Below are positions 1-44,380 of a stretch of DNA of 44,380 nucleotides, piece after piece. Within the stretch, counting starts at the first letter, position 1, and each line of letters begins with the position of its first letter. The stretch comes from Spirochaetes bacterium GWB1_60_80. GTDB lineage: Bacteria; Spirochaetota; Spirochaetia; Treponematales; UBA12059. The DNA lies in assembly GCA_001829185.1 (NCBI GenBank), contig MIAR01000051.1, positions 1-44,380 of the forward strand. Direction: 5' to 3'. Both the position numbers and the translations under genes were made by a program. The notes beneath the pieces were generated by a model. It had not been told where the DNA came from. It saw only the letters and a list, made by a program, of their open reading frames with translations, and ran no database searches.

Positions 1-9
1 CAGGAAACT

Positions 10-35
10 CTAGTCCAAGCTTATCCTTGGACTAG
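10..35. other. Perfect 10-bp inverted repeat at window edge
   Basis: CTAGTCCAAG (10-19) and CTTGGACTAG (26-35) are perfect reverse complements around a 6-nt spacer. The hairpin lies just past the stop codon of the ClC gene on the minus strand. It could act as a transcript 3'-end structure, but no T-run follows on either strand. Part of the right arm is repeated, with changes, at 65-90 (see findings). Confidence 0.5.
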
Positions 36-67
36 AATTTGACTTATGAGGCAACCACCTCGTAGGA

Positions 68-1720
68 CTAGATTTTATTATGAGGCAACACGGCCTGTTC
101 GGCCGCCGCCAGCACCAGCAGGCGGTCGCCCGGTTCCAGCTCGGTGCCGCCGCGCGGCAGCAGTTCGGTCTCGCCGCGCTCGATGCCGACCACCAGGCAC
201 TCGGCCGGCCAGTCGATGGCGCGAATGCAGCGGTGCGCCAGCCTTGAACCGAGGCCGACCGGAATCTCCAAGAGCAGCTTGCGCCCGCCGGCCGGTCGAC
301 TGCCGGCCGCCGAGCTGGTGGATTGGCCGGTGCTCTGGTCAGGCGCTCCGTCGCTGCCAGGCGTGACGGCGGCCGCCGCCGGCGGTTTGCGCAGCAGGCG
401 CTCCAGGAAGACCTCATAAATAGACGAGGAGCGCAACAGGTCGCTACCGACGAAGGCCGCCAGGCAGCAGGCCACCAGGCCGGAAAAGTGCGACAGGTTG
501 CCGCTCATCTCCAGGATCAGGATGGCGCCGGTGATTGGCGCCTTGACCACGGCCGTAAAGAAGGCGGCCATGCCCAGGATCATGAAATTAAGTTCCAGGC
601 CAGGCTCTAGCCAGCCCAGGGCGGCCAGCGACACGCCCCAGAATTTGCCCAATAGAGCGCCGCCAGCCAGCAGGGGCAGAAAGACGCCGCCAGCGGTGCC
701 GGAGCCGTACGACAACGCCGAGAAGGCAATCTTGAGGGCCAACAGCCCCAGTAGGACGCCGCCGGAAAAGTCGGCCGTCGACAGGCGCTCGATCAGCTGG
801 TGGCCGCCGCCGGTCAGGTCGAACAGCCAGAAGGCCACCGGTACCGACAAGAGCAAAGGCAGGATCGGCCGGGCCACCGCCGGTAGCGGCAAGGCCGTGT
901 ACAGGGCTTGGGCTTTGTAGTAGGCCTGCTTGAAGACCAGCCCGGCCAGGGCCGCCACCGCGCCCAATCCGACCACGGCCGGCAGGTATTCCAGGCCGAG
1001 GGCGCCGATAGCCGAGAAATTGAAGACCGATTCCAGCCCGAAAAAGCGGCTGGCCACCATGTAGGCGGCCAGCGAGGCGCCCATGGCGCAGGCGATCAGG
1101 CGGCCGGAAAAATACTTGTGCAGTTCCTCGAGCGCGAACAGGACGCCGGCCAGGGGGGCGTTGAAGGCCGCCGACAGGCCGGCCGCGGCGCCGGCGCTGA
1201 TCAAAATCTTGCGCTCCACCACCGGCCGGCCTAGGACGCTCAGCACGCCCTTGCCGGCGTAAGCGCCGATCTGGATGGATGGCCCCTCCCGGCCCAGCGA
1301 CAAACCGCAGCCCAGGCCGACCAGCGAGGCCAGTATCTTCATGGGCAGCTCCGGCCACCAGGTCAGCACCAGCCGGCGCAACAGGGCGCCGCGGATCTGC
1401 GGGATGCCGCTGCCGGCGATCATCGGCCAGCGTTGCACCGTCCAGCCCAGGAACAGGCCGATCGGCACCAGGGCCACCAGCCACAGCGCCAGGACCGGCC
1501 AGGGCGCCAGGCGCAGGAAGCCGTACCAGGCGGCGCGCGCCAGATCGGCCCGCTGCAGAAGTAGGCGGAAGAGCACGATGATCAGCCCGGTGACGATGCC
1601 GATCAGGACGCTTTCCAGGAACACCCCGGCCGGCGAGGCGTACAGGCTGCGGAAATTGATGCGCAGGCGGTGCCGATACTCGAGGCGGGCGGCGTTCTGG
1701 ATGCCGGGGACAACGGCCAT
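68..1720 (-). CDS. ClC-family chloride transporter with C-terminal TrkA-C-like domain
   Basis: The 550-residue product is an integral membrane protein of the ClC family. The selectivity motifs GSGIP and GREGP are present, the latter with the gating glutamate, followed by SAAFNAPLAGVLFALEE. That stretch has both glutamates at the position of the internal proton glutamate of E. coli ClcA, so Cl-/H+ exchange is more likely than a passive channel (inference). The tyrosine that completes the anion gate in ClcA appears to be leucine (SGNLSHF). The last 70 or so residues (GSRLAHRCIRAIDWP through GDRLLVLA) resemble the RCK/TrkA-C ligand-binding fold, after a Ser/Gly/Ala-rich linker. The ATG at 1720 is preceded by AAGGAG at 8 nt. 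Role: chloride or pH homeostasis at the inner membrane. fdhD lies upstream in the same direction with about 145 bp between. Confidence 0.93.
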   Translation of the reverse strand: MAVVPGIQNAARLEYRHRLRINFRSLYASPAGVFLESVLIGIVTGLIIVLFRLLLQRADLARAAWYGFLRLAPWPVLALWLVALVPIGLFLGWTVQRWPMIAGSGIPQIRGALLRRLVLTWWPELPMKILASLVGLGCGLSLGREGPSIQIGAYAGKGVLSVLGRPVVERKILISAGAAAGLSAAFNAPLAGVLFALEELHKYFSGRLIACAMGASLAAYMVASRFFGLESVFNFSAIGALGLEYLPAVVGLGAVAALAGLVFKQAYYKAQALYTALPLPAVARPILPLLLSVPVAFWLFDLTGGGHQLIERLSTADFSGGVLLGLLALKIAFSALSYGSGTAGGVFLPLLAGGALLGKFWGVSLAALGWLEPGLELNFMILGMAAFFTAVVKAPITGAILILEMSGNLSHFSGLVACCLAAFVGSDLLRSSSIYEVFLERLLRKPPAAAAVTPGSDGAPDQSTGQSTSSAAGSRPAGGRKLLLEIPVGLGSRLAHRCIRAIDWPAECLVVGIERGETELLPRGGTELEPGDRLLVLAAAEQAVLPHNKI

Positions 1721-1865
1721 GCAAACTGCTCCTTGGAGTGTGAAGTGGTTTCAGGTCAGTCGATGATAAACCGGCGGCGGCCAACGCGGCAAGCCGTGCT
1801 GGCCGTCAGCCACCAGCGCCAGTCGCTAGTGGCCGCCAGTAGCTGTGCCCGGCCGTTCTGCTGGG

Positions 1866-2669
1866 CTAGGCCGGCACGATGCGCTGGCCGCCGCAGTAGA
1901 CCAGCGGTTTTGATTTCTCGATCCGGCCGACGATGGTGACGCCGGCCCGTTTGGCTAGTTCAAAGGCGCTGGAGGTGGGGATGCTGCGGCTGACGATGAC
2001 GGCTACGCCGGCGGCGATGGCCTTGAGTATCATGTCGCTGGCGATGCGGCCGCTGGTCAGGATAACCGATTCGGTTAAAGGCACGGCCCGCCGGAAGCCG
2101 CTGCCCAGCACCTTGTCGACGGCGTTGTGGCGGCCGACGTCCTCGCGCACCACGAAGAAGCGCTCGGCAGCCGGCTCTCCGCCGGTGGCCCTGTCGCTGC
2201 CACCGGCGGCTAGCGGCGGCCCCAGCAGGGCGGCACAGTGCATGCCGCCGGTTTTCCGATACAGCTCAGCCGCCTCGAACATCCTTCGGGCATAGCCTTG
2301 CAGCAGCTCCAGGCTGACGCGTGCACCGGCCGCGGCGGCCAGCGGCGGCAGCTCGGTGGCCGTGCGCAAAGCCCCGCCCGAACCGCAGCCGGAGGCGATG
2401 ACGGCGGCCAGGCCGTAGCGGTCAGCCAATAGTCCTTCGCCGCAGATGACGTTGGCCTGGCGCAGGTCGGCGCAGGCGCCGACGCTCAGGACCGTGGCCA
2501 GGTCGGCCAGCATGCCCCGGCCCACCAGATGGCCTAGGGCTAGATCGTCCAGGTTCAGCGGCGTGCACATCAGGGTGGCCAGTTTGGTACCGTTGACCAG
2601 CAGCTCGACCGGCACTTCCGGCGCCAGCGGCAAGTCGGCGGCAACGGTCGGCAGTATCGTTTGTTCCAT
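1866..2669 (-). CDS. fdhD: FdhD, formate dehydrogenase accessory sulfurtransferase
   Basis: The 267-residue protein matches the FdhD family in length and in the signature VVREDVGRHNAVDKVLG, followed by LTSGRIASDMILKA and SRSIPTSSAFELAKRAGVTIVG. In E. coli FdhD passes sulfur from IscS to the bis-MGD cofactor of formate dehydrogenase and acts in the cytoplasm. The segment expected to carry the CxxC pair reads SGCGSGGAL, so only one of the two cysteines is present there; the C-terminus has another lone Cys (YCGGQ). The start is supported by AGGGAG upstream. No formate dehydrogenase or molybdopterin gene is in the window, so its client must lie elsewhere. Confidence 0.9.
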   Translation of the reverse strand: MEQTILPTVAADLPLAPEVPVELLVNGTKLATLMCTPLNLDDLALGHLVGRGMLADLATVLSVGACADLRQANVICGEGLLADRYGLAAVIASGCGSGGALRTATELPPLAAAAGARVSLELLQGYARRMFEAAELYRKTGGMHCAALLGPPLAAGGSDRATGGEPAAERFFVVREDVGRHNAVDKVLGSGFRRAVPLTESVILTSGRIASDMILKAIAAGVAVIVSRSIPTSSAFELAKRAGVTIVGRIEKSKPLVYCGGQRIVPA

Positions 2670-2742
2670 ATAAATATTCTCCCTGGGGCCATGCCCGGCG
2701 GCTCCAAAGCGCCACCGGTCTGACCAATTCGTCTGCCCTACT

Positions 2743-4674
2743 CTATAGCCGCTGCCATAGTTTGTCGAGCAGCTTGTTGTGGCGCTCCAACTCGACCGTC
2801 AGGTCGCGCGCCGTCATGAAGTCGCGTTGGCCGAAGGCGGCGGCGATCCGTTTCTCCAGTGCCTCCTTGGTCCGCTCCAGGCCGGTGATCTGGGCCTCGA
2901 TGGCCGCCTGGTCGCCCTGAATCCGAACGTTCCCACCCGACCCCGCCTTGGTACCGGCCTTGACGCCGCCGGACTTGGCGCCGCCGACCGTGGCGCCGCC
3001 GGCGGCCGCGATGGCCTTGCTGCGTTCCGGCAAGCTGGCCGCCTGGGTCTGACGCAATGCCGCCGCGCCGATGTCGCGCCAGAACTCGCTGAAGCTGCCT
3101 TCGTATTCCACAAAGCGCTTGGCTTCGATGAAGACCACCCGCTCGACGATCTTGTCCAAAAAGTAGCGGTCGTGCGAAACCACTAGCACCGTGCCCTCGA
3201 ACTCGGCCAGGGCCTCCTCGACCGCCTCGCGGGTCGGGATATCGAGGTGGTTGGTCGGCTCGTCTAAAACCAAAAAGTTGGCCTTGAGGGCCGAGGCCCG
3301 CGCCATCTGCAGGCGGTTCAGCTCGCCGCCCGACAGGCTGCCGATGGTTTTAGCCAGGTCAGCGTAGCTGAACAGGAAGCGGCCCAGATGCTGCAGGACC
3401 TCGCTTTTGTCGGCCAGGAGCTTCAAGAAGGCGTCCTCGATGGTCAGCGCCGGGTCGAAGACTTCCTGCTGCTGGGCGCAGTAGCCGAGTACCATGCTCG
3501 GGCCGACCCGCAGCACTGGATTGTCCCAGTGCCCATTGGCGACCAAGTCGCGCAGGAAGCTGGTCTTGCCGCAGCCGTTGGGGCCCACCAGGGCCACCCG
3601 CTCGCCGTTCAGGATGGTGAAACCGCCGCTTTCCAAAATGACGGCCTGGCCGTAAGCCTTGGCGTAGCCTTTAATCTCGACCGCCAGGTCGGCGCGCGAT
3701 TTCTGGCCGTCGAAGGCCACGGCGGCGTTCAGGTTGCCGATGTCCGGCCGCTCGGTAGCCTCAGCCTTGACGCGCGCCAGCTGGCTGCGTCGGGCGCGCA
3801 GCCGCTTGCCCCAGGCCGGGTCGGGTCTGGCGCGGGCGATCTCGGCGAAGCGCCGCACCAGGGCCTCCAGCCGCTCCACCCGCTTGGCGTCGGCCTGCCA
3901 GCTGCGGCCCTGGGCGGCCGCCCCCCGCAGCCGCTCCAGCCGGTACTGCGAGTAGTTGCCCTTCCATTCGGTGACCACCCCGCGCTCCAGCTCCAGGATG
4001 GTATCGGCCACCCGGTCCAGGAGGCGGCGGTCGTGCGACACCATCAGCACGCAGCAGGGCAGGCCGGCCAGAAATTCCTCCAGCCAGGCCAGGCCGCCGG
4101 CATCGAGGTGGTTGCCCGGCTCGTCCAGGATCAGGATGTCCGGCCGCGACAAGAGCGCCCGGGCCAGGGCCAACAGGTTCTTTTCGCCGCCGGACAAGGT
4201 GAGGGCCGGATTGGCGGCCCGCTCGCCCAGGCCCAGGCGCTTGAGCAGGCGCAAGGCGCTGTCGGCCGCCTGGTCGCCCTCCAGCCGGTCGTAGCGCTCG
4301 CGCAATCGGCCATAGTCGTCCATGGCGCGCTGGGCCGCCGCCGGGTCCGCCTCGCCCATCCGGCCGGCCGCCTCATCAAGCTGATCCACCAGTTGCCGAA
4401 TATCGCGCGTCAGGTAGGCCACGCAGTCCTCGTCGTAGCCGAAGGCCGGCATCTTCTGCTCCACCAGGGCCAGTTTGAGGCCCGGTTCACGCAGCAGGCC
4501 GCCGCGGAAGTCGTCGTCCAGACCGGCCAGGATGCGCACCAGCGTGGTTTTGCCGCAGCCGTTGCGGCCGATCAAGCCATATTTGCGGCCGGGTTCCAGC
4601 CCCAGATTGACGCTGACCAGGATCGGGTCGCCGCCAAAATCGCGGCTCAGATTATTGGTTTTCAGTAATGCCAT
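2743..4674 (-). CDS. ABC-F family ATPase (ribosome-associated / antibiotic-resistance type)
   Basis: The product (643 residues) has two ABC ATPase domains and no membrane segments, as ABC-F proteins do. Domain 1 has Walker A GRNGCGKTT, signature LSGGEKN and Walker B LILDEPGNHLD. Domain 2 has GPNGCGKTS, LSGGELNRLQMARA and LVLDEPTNHLD. Between them is a charged linker (about residues 240-330) matching the P-site tRNA interaction motif region. A Gly/Lys-rich tail and a C-terminal coiled coil (ALEKRIAAAFGQRDF...ELERHNKLLDKL) end the protein. Members act on the ribosome E site as translation factors or target-protection resistance factors; which applies here cannot be told from sequence. The ATG at 4674 is chosen over a GTG at 4677 because GAGGAG lies 4 nt upstream. 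A 300-nt leader with an intrinsic terminator precedes it. Confidence 0.92.
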   Translation of the reverse strand: MALLKTNNLSRDFGGDPILVSVNLGLEPGRKYGLIGRNGCGKTTLVRILAGLDDDFRGGLLREPGLKLALVEQKMPAFGYDEDCVAYLTRDIRQLVDQLDEAAGRMGEADPAAAQRAMDDYGRLRERYDRLEGDQAADSALRLLKRLGLGERAANPALTLSGGEKNLLALARALLSRPDILILDEPGNHLDAGGLAWLEEFLAGLPCCVLMVSHDRRLLDRVADTILELERGVVTEWKGNYSQYRLERLRGAAAQGRSWQADAKRVERLEALVRRFAEIARARPDPAWGKRLRARRSQLARVKAEATERPDIGNLNAAVAFDGQKSRADLAVEIKGYAKAYGQAVILESGGFTILNGERVALVGPNGCGKTSFLRDLVANGHWDNPVLRVGPSMVLGYCAQQQEVFDPALTIEDAFLKLLADKSEVLQHLGRFLFSYADLAKTIGSLSGGELNRLQMARASALKANFLVLDEPTNHLDIPTREAVEEALAEFEGTVLVVSHDRYFLDKIVERVVFIEAKRFVEYEGSFSEFWRDIGAAALRQTQAASLPERSKAIAAAGGATVGGAKSGGVKAGTKAGSGGNVRIQGDQAAIEAQITGLERTKEALEKRIAAAFGQRDFMTARDLTVELERHNKLLDKLWQRL

Positions 4675-4811
4675 CACTCTCTCCTCGTGTTTTCAGCCAT
4701 GTACCAGCTGCCACACCCCCGTCCGGAGCGATTCCTTCCGCCACCGCCGCCACTCTCGTAACCGGCCAACAGTGTCCCCCCATCGACAGCCAGCCAGCAG
4801 GCTCCGTCGAC

Positions 4812-4853
4812 AAAAAAAGGCCGCCCAAACCCGGATCAGGGGTCTGCGCGGCC
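4812..4853 (-). terminator. Intrinsic terminator inside ABC-F leader (candidate attenuator)
   Basis: Read on the minus strand, GGCCGC (4853-4848) pairs with GCGGCC (4824-4819) around an inner CCC/GGG helix and is followed at once by seven T residues (4818-4812). It lies about 140 nt upstream of the ABC-F start. No other minus-strand gene lies upstream for it to terminate. A 13-codon open frame (ATG complementing 4909-4907, MGEVCPERTVTVF) ends just before the hairpin. It has no convincing ribosome binding site. Confidence 0.6.
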
Positions 4854-4988
4854 ATGGTTTCAATATTTAAAATACTGTTACCGTGCGCTCCGGACAGACC
4901 TCCCCCATGACAGCGTCGCGCCAGCGTATGAACGCTGGGCCAACACCCGGGTAAGGTCGATCAGGACACGGACAGATTTCATGCTTTC

Positions 4989-4994
4989 AGTATA
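4989..4994 (-). promoter_or_regulatory. Probable -10 box for the ABC-F leader
   Basis: On the minus strand the hexamer TATACT lies about 315 bp upstream of the ABC-F start codon. The -35 is weak (TTTCTT at 17 bp). Transcription would begin near 4982 and give a leader of about 300 nt containing the terminator at 4812-4853. The remaining part of the 4678-5333 gap holds a small perfect hairpin (CCAGCG/CGCTGG, about 4921-4940) and the repeat copy at 5161-5258. Confidence 0.4.
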
Positions 4995-5160
4995 GCACCG
5001 GGCGGGCGGGCAAGAAAAGGGGGGAGCGAGGCGCACCCCAGAGCAAAAGAAGGGAATAAATATCGCAAATACTATTGATAATTCGACAAGATAGTATAAA
5101 CTGGGATTGCGAAATCATTAAGTTGCAGAAATATTACGGAGCCGGTTGGGCTGTAGAACT

Positions 5161-5258
5161 AGCAGGGTGTTGAAAAACGCGGATGCGGCTTTTCAACACT
5201 TCAAAAGCCGGTACAATTACGCAGCATAGCGCAAGCTATGCGAGGAATTGTTAAGGTT
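5161..5258 (+). repeat. Structured repeat family, copy 1 (3'-truncated)
   Basis: This copy contains hairpin H1 (GTGTTGAAAA ... TTTTCAACAC), the linker TTCAAAAGCCGGTACAATTA, and hairpin H2 (GCATAGC-GCAA-GCTATGC). It stops after TTAAGGTT and lacks the third hairpin found in the copies at 38280 and 42287. It lies between the ABC-F leader and the AT-richer gene at 5334. Confidence 0.85.
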
Positions 5259-5333
5259 ACTACCATCGCGGAAAATGATTGAGTTCCCAGGACAAAAACT
5301 GTTTATTCTTAGCAAAGAATCAGGAGATAAAAT

Positions 5334-6245
5334 ATGAAGATCGAATTGCCGAAAATCGGAAAGGTTATTTTGCTGCTATGCGGCATTTTAGGAATGCACT
5401 GTTGCAATGCGCTAAAGTATTCTGGTCAAAAAGGCGATTATTTCGGCCAAACACTTCCAGGCCAAGAAGCAGAGATATTCATGCCGAATGTCATTTCACT
5501 TCCGGATCGCGGGGAATATTCGATAGCATTCTCGTCCGATGGAAACGAATGCTATTTTTCTTGCTATCAAAATAATAGTAGCAGCATCTATTACGCTCAG
5601 CGTGTTAACAATACATGGGAAAGGCCAAGCGAGGTCACTTTTTCCAATACTATAAAATTCGATCTATCTAGTTTATCGGACGACGGCAATACGATCCTTT
5701 TAGAAAATGGTAATGATATATGGATAGCCGAACGAAAAGACGGATTATGGAGTGAGCCCAAACGCCTTCTATCACCTATCAATTCAGCATCAAATGACCA
5801 TGGTTATTCCATAACGTCCGATGGCGTAGTCTATATTAGCTCAAGCCGTCCCAACGGATCTGGAAATTCATTTGAGATATGGCGCGTTTTGCCCTCGTCG
5901 GATAGGGCCGAAAGCCTCGGTACAATTGTCAATTCAAACCTCAGGAACCTTACTCCATGCATCGCCCGAGATGGATCATATATAATATTCACCCAATCAG
6001 ATACTAGCTATGAGTATCTCTGCGTTAGTTTCTACCAGGGCGGCAACCAATGGACCGAGCCAGTTAACATGAACATAGCCGGCGCGAGGATAAATATAGC
6101 TACCTACCAGAACCGCCCGACGCTTTCCCCCGATGGAAAATTCCTTTTCTTCAATAGCCATGACTCGAATAATGCGGATAAATCCGATATTTACTGGGTA
6201 AACGCGGACGTAATAGAAGGCATTAGAATAGAGGTATTAAAATAA
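5334..6245 (+). CDS. PD40/WD40-like beta-propeller lipoprotein, hypothetical
   Basis: The 303-residue protein begins with a basic then hydrophobic segment ending in LLCGILGMHCCN, which looks like a lipoprotein signal with a cysteine at the cleavage site. The body has repeated short blade motifs typical of TolB/PD40 propellers: SIAFSSDGNECYFS, SSLSDDGNTILL, GYSITSDGVVYISS, PCIARDGSYIIF and PTLSPDGKFLFFNS. Each is followed by a phrase of the type 'DIW-AER' or 'W-EP'. Function unknown; an exported, membrane-tethered binding protein is likely. The start has AGGAG 8 nt upstream, and a small perfect hairpin (ATTCTT-AGCA-AAGAAT) sits just before that site. Base composition is visibly AT-richer than the neighbours, and a structured repeat lies upstream, which suggests acquisition by transfer. 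Confidence 0.75.
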   Translation: MKIELPKIGKVILLLCGILGMHCCNALKYSGQKGDYFGQTLPGQEAEIFMPNVISLPDRGEYSIAFSSDGNECYFSCYQNNSSSIYYAQRVNNTWERPSEVTFSNTIKFDLSSLSDDGNTILLENGNDIWIAERKDGLWSEPKRLLSPINSASNDHGYSITSDGVVYISSSRPNGSGNSFEIWRVLPSSDRAESLGTIVNSNLRNLTPCIARDGSYIIFTQSDTSYEYLCVSFYQGGNQWTEPVNMNIAGARINIATYQNRPTLSPDGKFLFFNSHDSNNADKSDIYWVNADVIEGIRIEVLK

Positions 6246-6305
6246 CATCTCGGCTGCTGCTTAAATCAGCTTTGGCTGCCGCCACGGTTTCACCTTGGCC
6301 GTAGG

Positions 6306-6887
6306 CTAGCGCGGTTGCCAGCTGAAACCGGGCAGTACGGTGGCCGGGACGGGAATTTCCGGCAAGTACTCGGTAGCGGGCCGGTAGCGGGCGGCCTCGA
6401 GCACCCAGACGAAGACCGAGCCGTCCGAACGTACTATCCAGTATTCCCGCACGCCGTGTTTTTCATACAAGGCTTTCTTATCTTCCAAGTCTTTGGCGGC
6501 GGTAGCCGGCGACAGCACTTCGACGATAAAGTCAGGCGCGCCGCGAATCCCCTCGTCGACCAGCTTGGCTGGATCGCAGACCACCAGGATGTCCGGCTGC
6601 ACGACGGTGTCTTCAGCCTTAGCCTGTTCCGCCGTCGCGGACAGAAAGACATCGGTGGGAGCGACATAGACTTCACAGGGTTTACCTTCAAGAAAGGTAA
6701 ATAAGGCGGCATGCAGCTTGCCAACCAGCTTTTGGTGCTCACGCCTGGGCGCTGGACTCATATTCCAGGCTTCGCCGTTGATCAGCTCCCAGCGCTCGCC
6801 GGCCGGCCATTTCCGCCAATCATCCAAGGTAAATTTATCGCCCGGCTGCAAAGCCGAGCTACCGTCTGTCTGGTGTCGTGTCGCCAT
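6306..6887 (-). CDS. Uma2 family (DUF820) restriction-endonuclease-like protein
   Basis: The 193-residue product from the ATG at 6887 (GGAGG 8 nt upstream) matches the Uma2/DUF820 family. Features are the N-terminal FTLDDWRKWPAGERWELINGE, a central HQKLVGKLHAAL, then VVQPDILVVCDP, GAPDFIVEVLSP and KKALYEKHGVREYWIV. The last three carry the D...E-V core of the PD-(D/E)XK nuclease fold, with the lysine of DKKALYEKHG nearby. Family members are abundant in cyanobacteria and some other phyla, and their role is not established. The next gene upstream on the same strand encodes an ATPase, and the 80-bp spacing leaves co-transcription open. Confidence 0.88.
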   Translation of the reverse strand: MATRHQTDGSSALQPGDKFTLDDWRKWPAGERWELINGEAWNMSPAPRREHQKLVGKLHAALFTFLEGKPCEVYVAPTDVFLSATAEQAKAEDTVVQPDILVVCDPAKLVDEGIRGAPDFIVEVLSPATAAKDLEDKKALYEKHGVREYWIVRSDGSVFVWVLEAARYRPATEYLPEIPVPATVLPGFSWQPR

Positions 6888-6969
6888 ATATGCACCCTCC
6901 AAGAGGTAGTATATAGCCATCAGGCGACGGCGGCAAGCCGAAGGGTTGGCGGGGTCGTGCAGCCCCCTT

Positions 6970-8145
6970 TTACCACAAAAACCCCAGGATCCAGAGTGGA
7001 ACTATGCCTGGGGCCGGGAAGTCAGCGCCATCGCGAATGACCAAGTCGGCGCGTTTTCGGGCTTTGCGCTGACCGCCGACTTCGAGAGTAATTCTGCCGT
7101 CAATAATGAAATCGGCGGCGGTCTCGTCTTTTGCGGCATTGACCCGGTGCCCGGCTGACTCCAAGGCGCAGGCCACGAAGGCTTCGCGGGTGTTTCCCTC
7201 CTTGCCACCCAGCACCTGGTACAGTGACGGGTCGGCCAAAAAAATCTTTGCGCCAACCGACATGGCGGTGTGATCCGTAGGATGGCGCAGTAGGCGCAGA
7301 ATGCCGGTCTGTTCCATGGCATGAAGCAGGCCGTAGAGTTTTTCCTTTCCCAGATTCCATTCCCGACACAGCGAGTTGACCTGTAGGACTGGAATCGGCG
7401 ACTGGGCAAGGTAACCGAGCACCGCGTTCATAAGGCGGAAATGATTCTGGCTGATCGCTGGCAGCAGGGCCGGAATGTCGGCTAGGATGGTCTTTTGGAC
7501 GGTTTGCAGGCACTTGTCTGGATAGTCCTCCACCCCTTCAACGAAAAACGGCCGAAAACCGGTTTTGAGGTACTCTTCAAAAAGTGACAGAACCGGACAG
7601 GCGTCATGGACTCGGCGAACCCACAGCGGGTCGGGCTCGAAATCCGTTTGTAGTCCAAAATCCTCGAAGCCCCGTAGTACCAGAAATTCACGGAACGATA
7701 GAAGGGGCATGCGGATGCCGAGGAAACGGCGGGAAAGATCGCCGACACCCGAGGATAGCAGCAACGAGTTGGATCCGCTTGCCCAGATGGTTTTTCCCGG
7801 CCAAGCATCGTACAAAGCCTTCAGGTCTTGGCTCCAATTGCGAGCGGCATGGATTTCATCCAGATACACCGCTTGAATTCCTCGTTCGAAAAGCAGATTT
7901 ACCCATTCGTACAGCGTGGCGGTGTACAAAGCCGGATGATCCATCGAAAGGTAGCGTCCCTTCGTACGCATCGCCTGACGCAGCAGCAGACTGGTCTTGC
8001 CGACGCCGCGCGGCCCGTAGATTAGGTTGGCGCGACCACTCAGGCCAGTCATCCCGTTCCAGGGGCGGACTGGCGTCGGCAACGCACTCGTCAAGCGGCT
8101 TTGGGTGATAGCTAGCGTATCAAGAACATCAATTGCAGCACTCAT
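6970..8145 (-). CDS. AAA_14 / DUF4143-type ATPase
   Basis: The 391-residue protein has Walker A GPRGVGKTS (about residues 44-52), a Walker B-like AVYLDEIHAARNW, the sensor-like WASGSNSLLL, and the arrangement LSRRFLGIRMPLLSFREFL typical of the AAA_14 ATPases with DUF4143 C-termini. The C-terminal third contains a winged-helix-like stretch and a segment (TAADFIIDGRITLEVGGQRKARKRADLVI) recalling the nuclease-like fold often found at the end of this family. The family is widespread, often in variable regions; its function is not known. Nested palindromes lie directly in front of the start codon, suggesting autoregulation (inference). Confidence 0.85.
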   Translation of the reverse strand: MSAAIDVLDTLAITQSRLTSALPTPVRPWNGMTGLSGRANLIYGPRGVGKTSLLLRQAMRTKGRYLSMDHPALYTATLYEWVNLLFERGIQAVYLDEIHAARNWSQDLKALYDAWPGKTIWASGSNSLLLSSGVGDLSRRFLGIRMPLLSFREFLVLRGFEDFGLQTDFEPDPLWVRRVHDACPVLSLFEEYLKTGFRPFFVEGVEDYPDKCLQTVQKTILADIPALLPAISQNHFRLMNAVLGYLAQSPIPVLQVNSLCREWNLGKEKLYGLLHAMEQTGILRLLRHPTDHTAMSVGAKIFLADPSLYQVLGGKEGNTREAFVACALESAGHRVNAAKDETAADFIIDGRITLEVGGQRKARKRADLVIRDGADFPAPGIVPLWILGFLW

Positions 8146-8154
8146 ATCTTTATT

Positions 8155-8199
8155 CTACATCAGAACCGTTCTGACGTCCATCGGTTCTGATGTAGAACC
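8155..8199. promoter_or_regulatory. Nested palindromes upstream of the ATPase gene
   Basis: CTACATCAGAACC (8155-8167) and GGTTCTGATGTAG (8183-8195) form a perfect 13-bp inverted repeat with a 15-bp spacer. The right arm is also half of a second palindrome, GGTTCT-GATGT-AGAACC (8183-8199). The two pairings exclude each other. The first arm lies 10 bp upstream of the ATPase start at 8145, where an operator or a leader hairpin would act. Confidence 0.6.
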
Positions 8200-8255
8200 A
8201 ATGCCACCCTCTGATGTCTGCCCCCGCAAGTGCGCTCGGAGTCAGCCCCCTCCGC

Positions 8256-9188
8256 CTACACCCCGAAAATCTTGGCGATTTCACCGGCGTTTCGGGCGGC
8301 CAGTATGCGCTGACGGTTGGTGGGGTCGCGCAGGATGGTGCCGATGGCGGCCAGGAACTGGAGGTGCGAGCCGGGGTTGGACTTAGAAGACAGCGACAGT
8401 ACGATGATGCGGGTGGGGTGGCCGTCCAGCGAGCCGAAGTCCATGCCTTCAGGTTTGAGGCCGACGGCCGCCACCAGTTGCTCGGCGCTGTCGGTCTTGG
8501 CGTGCGGGATGGCGATACCGTCCTGCATGCCGGTGCTCATCGAGGCTTCGCGTTCCATGATGGCGGCGAAGGCCGTATCCACCGACGTGATGCGCCGGGC
8601 AGCCAGCAGCGACTCCAGCAGCTCGCGGATGACGGCTTCTTTGCTGTCGCCTTTCAGCTGCAGACTGATGCAGAAGGGATTGATGGCCGCAGCCTGGCTG
8701 ACGTTGAGCGTCTGGCTGGAGCCGAGGCGAACGGTGGCTGCGCCGTCGTCGGCGTTGTTTATGGAATCGGCCAATTGTCGCTGCAGGCGCACCGGGTCAA
8801 AATCAGACTTCAACCGGCTGAAGCTGGTGTTCAGGCTGGCCACCGCCTCGAAGACGGCGATCTGGGCCACCGGCAGATGGCTGACCGGGCCCTGCACTTC
8901 CAGGCTGTCGCCGCGTAGCTGCATCGAGAAGGCGGTGTCGTCCTTGCGTACTTGGGCAATGCCGTCTTCAATATCCATGGTGCGCACGAAGAAGCCTTCG
9001 GCCTGCAGTTGGTGGGTCATGGTATCGGTCACCAGAGTGGCCACGTCGAAGGACGGAAAGGCGAAGCATAGCGAGCGCGTCTCCACTTGGCGGCTGGCTT
9101 GACGGGTGCCGGCGCCCGGCCACGACAGGGCGCGGTTCAGCAGTATCGGCGCCAGCAGGGCGCTCAAGAGCATCATCATGATGGCCAC
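8256..9188 (-). CDS. C-terminal part of frameshifted antiporter-EIIA protein
   Basis: This frame encodes the last transmembrane segment, the linker domain and the PTS EIIA domain of a protein whose intact paralogue is at 11254-13425. The EIIA segment contains MSTGMQDGIAIPHAKTD, with the histidine that is phosphorylated in fructose/nitrogen-type EIIA proteins, then LSLSSKSNPGSHLQFLAAIG. It overlaps 9176-10435 in a different frame. Against the paralogue, the plus-strand sequence at 9240-9244 has two extra bases (TATATC in place of TATC). Removing them joins the two frames into one protein. Translation of this half alone would need an internal start, and none with a good ribosome binding site is obvious. 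Confidence 0.8.
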   Translation of the reverse strand: MAIMMMLLSALLAPILLNRALSWPGAGTRQASRQVETRSLCFAFPSFDVATLVTDTMTHQLQAEGFFVRTMDIEDGIAQVRKDDTAFSMQLRGDSLEVQGPVSHLPVAQIAVFEAVASLNTSFSRLKSDFDPVRLQRQLADSINNADDGAATVRLGSSQTLNVSQAAAINPFCISLQLKGDSKEAVIRELLESLLAARRITSVDTAFAAIMEREASMSTGMQDGIAIPHAKTDSAEQLVAAVGLKPEGMDFGSLDGHPTRIIVLSLSSKSNPGSHLQFLAAIGTILRDPTNRQRILAARNAGEIAKIFGV

Positions 9189-10435
9189 GCCAAACAGGCT
9201 GGGCGGCAGGATGCCGGCTGCCAGGCCGATGCCGGCCAGTATATCAGGACCACTTCGCCGCGCGGCACCATGCCCATGCCGATACGCAGGCTGCCCTTGA
9301 GGTTAAAGCCGGAAAACAAGGCCGGCAGGCCGCAGCCCAGGATCTTGCCCAGGATGGCCACGGCCGTAAAAACCAGCCCGCCCAGCAGCACTCGCAGATC
9401 AAAAAACTGGCGGATGTCTACCAGCATGCCCATGACGGCGAAAAAAATCGGCACGAAAAACTCGTAAAGCACATGCATCTTCTCGATGATAATGTGGCTG
9501 ATATCGGTTTTGGACAGCGACAGACCCATGATGTAAGCGCCGATGATCATGGCCAGGCCTTCCTTTTCAAAAAAGCCGGCGATGACCAGGGCCAGCCCGA
9601 AGGCCAGGATGGTAAAGGCCGTGGAGCGGCGGAAGCGCTTCAGGAAGTTGGCGATGCGCTTGGCGAACAACAGGCCCAGCACCGTGAAGATCAGCCACAA
9701 GCCAAAGGCCTTAAGGGCTATCAGGCCAATCTGACCCCAAGCCGGCCCGCCCGATCCGCTGGTCGCCATGGCATTGATGCCCAGGACCACCGCCAAGAGG
9801 ACGATGCCGACCACGTCGTCAAAGACCGCCGCCGCCAGGATAGTAACGCCTTCCGGTGTATCCAGCTTCTTGCGCTCGGACAAGATGCGGGCCGAGATGC
9901 CGATGCTGGTGGCAGTGGAGATGACGCCCAGCATCAGGTTCTGTGGATCCATGAAGCCGCCGCCGAACACCAGCACGCCGACCAGCAATCCACCCAGGAA
10001 GGTGGTCACTACCCCGCCGATGCCGACGATAGCGCCGGCCACCGAATAGCGCAGGAACAGCGTCAGGTCGGTTTCCAGGCCGGAAATGAAGAGCAGTATA
10101 ATGGAGGCGATGGTGGCCAGGGCATAGAGTTCGGTCGAGACCGGTACGCTGGCGCCAATGATGCCGGTGGCGAACAAGCCATGCGGGAAGAGCGGTAGCG
10201 GCAGGCCGCCCAGGGCGTAAGGCCCAAGCAGCACGCCGATCAACAACTCGCCCAACACGCCGGGCAGTTTGAGTTTTTGGGCCATGAAGCCGCCCAGTTT
10301 GACGGCGAATAGCAGAATACCGATCTGAATGACCAGGCTGGCGTTGGCGTCGGCCTGGCCGCCGCCGCTGGCAAACAAGCTCAGGCCGGCCACGCCGCCG
10401 ACTAACAGTAGCGAAAAAAGTCGTTGTTTGGACAC
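9176..10435 (-). CDS. N-terminal part of frameshifted CPA2-type cation/proton antiporter
   Basis: This part carries a signal-like first helix and then the CPA2/KefB-type transporter core: IGILLFAVKLGGFMAQKLKLP, GVLGELLIGVLLGPYALGG, IILLFISGLETDLTLFLRYS, TAT-SIGISARILSERK and AAVFDDVVGIVLLAVVLG. The DD pair in VFDD is the usual ion-binding site of this family. After VPRGEVVLI the frame runs into unrelated residues and ends, where the paralogue continues with AGIGMSAGILTPSVFGMSIMM. The cause is a TA duplication at 9240-9244, either a real mutation or a sequencing error. The start is GTG at 10435 with AAGGA upstream. Confidence 0.85.
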   Translation of the reverse strand: MSKQRLFSLLLVGGVAGLSLFASGGGQADANASLVIQIGILLFAVKLGGFMAQKLKLPGVLGELLIGVLLGPYALGGLPLPLFPHGLFATGIIGASVPVSTELYALATIASIILLFISGLETDLTLFLRYSVAGAIVGIGGVVTTFLGGLLVGVLVFGGGFMDPQNLMLGVISTATSIGISARILSERKKLDTPEGVTILAAAVFDDVVGIVLLAVVLGINAMATSGSGGPAWGQIGLIALKAFGLWLIFTVLGLLFAKRIANFLKRFRRSTAFTILAFGLALVIAGFFEKEGLAMIIGAYIMGLSLSKTDISHIIIEKMHVLYEFFVPIFFAVMGMLVDIRQFFDLRVLLGGLVFTAVAILGKILGCGLPALFSGFNLKGSLRIGMGMVPRGEVVLIYWPASAWQPASCRPACLAWPS

Positions 10436-10660
10436 GATGCATCCTTCCCGTCAAGGGCAGGCCCGCTGACGGCGCACTACCAAATTCCGGTTAGGGCATG
10501 GTAGCGCCATCCAACGGCTTGTGCAAGTGGCCGAACGGTCGACTAGGGCCGAGAAAAAATGGCCACTACCTGCGCTGGTCAGCGCAGCTTTGCGGCCTGA
10601 AAGCCTTCTTAATAATGTTCCCAAAAGCCGGGGCGGGCTTGGCCCTCCGCCCCGCGTGTC

Positions 10661-11236
10661 GCTAAATGGCTGGGGGACATCCGCGAGTTTTTTCCTTCAT
10701 CCGTAGTGCACGTGATACAGAAGGATGCCTTCGAACGACTCAACCTCAAAGCCCTAACAGGGTGTTGAAAAACGCGGATGCGGCTTTTCAACACCCTGTT
10801 AGTGTGTTTCGACACGTCCGTCATCGATTTGACCGATCAGCTCGCGGACCCGGTAAAAGTGCTATTCGGCGTGCAGCTTGGTGGCGGCACCGACATCAAC
10901 ATGGCTCTGGCCTATTGTCAAGGCAAAATCGAACAACCAGCTAAAACCCACCTCATACTGATCACCAACCTTTACGAAGGTGGTGACGCCGCAGCCATGC
11001 TGGCCAGATTTGCCGCCATCAAGCAGAGTGGAGTAAACATCATCGTCCTTCTGGCTTTGAGAGACGATGGCCACTCTTCGTTCGACACCCGCCATGCCGG
11101 CCTGATTGCCGCCATGGGCTGCCCAGTCTTCGCCTGCACACCCGATCAGTTTCCGGACTTGATGGCAGTGGCGTTGACTCGGCAGGACATCCACCAATGG
11201 GCGGCCAGCAACCATATCGCGCTGGTGCGGGCCTAG
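10661..11236 (+). pseudogene. VWA-domain (CoxE-like) gene remnant with internal deletion
   Basis: Two pieces of one gene in one orientation flank a palindromic repeat. The 5' piece (10661-10756) reads AKWLGDIREFFPSSVV and VIQKDAFERLNLKAL. The 3' piece (from 10802) reads VCFDTSVIDLTDQLADPVKV, then LFGVQLGGGTDINMALAYC, LILITNLYEGGD and FACTPDQFPDLMAVAL. These are, respectively, an N-terminal motif and the C-terminal VWA-like half of a known VWA/CoxE-like family usually near 400 residues. The region between, expected to be a few hundred codons, is missing and replaced by the 49-bp palindrome at 10754-10802. The start of the 5' piece is not visible. The residual 3' frame (stop at 11236) is otherwise intact. 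Confidence 0.7.
10754..10802. repeat. Structured repeat family, copy 2 (single-hairpin form)
   Basis: CTAACAGGGTGTTGAAAA (10754-10771) pairs perfectly with TTTTCAACACCCTGTTAG (10785-10802), with an inner CGC-GGAT-GCG. This is the minimal form of the family: hairpin H1 plus the terminal CTAACAGG on both sides. It sits exactly at the deletion junction of the VWA pseudogene. Confidence 0.9.
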
Positions 11237-11253
11237 CCGCCCACCCCTCGGCC

Positions 11254-13425
11254 TCAGGCCCCGAGCAAGTGGGCCAGGGCGCCGGCGTTGCCGGCCTGCA
11301 GGATTTCCTGGCGCTTGGCTGGGTCGTGCAGGATGCTGCCTACGCCGGCCAGGAACTCGAGGTGGGCTTCGGGGTGCTTCTTGGGCGACAGCGACAGCAC
11401 GACGATGGTGGTGGGTTGTCCGTCCAGCGACGCGAAATCCATGCCGCCGCGCTTCAGGCCGACCGCCGCCACCAGGTGCTCCACGGTGTCGCTCTTGGCG
11501 TGCGGGATGGCGATGCCGTCCTGCATGCCGGTGCTCATGGACTGCTCGCGGGCCATGATCTCGGCCAAGGCGGTATCCACCGAGACGATCTTGCCGGCGG
11601 TCTGGAGCAGGCCAAGCAGCTCGCGGATGACTGCTTCCTTGCTGTCGCCCTGCAGATCCAGGCTGACGCAGAAGGGGTCGAAGGCCGAGGCGTGGCTGGC
11701 GCTCAGTCCGGCCGCTCCGGCCGGCGGCCGCTCCGCCGGGCCAGCCTGGTCGGCGCGCTGCTTGTTCAGGCTGGCCGGGTCGAAGTCGGTCTTTAAGCGG
11801 CTGAAACTGGCGTTCAGGGTGGCGACGGCCTCGAAGACGGCGGTGTGGACGATCGGGATGTCGTCGCCGGTGCCCTGGAACTCGAGGCGCGGACCGTCCA
11901 ACTGCATTGAGAAAGCGGTATCGTTCTTGCGCACCTGGGCGATGTCGTCGCCGATATCCATGGTCTTAACGTAGAAGCCCTCCGACTGGAGCTGGTGGGT
12001 GATGGTATCGGTCACCAGCAGGGCGACGTCCTCGGACGGAAACTGGTACTCGACCGTTTCCGACTCGCCCTGGGCTTGTAGCTTGCGGGTGCCCGAGCCC
12101 GGCAGGCGCAGGGTGGTGTTGAGGCCGAAGGGGGCTACCACCGTGGTGATCAGGGTCATCATGATGGACATGCCAAAGACGCTGGGCGTCAGGATGCCGG
12201 CCGACATGCCGATGCCGGCGATGATCAGGGCCACCTCGCCGCGCGGTACCATGCCGACGCCGATGCGCAGGGCGCCCTTGAAGTTGAAGCCGGTAAACAG
12301 GGCGGGCAGGCCGCAGCCCAGTACCTTGGCGACGATAGCCACGCCGGTAAACACCAGGCCGCCGATGATCACTTCCGGCTTCAGGAATTGGGAAACGTCG
12401 ACCAGCATGCCCATGACGGCGAAGAAGACCGGGATGAAAAATTCATATAAGACATGCAGCTTTTCGGTAATGATGTGGCTAATATCGGTCTTGGACAGCG
12501 ACAGACCCAGCACGTAGGCGCCGATGATCATGGCCAGGCCTTCCTTCTCGAAAAGGCCGGCTAGCAGCAGGGCCATGCCCAGGGCCAGGATGGAAAAGGA
12601 GCTGGCGTTCTTGAAGCGTTTCAGGAACTTGGCGATGCGCTTGGCCAGGAGCAGGCCGACCACCGTGAAGCCCAGCCAAATGCCGAAGGCTTTAAGGGCG
12701 ATCAGGCCAATGCGCCCCCACTGGATGGCGCCGCCGCCGTGATCCTGGCTGATGGCCGTGATGCCCATGACTACCGCCAGGAAGATGATGCCCAGCACGT
12801 CGTCGAAAACGGCGGCCGCCAGGATGGTGACGCCTTCCGGGCTGTCCATCTTCTTGCGGTCGGACAGGATGCGGGCGGTGATGCCGACCGAGGTGGCGGT
12901 GGACATGATGCCCAGGAACAAGTTTTGCGGATCCATGAAGCCGCCGCCGAAGAGCAGTACGCCGACCAGGTCGCCGCTCACGAAGGAGAACAGCACGCCG
13001 CCGATGCCGATCAGGCCGCCGGCCACCGAGTAGCGCAAAAACAGCGACAGGTCGGTTTCCAGGCCGGAAACGAACAGCAATATAATGGAAGCGATGGTGG
13101 AGATGCCGTACAGTTCAGGGCTGATCGGCAGGGCGGCCCCGGCGGTCAGGCTGAACAGGCCGTGCGGGAAGCCCAGGAAGGGCAAGGGAATGGCGCCCAA
13201 GGCATAGGGGCCGATCAGGATGCCGGCGATCAATTCCCCCAACACGCTGGGAACGCGCGCCAGGTGAGCCAGTTTGCCGCCCAGCTTGACGGCAAAGAGT
13301 AGAATGCCGATCTGGATGACCAGGTTGGCCTGGGCTTCGGTCGAACCGCCTTCGCTGTTGGCGTATAAACCGGCCGCCACGACGGCTAAAAGAATCAAAA
13401 GGCTTACAAGGCGGGACTTTGTCAT
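11254..13425 (-). CDS. CPA2-type cation/proton antiporter fused to PTS EIIA domain
   Basis: The 723-residue protein, from the ATG at 13425 (AAGGAG 6 nt upstream), is an intact fusion. Residues of about 30-430 form a CPA2 antiporter core with GELIAGILIGPYALG, LFVSGLETDLSLFLRYS, ATSVGITARILSDRK and the ion-site VFDDVLGIIFLAVVMG. A middle cytoplasmic domain of about 130 residues follows (DTITHQLQSEGFYVKTMDIG). The last 140 residues are a PTS EIIA domain with the phospho-acceptor histidine in GIAIPHAKSD. A phosphorylation state set by a PTS relay could control ion flux (inference). It is closely similar throughout to the broken copy at 8256-10435, so the two are a tandem duplication interrupted by the VWA remnant. 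Confidence 0.9.
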   Translation of the reverse strand: MTKSRLVSLLILLAVVAAGLYANSEGGSTEAQANLVIQIGILLFAVKLGGKLAHLARVPSVLGELIAGILIGPYALGAIPLPFLGFPHGLFSLTAGAALPISPELYGISTIASIILLFVSGLETDLSLFLRYSVAGGLIGIGGVLFSFVSGDLVGVLLFGGGFMDPQNLFLGIMSTATSVGITARILSDRKKMDSPEGVTILAAAVFDDVLGIIFLAVVMGITAISQDHGGGAIQWGRIGLIALKAFGIWLGFTVVGLLLAKRIAKFLKRFKNASSFSILALGMALLLAGLFEKEGLAMIIGAYVLGLSLSKTDISHIITEKLHVLYEFFIPVFFAVMGMLVDVSQFLKPEVIIGGLVFTGVAIVAKVLGCGLPALFTGFNFKGALRIGVGMVPRGEVALIIAGIGMSAGILTPSVFGMSIMMTLITTVVAPFGLNTTLRLPGSGTRKLQAQGESETVEYQFPSEDVALLVTDTITHQLQSEGFYVKTMDIGDDIAQVRKNDTAFSMQLDGPRLEFQGTGDDIPIVHTAVFEAVATLNASFSRLKTDFDPASLNKQRADQAGPAERPPAGAAGLSASHASAFDPFCVSLDLQGDSKEAVIRELLGLLQTAGKIVSVDTALAEIMAREQSMSTGMQDGIAIPHAKSDTVEHLVAAVGLKRGGMDFASLDGQPTTIVVLSLSPKKHPEAHLEFLAGVGSILHDPAKRQEILQAGNAGALAHLLGA

Positions 13426-13554
13426 GACTGACTCCTTTACGGCGGAGACTTGTCGCAAGCCTTCACCAGAACCAAACAGCACCAAAAGACAATGTTTGCG
13501 AAATAGTACATCCAGCGCCAGTATTGTGCAAGTACCTTGGTTCAGAAATCAGTC

Positions 13555-14532
13555 CTAATTAACCGCGCTCCCGGCCCGGGTAATGCGCCAGGCCTTATGA
13601 CAGCTAGGCCGAAAGTCCTCCGGAATGGTCCGGGCGCTGATATCCTGGCAGGCCAGTCCCGCCAGGAGACTGGCATCGAGGCGCAAATCGCGTGAATTGG
13701 TGGAAAAGTACAAGACTCCGCCCGGAGCCAGCAAGGCAGCGCTCTGCTGCACCAGCTGGGGCCAATGACGGTTGACATCCAGAAAGCCGGCCATTTTTTT
13801 GGAATTGGAAAAAGTGGGCGGGTCAAGGATGATATAATCGAAGCGCTCCGAGCGGACGGCGGCCGAGATCAGGTAGTCCTGGACATCGCCGCGGACGGAC
13901 TGATAGCGGCTGGAGTCCAGGCCGTTCAAGCGTATATTCTCGTCCGCCCAAGCCAGATAGGTGTTGGACAAGTCGACCGCGCAGACCCGAGAAGCGTCGC
14001 CGGCCAAGGCATAGACCGAAAAGCTGCCGGTATAGCAATACAGATTGAGGACGTTACGACCGACCGCGTCGTGCCGTAGCATTTGCCGGAGCGGCCGGTG
14101 GTCCATAAACAAGCCGGTATCGAGGTATTCGTCCAAATTGACCAGGAAACTTAAACCCTGCTCGCGCACGGTACGTAGGCGGCCTGGCCCTTCGCACTTG
14201 CGTTCATATTGCTCGTCGGCCGCCAGGCGCCGGCGCGTCTTCAGGTATATGGCGTCTGGTTCCAGGTGCAGGGCTTCGGCCACTGCCGCCTTCATTTCAA
14301 GCAGCCAGGCGGCCTCTTCGTCGTCCGGCTTGTCGTAGGGTCGCTCAAACAAGGCCACCAGGGCCGCGTCGCCATAACGCTCTACCACCAGCGGAATTTC
14401 CGGAATATCGCGGTCGTAGACCCGATAGCAATCGCTGTCGGTTCGCTTGGCCCACTTGGCCAGGTGCCGGTCGCGCTTTACAAGCCGGTTAAGTAGGTAA
14501 TCCCGTTGCTGCCGATCCTTGTCCGAGGCCAT
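13555..14532 (-). CDS. RlmK-like class I SAM methyltransferase (23S rRNA)
   Basis: The 325-residue protein resembles the C-terminal (RlmK) half of E. coli RlmKL, which makes m7G2069 in 23S rRNA. Matching segments are LSFLVNLDEYLDTGLFMDHR, the SAM-binding VLNLYCYTGSFSVYALAG, the acidic AVDLSNTYLAWADENIRLNG, GDVQDYL, and the catalytic-region DPPTFSNSKKM followed by LLAPGGVLYFSTN. There is no THUMP/RlmL half, so it is a stand-alone enzyme. The substrate position is inferred from the family. The ATG at 14532 is 2 bp from the end of a MITE-like element. As a result the usual ribosome-binding region is element sequence (CAGGCTCCTAA), with only a weak AGG. Confidence 0.85.
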   Translation of the reverse strand: MASDKDRQQRDYLLNRLVKRDRHLAKWAKRTDSDCYRVYDRDIPEIPLVVERYGDAALVALFERPYDKPDDEEAAWLLEMKAAVAEALHLEPDAIYLKTRRRLAADEQYERKCEGPGRLRTVREQGLSFLVNLDEYLDTGLFMDHRPLRQMLRHDAVGRNVLNLYCYTGSFSVYALAGDASRVCAVDLSNTYLAWADENIRLNGLDSSRYQSVRGDVQDYLISAAVRSERFDYIILDPPTFSNSKKMAGFLDVNRHWPQLVQQSAALLAPGGVLYFSTNSRDLRLDASLLAGLACQDISARTIPEDFRPSCHKAWRITRAGSAVN

Positions 14533-14534
14533 TT

Positions 14535-14750
14535 AGGAGCCTGTCGGACTTAGGATTTTGATCGGGCGAAAATGATCTGCGAGTGAAAAATTGGCAAGGA
14601 TTGAGGGCCATACTTCCTGTATGGCCCGATTGACGAGCCGATTTTGCGCCGCAGAGCATCGAGTCCGGTCAAAAAGCACTGGTTCGATCAACATTTCTCT
14701 TATTAATCTCCCAAAAACAAGTTTTGCGTTCATAAGTCCGACAGGCTCCT
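14535..14750. mobile_element. 216-bp MITE-like element with 18-bp terminal inverted repeats
   Basis: AGGAGCCTGTCGGACTTA (14535-14552) and its exact reverse complement (14733-14750) bound a 216-bp segment with no full gene. Inside is a perfect hairpin GGGCCATAC-TTCCT-GTATGGCCC near 14611-14633. A 66-codon minus-strand frame runs nearly the whole length (RLIREMLIEPVLFDRTRCSA) and could be the remnant of a transposase or simple coincidence. No clear target-site duplication was seen. Termini of this type occur on insertion sequences; I cannot assign the family. Confidence 0.75.
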
Positions 14751-14753
14751 GGC

Positions 14754-15392
14754 TCAGCCAATCTCGACCAGACGACGCTTGACCGACAGCATGGCAAAGC
14801 CGGATGACAGGTCTTCATTCTGCACGACGACCGAATCGGGCGCTTTCACTTTACAGTTGGTAAAATTCCAGATGGCGGTGATGCCGGCGGCCACCAAACG
14901 GTCGGTTAAGTCCTGAGCCTTGTCGCGCGGCACCGTCAAGAGCGCCAGACTGACCTTCAGGTCGACGACTCGACCGGCCAACTCGTCCATTGGCAGAACT
15001 GGCACCCCATGGATCTGTTGGCCGGCTTTGGCTGGATTGCTGTCGAAGGCCGCCACGAAACGCAGACCGTGGGTGGTAAAACCAGAATAGCCAATCAAGG
15101 CGCTACCCAAATTACCGGCGCCGACCACAATAGCCCGGTGCTCTTCGTCCCAGCGCAGGAAGTGCTCGATGGTTGCCACCAGCTCCTTGACCGGGTAACC
15201 CTTTTTGGGGCGGCCACTAATACCGGTGATGGCCAGGTCTTTGCGGACCTGGATCGGCTCAAAGCCGAGTCGGTTGGCGACATAGGTGGCCGACAGGTAT
15301 TCCTGACCCTCTTCCTGAATTTCGCGGGCTACCAGCAGATATGAAGGCAGGCGACGGATGGATGGCGCGGACATTACCTTGAGCTTGGACAT
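14754..15392 (-). CDS. rex: Rex, NADH/NAD+-sensing transcriptional repressor
   Basis: The 212-residue protein has the Rex layout. A winged-helix DNA-binding domain (residues of about 10-80, LPSYLLVAREIQEEGQEYLS, IQVRKDLAITGISGRPKKGY) precedes a Rossmann domain with IVVGAGNLGSALIGYSGF. It ends with the swapped helix region containing ITAIWNFTNCKVKAPDSVVV and VQNEDLSSGFAML. Rex homodimers repress fermentation and respiration genes when the NADH/NAD+ ratio is low. The ATG at 15392 is preferred over a TTG 6 nt upstream, because GGAG lies 6-7 nt before it. The gene lies 3 bp from the MITE-like element downstream. I saw no obvious Rex operator in this window. Confidence 0.95.
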   Translation of the reverse strand: MSKLKVMSAPSIRRLPSYLLVAREIQEEGQEYLSATYVANRLGFEPIQVRKDLAITGISGRPKKGYPVKELVATIEHFLRWDEEHRAIVVGAGNLGSALIGYSGFTTHGLRFVAAFDSNPAKAGQQIHGVPVLPMDELAGRVVDLKVSLALLTVPRDKAQDLTDRLVAAGITAIWNFTNCKVKAPDSVVVQNEDLSSGFAMLSVKRRLVEIG

Positions 15393-15425
15393 GGACAACT
15401 CCGATGGATTCGATTAACAGCTTTT

Positions 15426-15466
15426 GCAGGCGTTGAAAAGCCGCCTTCGCGTTTTTCAACACCTGC
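15426..15466. repeat. Structured repeat family, copy 3 (single hairpin, diverged)
   Basis: GCAGGCGTTGAAAA pairs with TTTTCAACACCTGC around a GCCGCCTTCGCG apex, with one mismatch. This matches hairpin H1 in reverse orientation with altered outer arms whose complementarity is kept. It lies 33 bp upstream of the rex start and could form in the rex leader. Confidence 0.75.
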
Positions 15467-15528
15467 CAGTTGTTAGTATAGCGAAAAAAAGCGCGAAATA
15501 AAACAGCTGCTAACCGAACATGGATTAT

Positions 15529-15579
15529 CGGCTTTTGAAGTGTTGAAAAGCCGCATCCGCGTTTTTCAACACCCTGCTA
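15529..15579 (-). repeat. Structured repeat family, copy 4 (H1 with linker)
   Basis: GTGTTGAAAAGCCGC ... GCGTTTTTCAACAC preceded by CGGCTTTTGAA matches the H1 end and adjoining linker of the full-length copies in reverse orientation. It then continues as CCTGCTA. The central and third hairpins are absent. It lies between rex and the candidate small RNA. Confidence 0.8.
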
Positions 15580-15604
15580 TAGATAGGAGAAAAAAATCAG
15601 GGGC

Positions 15605-15652
15605 AAAAAAAGGAAAGCTCCGTGGAAAAAGGAGGTAAAACCACGGAGCTTT
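15605..15652 (-). terminator. Intrinsic terminator after pyrFE
   Basis: The stem AAAGCTCCGTGG (15614-15625) with CCACGGAGCTTT (15641-15652) is followed on the minus strand by CC and TTTTTTT (15611-15605). It serves the pyrFE transcript and, if real, the small RNA starting at about 15671. Confidence 0.85.
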
Positions 15653-15671
15653 GTGTAGAACGTTAGACTAC
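15605..15671 (-). ncRNA. Candidate ~67-nt small RNA with anti-Shine-Dalgarno loop
   Basis: A promoter-like pair at 15678-15706 would start transcription near 15671. The transcript would end in a perfect 12-bp hairpin with CC and seven U residues. The 15-nt loop reads UUUUACCUCCUUUUU and contains ACCUCCUU, identical to the 16S rRNA 3'-end anti-SD. The loop is otherwise A/U-rich, so the C-rich core would be exposed. Alternatively, the hairpin is simply the terminator of pyrFE, which ends at 15748. No homologue is known to me. Confidence 0.4.
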
Positions 15672-15677
15672 GGTATA

Positions 15678-15706
15678 AATATACAAAGAAATCGACTTTT
15701 ATGCAA
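15678..15706 (-). promoter_or_regulatory. Sigma-70-like promoter between pyrFE and its terminator
   Basis: On the minus strand TTGCAT (15706-15701) is followed after 17 bp by TATATT (15683-15678). The position, downstream of the pyrE stop and just before a terminator, is what a short stand-alone RNA gene would need. Confidence 0.5.
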
Positions 15707-15747
15707 GCCGTTTGCATGCCGCCGGTCCCAAAAACCAGTTAGGCGGG

Positions 15748-17187
15748 TCACTCGGCGTCGGCATAGGCTTCCATGCTCTGCCTGGCCGTCCCGTCGATCA
15801 GACCGAGGTTCTCCAACAGGGCAAACAGTTCGCGGACATGGAAGAAGGCGGCCAGACGCACCTGTTGGGCGGCCATATCCTTGCGGCCCTGCTTGCCGCG
15901 CTCGATCAGCACTGCCAGATCCTCCACCACCAGGCCTTCGGCGCGCAGAATCTCGATGGCCTCCAGCTTGGAGGCTCCCGTGGTGATCAGGTCATCCAGC
16001 AGCAATACGCGCTCGCCCTTGACGAACACGCCTTCCACCCGAACGCCGCTACCATGATCCTTGACCGGCATGCGCGGCCAGATCATGGGCTTGCCGATTT
16101 TAAGCGACACGGCGGTGGCCAGAGGCAGGGCGGCGGCCGGAATACCGGCAATCCGGTCGAATTTAAAATCGCGGCACACGTAAGCATAGGCCTCGGCCAC
16201 GGCATCAAGCAGGGCCGGCGAGGCGATAACCCGCCGCAAATCAACGTAGAAGGGGGAAATCTTGCCGCTTTTCAGGGTAAAGGAGCCGGTCTTGAAGCAG
16301 CCGGTCTCCACCAGGCCGCGCAATACCCGGCGCTTGAGGGCATCCACCGGCTTCTGGCTGACCGCAGCGCTCGCCAGTGGGACGGCCGCGTCATCACGGG
16401 CCGAGCCACCGTGCCTAGCGCCATCGCGGGCGCGTTGCAAGGCTTCGACAAAGCCAGCCGCCGCCACTCCCGGCCGCTCGGCGCCGGCTACCGCCCGGGC
16501 CACCACCGGCAGAATGCCTAGGCCATCGGCGCGGGCGCCGGCCAGCCAGGCGCGGCCGATGTCTCCGCCCTGGGCGCCGATACCAGGCGCCAGGAACCAG
16601 GCCTGCGGCGTTACTTGTCGCACGGCCGCCAGGCCACGCTCGTCATTGCCGGCCACCACCAAACCCACCCGGTCAGACCAGCTGGCGGCCTCGGCGGCCA
16701 CCCGGCAGTAAAGCGGCTGGCCATCAACCAGAATATCCTGGAAAACCCCGGCCCGTGGGTTACTGGTCCGGGCCAGCACGAACACGGCCTTGCCGGCGTA
16801 AGCCAGGAACGGATCGACCGCGTCCCGGCCCATATACGGGCTGAGGGTCACGGCCGCGGCGCCGAGGCTTTCAAAACAAGCCTTGGCATAGGCTTCGGCG
16901 GTATTGCCGATATCGCAGCGCTTGGCGTCCAGCAGCACCGGCGCCTCGGCCGGAATATAATCGATAATACGCTTCAGGACCGCCAAACCTTCCGGGCCGA
17001 GCGCTTCGTAAAAGGCGATGTTCGGCTTATAACAGGCTGTAAACGGCAAGGTTTCGTCAATAATGCGCCGCGCCCAATCAAATAAGCTGGCGGTGGTCTG
17101 ACCGGCCGACAATTGCGGATCGAGTCCAACGCATAACAAACTGCCCTTCTTTTGCCAGGCGGTCGTTACTACCTCAAAAAAGTTCAC
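15748..17187 (-). CDS. pyrFE: Bifunctional OMP decarboxylase / orotate phosphoribosyltransferase
   Basis: The 479-residue protein fuses the last two enzymes of UMP synthesis in the order PyrF-PyrE. Residues of about 1-265 are a type 2 OMP decarboxylase: LLCVGLDPQL, ACYKPNIAFYEALG, the catalytic-region LLDAKRCDIGNTAEAYAKA and WFLAPGIGAQGGD. Residues of about 285-479 are orotate phosphoribosyltransferase: FTLKSGKISPFYVDLRR, DRIAGIPAAALPLATAVS and the PRPP loop RVLLLDDLITTGASK. The second glycine of the usual DAKRGDIG motif is cysteine here. This order is the reverse of animal UMP synthase and is known in some bacteria. An intrinsic terminator follows 100 bp downstream. Confidence 0.95.
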   Translation of the reverse strand: MNFFEVVTTAWQKKGSLLCVGLDPQLSAGQTTASLFDWARRIIDETLPFTACYKPNIAFYEALGPEGLAVLKRIIDYIPAEAPVLLDAKRCDIGNTAEAYAKACFESLGAAAVTLSPYMGRDAVDPFLAYAGKAVFVLARTSNPRAGVFQDILVDGQPLYCRVAAEAASWSDRVGLVVAGNDERGLAAVRQVTPQAWFLAPGIGAQGGDIGRAWLAGARADGLGILPVVARAVAGAERPGVAAAGFVEALQRARDGARHGGSARDDAAVPLASAAVSQKPVDALKRRVLRGLVETGCFKTGSFTLKSGKISPFYVDLRRVIASPALLDAVAEAYAYVCRDFKFDRIAGIPAAALPLATAVSLKIGKPMIWPRMPVKDHGSGVRVEGVFVKGERVLLLDDLITTGASKLEAIEILRAEGLVVEDLAVLIERGKQGRKDMAAQQVRLAAFFHVRELFALLENLGLIDGTARQSMEAYADAE

Positions 17188-17313
17188 TATGCGCCTCCCA
17201 TCGAAGACCTACTCTACTGGAATCAGGTATTTTATTCCAGTCATGTTTCGAGTCAGGCTGTAGGCATCGATAATAAACTATTGATTAATTGGACATTTCA
17301 TTGCAAAATACGA

Positions 17314-17343
17314 CTGTTTTTTGTAGTCATCATGCAGTATACT
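17314..17343 (+). promoter_or_regulatory. Promoter of the barrel/FecR pair
   Basis: CTGTTTTTT (17314) is followed by GCAG-TATACT, with the -10 at 17338-17343, about 37 bp before the start codon at 17380. The same arrangement, one base shorter, lies before the barrel protein gene at 37156. Confidence 0.5.
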
Positions 17344-17379
17344 AAACTCTGAAACTCGCTAGAGATGGAGGTTAGTCAA

Positions 17380-18744
17380 ATGACACGACGATTGATTACG
17401 TTAGTGGCGGCAGTTTTATTGGTCACCGCCGGATTATACGCGCAAGCCGCCGACGCCGAAGGCGCCGGTTTTGAAATCGGCGGCGGTGTATCGCTCGGCG
17501 TCGACAATATCCCCAACGCCGATGGCACCAACACCAGCTGGAACGTGCTCGGCTTCCAACCGGATCTGGCCATTGGCAATTTCGGCATCGGCCTGGATCT
17601 GACGCTGCGCTTCCAGATCATGCCGGATCAGAACACGCCATTCGCCGTCTACCTGGGCGACTGGCTGCCTAATTACGAGGAAAACGGCCGGAATATCCTG
17701 GATATTTACCTGCCCAAGATCCAGTTTGTCCGCTATGGCTACCAGGGTGACCCGCTGTACGTCAAGCTGGGTTCCATCGAAGACCTGACTCTCGGCACCG
17801 GGTTCATGATGGGCAACTACGCCAACACCCGCTTCCTGCCCGAGCAACGCCTCTTCGGCGCCAGCTTCCGGCTGGATGGTTCCCTGTTCAACTTCCCCTG
17901 GGTGGGAATCGAAGCCCTGACTGGCAACCTAGCCCGCCTCGACGTCATCGGCGCCCGGCTGTTCGCCCGCCCCTTGATCAGTCTGGAGTTGCCGATCATC
18001 AAGAACGTCCAAATCGGCGGTTCTTTCATCACCGATCGCGACCCAGCCTTGTATCGGCCGGATATCGTCACCACGCTCGACCCGATCTTCATCTATAGCG
18101 CGGATGTCATGCTGCCGATCCTGGGCGGCGACCTATTCCCGCTGGCCGCGTTTACGGAAGTAGCCTTCGAGCCCAACGGCAGCACCGGCTTCATGGTCGG
18201 CGCCGGCGGACGGCTGGTCAAATTCATTACCTATGGCGCCCAGCTGCGCTTGCTGCAAGCTGGCTTCATGCCCAATTATTTTGACCCCAATTATGACCTC
18301 TACCGCGCTGAAAAAGCCCTGGTCATGCAGGCAGCCATCAGCGGCGAAGACTCGGCCGCCTGGTTTGCCAGCCTGGGCACCAGCCTCTTTGAAGACAAGG
18401 TGGTCTTCAACGTCAACATGGCCGGAACCTTCGCCGCCAACCCCGACCCGAGGTCCGACAACCCGGCGCTCTACCCCCATATCCGGGCAGTGGCCATCCT
18501 GGAGGAAGGCTTGGTCGGCGGCTTCTCGTTCGAGGCATCGTACGACAAGTACTTCCTGGGCCGCGACCGCAACTTCTTCGCCGACCTGATAGACCCCAAT
18601 GATGCCATCATCACCGCGGCCATCAATTATTCCACCGGAGGGGCCATGTTTACCCTCCTCTACAACCTGACGTACAACCCCGAGCTGGCTGGCCCGAACA
18701 TGTTCGAGATTACCTCAAGCCTGTCCACTTCGATCCGATTCTAA
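17380..18744 (+). CDS. Outer-membrane beta-barrel-like protein
   Basis: The 454-residue product begins with a signal peptide (MTRRLITLVAAVLLVTAGLY, then AQAA). It continues as alternating polar and aromatic strands with many Gly, Asn and Asp turns and ends in ITSSLSTSIRF, a terminal phenylalanine typical of outer-membrane barrels. The middle (FVRYGYQGDPLYVKLGSIED, TLGTGFMMGNYAN) is clearly related to the C-terminal half of the next gene, so the two belong to one barrel family. The family is not one I can name, and no porin specificity is visible. The ATG at 17380 is chosen because GGAGG lies 8 nt upstream and it starts the signal peptide. It is co-directional with the next gene, 26 bp apart. 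Confidence 0.75.
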   Translation: MTRRLITLVAAVLLVTAGLYAQAADAEGAGFEIGGGVSLGVDNIPNADGTNTSWNVLGFQPDLAIGNFGIGLDLTLRFQIMPDQNTPFAVYLGDWLPNYEENGRNILDIYLPKIQFVRYGYQGDPLYVKLGSIEDLTLGTGFMMGNYANTRFLPEQRLFGASFRLDGSLFNFPWVGIEALTGNLARLDVIGARLFARPLISLELPIIKNVQIGGSFITDRDPALYRPDIVTTLDPIFIYSADVMLPILGGDLFPLAAFTEVAFEPNGSTGFMVGAGGRLVKFITYGAQLRLLQAGFMPNYFDPNYDLYRAEKALVMQAAISGEDSAAWFASLGTSLFEDKVVFNVNMAGTFAANPDPRSDNPALYPHIRAVAILEEGLVGGFSFEASYDKYFLGRDRNFFADLIDPNDAIITAAINYSTGGAMFTLLYNLTYNPELAGPNMFEITSSLSTSIRF

Positions 18745-18770
18745 GGCGCGCCCTGGCGCAGGAGGTTCAC

Positions 18771-21011
18771 ATGCGTATCCGTAAAATAAGTTGGCTGGTT
18801 CTGCTCGGCCTACTATCGGCTGTCATGCTTGCGGCCCAGTCCGCTAACCAGCAGCTGATGCTGGATTTCGTCGACGGAAGCAACTTCAGCTTCGTTACCC
18901 CCGACGGCATCACCTATAATTATCCCAATGGCGTGGTTGAAGGCGACAGTATCCCGGTTGGGGCGGTAGTCACGACCGGCACCGGCACCTCGGTCGAGCT
19001 GCGGCTGCAGCCGAATGGAACCCTGCTCAAGCTGGCGGCCGACACCTCGCTGCGCATCGAGGCCATCGCCTCCGCCAGTAGCAATGTCAATACCTTCAGC
19101 CTCATCGCCGGCAAGATCCGAGCGGTGGCGGCGCGCGGTTCCAACTATAACATCCAGACCAGCTCCACGGTCTGCGGCGTGCGCGGCACGGACTTCACCA
19201 TGGCCTTCCAGGAAGGCACCCGCGCCTTGCTGCTGGTCAGCCAAGGCGCCGTCGAATTCGGCCGGCGCACCGCCAGCGGCATCGCCGATGCCGTCACCGT
19301 CAACCAGGGCCAATTCTCGGAGTTCTTCTCCAGTTTCGCGCCGAGCGCCTACAGCCCGGAAATGTTCGCCCAGGAATACGGCGATGTTGACATCCCGGCC
19401 GAGCGCCTGCCCCCGCAAACCGAGGAAACCGCCGCGGTCACCGAGGAACCAGCCGACAACGGCCAGCCGGTCAATGCCGGCGCGGTCAATGTCGGTTCCG
19501 GCGACAGCGACACTGGCACCGAGAGCGATGACAGCGCCGCGCCGGCCGTCGACAATGCCATCATCGCCTGGCTGCAGGATATCCTGGGCATGGAAATCGG
19601 CGCCATCACCATCAACGGAAATGTCTGGTCCAAGGCCGTGCTGCAACCGCGCTTCCAGCTCGGCGACCTGCGCGTCGGTCTTTATTTACCCATCATCTAC
19701 CAGAACGACCTCTTTGATATCAACGACTGGTACCGTCCGGCCGGCAACAACGAATGGTCCTTCGGCTTCGACATCGGCTGGACCAGTAATACCCTGGCCG
19801 CCCTGTTCGATGCCGTCAGCGACCTGGCCCTCAAGATCCGCTACCTGGAATACGGCGACCAGTTGGGCGATCCCTTCTTCTTCAAGGTCGGTAATGTGGA
19901 CAGCTTCACCATCGGCCACGGCTTGATCATGCGCGACTACGCCAACGATGCCGACTTCCCGGCGGTGCGCCACCTCGGCTTCAACCTGGGCCTTGACCTG
20001 AACGCCTGGGGCTTCGAGGTCCTGACCAATGACCTCACGGCCATCGAAATCCTCGGCAGCCGCGTCTATATGCGCCCAGTCCCCAGCAGCAAGGTGGCCT
20101 TCGGCCTGTCGGCCGTGGCTGACCTGCACCCGGCGGCCGGTTTTAATACCGAACTGGCGCCCGATGGAGCGGCGGCTTATGGCGACCCGGTCCTCCTGGG
20201 CTTGGGTCTGGACGTCGACGTGCCTTTCCTGAACAACGACATCCTCGGACTGCGTTTCTTCGCCGAAACCGCCGCCATGGCGCCGATCGTGCGTAACGAC
20301 TTTACCTACGATGGCAACGCCGGCGCGAAAGGCTTCCGCTTCGACATGATATTCAACGGCACCACGGTTACCAACTGGGGCGTGGCCAGCGGTATCATCG
20401 GCAATGTCCTGTTCATCGATTGGCGCCTGGAATACCGCTACTTCACCGGCGCCTTCCAGCCGGCTTTCTTCGACGCCGGCTACGAGCGCCGCCGCATGGA
20501 GATCGTCGAGCGGTATGCCGCCTACCTGAGCGACCCGGACTTGATCGACCAGTCGCCCAACGTCATGGGCGTCTACGGCGAAGGCGGAGCCAGCCTGTTC
20601 AACGACAAGCTCAACCTGACACTCGGCTACTTCTGGCCCTTCGACATCGCCCAAGCGGTGGCCGCTCCCCTTGGCTACCTGGCGGCCAGCAACGACTACT
20701 TCATCGCCAGCCTGGAAATCGTCGAAGGCCTCATCCCGATCCTCGATATTTCCGGCTCCATCAGCTACGAACGCCGTAACTTCATCCCAACTATCCTGCA
20801 GCAGAACGGCGAGGCGTTGACTTTGTTCGACGGCAACACCACCTTCTCCGGCGAATTGGTCGTCCCGGTTCCGAACGCGCCCTTCCTGCGCCTGGCCGTC
20901 ATGTTCTCCACCACCATCGCCCGCGATGACGCCGGCGAGATCGTCCTGGATGTCAACGGCAACCCGCAGATGTGGCCGCTCATCACTTTAGAAACCCGCC
21001 TGAGCTTCTGA
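18771..21011 (+). CDS. FecR-domain protein with C-terminal barrel
   Basis: The 746-residue protein has a signal peptide (LVLLGLLSAVMLAAQSA). It is followed by a FecR domain (about residues 45-150) with GDSIPVGAVVTTGTGTSVEL, LKLAADTSLRIEA, FSLIAGKIRAVA and STVCGVRGTDF. Next comes an acidic Glu/Ala/Asp linker (about 205-260), and the rest resembles the preceding barrel protein: LKIRYLEYGDQLGDPFFFKV, FTIGHGLIMRDYAND. It ends in PLITLETRLSF, again a terminal Phe. FecR domains sense or present envelope signals. A barrel with a periplasmic FecR plug-like domain is plausible but unproven. The start has AGGAGG upstream. An intrinsic terminator follows. Confidence 0.8.
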   Translation: MRIRKISWLVLLGLLSAVMLAAQSANQQLMLDFVDGSNFSFVTPDGITYNYPNGVVEGDSIPVGAVVTTGTGTSVELRLQPNGTLLKLAADTSLRIEAIASASSNVNTFSLIAGKIRAVAARGSNYNIQTSSTVCGVRGTDFTMAFQEGTRALLLVSQGAVEFGRRTASGIADAVTVNQGQFSEFFSSFAPSAYSPEMFAQEYGDVDIPAERLPPQTEETAAVTEEPADNGQPVNAGAVNVGSGDSDTGTESDDSAAPAVDNAIIAWLQDILGMEIGAITINGNVWSKAVLQPRFQLGDLRVGLYLPIIYQNDLFDINDWYRPAGNNEWSFGFDIGWTSNTLAALFDAVSDLALKIRYLEYGDQLGDPFFFKVGNVDSFTIGHGLIMRDYANDADFPAVRHLGFNLGLDLNAWGFEVLTNDLTAIEILGSRVYMRPVPSSKVAFGLSAVADLHPAAGFNTELAPDGAAAYGDPVLLGLGLDVDVPFLNNDILGLRFFAETAAMAPIVRNDFTYDGNAGAKGFRFDMIFNGTTVTNWGVASGIIGNVLFIDWRLEYRYFTGAFQPAFFDAGYERRRMEIVERYAAYLSDPDLIDQSPNVMGVYGEGGASLFNDKLNLTLGYFWPFDIAQAVAAPLGYLAASNDYFIASLEIVEGLIPILDISGSISYERRNFIPTILQQNGEALTLFDGNTTFSGELVVPVPNAPFLRLAVMFSTTIARDDAGEIVLDVNGNPQMWPLITLETRLSF

Positions 21012-21050
21012 CAGGCTTCCCCCGACTATAGGGTCGGGGCGAGTCTAGCA

Positions 21051-21086
21051 GACCGGCCGCCCGCGCTTGCGGGCGGTCTTTTTTTT
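21051..21086 (+). terminator. Intrinsic terminator after the FecR-barrel gene
   Basis: CGCCCGC-GCTT-GCGGGCG forms the upper stem, with GAC/GTC below, followed by eight T residues. A second small hairpin (CCCCGAC/GTCGGGG) lies just upstream. Confidence 0.85.
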
Positions 21087-21087
21087 G

Positions 21088-21150
21088 GTGCGTCCGGCCA
21101 GGCGCGGCAACGAGCGGGTGAAAGTCCCGTGCGAACCCGGCTGACAAAAC
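21088..21150 (+). other. Possible 5' fragment of a group II intron
   Basis: Directly after the terminator T-run the sequence reads GTGCGTCCGGCC, then a GGTGAAAGTCCCGTGCG stretch and AACCCGGCTGAC. A GTGCG-type 5' end with a nearby GGTGAAAGTCC is characteristic of bacterial group II introns. The class C subgroup is known to insert just after terminator hairpins. No domain V or reverse transcriptase follows; mutL begins at 21176. It would be a short relic. Confidence 0.35.
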
Positions 21151-21175
21151 GCGGCCGAGGCGTTAGGATAGGTTC

Positions 21176-23026
21176 ATGAACGATACCGACCCCGATCAAG
21201 CCACCACTATCCATATCCTGCCCCCGGAGACGGCCAAGCGCATCGCCGCCGGCGAAGTCATCGAGCGGCCGCAGTCCGTCCTGCGCGAGCTAGTCGACAA
21301 CAGCCTCGACGCCGGCGCCAGCGATATCCGGGTGGAACTGCGCGGCGGCGGCCTGGATAGCCTGGCGGTGCACGACAACGGCGGCGGCATGGGCCGACTA
21401 GACCTGGCCTTGTCCATCCTGCCCCACGCCACCTCCAAAATCAACCACCACGACGATTTGCTGGCTTTGCATACCCTGGGCTTCCGCGGCGAGGCGCTGG
21501 CCTCGGTGGCGGCGGTGGCCGACCTGACCATCCGCAGCGCCGTTAAGGCCGACGAAGCCTGGGAACTGACCGCCGGACCGGGCCAGGAAACGATCCTCAA
21601 GCCCAGCCGCGGCTCGGTTGGCACCAGCGTCACCGTCCGGTCGCTGTTCGCGTCCTTTCCGGCCCGCCGCCAGTTCATGAAGCGGCCAGCCGCCGAAAGC
21701 CTGGCTTGCCGCCAGGTCTTTATCGACAAAAGCCTACCCTTCCCGGAGGTCAGCTTCCGCTTCAGCCTGGATGGCAGCGCCAGCCTAAGCCTGTTGCCGG
21801 CCCGCCTGCCTGAACGCGTCCGGCAGGCGGTGCTGCCGGACCAGCCGCCGGAATTCTTCCGCGAGTTGGTAACGCGCGGCCCTGGCTTTGCGGCCCGGCT
21901 GGTAGCCGGCGCCACCGCCCTACAACGCAGCGACCGCCGCTACCTGCAAGTCTTCGTCAACCGCCGCCGGGTGCAGGAGTTCAGCCTGCAGCAAGCCCTG
22001 GAATACGCCTACCGCAGCGTGCTGCCCGGCGGCAGCTTCCCGGTGGTCTTTGCCTTCATCGAGGTCGATCCGGCCATGGCGGACTTCAATATCCACCCAG
22101 CCAAGAAAGAAGTTCGCCTGCGCAACGGCGCCGACATCCGCCAAGGCCTCATTGGCTGCCTGCGCGATTACCTGAGCAACGCCTACCGCCTGAGCTACGC
22201 CCAGAGCGGCGACCCACTGCAGACCGCCAGCCTCTTTTCGGTTCAGGAGCCAACGCCGCTCGAAACCACTGCGCCGACAGGCACGAGCAACTTCGCCGAT
22301 CGTTTAGCGCCTTGGTCAGCCGAGCTGGCCGACCGGCAGTTCGCCGACCGGCCGACCGACGCGGCCGGCGGACGCTGGGTCGAGGCCCTCCGCCAGTCTC
22401 GCCAGGCGGCCGCCAATCCGCTGCATGACAAACTGACCCACAGCTTCCCGGCGGCCGTGCCCTGGCCGTCAGAGGACAATTCAGCCGCCCTCAAATACCT
22501 CGGCCAGACCCTCGGCACCTTCCTGGTCTTTGAGTACTCTGGCGAATTGCTGATTATCGACCAGCACGCCGCCCACGAGCGCATCATTTTCGACCAGCTG
22601 GAAAGCCGGCGCGTCGTTTGTCAGGACTTGATGGTGCCGTATGTCTACGAGGCGGCTTCGGACGAGGAAGACCGGCAGCTGGAAGGCCTGCAGCCGGCTC
22701 TGGCGCTCCAAGGCTTCAGGCTGACCAAGGAGGGCGGCAGCTGGATATTGCACAGCCTGCCGGCTATCTTACCGGTCGAACACGGCGGCGTCTTATTTGA
22801 AGTGGTGAGGCAGGGTCAGGATACCGCCGCCATCATGCACCAGCTACGGGCCAACATCGCCTGTAAGGCCGCCATCAAGGACGGGACCAGCTTGCCTGAC
22901 GACGCCGCCCTGTCGCTGGGTCGGCAGGCCCTGGCCCTGCCTGAAGCGCGCTGCCCGCACGGCCGCCCGATTTGGCTGCGCATCAGCCGGCAGCAGCTGT
23001 TCGAGGCGGTCGGCCGCCTCGTCTAA
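21176..23026 (+). CDS. mutL: MutL DNA mismatch repair protein
   Basis: The 616-residue protein has the GHKL ATPase motifs of MutL: IAAGEVIERPQSVLRELVDN with the catalytic Glu and Asn, VHDNGGGM, HATSKI and LGFRGEALASVA. A transducer domain and a variable linker (about residues 340-430) follow. The C-terminal dimerisation domain has DQHAAHERIIFDQLE, IACKAAIKDG and CPHGRP, which are the metal-site motifs of endonuclease-type MutL proteins and absent from E. coli MutL. In the first motif the final acidic residue is Asp where DQHA(X)2E(X)4E has Glu. It probably nicks DNA itself in MutH-independent mismatch repair. No mutS is in the window. A weak AGGATAGG precedes the start. Confidence 0.96.
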   Translation: MNDTDPDQATTIHILPPETAKRIAAGEVIERPQSVLRELVDNSLDAGASDIRVELRGGGLDSLAVHDNGGGMGRLDLALSILPHATSKINHHDDLLALHTLGFRGEALASVAAVADLTIRSAVKADEAWELTAGPGQETILKPSRGSVGTSVTVRSLFASFPARRQFMKRPAAESLACRQVFIDKSLPFPEVSFRFSLDGSASLSLLPARLPERVRQAVLPDQPPEFFRELVTRGPGFAARLVAGATALQRSDRRYLQVFVNRRRVQEFSLQQALEYAYRSVLPGGSFPVVFAFIEVDPAMADFNIHPAKKEVRLRNGADIRQGLIGCLRDYLSNAYRLSYAQSGDPLQTASLFSVQEPTPLETTAPTGTSNFADRLAPWSAELADRQFADRPTDAAGGRWVEALRQSRQAAANPLHDKLTHSFPAAVPWPSEDNSAALKYLGQTLGTFLVFEYSGELLIIDQHAAHERIIFDQLESRRVVCQDLMVPYVYEAASDEEDRQLEGLQPALALQGFRLTKEGGSWILHSLPAILPVEHGGVLFEVVRQGQDTAAIMHQLRANIACKAAIKDGTSLPDDAALSLGRQALALPEARCPHGRPIWLRISRQQLFEAVGRLV

Positions 23027-23030
23027 CCGC

Positions 23031-25085
23031 TTACAGCCCGGCCAGGATGCGGGTAATCTCGTCCTTGGCCGGGTAAGCCGGCTGCTTGGCCAAGAGGTCG
23101 GTCAGCAGGCGCCTGGCGTCGTCGTTCTGGCCCATGGCAATGTAGAGTTTGCCGAGTTCGTACATGGCAGCCCAAGCCTGGCTGTCGAGCTGGAGAATTT
23201 CCCGGTAACCGGCCAGGGCCCGCTCGTTGTCGCCAGCCTGGACATAGGCCCGGGACAGGTTCAAGCGGATGGTGGTATCGCGCGGCGCCAATTGCAGGGC
23301 CAGTTCGTAATGGAAAACGCTTTTATCGAAGATACCTTTTTTACCGTAGGCGTTGCCCAGGTTGTTGTTGGCTTCCAAGGAGCGGGGATTGATACGATAG
23401 GCCTCGTCGAGCACCGTCAAGGCCCGGTCGACGAAATCGGATTCCAGGTAGATGATGCCGAGATTGATGCGCGAGTCGATGTTGCGGGCGTCGAGCCGGG
23501 CCGCCTCGCCGTACGAACTGAGGGCCAGGTCGATATTGCCGGCCTGTTGGGCGGCCAGGCCAAGCTGGTACTGGTAGGTGGCCGAGGTTGGCCGCTCCTG
23601 CACCGCCCGCTGGGCCATCTGCAGCGCTTCGGCCGTCTTGCCGAGTTCGTATTTGACCACGGCCAGGTTGTAGTAGGTGACCGCGTCGGCCGTAACGGCC
23701 AAGGCTTGCTCGAAGGCGCGCTCGGCATTGGCCAGCTGGCCTGAGGTCTTATATACCAGCCCCAGCTCGCGCAGGGCCTGGGCATCCTGGGCATTGAAGG
23801 ACAGCGCCGTAGTAAAGGAGCGGATGGCGCCGGCTGTATCGCCGGAGGCCGCCAGCAACTTGCCCACCTCGATATGGGCGCGCGCGTAATCGGCCTTGAT
23901 GGCAATGGCGGCGCGGAAGGCGGCCAGGGCGGCGCTGGACAGCCGGTCGCGGGTAGCGGCGTCAACGGCGCCGCTACGCAGGGCCAGGCACGACATGCCG
24001 AGGTTGAAAAAGGCCGGTTCGTAGCGCGGATTCAGCCGCGTGGTGACCGATTCAAACGCCCGCCGCGCTTCCTCGAACTTCCGCACCCGGTAATAAGCCA
24101 GGCCGAGCTGATAGGCATAGAGGTAATTGTTGGGGTCCAGGCGCTGGGCCTGCTCCAACTCGGTCAGCGCCTGGTCAGGCAGGCTGGCGTCGTTATAAAT
24201 CTTGCCCAGGGTATAGTGGGGAGCGGCGGCGGTGCCGTCGCTGCGGATGGCGTCCTGGGCCGCGCTTTGGGCGGACCGAGCCGCCTGGGCGCCATCGGCC
24301 GTCGTCGGCGCGCTGCGGTATTCTTCGTACCAAGCTTCGGCGATGTCGGTATATATCTGGGAGGCAAAGCGCTGCTCGCCGGGCGGCAGGGCATCGGTCG
24401 CGGCCTTGAAGGCGGTAGCGGCGGCGCTGTTGTCGCCGCTACTGATGGCGCCGCGCCCTTCCTGCACCAGGCGGTTGACGGTTTCCATCCGGCTGCGCAG
24501 TTCCGTGCCGGCCCGGACCAGTTCGGCCTCGCGGGCCGCCCGGGCGGCGGCGGCGGCTTCGGCCTCGGCCTGGCTGCGCGCCGCGGCCTCCGCCCGTTCC
24601 CGGGCCGCCACTTCCTGCGCCAGGCGGGCCGCCTCGGCCTGGGCGGCTGCGGCTGCGGCTGCGGCGCCGGCGGGCTGCCCGTTCCCCTGGGCGGCGGCCT
24701 GGGCCGCGGCCTGGGCGGCGCTCTGGGCAGCCGACTCGGCCACCGAGGTGGCGGTTCGCTCAAAGGAGCGCCCCAGTTCGCCGAGCGACTCGGCCAGCCC
24801 GTCATTCGCCTCATAGCTACCGCCGGCGGCTTGCAGCTTCTCGAGCGCCTCGTCGCGTAGCAGCCGGGCTTCGGCGTCGGCCACGTCGCGGATCAGCAAG
24901 TCGTCAAGCAGATCGAGGGCCCGCTCGTACTTCTGGCGGTCGATATATTCCCGGGCCAGGGCCAGCATGTTGCCGCGCTCCTGGTTGCCGGCCTTGGCCA
25001 CCGCCAGCGCGCCAACCAAGGCCAGCGCCAGGACTATGGCCGCCACGACGGCTACAACGATGATTTTCTTGGTTTGGGTGGTCAC
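23031..25085 (-). CDS. Membrane-anchored TPR protein with Ala-rich coiled coil
   Basis: From the GTG at 25085 (GAAGGA 6 nt upstream) the product has 684 residues. The upstream ATG at 25100 lacks a ribosome binding site. A short cytoplasmic stretch (TTQTKK) is followed by one transmembrane helix (IIVVAVVAAIVLALALVGAL). Next is a TPR-like pair (EYIDRQKYERALDLLDDLL) and an Ala/Gln/Glu-rich helix with many AAQ and AEA repeats (about residues 105-190, probable coiled coil). At least ten TPR units follow to the end (HYTLGKIYNDASLPDQALTE, EANNNLGNAYGKKGIFDKSV). TPR arrays scaffold protein complexes. The specific partner is unknown, but the next gene upstream encodes another exported TPR protein and the two are probably co-transcribed. 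Confidence 0.8.
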   Translation of the reverse strand: MTTQTKKIIVVAVVAAIVLALALVGALAVAKAGNQERGNMLALAREYIDRQKYERALDLLDDLLIRDVADAEARLLRDEALEKLQAAGGSYEANDGLAESLGELGRSFERTATSVAESAAQSAAQAAAQAAAQGNGQPAGAAAAAAAAQAEAARLAQEVAARERAEAAARSQAEAEAAAAARAAREAELVRAGTELRSRMETVNRLVQEGRGAISSGDNSAAATAFKAATDALPPGEQRFASQIYTDIAEAWYEEYRSAPTTADGAQAARSAQSAAQDAIRSDGTAAAPHYTLGKIYNDASLPDQALTELEQAQRLDPNNYLYAYQLGLAYYRVRKFEEARRAFESVTTRLNPRYEPAFFNLGMSCLALRSGAVDAATRDRLSSAALAAFRAAIAIKADYARAHIEVGKLLAASGDTAGAIRSFTTALSFNAQDAQALRELGLVYKTSGQLANAERAFEQALAVTADAVTYYNLAVVKYELGKTAEALQMAQRAVQERPTSATYQYQLGLAAQQAGNIDLALSSYGEAARLDARNIDSRINLGIIYLESDFVDRALTVLDEAYRINPRSLEANNNLGNAYGKKGIFDKSVFHYELALQLAPRDTTIRLNLSRAYVQAGDNERALAGYREILQLDSQAWAAMYELGKLYIAMGQNDDARRLLTDLLAKQPAYPAKDEITRILAGL

Positions 25086-25157
25086 AGTAATTCCTTCCAT
25101 TGCAGATACCAAAAAAACGGGGTTAGCCAGGGCGGCAACCCCGTGACGGTGAGCGGT

Positions 25158-25868
25158 TTAATCATCCAGCGACAGGTCATCTTCATAACCTTCCACGTCG
25201 CCGGAACCGGCCGACAGGTTGGTGGTGGTGGCCGCCGCGTCGAGCAGCGATTGGGTAACCGCGGCTTGCATGGCGGCCCGGGCCTGCTCCTCAGCCTGAG
25301 CTTGGGCTTGGCGCAAGGCCTCGACCTGGGCGGCGTCGGCGATTCGGCTGGTCAACAAGTCAACCAAGCGCCGAATTTCCGGCGCTTGTAGGCTGGTCGG
25401 GTCGAGCGCCAGGTAATAGCCATAATCGCTGACGGCGGCTGCGGTATCGCCCAGCCGCATCTGGACATTGGCCCGGTTCAGGTAGGCAGGAGCGTAATTC
25501 TGGTTGCTGCTGATGGCCTGGTTATAGGATTCCAAGGCAAAGCTGTTGCGATTCTGCATGAAAAAGGCGTTGCCGATATTGAAATGAAACAAATGCTGGT
25601 TGACCACCGCCACGGTTAAACCGCGCCGAAAGGCCGTCAAGGCCTCGTCGAACCTGGTCAATTGCAGACAGGCAATGCCCAGATACAAAAAAACGGTCTC
25701 GTCGACACCAGCCTGGCGGCTGGCCAGCTCCAGCAAGGGAACCGCTTCGGCCGGCTTGTTGGACATGAATAGATCAAGACCGCGGCTGGCCATATCGTCA
25801 GTAGCCGCCAGCGGCTGCGCCAGAAGCGACAGCAACCAGGCCGCTAACAGCCATCGTCCGCTTTTCAT
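25158..25868 (-). CDS. Exported TPR protein
   Basis: The 236-residue product has a signal peptide (MKSGRWLLAAWLLSLLAQPL, then AATDD). Three or four TPR units follow: FLYLGIACLQLTRFDEALTA, FHFNIGNAFFMQNRNSFALE, APAYLNRANVQMRLGDTAAA. A helical tail and an acidic C-terminus (VEGYEDDLSLDD) end it. It is the first gene of a minus-strand pair with the larger membrane-anchored TPR protein 73 bp downstream. Periplasmic localisation is inferred from the signal peptide. Confidence 0.78.
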   Translation of the reverse strand: MKSGRWLLAAWLLSLLAQPLAATDDMASRGLDLFMSNKPAEAVPLLELASRQAGVDETVFLYLGIACLQLTRFDEALTAFRRGLTVAVVNQHLFHFNIGNAFFMQNRNSFALESYNQAISSNQNYAPAYLNRANVQMRLGDTAAAVSDYGYYLALDPTSLQAPEIRRLVDLLTSRIADAAQVEALRQAQAQAEEQARAAMQAAVTQSLLDAAATTTNLSAGSGDVEGYEDDLSLDD

Positions 25869-26030
25869 CGTGGTCCATCCCTTCCTGACCCCATATCGGC
25901 CGCCTATTACCGGCTAAAGAAAACCGATATTGGCCATATTATGGCAATTCCCCCGGTTTTGGGTTACACTATCGGCAGGAAACAGCGACAAGGCGTTCTG
26001 GCTTGTCGTAATTCCACCTATTAAAACAGT

Positions 26031-26065
26031 GTAGCACGCTTGAGCCCTTTTTCAAAGCGTGCTAC
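26031..26065. other. 11-bp perfect hairpin before the TPR-Mrr gene
   Basis: GTAGCACGCTT (26031-26041) pairs with AAGCGTGCTAC (26055-26065), ending 23 bp before the start codon at 26089. A second hairpin, CGACAAG/CTTGTCG, lies about 45 bp further upstream. There is no T-run, so an operator or leader structure is likelier than a terminator. A weak promoter (TGGCAA, 17 bp, TACACT near 25963) could make both part of the transcript. Confidence 0.5.
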
Positions 26066-26088
26066 GATGCCAAGATCAAGGTAGGCTC

Positions 26089-27447
26089 ATGCAAGGGTTG
26101 ATCGTTCTAATTATCATTGTCGGCGTTGGCGTAGGCGTTCTTGCGGTTTTTGTCATCCGCATGATACTCAGTCCCAAGAAAATTTCGGCTGTCGCCGAAC
26201 TCATCAGGCAGAATCGCCTGTCGGCCGCCGCCAAAATAATCAAGGCCATCCTGGTCAAGGACCAGAAAAACCCGGTAGCCCACTATTATATGGCTAAGGT
26301 TTATCTGGCGGAGTCCAAGGCCGAGCTCGCCCTGATGGAGCTCAAGACGGTCAGTACCATCGGCCAGTTCGACCTGGAAATTCCGGAAAAAGAATTCCGC
26401 ATTCTTATCGCCAACCTGTATGAACGCTTCGGCCAAGCCGAGGAAGCGCTCAAGGAATTCATCCTGCTGTCTCAAAAAGAGCCGGACAACGCCGAATATT
26501 TCTACCAATGCGGCCGGATATTCAATGACCGCGCCAAGACCGACGTAGCCATTAAGTATATCCGTAAAGCCATTGAGCTGGACGCCCGCCACGGCAAGGC
26601 CCACTTCACCCTGGGTAGCATCCTGTATAAGACCAAGCACCCAGTCGAAGCCCGGGCCGAATTCGAGTCGGCCTTAAAATTCGATCCATCCAATTATGAA
26701 TCCTACTACTACCTAGGCAAACTTTTAAAGGAAAACAACGATACTACCGGCGCGTTGTTAGCCTTCGAGCGCGCCCAGAAAAGCCCGGCCTACAAGCTCA
26801 AGGCCTTGGTTGAACGCGGCGCTACCTACATCAACCAGGGCTCCTACGAAAACGCCATCATCGAATTGGAGCGGGCCATCAAGCTGGCCAAGGACGACAG
26901 CCTCAATGAAGCCATCTACGCGCGTTACTTTCTGGCCGCCTGTTTCGAGAAAACCAAGAATATCGACCTGGCCATCGAAAACTGGGAAAAAATCTACCTG
27001 CGCAAGCCCCAGTTCCAGGATGTAGCCGAGAAACTGGCCCAATACCAGGAATATCGGACCGACGATCACATGAAGGATTTCCTGATCTGCAACCAGGAGC
27101 AATTCGTTAAAATCTGCAAGGCAATCACCGATAGCGCCTTGTCGATGGCCGTCCACGATACCATCGAAATCACCAATGGCGTCGATTTCATCGCCGTCGA
27201 GGGCGAATCCGAAAAATGGCTCGGCGCCAAGAAAATGCCCAAACTGGTCCGGTTCCTGCGTGTGGCCGACAATGTTGACGACACGGCCATCCGCAGCCTG
27301 CTGGAAAGCATGAAAAAACTCAACATTATCCGCGGTGTCCTGGTCACCAGTTCCAGTTTTACCCGCACCGCCACCGAATTTGCCGAGAACCGGCCGGTTG
27401 AGTTGTACGCCAAGGATCATCTGCAGGAATTCTTAAAAAAAATCTGA
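26089..27447 (+). CDS. Membrane-anchored TPR protein with Mrr-like C-terminal domain
   Basis: The 452-residue protein, from the ATG at 26089 with AAGGTAGG upstream, starts with a transmembrane helix (LIVLIIIVGVGVGVLAVFVI). About seven TPR units follow up to residue 310 (AHYYMAKVYLAESKAELALM, AHFTLGSILYKTKHPVEARA). The last 110 residues recall the restriction-endonuclease-like Mrr_cat fold: a hydrophobic strand GVDFIAVEGES, a basic WLGAKKMPKLVRFLRV, and RGVLVTSSSFTRTATEFAEN followed by PVELYAKDHLQEFL. The canonical D-(E/Q)-K catalytic pattern is not clearly kept, so this domain may be a binding module. Function unknown. A strong terminator follows. Confidence 0.75.
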   Translation: MQGLIVLIIIVGVGVGVLAVFVIRMILSPKKISAVAELIRQNRLSAAAKIIKAILVKDQKNPVAHYYMAKVYLAESKAELALMELKTVSTIGQFDLEIPEKEFRILIANLYERFGQAEEALKEFILLSQKEPDNAEYFYQCGRIFNDRAKTDVAIKYIRKAIELDARHGKAHFTLGSILYKTKHPVEARAEFESALKFDPSNYESYYYLGKLLKENNDTTGALLAFERAQKSPAYKLKALVERGATYINQGSYENAIIELERAIKLAKDDSLNEAIYARYFLAACFEKTKNIDLAIENWEKIYLRKPQFQDVAEKLAQYQEYRTDDHMKDFLICNQEQFVKICKAITDSALSMAVHDTIEITNGVDFIAVEGESEKWLGAKKMPKLVRFLRVADNVDDTAIRSLLESMKKLNIIRGVLVTSSSFTRTATEFAENRPVELYAKDHLQEFLKKI

Positions 27448-27531
27448 GCTTCATGTAACGTTCCCCCGCCCGGCTTGTTGTCTATCCGCATGGCAGCGCA
27501 CGCTCGGCTGTATCCTCCTTTTCGTGGTGCG

Positions 27532-27561
27532 CCCCCGGGTTTCCTCCCGGGGGTTCTTTTT
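27532..27561 (+). terminator. Intrinsic terminator after the TPR-Mrr gene
   Basis: CCCCCGGG (27532-27539) pairs with CCCGGGGG (27546-27553) and is followed by TTCTTTTT. The rest of the 27448-27717 gap contains a promoter for the next gene. Confidence 0.9.
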
Positions 27562-27603
27562 AAGGTGGCGACCACCCGGTTCAGGTGGACAGGCCGGACT
27601 TGA

Positions 27604-27632
27604 TTGACACAAGTGCCGATTCCATGTATTTT
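27604..27632 (+). promoter_or_regulatory. Promoter of the small zinc-ribbon gene
   Basis: TTGACA (27604-27609) is followed after 17 bp by TATTTT (27627-27632), placing the transcription start about 80 bp before the start codon. Confidence 0.6.
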
Positions 27633-27717
27633 CTTGGTTGATAAATAGTATGCCATGTCAGCCGAGCCGGCGATTCGCATAGTATCAAGGCGAGGAATCC
27701 AATTCCAAGGAGCAATT

Positions 27718-27888
27718 ATGGGACAGGTTAGCAAGAACGCCCGTACTTCAAGTACCACCCATCGCTTCTACTGCCCCTGTGGTGGAGAAGTCAAGATGAA
27801 GACCCTTTTCGACGATGGCCGCGTCAAGAACATGGCCGAATGCGAAAAGTGCAAGCGCGTTGAGCGTCGCCCCAGCGATTTCAACTAA
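27718..27888 (+). CDS. Small four-cysteine zinc-ribbon-like protein
   Basis: The 56-residue protein has AAGGAG upstream of its ATG, its own promoter and its own terminator, so it is a real single-gene unit. It contains FYCPCGGEVKMK and AECEKCKRVERR, that is a CxC and a CxxC separated by about 20 residues, enough for one zinc site, in a basic context (many Lys and Arg at both ends). The size and charge resemble a ribosomal protein or RNA-binding zinc ribbon. I do not recognise the family. Confidence 0.75.
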   Translation: MGQVSKNARTSSTTHRFYCPCGGEVKMKTLFDDGRVKNMAECEKCKRVERRPSDFN

Positions 27889-27910
27889 CGCGGTACCAAA
27901 CTGGTACGCC

Positions 27911-27939
27911 AAGACCGTCCTCGTGACGGTCTTTTTTTT
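27911..27939 (+). terminator. Intrinsic terminator after the zinc-ribbon gene
   Basis: AAGACCGTC (27911-27919) pairs with GACGGTCTT (27925-27933) and runs into a tract of T residues. Confidence 0.9.
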
Positions 27940-27973
27940 GGCCGCCGGCTGGTTCAGCTGATTCAGCCGGCCG

Positions 27974-28720
27974 TCAGAGCGGGCGCCAGAGCGCCAACTG
28001 CTGGCTGATCAGCTGCCGGGTTTGTTGCAAACAGGCCAGCATCTGGGTCTTGTCGCCCGGAGCCGGCAAGATGGCGACGACCCGAACCCGGTAGTGGGCT
28101 TTAACGGTATTGAATACGATTTTGCGCACCAAAGAGAATTGCCAACCGCCATCGATAGCCACCACCACTATCGGCAGGGGCACGTCTTCGGCCAGCTTGC
28201 GGAAGCCGGCCGAGTGAAAAACCTTGACGACGCCATCGTTAGCCCGGGTGCCTTCCGGGAAAATAACCGGGCACCACTGGTCGGCGGCGCAGCGGGCGCC
28301 AAAACGGCCCAGCTGGCTCATCACCGTGGCCATTTTACCGGTCCGCCGGACCAAAGCATGTTCTTCCAGCCGTAATATTGAAGAAATCAGCGGTATACCG
28401 AGCCCCAGTTCGTATTTGGCCACGAAACGCAGCTCCCGTTGCCCGCGAAAAAAGTCGGTTAGAACCGGGATATCCAGCAAACTCTGATGATTAGCCACCA
28501 CCAGGAAGCGTTCCGGCAAGGGGGAGCTGACCTTGTCAAACTGAAAGCGGATACCCATGTACTGCCGGAAGGCGGACATCATGATGCGCAGGGTACTGAA
28601 TTTTAGCCGGGTGATGCCACGCAGTCGGCTGGCCCGGCTGACAAATATCAGGAAGGCGGCTGGAATTTGGTAGATGAGGCAGATTAAAAGCGCGATACTG
28701 ACAACCAAGATTGATCCCAT
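27974..28720 (-). CDS. plsC: 1-acyl-glycerol-3-phosphate acyltransferase (PlsC family)
   Basis: The acyltransferase motif I NHQSLLD (H-X4-D) and motif III FPEGTRAND are present, with KYELGLGIPLISSILRLEEH between them. A hydrophobic N-terminal helix (SILVVSIALLICLIYQIPAA) anchors the enzyme at the inner membrane. It transfers an acyl chain to lysophosphatidic acid in phospholipid synthesis; another lysophospholipid substrate is possible. The start is uncertain: the ATG at 28720 gives 248 residues beginning just before the membrane helix. An in-frame TTG start at 28783 gives 269, and neither has a good ribosome binding site. Confidence 0.88.
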   Translation of the reverse strand: MGSILVVSIALLICLIYQIPAAFLIFVSRASRLRGITRLKFSTLRIMMSAFRQYMGIRFQFDKVSSPLPERFLVVANHQSLLDIPVLTDFFRGQRELRFVAKYELGLGIPLISSILRLEEHALVRRTGKMATVMSQLGRFGARCAADQWCPVIFPEGTRANDGVVKVFHSAGFRKLAEDVPLPIVVVAIDGGWQFSLVRKIVFNTVKAHYRVRVVAILPAPGDKTQMLACLQQTRQLISQQLALWRPL

Positions 28721-28799
28721 GCCCCAACTATAAAGGCGCCGGTCCGGATATGCAAGCAGCGCCGCCTCTTCGGCCGGAGCCAAACTTGAAAAACAAATC

Positions 28800-28828
28800 T
28801 TGACATCATTGACGGAATCTGATAATTT
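28800..28828 (+). promoter_or_regulatory. Strong promoter of rpsT
   Basis: TTGACA (28800-28805), a 17-bp spacer, then TAATTT (28823-28828). The rpsT start is at 29048, so the leader is about 210 nt. That leader contains GC-rich inverted segments such as GGCC-TTC-GGCC near 28994 and no other gene. Confidence 0.7.
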
Positions 28829-29047
28829 CTTACACCGACGTAATTTCCGACCGGCAATGCGTCGCCGTGATTAATCGGGGGCGTGATCGGTTGCCGTGGC
28901 AGCTATCATCGACCGAAAACCGGGCTGCTGCCAGGCATTGCCGAGCGCCGGCCACATTCCAGCAGTGCATGCAGCCCAGACGCCGGCCTTCGGCCAGAAT
29001 GACCGGCCGTCGCGACACGGTTTATATCGTAGGACATGGAGGATACT

Positions 29048-29317
29048 TTGGCTACTAAACAATCATCCGCAGAGAAGCGCCAGAATCAGAGCGAAAAACG
29101 CCGGATTCGCAACAAGCAGGCCAAGAGCAGCGTCCGCACCGCGGCCAAGAAGGTTGTCCTGGCTGCCCAGGCCAAAGACAAGCCGACTGCCGAGGCCGCC
29201 CTGCTTGATATGATCAAGCAGATCGACACCGCAGCCCGCAAAGGCATCATCAAGATGAATACCGCGGCCCGCAAGAAATCCCGCATGCAGCGGATGATCA
29301 ACCTGCTTAACGCCTGA
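29048..29317 (+). CDS. rpsT: 30S ribosomal protein S20
   Basis: The 89-residue protein starts ATKQSSAEKRQNQSEKRRIR and continues NKQAKSSVRTAAKK and IKMNTAARKKSRMQ, the S20 pattern. S20 binds 16S rRNA in the small subunit body. The start is the TTG at 29048 (GGAGG 6 nt upstream), which gives the expected M-A-T-K beginning. The ATG at 29036 overlaps the ribosome binding site. E. coli rpsT also uses UUG, a start that permits feedback control. A 10-bp perfect hairpin follows at 29348. Confidence 0.95.
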   Translation: MATKQSSAEKRQNQSEKRRIRNKQAKSSVRTAAKKVVLAAQAKDKPTAEAALLDMIKQIDTAARKGIIKMNTAARKKSRMQRMINLLNA

Positions 29318-29347
29318 TTTCCTGCCTGTATCCCGGTTTGCCAGGCC

Positions 29348-29373
29348 GGAGCCTCCCACCAGCGGGAGGCTCC
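29348..29373 (+). terminator. Hairpin after rpsT, possible terminator
   Basis: GGAGCCTCCC (29348-29357) pairs perfectly with GGGAGGCTCC (29364-29373). Only CGTTCTG follows, so termination would be inefficient; some read-through into the HU and lnt genes is possible. Confidence 0.5.
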
Positions 29374-29439
29374 CGTTCTGCCTACCAGGCCGCAGGCGGC
29401 GGCTCAGTAACCTGCCAGATCGCACGTGTGGAGATGACT

Positions 29440-29754
29440 ATGTCCGGTAAAATAACCAAAGCAGATATCATCGATTCCCTGTATGAAAAAACCACGGTCA
29501 GCAAAAAAGACATTCACCTGATAATCGATGGTTTGTTTGACGAGATCAAGGCGGCCATACTCCAGCGGCATATCGTCGAATTGCGCGGATTCGGAACGTT
29601 CGAAGTCAAGACGCGGAAAGGGAAGTCCCATGCCCGCAATCCCAAAACCGGCGAGCAGGTTTCGGTACCTGATCATGGGGTGGCCAGCTTCCGACCGGGC
29701 CGCGAATTAAAACTGGAAGCCTGGAAAATACTGTCCAACTCCGGCGATGAATAA
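29440..29754 (+). CDS. HU/IHF-family DNA-binding protein
   Basis: The 104-residue protein reads KITKADIIDSLYEKTTVSKK, then VELRGFGTFEVKTRKGKSHA, RNPKTGEQVSVPDH and VASFRPGRELK. This is the HU fold with the intercalating proline in the RNPKTG arm. It bends DNA and organises the nucleoid. The ATG at 29440 is chosen (GGAG at 29430-29433, 6 nt away), not the ATG at 29434. The C-terminus is about ten residues longer than HU of E. coli. Its stop overlaps the lnt start by 8 bp, so the two are translationally coupled. Confidence 0.93.
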   Translation: MSGKITKADIIDSLYEKTTVSKKDIHLIIDGLFDEIKAAILQRHIVELRGFGTFEVKTRKGKSHARNPKTGEQVSVPDHGVASFRPGRELKLEAWKILSNSGDE

Positions 29755-31399
29755 ATTCTGGCGGCAATTACCCGGTAACGCCGGCCTGTTCTGCCTCTCG
29801 GTAGCGTTGTATGTCCTGGCTTTCCCGATCGGGAATTTCCAAGGTCTACCGTTACTGGTATTCGTCGCCCTCATTCCCCTCTTTTTCTGGATACAACGCA
29901 TCCGCTGGTGGGAAGCCCTGCCGGCCGGCCTGGTCTACGGCGCCCTGGTCAATGGCCTGGGCTGTTACTGGCTGCACAATTTCGCGCCGCCCGCCTTGTT
30001 CATCGGCATGTTCGTGGCCGCCATCCGCTTTGGCCCGCTCTTCCTGCTGCTGCGCCTGACGGCCAGGCGGCGCTTCGCCCTCCCGGCCGCCATCTTTTTC
30101 TGGGCGGCCACCGATATTATTTCCAGCCTATGGTATCTGGCCTACCCCTATATGACCGTGCCCTATGCCCTTTATGAATCGGGTACCGCCCTGTTCATCG
30201 CCTCGCTGGGCGGGGTATCGTTGGTCAGCGTGGCCATCGTAACCGTTAATGCCTTTTTCTACCTCGGCCTGCGCGCCTGGCGCCCGCCGGCCTCCCAGCC
30301 GGCGGGCGCTTCAGCGGCCTGGCCGCCGGCAAGCAACCTGCTAGGCCAGTGGCGCAGCCTCGGGCCACTCCTAGCTGGCTTGACTGCCAGCCTGCTATTC
30401 CTGCTGCCGCCAGTTTCGCCGCCGGCGGCGACCGATGGCCAAAGCCCGCTCTTGCTGGCCGATACCACCCTGCCGCCCTCCCCCGGACGGGTCCGCGTCG
30501 CCCTACTGCAACCCGACAACCCGCACCCCCAGCGCGACTACCGAGATTACGGCCTCTGTTTTTCCAATATCCGCCGCCTGAGCGAGCCACTGAAGGACGC
30601 GCAACTCGACCTGCTGGTCTGGCATGAGACGGCCGTAGTGCCGGCCATCAGCTGGTACCTGCGCTACCGCCAGCCGCGCGAACTGTACGAGATCGTCCAG
30701 GCGGTGGACAGCTACCTGTCCGGCTGGCCGGCGCCGGTGGTGCTGGGCAACGGCTGGGCCGACCCGGCCAACAGCCAGCGCCCGACCCGCCAGAACGTGG
30801 CCGTCATGTACCAGAACGGCGGCGAGGCTCAGCGTTACGCCAAGATGAAGCTAGTGCCCTTCTCCGAGCATTTCCCGTACGCCCGCCAATTCCCGGCCCT
30901 GGCCGTCTGGCTGGAAGAGCAGTTTGGCCACTTCTGGAAGGCCGGCGTTGAATATACCATCTTCGACACCGGCAAGATCCGCTTTGCCGCGCCGGTCTGC
31001 TTCGAGGACTCCTTCGGCCAGCATTTCGCGGCCTACGGCCCGGTCGATTCCTTCGTCGTCCTGACCCAGGATTCCTGGGCCAAGGCCGACGCCATGCAGC
31101 TCCAGCACCTGTCGATGTCGGCCTTCCGCGCCGCCGAGAGCGGCCGCATCGTCCTGCGCGTCGCCAACAGCGGCTACACCGCCGGCATCCTGCCCGGCGG
31201 CCGCATCGAACACCGGCTGCCGCCCTTCGAGCCAGACAGCCTGATTTTGGACATCGCCACCGGCTACCGCCAAGCGACGGTTTTCATGGCCGTCGGCAAG
31301 CACTTTGACAAGGCGGTATTCATCATCGGCACACTGCTCCTGCTGCTGTGCTGCTTGCCTGAAAGCCGATCTAAGCTTGACAAGAACCCCAGTGTATAG
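29747..31399 (+). CDS. lnt: Apolipoprotein N-acyltransferase
   Basis: The 550-residue protein has about six N-terminal transmembrane helices (LFCLSVALYVLAFPIG, LLVFVALIPLFFWI, and others). A periplasmic nitrilase domain follows from residue 245 (VRVALLQPDNPHPQRDYRDY) with the catalytic Glu in LLVWHETAVVP, the Lys in YAKMKLVPFSEHFPY, and the Cys in APVCFEDSFG. One further helix closes the protein. Lnt adds the third acyl chain to the N-terminal cysteine of lipoproteins in the inner membrane. A lipoprotein-type signal occurs on the product of 5334-6245. It overlaps the HU gene by 8 bp. Confidence 0.96.
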   Translation: MNKFWRQLPGNAGLFCLSVALYVLAFPIGNFQGLPLLVFVALIPLFFWIQRIRWWEALPAGLVYGALVNGLGCYWLHNFAPPALFIGMFVAAIRFGPLFLLLRLTARRRFALPAAIFFWAATDIISSLWYLAYPYMTVPYALYESGTALFIASLGGVSLVSVAIVTVNAFFYLGLRAWRPPASQPAGASAAWPPASNLLGQWRSLGPLLAGLTASLLFLLPPVSPPAATDGQSPLLLADTTLPPSPGRVRVALLQPDNPHPQRDYRDYGLCFSNIRRLSEPLKDAQLDLLVWHETAVVPAISWYLRYRQPRELYEIVQAVDSYLSGWPAPVVLGNGWADPANSQRPTRQNVAVMYQNGGEAQRYAKMKLVPFSEHFPYARQFPALAVWLEEQFGHFWKAGVEYTIFDTGKIRFAAPVCFEDSFGQHFAAYGPVDSFVVLTQDSWAKADAMQLQHLSMSAFRAAESGRIVLRVANSGYTAGILPGGRIEHRLPPFEPDSLILDIATGYRQATVFMAVGKHFDKAVFIIGTLLLLLCCLPESRSKLDKNPSV

Positions 31400-31411
31400 G
31401 AAGATGAAGGT

Positions 31412-32089
31412 ATGGACACTAAGAAGCGCATCCTGATCGTTGACGATGAACAGATAAATCTCGAATTTTTTGACGTTATGCTTTCCAAGCTCGGTTTTGA
31501 TATTCATCTGGCCGAAAATGGCCACGAAGCCCTGGAAGCCGTCCGACGCCTGAATCCCGACCTGATAATCCTGGATAACATCATGCCCCGCCTGACCGGC
31601 TGGGAAGTGACCAAAATACTTAAAAACGACCCGGAATACAGTCAGTTTGCCGATATCCCGATCATCATGTTCTCGGCCCTGGACGATGTCCGCGACAAAG
31701 TCGAAGGCCTGGAACTGGGCGCCGACGATTACATCACCAAGCCCTTCAATTTCACGGAAGTGCTGGCCCGCATCCGGGTGGTGCTGCGGACCCACGACCT
31801 CATCAAACAGATCGAAAACCGCGAGCAGCGCATCAATCTAACTGAAAACCTGATGGACACGGTGCGCGAAAGCAGCGCCAAGCTCAAGGCGCAGATCGGC
31901 CGACTGGCCGAGCCAGCGCTGGCCGCCGGCGACCGCCAACGTCTGGCCGGCGAATTACTCCAGGCGGTGGAATTGATGGACAACAGCGTCGATAGCCTGC
32001 GCAGTCGGTCCGAAGGTTTGAGCCGCCAAGCCACCGACCTCAAGGCGCTACGCCGCAAGGTGCGCAACGAATTACCGCAGCCGGTTTAA
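31412..32089 (+). CDS. Response regulator (REC domain with helical C-terminus)
   Basis: The 225-residue protein has an N-terminal receiver domain: ILIVDDEQINLEFF, the phospho-acceptor Asp in LIILDNIMPRLTGWE, IIMFSALDD and the conserved Lys in ADDYITKPFNFTEVLARI. The last 95 residues are a long amphipathic helix pair (LIKQIENREQRINLTENLMD) without a DNA-binding or enzymatic output domain. It probably signals by dimerisation or by binding a partner. No cognate kinase is adjacent. The next gene encodes a short TPR protein with a cyclase-type tail, and bactofilin follows. Confidence 0.9.
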   Translation: MDTKKRILIVDDEQINLEFFDVMLSKLGFDIHLAENGHEALEAVRRLNPDLIILDNIMPRLTGWEVTKILKNDPEYSQFADIPIIMFSALDDVRDKVEGLELGADDYITKPFNFTEVLARIRVVLRTHDLIKQIENREQRINLTENLMDTVRESSAKLKAQIGRLAEPALAAGDRQRLAGELLQAVELMDNSVDSLRSRSEGLSRQATDLKALRRKVRNELPQPV

Positions 32090-32159
32090 GCGCCCGTTGG
32101 CCAGCCTCAGTTTCAGGATTTGATTCAAGCCGACCTGTTAGCAAAGGAGCCTGAAAGCT

Positions 32160-32381
32160 ATGATCAGCGAAACGAAAAAACAGGTACTTGAGTTGTACGC
32201 CGAGGGCCGCAAACTGTACAAGCTGATGCAATTCCAGGCCGCCGTCGACAAGTTCGGCAAGGCGCTGGAACTTGATCCTAAAGACGGCCCCTCCAAGGTC
32301 TATTATGAGCGCTGCAAGTTGTACGCCGCCAATCCGCCGGACGAGGATTGGGATGGCGTCTTTACCATGACCCATAAATGA
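32160..32381 (+). CDS. Small TPR protein with cyclase-type C-terminal tail
   Basis: The 73-residue protein has one TPR unit (LYKLMQFQAAVDKFGKALEL, then DPKDGPSKVYYERC) and ends in NPPDEDWDGVFTMTHK. A W-D-G-V-(W/F)-x-M-x-x-K ending after a TPR is the pattern found at the C-terminus of many class III adenylate/guanylate cyclases. Here it stands alone without a catalytic domain. A good AAAGGAG lies 10 nt upstream. It could be a decayed cyclase end or an independent adaptor for the neighbouring response regulator. Confidence 0.75.
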   Translation: MISETKKQVLELYAEGRKLYKLMQFQAAVDKFGKALELDPKDGPSKVYYERCKLYAANPPDEDWDGVFTMTHK

Positions 32382-32449
32382 GACGAGCGGCCGGCTAAAC
32401 GTTAGCCAACGGCCGCACACCCCGATACCAGGCAAAAGGCAGGAATTTA

Positions 32450-32836
32450 ATGGTCAAGACCTATGGCATCAAAACGGCCGAAGCGGTAACCACCATTTTG
32501 GGCAAACAGACCAAATTGAACGGCACGCTACGCTTTGACAGCAGTTTGATGATACGGGGACAGTTTGAAGGCAGCATTGAAGCCAAGGGCTCGCTGTACG
32601 TCGCCGATGGCGCGGAAGTGAAAGCCGGGACGATCAAGGCCCTCAATATCGTCATTGCCGGCACCGTTTCCGGCGACATCGAGGCCGTTGATAAGATTGA
32701 GCTGCAGAGTAGCGCCCAGGTGAAAGGCAACCTGCGCACCGCCAAGCTGCGTATGGCCGACGGGCTCCACTTTGAGGGCCGTTGCGAGATGCTGACCGAC
32801 CAGGCCAGCTTCGACCCCTTCTCCCAGAAAAAATGA
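32450..32836 (+). CDS. Bactofilin family cytoskeletal protein
   Basis: The 128-residue protein has a right-handed beta-helix core with repeated GTLRFDSSLMIRGQFEGSIE, VADGAEVKAGTIKALNIVIA, GTVSGDIEAVDKIELQSSAQ and VKGNLRTAKLRM, the DUF583/bactofilin pattern. Members polymerise into membrane-associated filaments that localise peptidoglycan enzymes and affect helical or curved shape. The TGA overlaps the start of the following CinA-type gene (ATGA), so these are co-translated. A candidate partner peptidase (M23) lies at 35997, but not adjacent. Confidence 0.92.
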   Translation: MVKTYGIKTAEAVTTILGKQTKLNGTLRFDSSLMIRGQFEGSIEAKGSLYVADGAEVKAGTIKALNIVIAGTVSGDIEAVDKIELQSSAQVKGNLRTAKLRMADGLHFEGRCEMLTDQASFDPFSQKK

Positions 32837-33351
32837 CACTGCCGGCGGTTCTGACCAAGGCGTCGCGCGAGCTGGTGGAATTCTGCCGCCGGCATTCGGT
32901 AACGCTGGCCGGAGCCGAGTCCTGCACCGGCGGCCTAGTGGCCGCGGCCATCACCGATATTTCCGGCGCTTCGGCCGTCTTCCAGGGCTGCGTAGTCAGT
33001 TATAGCGACAGCGCCAAACGCGACCTGTTGGGCGTTTCCGCCAGCCTTTTGTCCACTGCGGGGGCGGTATCGGAAGCCTGCGCCCGCGCCATGGCCGCTG
33101 GTGCCGCCCGAACCCTGGCGGCCGATTTGTGCTGGGCCATCACCGGCATCGCCGGCCCGGAAGGCGGCAGTCCGGACAAGCCGGTCGGGCTGGTCTGGTT
33201 CGCCTTCCGGTTCAAAGACCTTTGTTACAGCCGCCGGCAATTGTTTTCCGGCGACCGCTCCGCCATCCGCGAGCAGGCCGCCGGCTACGCGCTACGGGAA
33301 TTGCTGCGCCTCGGCCAAAGCAGCCTGACGCCGACGCCGGGTCAACAGTAG
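32833..33351 (+). CDS. pncC: CinA-type nicotinamide-nucleotide amidohydrolase
   Basis: The 172-residue protein is a stand-alone CinA C-terminal domain. It has LAGAESCTGGLVAAAITDIS, with the catalytic-region SCTGG, then FQGCVVSYSDSAKRDLLGV, AVSEACARAMAAGA and ITGIAGPEGGSPDKPVGLVW. It deamidates nicotinamide mononucleotide for NAD recycling, usually as a dimer in the cytoplasm. The start overlaps the bactofilin stop (ATGA). The N-terminal MoCF-like domain of full CinA is absent, as in E. coli PncC. Confidence 0.93.
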   Translation: MTLPAVLTKASRELVEFCRRHSVTLAGAESCTGGLVAAAITDISGASAVFQGCVVSYSDSAKRDLLGVSASLLSTAGAVSEACARAMAAGAARTLAADLCWAITGIAGPEGGSPDKPVGLVWFAFRFKDLCYSRRQLFSGDRSAIREQAAGYALRELLRLGQSSLTPTPGQQ

Positions 33352-33393
33352 CCAGGAGTCGGCCGGACTCCAAGGAAAAGCGCCGGCCAACGC

Positions 33394-33422
33394 TTGACAG
33401 ACGCGGACAATAGGAGTATCGT
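33394..33422 (+). promoter_or_regulatory. Probable promoter of rho
   Basis: TTGACA (33394-33399), 17 bp, then TATCGT (33417-33422). The 335-bp gap 33352-33687 is otherwise a leader of about 260 nt with no recognisable gene. A long leader fits the known autogenous control of rho by premature termination, but no specific element is visible. Confidence 0.45.
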
Positions 33423-33687
33423 CCATACATACATAAAAGAAAGTACTTGGCACGTCTTTTAATCCAGCAATTCTGGATGCAAATACAGTAGCATGGCAGA
33501 CTGTCGCGGGGATTCCCCGGATCGACGGTATTGCCTTGCGGTGGGATAAAGCGGGTTCACGCCCCTGCCCCCCGCAAGCGGTCGCCGGAAGCAACAATCA
33601 TACGACAACGGGCCTTTTTGGGTTGCAGCTGCCGGTTTTCTTCCGCCTTCCCGTACAATCACTTTCAACAACTAGATGGAGCATGCA

Positions 33688-35604
33688 ATGGCAGCACTAC
33701 GCAGGAGCCCTGCAAAAATCACCCTCAATAATGATGGCGATAACACCCAACAGGAACTGGCCCTGATTTCACCAGACAGCGAAATCGTCGCGCCGGAACC
33801 CAGCCCGGAGCCCAGCCCGGCCGTGGCCGGCGAACAGCCCGCCAACGACCTAGCGGCTAGCGAGGTCAGTAACGAAGCAAATAATGGCAATGGCAACGGG
33901 GATGGCGACGACGACTCCGAGGAGCGCAAGGCCCGGCTCGGCACCAGGAAACGCATTATCCGCCGCCAGCTGAACCGCAGCGAGGAAAGCGAGGGCGACC
34001 AGGCCGGTACGGACGAACAACCCGAAACCGTCGCCAGCCAGACTCCGGCCGCGCCGGCGCTGCCGCCGGTCTCGTCCTATGAGGCCGAGCAAAACGGCTC
34101 CGGCTACCCGCAGCGCAAAGACCAGCGCAATGGCTTCCGCAGCCGCCTGCCGGAAGATTCGCGCGGCCGCCAGCAGGACGAAATGCGCAACCGCCAGATG
34201 GACGACAACCGCAATGGCCAGAAACGCGGCCCGGGCAATGTTCCCGGCTTCATCCATAAACAGGAAAACATGCAGCGCCTGGACAGCCAGCTGCGCGAAG
34301 AAAGCAGTCGGCCGGACAACACCGATACCCGCGCCCGGCTGTCCATCAACGACCTGACCGGCATGGGCTTCAAGGAACTGCGCGACCTGGGCGCGGAAAC
34401 CGGCCTGAACCACGAGGAAATGATGCTGCTGCGCAAGCAGGAGCTGATCTTCCAGATCCTGAAAGCCCACACCGAGCGCGGCGGCATCATCTACGCCTAC
34501 GGTTCGCTGGAAATCCTGCCCGACGGCTACGGCTTCCTGCGCTCGCCCCAAAACAGTTACCTGCCCGGCACCGACGACATCTACATCAGCCCCAGCCAGA
34601 TTCGCCTGTTCAACCTTAAGACTGGCGACACGGTCTACGGCCAAATTCGCAGCCCCAAGGAAGGCGAGCGCTTCTTTGCCATGCTGCGCGTCGAGCAGGT
34701 CAACTTCGACGAGCCGTCGGTAGCCCAGAACCGCATCCCCTTCGAGAACCTGACGCCGCTCTATCCTGAAGTCCGCTTCAACCTGGAGACGGAAACCAAG
34801 GAAACCAGCACCCGCATCATCAACCTGTTCTGCCCCATCGGCAAAGGCCAGCGCGCCCTGATCGTCTCGCCGCCCAAGACCGGCAAGACCATCCTGATGC
34901 AGAAGATCGCCAACGCCATTACCACCAACCACCCCGAGACCTACCTGATCGTACTCTTGATCGACGAGCGTCCGGAAGAAGTGACCGATATGGAGCGCAC
35001 CGTCAAGGCCGAGGTCATCTCGTCCACCTTCGACGAGCAGGCCACGCGCCACGTTCAAGTGGCCGAGATGGTACTGGAGAAGGCCAAGCGCCTGGTGGAG
35101 CACGGCAAGGACGTAGTCATCCTCTTGGACTCCATTACCCGCCTGGCCCGCGCCTACAACCAGACCGTTCCCACCTCGGGCAAGATCCTGTCCGGCGGCG
35201 TCGACTCCAACGCCCTGCACAAGCCCAAGCGCTTCTTCGGCGCCGCCCGCAACATCGAACAAGGCGGCTCGCTGACCATCATCGCCACCGCCCTGGTGGA
35301 CACCGGCTCGCGCATGGACGAGGTCATCTTCGAGGAATTCAAGGGCACCGGCAACATGGAAATCAACCTGGACCGGCGCATGTCCGACCGTCGCCTCTTC
35401 CCGGCCATCAACATCAAGAAATCCGGCACCCGCAAGGAAGAGCTGCTCCTGACCGAGGAAGAACTGCAAAAAATCTGGGTGCTGCGCAAGGTCATCAGCC
35501 CGATGGACGATTTGGAGATCATGGAGCTGCTGATTGACAAAATGATGAAAAGCAGGAATAATGAAGCGTTTTTGAAGATGATGAACACGCCGGTGGGCGA
35601 TTGA
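33688..35604 (+). CDS. rho: Transcription termination factor Rho with N-terminal extension
   Basis: The 638-residue protein is much longer than E. coli Rho (419). Residues of about 1-215 are a low-complexity extension, acidic first and then Arg/Gln/Asn-rich ([20 protein letters not shown]). The usual domains follow: [20 protein letters not shown], the RNA-binding domain ([35 protein letters not shown]), Walker A PPKTGKT (about 395), [10 protein letters not shown], and [14 protein letters not shown], with the ring-closing C-terminus. It is a hexameric RNA translocase that ends transcription. The ATG at 33688 is preferred (GGAG 6 nt upstream) over one at 33676. rpmE follows. Confidence 0.96.
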
Positions 35605-35709
35605 CGCCGAGCTGCCATCAGCTACAAATATGGTCGGTACAGGCTAACCTGCACCGGCAACCGTCATCAGCCGGTTTTCTGGCATCGATGAGCACGCAAG
35701 GAGCTACGC

Positions 35710-35913
35710 ATGAAGAGTGGTATTCATCCCAAGTATGAAATGACGACCATCACCTGCGCCTGCGGCAATGTCATTGAGACCCGTTCGACGGTAAAGAACA
35801 TCCAGGTGGAAATTTGTTCCGCTTGCCACCCTTTCTTTACCGGCAAACAGAAACTCGTAGACACTGCCGGACGCGTTGATCGCTTCCGCAAGAAGTACGG
35901 CATCAAGGAGTAA
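35710..35913 (+). CDS. rpmE: 50S ribosomal protein L31, zinc-binding type
   Basis: The 67-residue protein begins [20 protein letters not shown] and has [13 protein letters not shown] and [10 protein letters not shown], typical L31. The cysteines CAC and CSAC form the zinc site of the C+ type. Cells that also have a zinc-free L31 release this one under zinc starvation; no such paralogue is in the window. The rho-rpmE order is common. A terminator follows. Confidence 0.97.
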
Positions 35914-35934
35914 TCCTGCCCGGTACTTCCCGAT

Positions 35935-35970
35935 AAGGCCGTTTTCCCCTGGGAGAACGGCTTTTATTAT
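35935..35970 (+). terminator. Intrinsic terminator after rpmE
   Basis: CCGTTTTCCC pairs with GGGAGAACGG (one wobble) with AAG/CTT outside it and TTTTATTATT after. Confidence 0.8.
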
Positions 35971-35996
35971 TACCAATCGCGTAGGAGCCCCAAACC

Positions 35997-37034
35997 GTGC
36001 CAGCCAGCAACCTGCCCATCCTGAAAGCCAACAGCCAGCGTTTCTTTCGTAAAGCCAGCCTGGCCGGACTGCTACTGGTTACGGCCGCCCTGCTGTTGGC
36101 CTACACCCTACCTACCCCGGCGGCCGCCCCGCCAGCCGCAGCCAACCAGACCGCCAACCAAGTACCCGGTCCAGCTCTCGCCACCGCCGCTTCCAGCCAA
36201 GCCCTGGCCGACCTGGCCGCAGCCCTGCGCCTCGATGGCCTAGCCAGCCTGGCGGACCACGACCTGCAAGCCGGGGCCAAGGCTTTCGCCTTGGCGGTCA
36301 ATGAGCGCGGCGGCGACAGCGCGGCTGCCCTGCGCTTGATCCTGCCGTCCAATAATTGGTTCCAGGCCAGGATGATTACCCCGGCCGATGAGGAACCCCT
36401 GCGCTGGGACGCCCTGAATTCGCGGCGGTACGGCCGCGCCTACCGCATTCTCCAGGCCCAGGTGCCCAGCAGCCGGCTACAAGCCGGAGCGCTGCAACGC
36501 CTGCTAAATGCCGTCTGGCAGGACCTGGCGGCGGTCGCCGCCTTGGCAGCCGGCCCGGCGCCAGTCATGGCCAGGGCGGATCAATGGCTGCCCCTGGAAC
36601 GCTTGCTCAACAACTCCCACCGCTATGCGCTGGACATCTTCTTTACGCGGGTGGAACGCACCGGCGCGGCCGAATCCGGCCCAGACATCCACAGCCTGAC
36701 GCGTGGCATCGTCGTGGCCTGCGCGGCCGACTGGGAGGGGGGGGCCAGCATGGCCAGCTACTTAACCGGGGGTCTGTCCCCCAAGGCCGGCAACGGCGTT
36801 ATCGTCTACACGCCGGATACCGGCCGCTACCATGCCTACTTTCATATGAGCACCATCGCGGTGGAGCGCGGCCAACTGGTGGCCGCCGGGCAGAGGCTGG
36901 GGCGCGGCGGCAATACCGGCATCAATGCCCGCAGCCGCGGCCACGGCGAACACCTCCATATCGAGATCCATGAGGCCGACGGCCGAACATGGACCAACCG
37001 CGAGCTTTGGAAACTCCTGACAAATCTGCGCTGA
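35997..37034 (+). CDS. M23-family peptidase, exported
   Basis: The 345-residue product has an N-terminal signal anchor (LAGLLLVTAALLLAYTLPTP) and an Ala-rich segment, then a C-terminal LytM/M23 domain. The zinc ligands of this family can be traced as NSHRYALDIFF (H-x4-D), and HLHIEIH near the end, within GHGEHLHIEIHE. YFHMSTIAVERGQLVAAGQR lies between. It most likely cleaves peptidoglycan cross-links in the periplasm. The middle (about residues 60-190) has no motif I recognise. Start is the GTG at 35997 with GGAG 10 nt upstream. The long domain-free middle and proline-rich neck resemble cell-shape endopeptidases, but that is inference. Confidence 0.82.
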   Translation: MPASNLPILKANSQRFFRKASLAGLLLVTAALLLAYTLPTPAAAPPAAANQTANQVPGPALATAASSQALADLAAALRLDGLASLADHDLQAGAKAFALAVNERGGDSAAALRLILPSNNWFQARMITPADEEPLRWDALNSRRYGRAYRILQAQVPSSRLQAGALQRLLNAVWQDLAAVAALAAGPAPVMARADQWLPLERLLNNSHRYALDIFFTRVERTGAAESGPDIHSLTRGIVVACAADWEGGASMASYLTGGLSPKAGNGVIVYTPDTGRYHAYFHMSTIAVERGQLVAAGQRLGRGGNTGINARSRGHGEHLHIEIHEADGRTWTNRELWKLLTNLR

Positions 37035-37037
37035 TAT

Positions 37038-37066
37038 CTGTTTTTTTGGAGAAACGGCAGTATACT
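37038..37066 (+). promoter_or_regulatory. Promoter of the barrel gene at 37156
   Basis: CTGTTTTTTT (37038) then GCAG-TATACT (-10 at 37061-37066). The same layout precedes the barrel protein gene at 17380. The ribosome binding site AGGAGG is 6 nt before the ATG at 37156. Confidence 0.55.
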
Positions 37067-37155
37067 ATCAGAGAAGGCCGACAACAGCCGGCTGACTTCA
37101 ATAGCGCATGCAATGCGACAACCCGACCGAGAGGCGGGCCATACAGGAGGTTTCC

Positions 37156-38193
37156 ATGAAACGTTTTATCGCCATTCTGATGATTTGCTTGATTGGCAGT
37201 GTAGCCTTCGCCCAGGATCTGGTGGCTTTGCAGGAAGGCGTCGTGGCCTTCGCCGATGACCTGGCCATCGTCATGGCGGCCAGCTCCAGCATCGGCAACC
37301 AGTGGTCCGATGGCTTTATCGGCCAGTTCCTGCACCTCGGCGCCGGCCTCTCCCTCGGCGCCATTGGCCTGCAGAGCGCCGTGCTCGCGGAATTGATCGC
37401 CACCACCGGTCTGACTATTCCCGGCGAGTTACAGACCTACGTCGACCAATACGGCCTACCCTTCCCGGCCGCGGCGCTCAGCGCCAAGCTGGGCGGATTC
37501 CTCCTGCCCTTCGACATGGGCGTCAAGGCCATGATCATGCCCGAAGAGGTCGCCGGCATCCTGAGCGAACAGGGAATCGCCATGAATTACTACCTCTTAG
37601 GCGCCAATGTCCGCTACGCCGTTATCCAGGAAGCCGGCATCATCCCGGAAATCGTGCTGGGCCTGGCTTACAACCGCCTGGCCGGCAACATCGGCATGAC
37701 CATGGCTAGCGGCAGCATGGATTACAGCTTCGATATCCCGTCCCCTCATCCCGACGCCGGCACCCACACCATCAGCGTCACCAACCCGACCATGGCCTTT
37801 AATTTTACCACCGACAACTACGAATTGTCGGCCCAGATTTCCAAGAAGATCCTCTTCCTGCGTCCCTATCTCGGCGGCTCGGCCAGCATCGGCCGCTCCG
37901 CCGTCACCGGTGGCCTGGACGCCGACATGCTCTATGACGACAACCCGATTACCGCCGAACAGTACGCTGAAATCGTGGCCGCCATGGAAGCCGGCGGTCT
38001 GGAGGCCCCCATCATCAATGCCGAAGGCTTCGCCTTCGAGAGCATCGTGGACAGCAGTTTCGCCGATCCGCAGCTGCGCGTCTACGGCGGCCTGTCCGTC
38101 GAGCTCTTGATTATCGTGCTTGACGCCTCGGTCATGTGGCTGCCAGTCAGCAACAACTTCGGCTTCACGGTCATGGCCCGCGTCCAGTTCTGA
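37156..38193 (+). CDS. Outer-membrane barrel-like protein
   Basis: The 345-residue product has a signal peptide (MKRFIAILMICLIGSVAFAQ). Its body is of Gly/Ala-rich alternating strands (LHLGAGLSLGAIGLQSAVLA, LGANVRYAVIQEAG, LFLRPYLGGSASIGRSAVTG), and its terminus reads FTVMARVQF, with the final phenylalanine usual for outer-membrane barrels. No sequence family is recognisable. It resembles the proteins at 17380 and 18771 in style, not clearly in sequence. The ATG at 37156 follows AGGAGG by 6 nt and starts the signal peptide. A long bidirectional terminator and a full repeat copy follow. Confidence 0.75.
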   Translation: MKRFIAILMICLIGSVAFAQDLVALQEGVVAFADDLAIVMAASSSIGNQWSDGFIGQFLHLGAGLSLGAIGLQSAVLAELIATTGLTIPGELQTYVDQYGLPFPAAALSAKLGGFLLPFDMGVKAMIMPEEVAGILSEQGIAMNYYLLGANVRYAVIQEAGIIPEIVLGLAYNRLAGNIGMTMASGSMDYSFDIPSPHPDAGTHTISVTNPTMAFNFTTDNYELSAQISKKILFLRPYLGGSASIGRSAVTGGLDADMLYDDNPITAEQYAEIVAAMEAGGLEAPIINAEGFAFESIVDSSFADPQLRVYGGLSVELLIIVLDASVMWLPVSNNFGFTVMARVQF

Positions 38194-38239
38194 TTAAGCC
38201 GGCGGCAGCCAACCGTGATAGTCGCCGCCAATCGCGCCA

Positions 38240-38276
38240 CTAAGAAAAGCCGGGCTTGTCGCCCGGCTTTTCTTAG
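38240..38276. terminator. Bidirectional intrinsic terminator, 16-bp stem
   Basis: CTAAGAAAAGCCGGGC (38240-38255) pairs perfectly with the segment at 38261-38276. Short A and T tracts within the stem can serve both strands. A full-length structured repeat begins 4 bp later. Confidence 0.85.
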
Positions 38277-38279
38277 CAA

Positions 38280-38409
38280 GGTGTTGAAAAACGCGAATGC
38301 GGCTTTTCAACACTTCAAAAGCTGGTACAATTACGCAGCATAGCGCAAGCTATGCGAGGAATTGTTAAGGTTGTTGAGAAAGCAACCGGCTTTTTCAACA
38401 ACCTGTTAG
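38280..38409 (+). repeat. Structured repeat family, copy 5 (full length)
   Basis: The full three-hairpin form: H1 (GTGTTGAAAA...TTTTCAACAC), linker, H2 (GCATAGC-GCAA-GCTATGC) inside a CAATT/AATTG basal stem, and H3 (GGTTGTTGAGAAAGC...GGCTTTTTCAACAACC). It ends in CCTGTTAG. It lies between a barrel gene and lon, convergent to both. Confidence 0.92.
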
Positions 38410-38437
38410 TGGTCAGCAATTTTCCAGATAAAGCCGC

Positions 38438-40798
38438 TCACACGCCCAAGGCGATGGCCAGGACCTCTTCCATGCGGTCCACCGGATGAAAGCTGATACC
38501 CTTGCGGACATGCTCGGGAATATCCTCCAGATCCTTTTCGTTGGTCCGCGGGATGATGATATCCTTGATCTTGTTGCGTCGGGCGGCCACCGTTTTCTCG
38601 CGCAGACCACCGATGGGCAGCACCTGGCCGGTCAACGATAGCTCGCCGGTCATGGCCAGCCGTGCCTTGACAGTCTTACCTAGCACCAGAGACACCAAGG
38701 CCGTGGCCATGGTCACGCCGGCGCTGGGACCGTCCTTGGGAGTGGCGCCCTCCGGAATGTGCAAGTGAATCTGGCGCTCTTCAAAGTAGCTGGCGGCGAT
38801 ACCGAACTTCTCGGCCACGTAATGGCGCACCCAGGTATAGGCGATGCCGGTCGATTCCTGCATCACCGACCCCATTTGGCCGGAAATTTTGAAGCCTTCC
38901 TTGCCGGGATTGGCCACCGCCTCGATAATCAGGGTATCGCCGCCCATGCTGGTCCAGGCCAAGCCGACGGCCATACCGGGCATGGAGGCCAGCTTGACTT
39001 CGTCGGCATCAAAGCGCGGCTGACCCAGGTACTTTTCCAAGGATGGTTTGTCGATGGTGAAGCGCTCGGGGGCCTTGCCCTGCTCGACCTCGGCCAGCAC
39101 CAATTGGGTGGCCAATTTGCGGTGGATACGGTCCAGCAGCTTCTCGAAATTGCGTACGCCGGCCTCGCGGGCATAGCCCTCGGCGATGGCGGACAAAGCA
39201 TCGCGGGTGTACTTCACCTGACTCTTGCGCAAGCCGGTGGCGGCCAGGCTTTTCGGGATAAGGTAAGTCTTGGCGATTTCCAGCTTTTCGCTGTCGATAT
39301 AGCCCGGAATATGGATGATTTCCATACGGTCGCGCAACGGTCCGGGAATGGTATCGAGCGTGTTGGCGGTAACGATGAAAAAGACATTGGACACGTCAAA
39401 GGGCAGATCCAGGTAATGGTCGCGGAAGGCGTGGTTCTGTTCAGGATCCAGCACCTCGAGCATGGCGCTGGACGGGTCGCCCTGAAAGCTGGAACCCATC
39501 TTGTCGATCTCGTCGATCATGAAGACCGGCGCCCGCGTCTTGGAAATCTTGAGTCCCTGGAGGATTTTGCCCGGCAAGGCGCCGACGTAGGTGCGGCGAT
39601 GTCCCTTAATCTCGGCCTCGTCGCGCATGCCACCGACCGAGAAGCGGAAAAACTCCTTACCGAGGGCCCGCGCCACCGACCGGCCGACGCTGGTCTTGCC
39701 GACGCCCGGCGGGCCGACCAGGCAGAGGATTGAGCCCTTGGTATCTTTCTTGAGCTTGCGCACCGCCAGGTACTCGATAATGCGATCCTTGACCTCCTTG
39801 AGGCCGTAGTGGTCGGTTTCCAGAATCTGGCGCGCCTGCTTCATATCAAAGTCGTTGTTGACCGGAGCCTGCCAGGGCAGGGCGCAGACCAGCTCCAGCC
39901 AATTGCGGGTAACGATGAACTCGCTGGAATTAGGGTCCATCAGGGAGAATTTCTCCAATTCCTGCTCGACCAACTCCTTGATCTCGCCAGAAAATTTGAA
40001 AGCGTCGATTTTCTCGCGGAAGCGCTGAAAATCGGAGGTTTTAGCGTCACTGGGCAGGCCCAATTCCTGCTTGATGGCCTTGAGCTCTTCTTTGAGAAAG
40101 TAATCGCGTTGGCTCTTGTCGATCTTCTCGTTGATTTCCTGCTGCACCCGCTTCTGAATGCGCAGCAATTCCTGCTCGCGCTTGATGGACAACAGGACGC
40201 GTTCCATCCGATTGCGGATGTCGGTCAGCTCCAGGATCTTCTGTTGCTCGTGTTTCTCGATATTGAGGATACTGGCGATAAAATCGGCTATCTTGCCGGG
40301 GTGGTCGATGTTGATCATGTTGAGGCGCATTTCTTCGGAAAACAGCGGGTTGTTTTCCGACACTTGCTTCATCTCCGACAAGAGCGCCCGGGTGAGGGCC
40401 TTGACCTCGTCGGTACTCTCGTTGGTATCGTCCAGATACTCGACGGCGGCGACGATGGGCAGCTCCTTGGACAGGATCTTCTTGATCTTGAAGCGCTTCA
40501 GGGTGGAGATGAAGATGTTAAGCGACCCGTCAGGCAGGTTGATACGTTTGACGATCTTGGCCACCGTACCGACGTGGTGCAGATCGACGGCCGTCGGTTT
40601 ATCGACCTCGTCGCGCACCAGTACCAGGCCGATCATGCCGTCGGACTGAACAGCCTCGCTGGCCGTATTGATGTCCGCGGCGCTCGTTAGCATGATGGGC
40701 GTGAAGATACCCGGAAAAATCGGCTTGCCATTGAGGGGAATGATCGGCAACTTATTAGGCAACATCATCTCGATAGGGATGAGTTCAGTCTCTGACAT
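38438..40798 (-). CDS. lon: ATP-dependent protease Lon
   Basis: The 786-residue protein has the N-terminal LON substrate domain (LPIIPLNGKPIFPGIFTPIM), a coiled-coil middle, and the AAA+ module with Walker A GPPGVGKTS (about 361), then FRFSVGGMRDEAEIKGHRRT and MIDEIDKM. The protease domain has the catalytic Ser in PKDGPSAGVTM (about 688) and Lys in IGGLREKTVAARR (about 731). It degrades damaged and regulatory proteins in the cytoplasm as a hexamer. The start has GAGGAC upstream. A TTGATC-16-TATATT promoter lies about 130 bp upstream; no CIRCE-type operator is present. Confidence 0.97.
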   Translation of the reverse strand: MSETELIPIEMMLPNKLPIIPLNGKPIFPGIFTPIMLTSAADINTASEAVQSDGMIGLVLVRDEVDKPTAVDLHHVGTVAKIVKRINLPDGSLNIFISTLKRFKIKKILSKELPIVAAVEYLDDTNESTDEVKALTRALLSEMKQVSENNPLFSEEMRLNMINIDHPGKIADFIASILNIEKHEQQKILELTDIRNRMERVLLSIKREQELLRIQKRVQQEINEKIDKSQRDYFLKEELKAIKQELGLPSDAKTSDFQRFREKIDAFKFSGEIKELVEQELEKFSLMDPNSSEFIVTRNWLELVCALPWQAPVNNDFDMKQARQILETDHYGLKEVKDRIIEYLAVRKLKKDTKGSILCLVGPPGVGKTSVGRSVARALGKEFFRFSVGGMRDEAEIKGHRRTYVGALPGKILQGLKISKTRAPVFMIDEIDKMGSSFQGDPSSAMLEVLDPEQNHAFRDHYLDLPFDVSNVFFIVTANTLDTIPGPLRDRMEIIHIPGYIDSEKLEIAKTYLIPKSLAATGLRKSQVKYTRDALSAIAEGYAREAGVRNFEKLLDRIHRKLATQLVLAEVEQGKAPERFTIDKPSLEKYLGQPRFDADEVKLASMPGMAVGLAWTSMGGDTLIIEAVANPGKEGFKISGQMGSVMQESTGIAYTWVRHYVAEKFGIAASYFEERQIHLHIPEGATPKDGPSAGVTMATALVSLVLGKTVKARLAMTGELSLTGQVLPIGGLREKTVAARRNKIKDIIIPRTNEKDLEDIPEHVRKGISFHPVDRMEEVLAIALGV

Positions 40799-40924
40799 GG
40801 CTTGTCCTCTTCTGTTGTGATGGCGACGCTGCTGACTCTGCAGCTTGAACCGGCTACTCGGTGGTCATGGCCAGTAGCACCGCCCGATTATCCAACCCTG
40901 ATGAATATCACTGTTTATCAGTAA

Positions 40925-40952
40925 AATATAGAGTCTTTGGCGCTAAGATCAA
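40925..40952 (-). promoter_or_regulatory. Probable promoter of lon
   Basis: On the minus strand TTGATC (40952-40947), 16 bp, TATATT (40930-40925), about 130 bp before the start codon. The 40799-41044 gap contains nothing else I recognise. Confidence 0.5.
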
Positions 40953-41044
40953 GCCTTTTGATCAACTTTTTTGTAGTTTCAAACAGAAGGGAAGCGGCTT
41001 TGCCAGTTTTCGGTTGTATACCGGGATGGAGACCCATAGCGAAG

Positions 41045-42007
41045 CTACAAGAGCAGGCCAGGTAGAGTGTGCAACAAGGCTGGATCGATACGCATCCCGG
41101 GCACCTGGATGGCATGCTCCGCTACCCGGTTGGCGAAACGCATCGCCCGGGCCAGGGGGTAAGTTTCCAGGATGGCATGCAAGAACCCGGCCGCGAACGC
41201 ATCGCCGGCGCCGGTGGCGTCGAGCGGCTTGATGGCCCGCACCGGGCTCTCGATTACCTCACCGCCGCGCAGACAGACGGCGCCCGCCTGCCCGCGCTTG
41301 ACGATGATGCTGGCCCGCATACTGGCGGCGAAGGCCGGCAACGTGGTATCGACCGGACCGCCGGCCAGAGCCTGGAATTCGTCTTCATTCATGAAAACCC
41401 AGGTGCAATAATCCCGGATGAGGGCCGCGAACAAGTCGCGGTTCTGTTCGGTAACCCGTCGCCCGCCAACGTCAAAGGAAATGCGCAGGCCGCGGCCGTG
41501 GGCGGTTTGAATCAAAGCCAGCAGGGTATCCGGCCGGGCGGCCAGAAAGCCGTCGACATGAAGGACGCTGGCGCCCTCAAAGAAAGCGGCCGGCAGCCGG
41601 TTTACCTGGAGACCGGAAGCGATGCCGGGACAGACTACGATAGTGCGCTGGCCCTGCTCGTCGATCAAAGCGCAAAAGACTCCGGTTAGCCCAGCCTGCC
41701 GCTGCAGAAAAGCGGTAACGCCGGCCGCGCTCAAGTTAGCCTGGTAAAAGTCGGCCGCCGCGTCATCACCAATACTGCCGGCAAAAACGCTGACCTGGCC
41801 CAGCGCACTGAGCACCCGCGCCGTATTGGCCGCCCCGCCGCCCGCCGTCCGGAAAGCATCCGCCAGGTCAGGCAAAAGCGCCATCAAGCTGGCGTGGTCG
41901 ACATGGTTGGTGGAACCCGGCGCAAAACCGCAGCGTTGGACATACTCCGCCCGGACAAAAGCATTGATATCCAGTAAAGCGTTGCCGGCGCATGCGATTT
42001 TTGCCAC
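41045..42007 (-). CDS. PfkB-family carbohydrate/nucleoside kinase
   Basis: The 320-residue protein has the PfkB (ribokinase) motifs: the glycine-rich N-terminal signature GGGAANTARVLSALG and the C-terminal signature PLDATGAGDAFAAGFLHAI, with the catalytic Asp in GAGD. The segment FAGSIGDDAAADFYQANLSA and the spacing match adenosine-kinase-like and sugar-kinase members; the substrate cannot be decided. The first codon is GTG at 42007, with AGGAGAC 10 nt upstream. Promoter candidates lie in the 12-bp tandem repeats at 42059-42094. Confidence 0.88.
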   Translation of the reverse strand: MAKIACAGNALLDINAFVRAEYVQRCGFAPGSTNHVDHASLMALLPDLADAFRTAGGGAANTARVLSALGQVSVFAGSIGDDAAADFYQANLSAAGVTAFLQRQAGLTGVFCALIDEQGQRTIVVCPGIASGLQVNRLPAAFFEGASVLHVDGFLAARPDTLLALIQTAHGRGLRISFDVGGRRVTEQNRDLFAALIRDYCTWVFMNEDEFQALAGGPVDTTLPAFAASMRASIIVKRGQAGAVCLRGGEVIESPVRAIKPLDATGAGDAFAAGFLHAILETYPLARAMRFANRVAEHAIQVPGMRIDPALLHTLPGLLL

Positions 42008-42058
42008 TCTGATCCGTCTCCTGTGTACCGTAATACTTCATATATCGGTAAAAATTGG

Positions 42059-42094
42059 CAGCGACAATAGCAGCGACAATAGCAGCGACAATAG
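42059..42094. repeat. Three perfect 12-bp tandem repeats
   Basis: CAGCGACAATAG occurs three times without change. On the minus strand each contains TTGTCG. The copy nearest the PfkB kinase gene is 17 bp from TATATG (42044-42039), so the repeat supplies possible -35 boxes. Confidence 0.85.
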
Positions 42095-42169
42095 CCACGA
42101 CGACACCACGCTCCGGCCAACGCCACATTATTGACCAACCCACCCCCTCCATGCTACTTTTCAACCCTC

Positions 42170-42243
42170 GGGCGCTTAGCTCAGTTGGTTAGAGCGCCTG
42201 GTTTACACCCAGGATGTCGGGGGTTCGAGTCCCTCAGCGCCCA
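42170..42243 (+). tRNA. tRNA-Val (anticodon UAC)
   Basis: The acceptor arms GGGCGCT and AGCGCCC pair. The anticodon stem CCTGG/CCAGG encloses loop TTTACAC, giving anticodon TAC. The T arm has GTTCGAGT. CCA is not encoded. An intrinsic terminator follows directly. Confidence 0.95.
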
Positions 42244-42244
42244 T

Positions 42245-42283
42245 AAAAACCCGAATGGCCTCTGGCCGTTCGGGTTTTTATTA
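42245..42283 (+). terminator. Intrinsic terminator after tRNA-Val
   Basis: AAAAACCCGAATGGCC pairs with GGCCGTTCGGGTTTTT (one G-T pair) around TCT, followed by ATTATT. Confidence 0.9.
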
Positions 42284-42286
42284 TTA

Positions 42287-42420
42287 GCAGGTTGTTGAAA
42301 AAGCCGGTTGCTTTCTCAACAACCTTAACAATTCCTCGCATAGCTTGCGCTATGCTGCGTAATTGTACCGGCTTTTGAAGTGTTGAAAAGCCGCATCCGC
42401 GTTTTTCAACACCCTGTTAG
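42287..42420 (-). repeat. Structured repeat family, copy 6 (full length)
   Basis: Reverse orientation of the copy at 38280: GCAGGTTGTTGAAAAAGCC, H3, ACAATT basal arm, H2 (GCATAGC-TTGC-GCTATGC), AATTGT, linker, H1 and CCCTGTTAG. It starts just after the tRNA-Val terminator and abuts the structured element at 42420. Confidence 0.92.
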
Positions 42421-42558
42421 GGCGCTGAGGGACTCGATGGGTAGCTTGCGCCGCACAGGCGCGAAAAGGCGCCATGGATGGCGCCGACAGCGAAGTGCCC
42501 CGGCCCGGAAGCCCGAGACAGGATGTCGAGGGCTGGAGGGCGAGTCCCTCAGCGCCCA
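42420..42558. other. 139-bp structured element with tRNA-Val 3'-end arms
   Basis: GGGCGCTGAGGGACTCG (42420-42436) pairs perfectly with CGAGTCCCTCAGCGCCC (42541-42557). The right arm plus A repeats the last 18 bases of the tRNA-Val gene (42226-42243), and the left arm is antisense to it. Inside are GGCGCC-ATGGAT-GGCGCC and AGCCC-GA-GAC-AGGAT-GTC-GA-GGGCT, the latter with opposed GA steps that would form tandem G-A pairs in RNA. No open frame fits. Confidence 0.7.
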
Positions 42559-42627
42559 GAATGCAGAATCTGGTAACCTCGTGGCCGTTTGATTAATTCA
42601 CTACGAATCGCAGCTACGCCTCACCGC

Positions 42628-42951
42628 TCAAGCCAGGCCCAGCTTGCGTTTGCGGTTCTCGAGCACCATACCGACCGCGCAATTGGCCAGCTCGAGCACA
42701 CAGGGGGCAACGAGACGATATTCCACCTGGGTGCCACGTTTCTCATCATCGATCAGACCGGCCTCTTTAAGCTGGGAGAGGTGTTTTGAAGCGACTGATT
42801 TATCGATACCCACTTCGACGGCCAGTTCGCAGACGCACCAGGAGCGAGTCTTGAGCCTATCCAGCAATTGAATGCGCACGGGGTGAGCCAAGGCTTTAAA
42901 CATGTACGACTGGAGTTCATAGCGCGTTTTTTCTTCTTCGGTCATGCTCAT
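42628..42951 (-). CDS. ArsR-family metal-responsive repressor
   Basis: The 107-residue winged-helix protein has FKALAHPVRIQLLDRL, then SWCVCELAVEVGIDKSVASK in the recognition-helix region and HLSQLKEAGLIDDEKRGTQV for the wing. The CVC pair in the alpha-3 position is the ArsR metalloid/metal site, and another Cys follows in LVAPCVLELANCAVG. It should leave DNA on binding arsenite or a soft metal. It is divergent from the permease genes. Its promoter, TTGACA-17-AACTAT, ends one base from the first ATG (42951). A transcript may begin at or near the second ATG (42945) and be nearly leaderless. Confidence 0.88.
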   Translation of the reverse strand: MSMTEEEKTRYELQSYMFKALAHPVRIQLLDRLKTRSWCVCELAVEVGIDKSVASKHLSQLKEAGLIDDEKRGTQVEYRLVAPCVLELANCAVGMVLENRKRKLGLA

Positions 42952-42980
42952 ATAGTTGCAATACTTTGAAACATTGTCAA
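42952..42980 (-). promoter_or_regulatory. arsR promoter with operator half-site
   Basis: Minus strand: TTGACA (42980-42975), 17 bp, AACTAT (42957-42952). CAATGTTTC (42976-42968) overlaps the -35. The same nonamer occurs in the permease promoter. Confidence 0.6.
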
Positions 42981-43069
42981 TATCAAAATTGAATAAATGG
43001 AAGAATAGTTAAAAATGCGGCATAGCGACTCATCGTTGCAAGTTTTGGAAACAATTCACTAAAATTCGC

Positions 43070-43098
43070 TTGACATTTCTGTGCAATGTTTCCATTAT
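43070..43098 (+). promoter_or_regulatory. Permease promoter with operator half-site
   Basis: TTGACA (43070-43075), 17 bp, CATTAT (43093-43098). The spacer ends in CAATGTTTC (43084-43092), the nonamer shared with the arsR promoter. AGAGGT precedes the ATG at 43117 by 5 nt. Confidence 0.65.
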
Positions 43099-43116
43099 TA
43101 GCAACAAGAGGTCTGC

Positions 43117-43599
43117 ATGGAAACAATCTTACTGTACGGGATAGCCGCCCTGGCTTTGTTCTTTTCCCTAATCAAAGATAAACAGAAAACAAAAACCGCC
43201 CTTAAAAAAGCCTGGAAGGCTTTTGAAGGGATACTTCCGCAATTCATTAACGTCCTTTTCTTTGTGGCCACGGTGCTGGCCATAGTGGACACGGCTACCA
43301 TTTCACGGGTCCTGGGCAGCGGCTCGGGCTTTCTGGGCATCATCGGCGCTTCGTTGATCGGTGCCATCACCCTGATTCCCGGCTTTGTGGCCTTCCCGGC
43401 GGCGGCAGCCTTGCTGCACAACGGCGCGGGGGCAACCCAAGTAGCGGCCTTTGTCTCAAGCCTGATGATGGTCGGGGTGGTCACCCTCCCCATGGAGATC
43501 AAATACTTTGGCAAGCGGGTGGCCATTCTACGCAATGTGTTGGCCTGGCTTTTCTCCATACTGGCAGCCTTCTTTGTCGGCTGGGTAGTAATGTTATGA
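43117..43599 (+). CDS. Permease, N-terminal half (YraQ/ArsP-like)
   Basis: The 160-residue protein has about four hydrophobic helices (ILLYGIAALALFFSLI, FINVLFFVATVLAIV, FLGIIGASLIGAITLIPGFV, AAFVSSLMMVGVVTLPM). The repeat-type motif LGSGSGFLGIIGAS recurs as MGTGSGFKGTG in the next protein. The two together have the size and repeat structure of one DUF318/YraQ permease, a family that includes methylarsenite exporter ArsP. Its stop overlaps the next ATG (ATGA), so the halves should be made together and assemble. Substrate is inferred from the ArsR neighbour only. Confidence 0.78.
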   Translation: METILLYGIAALALFFSLIKDKQKTKTALKKAWKAFEGILPQFINVLFFVATVLAIVDTATISRVLGSGSGFLGIIGASLIGAITLIPGFVAFPAAAALLHNGAGATQVAAFVSSLMMVGVVTLPMEIKYFGKRVAILRNVLAWLFSILAAFFVGWVVML

Positions 43600-44132
43600 A
43601 TAAATCATTCAAGCGCTACCTGTCGACCATCGTCATCAGCCTGGCCTTTATCGCCTTCATCGTCTTCTTCCCGGCCTGGCGCGACAAGGCGGTGACATCC
43701 ATCTTCTTCCAGACTAAAACCATGCTGTTGGTTATACCACCGATCTTCATTCTGCTTGGCTTGTTTGACGTCTGGATACCGCGTGAAAAAATGACCCGCT
43801 ACATGGGTACGGGTTCCGGTTTCAAGGGCACGGGGCTGGCTTTTCTGCTTGGCTCTTTTGCGGCCGGGCCGCTTTACGGCGCCTTCCCTTTCGCGGCGGT
43901 GTTGATGAAAAAAGGCGCCAGTTTCACCAACATCCTGATTTTTATCGGGGCTTGGTCAACTACCAAGATACCGATGCTGCTTTTCGAGATGGCCGCCCTG
44001 GGTAAGCGCTTTGCGCTATCCCGTTTGGCCATCGATATCGTCGGTATTATCATTATAGCTGGCGCCATCAAACTGGCTGTACCCAAAAAAGAAATGACCC
44101 GCCTGTACGACCAGGCGGAGCAGATAGATTGA
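43596..44132 (+). CDS. Permease, C-terminal half (YraQ/ArsP-like)
   Basis: The 178-residue protein continues the split permease, with helices at TIVISLAFIAFIVFFP, MLLVIPPIFILLGLFDVWI, LAFLLGSFAAGPLYGAFPFA and IDIVGIIIIAGAIKLAV. The GTGSGFKGTG and FAAGPLYGAFP segments match the inverted repeat of YraQ-like permeases. It is translationally coupled to the preceding gene. A structured repeat copy begins 2 bp after the stop. Confidence 0.78.
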   Translation: MNKSFKRYLSTIVISLAFIAFIVFFPAWRDKAVTSIFFQTKTMLLVIPPIFILLGLFDVWIPREKMTRYMGTGSGFKGTGLAFLLGSFAAGPLYGAFPFAAVLMKKGASFTNILIFIGAWSTTKIPMLLFEMAALGKRFALSRLAIDIVGIIIIAGAIKLAVPKKEMTRLYDQAEQID

Positions 44133-44133
44133 G

Positions 44134-44280
44134 ACAGGTTGTTGAAAAAGCCGATTGCTTTATCAACAACCTTAACAATTTTCGCCAGGATACTGGCGCT
44201 CGCATACTTATCGGTATGCTACGCAATTGTAGTTATTTTGGAAGTATTGAAAAGCCGCATTCGCGTTTTTCAACACCCTA
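44134..44280 (-). repeat. Structured repeat family, copy 7 (full length, diverged centre)
   Basis: Same orientation as copy 6. The H3 end reads ACAGGTTGTTGAAAAAGCC and the H1 end GCGTTTTTCAACACCCTA. The ACAATT/AATTGT basal stem is kept, but the apex is replaced by two other hairpins, CGCCAG-GATA-CTGGCG and GCATAC-TTATCG-GTATGC. Downstream, 44282-44380 holds only a short frame with AGGAGG one base from its ATG, which I do not call a gene. Confidence 0.85.
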
Positions 44281-44380
44281 ATTGCACTATAGGAGGTATG
44301 ATAAAAAGACTACCGGGAGTAGGTAAATCGGGTTATCCTGTTCGGACAACCGGCAGGGGAAGGCTATAGCTCGCCATTTT

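Follow-up and report, generated by a model that had tools for sequence, protein, structure and literature searches.

We have found, on the minus strand of a 44,380-nucleotide stretch of DNA from Spirochaetes bacterium GWB1_60_80 (the window), a compact transcription unit that is predicted to specify a 67-nt RNA and that carries the anti-Shine-Dalgarno (anti-SD) sequence of 16S rRNA in the loop of its terminator hairpin. Homologous units recur upstream of rex, which encodes a redox-sensing repressor, with the loop kept while the stem covaries. We consider it probable (about 0.72) that the unit specifies a standalone, Hfq-independent, trans-acting small RNA (sRNA) whose anti-SD loop blocks the translation of certain mRNAs, limited in number, by pairing with their SD sequences. 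The 3' hairpin would serve both as the intrinsic terminator and as the display for the 15-nt loop; once paired with the SD region of an mRNA, the loop would keep the 30S subunit from binding and so turn translation off. Outside Borrelia, little is known of how spirochaetes regulate their genes after transcription, and a search of relatives turned up no Hfq; if our reading is correct, a conserved rex-linked sRNA family with the 16S anti-SD in its loop is a candidate riboregulator for the clade. Many spirochaetes appear to carry a tiny RNA gene beside rex that can probably silence mRNAs by covering their ribosome-binding sites.

The transcription unit and its loop

The unit opens with a sigma70-type promoter (15678..15706, minus strand) made up of the -35 element TTGCAT at 15706-15701, a 17-nt spacer and the -10 element TATATT at 15683-15678. 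The predicted 67-nt RNA (15605..15671, minus strand) starts with a G at about 15671, and at this predicted +1 begins a 5' hairpin with a 4-bp stem, GTAG(tctaacgtt)CTAC (15655..15671, minus strand). The main hairpin (15614..15652, minus strand) has a perfect 12-bp stem, AAAGCTCCGTGG/CCACGGAGCTTT (arms at 15652-15641 and 15625-15614), for which both the fold and covariation argue. Its 15-nt loop, TTTTACCTCCTTTTT (15626..15640, minus strand; written UUUUACCUCCUUUUU where the hairpin is described), contains the anti-SD segment ACCUCCUUU at 15636-15628 of the same strand, and the terminator T-tract CCTTTTTTT occupies 15605..15613, also on the minus strand. The fold energy of the 67-nt RNA is -22.4 kcal/mol, against -7.1 for shuffles (z -7.7). 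Reading the minus strand and folding the RNA thus bore out the TTGCAT-17-TATATT promoter, the 67-nt product and the large hairpin with terminator that the initial annotation had proposed; the promoter is absent from the list of a general promoter and terminator scanner, whose terminator rule takes loops of at most 8 nt. Within the window ACCTCCTTT alone is nothing out of the ordinary, and the 11-mer ACCTCCTTTTT occurs a single time in the whole 3.6-Mb genome.

A 16S gene was not found in this draft genome. The 16S 3' end reads GGATCACCTCCTT in 16 relatives from the program-assigned families f1, f3, f4 and f5, and in the 12 16S copies read the next two letters are TC or TT; it is because of these ends that the loop can be equated with the anti-SD, as the initial annotation had held. 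Since a chance match of the loop is possible from one genome alone, conservation across relatives decides. That comparison, set beforehand with a stem kept and a loop changed as the adverse outcome, gave the reverse: the loop sequence persists while changes in the stem are compensated. The segment CCTCCTTT is invariant in all 22 aligned rex-linked homologues, the stems of which differ (GCTCCGTGG, GGCGCTGAGG, GCACCGGGG, AGCCCCGGGG), and a loop core of CCTCC or CTCCTT is present in 61/61 aligned units and 42/42 model matches. Across the 61 units both sides vary in 9 of the 12 pairs, and the covariation score is 0.541 against 0.163 in shuffles, none of 500 of which reach it, in an alignment that was fitted to the structure and so is biased towards it, although the inner pairs are evident on inspection. 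Cells in which both sides change number 139 in these units, against 33.9 in shuffles and 13-21 with the partner slid, counts that are not independent events because the units share descent. Selection on a terminator alone could preserve the hairpin, though not the sequence of its loop.

The promoter and the 5' hairpin are also retained. In 52 of 59 units the promoter outscores shuffles (Wilcoxon p 6e-10), TTGCAT-17-TATATT precedes the homologous RNA at the majority of f1 rex loci and at several in f4, and most rex-linked promoters have this form or a close variant of it. Nearly all of 26 homologues have a hairpin at the predicted +1 or close to it, even though the sequence changes (mean z -2.1; z < -0.5 in 25 of the 26). 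By eye, no site resembling the Rex operator TTGTTAA-N4-TTAACAA, a form that may not be the clade's, was recognised at the sRNA promoter. We note that, where an anti-SD hairpin is not beside rex, TGTAAC(C/T) is often found 44-92 nt upstream of it, like an ECF-sigma promoter, and that in many such copies a GTT-rich element follows about 15-16 nt after it. The TGTAAC(C/T) element is present in 19 of 103 units, whereas other windows taken from these loci predict 1.1 (copies so preceded are L192, L194, L197-L199, L208, L209, L211, L215-L219, L221, L224, L225, L108, L110 and L130).

Linkage to rex and spread of the family

In the window the RNA lies between a pyrF-pyrE fusion upstream (15748..17187, minus strand), an adjacency that is not conserved, and rex downstream (14754..15398, minus strand), which is the conserved neighbour. 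We note that pyrF and pyrE form one fused 479-aa protein, as in many relatives. The sole other genome of the genus (G001; the genome of the window is G000) has pyrE, then a cNMP-binding gene (named by eye), then the RNA unit and then rex. Local alignment of the two genomes gives a block of 116 nt that is 88% identical and runs from just upstream of the -35 element to the end of the terminator, with flanks that cannot be aligned. Because the block is intact before rex in G001 though the gene after pyrE differs, and because the flanks are unalignable, the RNA unit is, judged from sequence, a gene of its own and not the terminator of pyrFE.

The unit is found upstream of rex at 23 of the 30 rex loci read (16/19 in f1, 7/8 in f4 and 0/3 in f5), as seen by a motif search together with a covariance model; the motif search selected on the loop, and chance, with three 7-mers over 700 nt, would give about one locus in 8. 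All of the rex-linked loop-motif matches sit inside a terminator hairpin, and the distance from unit to rex is steady at about 100-260 nt. These loci, together with the gene order in G001, make rex the partner gene in place of pyrE, with which the initial annotation had associated the RNA. Searching both strands with a covariance model recovered the unit at the rex locus L012 and gave no strong match at the rex loci L019, L026 and L027; there was no covariance model match in Alkalispirochaeta alkalica, a named relative with rex, and no match in the viral contigs searched. The linkage does not hold in f5, nor for many other copies. Two imperfect palindromes, mutually 86% identical (GTGTTGAAAA...TTTTCAACAC), lie before rex in the window at 15412-15466 and 15523-15577; nothing in the corresponding part of G001 matches them.

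The 27-nt hairpin core is present unchanged in four genomes from three genera; a search of 394 genomes of the order that tolerated up to 3 mismatches found it in no other. Covariance models reach further: model R1 matches 237 of the 394 genomes of the order, and model R2, run on 392 genomes of the phylum, matches 133, for the most part relatives at class level; both counts include low-scoring plain terminators. One R1 match (L116, 37.5 bits) proved to be a plain terminator with the loop TTTTT, and the low-scoring genomes of R1 and R2 are therefore not all real. Among about 80 places fetched, nearly all have the CTCCTT or CCTCC loop core. The loop pattern with GG...CC flanks matches 15 of 18 f1 genomes, the reversed control none there; in f3 the strict loop pattern is not enriched, and the reversed control is at least as common. 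No family in Rfam 15 scored over its gathering score for the hairpin in a covariance-model search, and a match of L110 to LhrC was far below that score. The relatives detected by the covariance models extend across the class Spirochaetia.

We also note variation in how the anti-SD is presented in relatives. In 6 of the 61 and 24 of the 42 copies another CCTCC lies no more than 70 nt upstream, and many relatives have a second CCTCC directly before the terminator hairpin or tandem anti-SD hairpins (the latter at L190 and L205; second-CCTCC or tandem copies are L107, L108, L111, L114, L130, L190, L191, L194, L196-L199, L202, L203, L205, L208 and L212-L216). Some genomes have a second anti-SD hairpin whose stem differs, being GAGCTTCCGGG/CCCGGAAGCTC or similar, and whose promoters are of TTGACA or TTGACG type (L117, L118, L119, L136 and G020:C100:70524). 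At L110 (1662-1749; f3, Treponema-like) a TD-2 RNA (RF03162) adjoins the anti-SD hairpin on the opposite strand.

Candidate targets and competing explanations

Hfq (PF17209) scored over the cut-off in none of 59 genomes (G000 and 58 relatives, drafts included), with five control genomes positive; this suggests that the RNA acts independently of Hfq, although a protein missing from draft genomes is not proof. The short loop makes about 8 bp of pairing available. Its full complement, AAGGAGGT, occurs 3-9 nt before an ATG at 8 sites in G000 and 11 in G001, and the reversed control pattern is commoner, with 15 sites in G000 and a count above that of AAGGAGGT in G001 as well. The 8 sites in G000 amount to about six plausible genes. 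Because perfect 8-nt SD sites are few, selective silencing would be likelier than global repression; the earlier suggestion that the loop could pair with many ribosome-binding sites holds for its capacity to pair with SD sequences, whereas for full 8-nt pairing the breadth falls away. Likely real genes at AAGGAGGT sites, named by eye, include a flotillin-like gene in both genomes (L236, L237), with glycine dehydrogenase, a 6-pyruvoyl-tetrahydropterin-synthase-like gene and lipoproteins at others. As an extended target, the 13-nt loop complement has, beyond the RNA genes themselves, one-mismatch matches only, mostly not before a start codon. We note separately that a ferredoxin-like gene in two species (G015 and G020; L157 and L158, around 1500) has before its start AAAAAGGAGGTCAA, an unusually long match to the complement of the loop at the ribosome-binding site. 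From the rex neighbourhood alone we infer a role for the RNA in redox, perhaps fermentative, metabolism. More tentatively, and with some doubt on our part, one or several anti-SD sRNAs per cell might set the translation of SD-dependent messages throughout the class, with a tie to rex for some and to an ECF-sigma-like promoter for others, forming Hfq-free post-transcriptional regulons.

Other explanations of the hairpin have to be weighed against a trans-acting sRNA. A perfect GC-rich stem followed by a T-tract and positioned after pyrE in the window is what one would expect of a simple intrinsic terminator for pyrFE or another gene upstream, with a meaningless loop. We regard this rival, which the initial annotation had itself raised, as very unlikely: the loop is invariant while the stem varies, and the account fails for pyrFE because the unit keeps its own conserved promoter, with the 5' hairpin, and stays with rex when the preceding gene changes. 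The constant placement of the unit about 100-260 nt before rex would suit a cis-acting leader or attenuator of rex, with conditional transcription through the hairpin. Yet in many relatives what looks like a separate rex promoter (TTGACTT...) lies between the hairpin and the start codon, members of the same hairpin family lie far away from rex both in f5 and in other parts of the class, and a non-systematic inspection revealed no alternative antiterminator pairing, so that we think regulation of rex in cis unlikely.

It is also conceivable that the loop mimics the 16S 3' end and binds not mRNA but a protein that acts on that tail, such as Era or another 30S maturation factor. Some f5 loops lengthen the identity to AUCACCUCCUUU, matching the 16S 3' end; this extension is, however, missing from the family of the window and from most others, and the core that is conserved coincides exactly with the SD-pairing stretch, which makes protein binding quite improbable in our judgement. 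Lastly, the reverse complement shows GGAGG in a hairpin loop, and a plus-strand copy could in principle be the active one, with AAGGAGG serving as a CsrA-type binding site or as a ribosome-binding site. The promoter, the 5' hairpin and the T-tract are nevertheless all conserved and all on the minus strand, and the plus-strand open reading frame is antisense to pyrE; we give this possibility hardly any credence.

Comparison with known systems

A trans-acting sRNA with an anti-SD loop can be set beside several known RNAs. RoxS of Bacillus is an sRNA controlled by Rex via an operator, and RoxS/RsaE (Bacillus, Staphylococcus) resemble the spirochaete RNA in their tie to Rex biology and in their use of C-rich regions for G-rich mRNA sites (PMC5419742). 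Unlike RoxS/RsaE, the spirochaete RNA is tied to rex by neighbourhood only, and its motif is the full anti-SD. The 6C/B11 RNA has two C-rich loops that pair with G tracts, and to our knowledge these loops have no identity with 16S rRNA. It belongs to another phylum, the Actinobacteria, and the spirochaete RNA has no match in Rfam. The C-rich hairpin loops of 6C/B11 pair with G-rich sites in 5' UTRs (PMC10470900), and the title of Mai et al. 2019, cited there, describes the RNA as chaperone-independent.

The closest parallel is with the NfeR1/alpha-r14 sRNAs of Rhizobiales (alphaproteobacteria), whose hairpin loops carry the anti-SD sequence CCUCCUCCC (PMC10746234, PMC3927594), and the impression that a perfect anti-SD loop was without precedent did not survive this comparison. 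NfeR1 is Hfq-independent, and translational silencing at the SD through its anti-SD seeds has been proven experimentally (PMC10746234); in NfeR1/alpha-r14 the loops are conserved while the stems diverge (PMC10746234, PMC3927594). The spirochaete RNA likewise keeps its loop and diverges in its stem, and likewise appears to be Hfq-independent, given that no Hfq exceeded the cut-off in the 59 genomes. The two differ in motif (CCUCCUCCC in NfeR1/alpha-r14, ACCUCCUUU in the spirochaete RNA) and in architecture, NfeR1 being 123 nt long with three hairpins that each bear CCUCCUCCC, whereas the spirochaete RNA is about 67 nt long with one anti-SD hairpin; the latter, moreover, belongs to another phylum, lacks an Rfam match and is linked to rex. 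Because its motif and hairpin number are not those of alpha-r14, we keep the spirochaete RNA separate from that family. It would, therefore, represent a new family that, as far as its sequence tells, has the same working design as NfeR1/alpha-r14.
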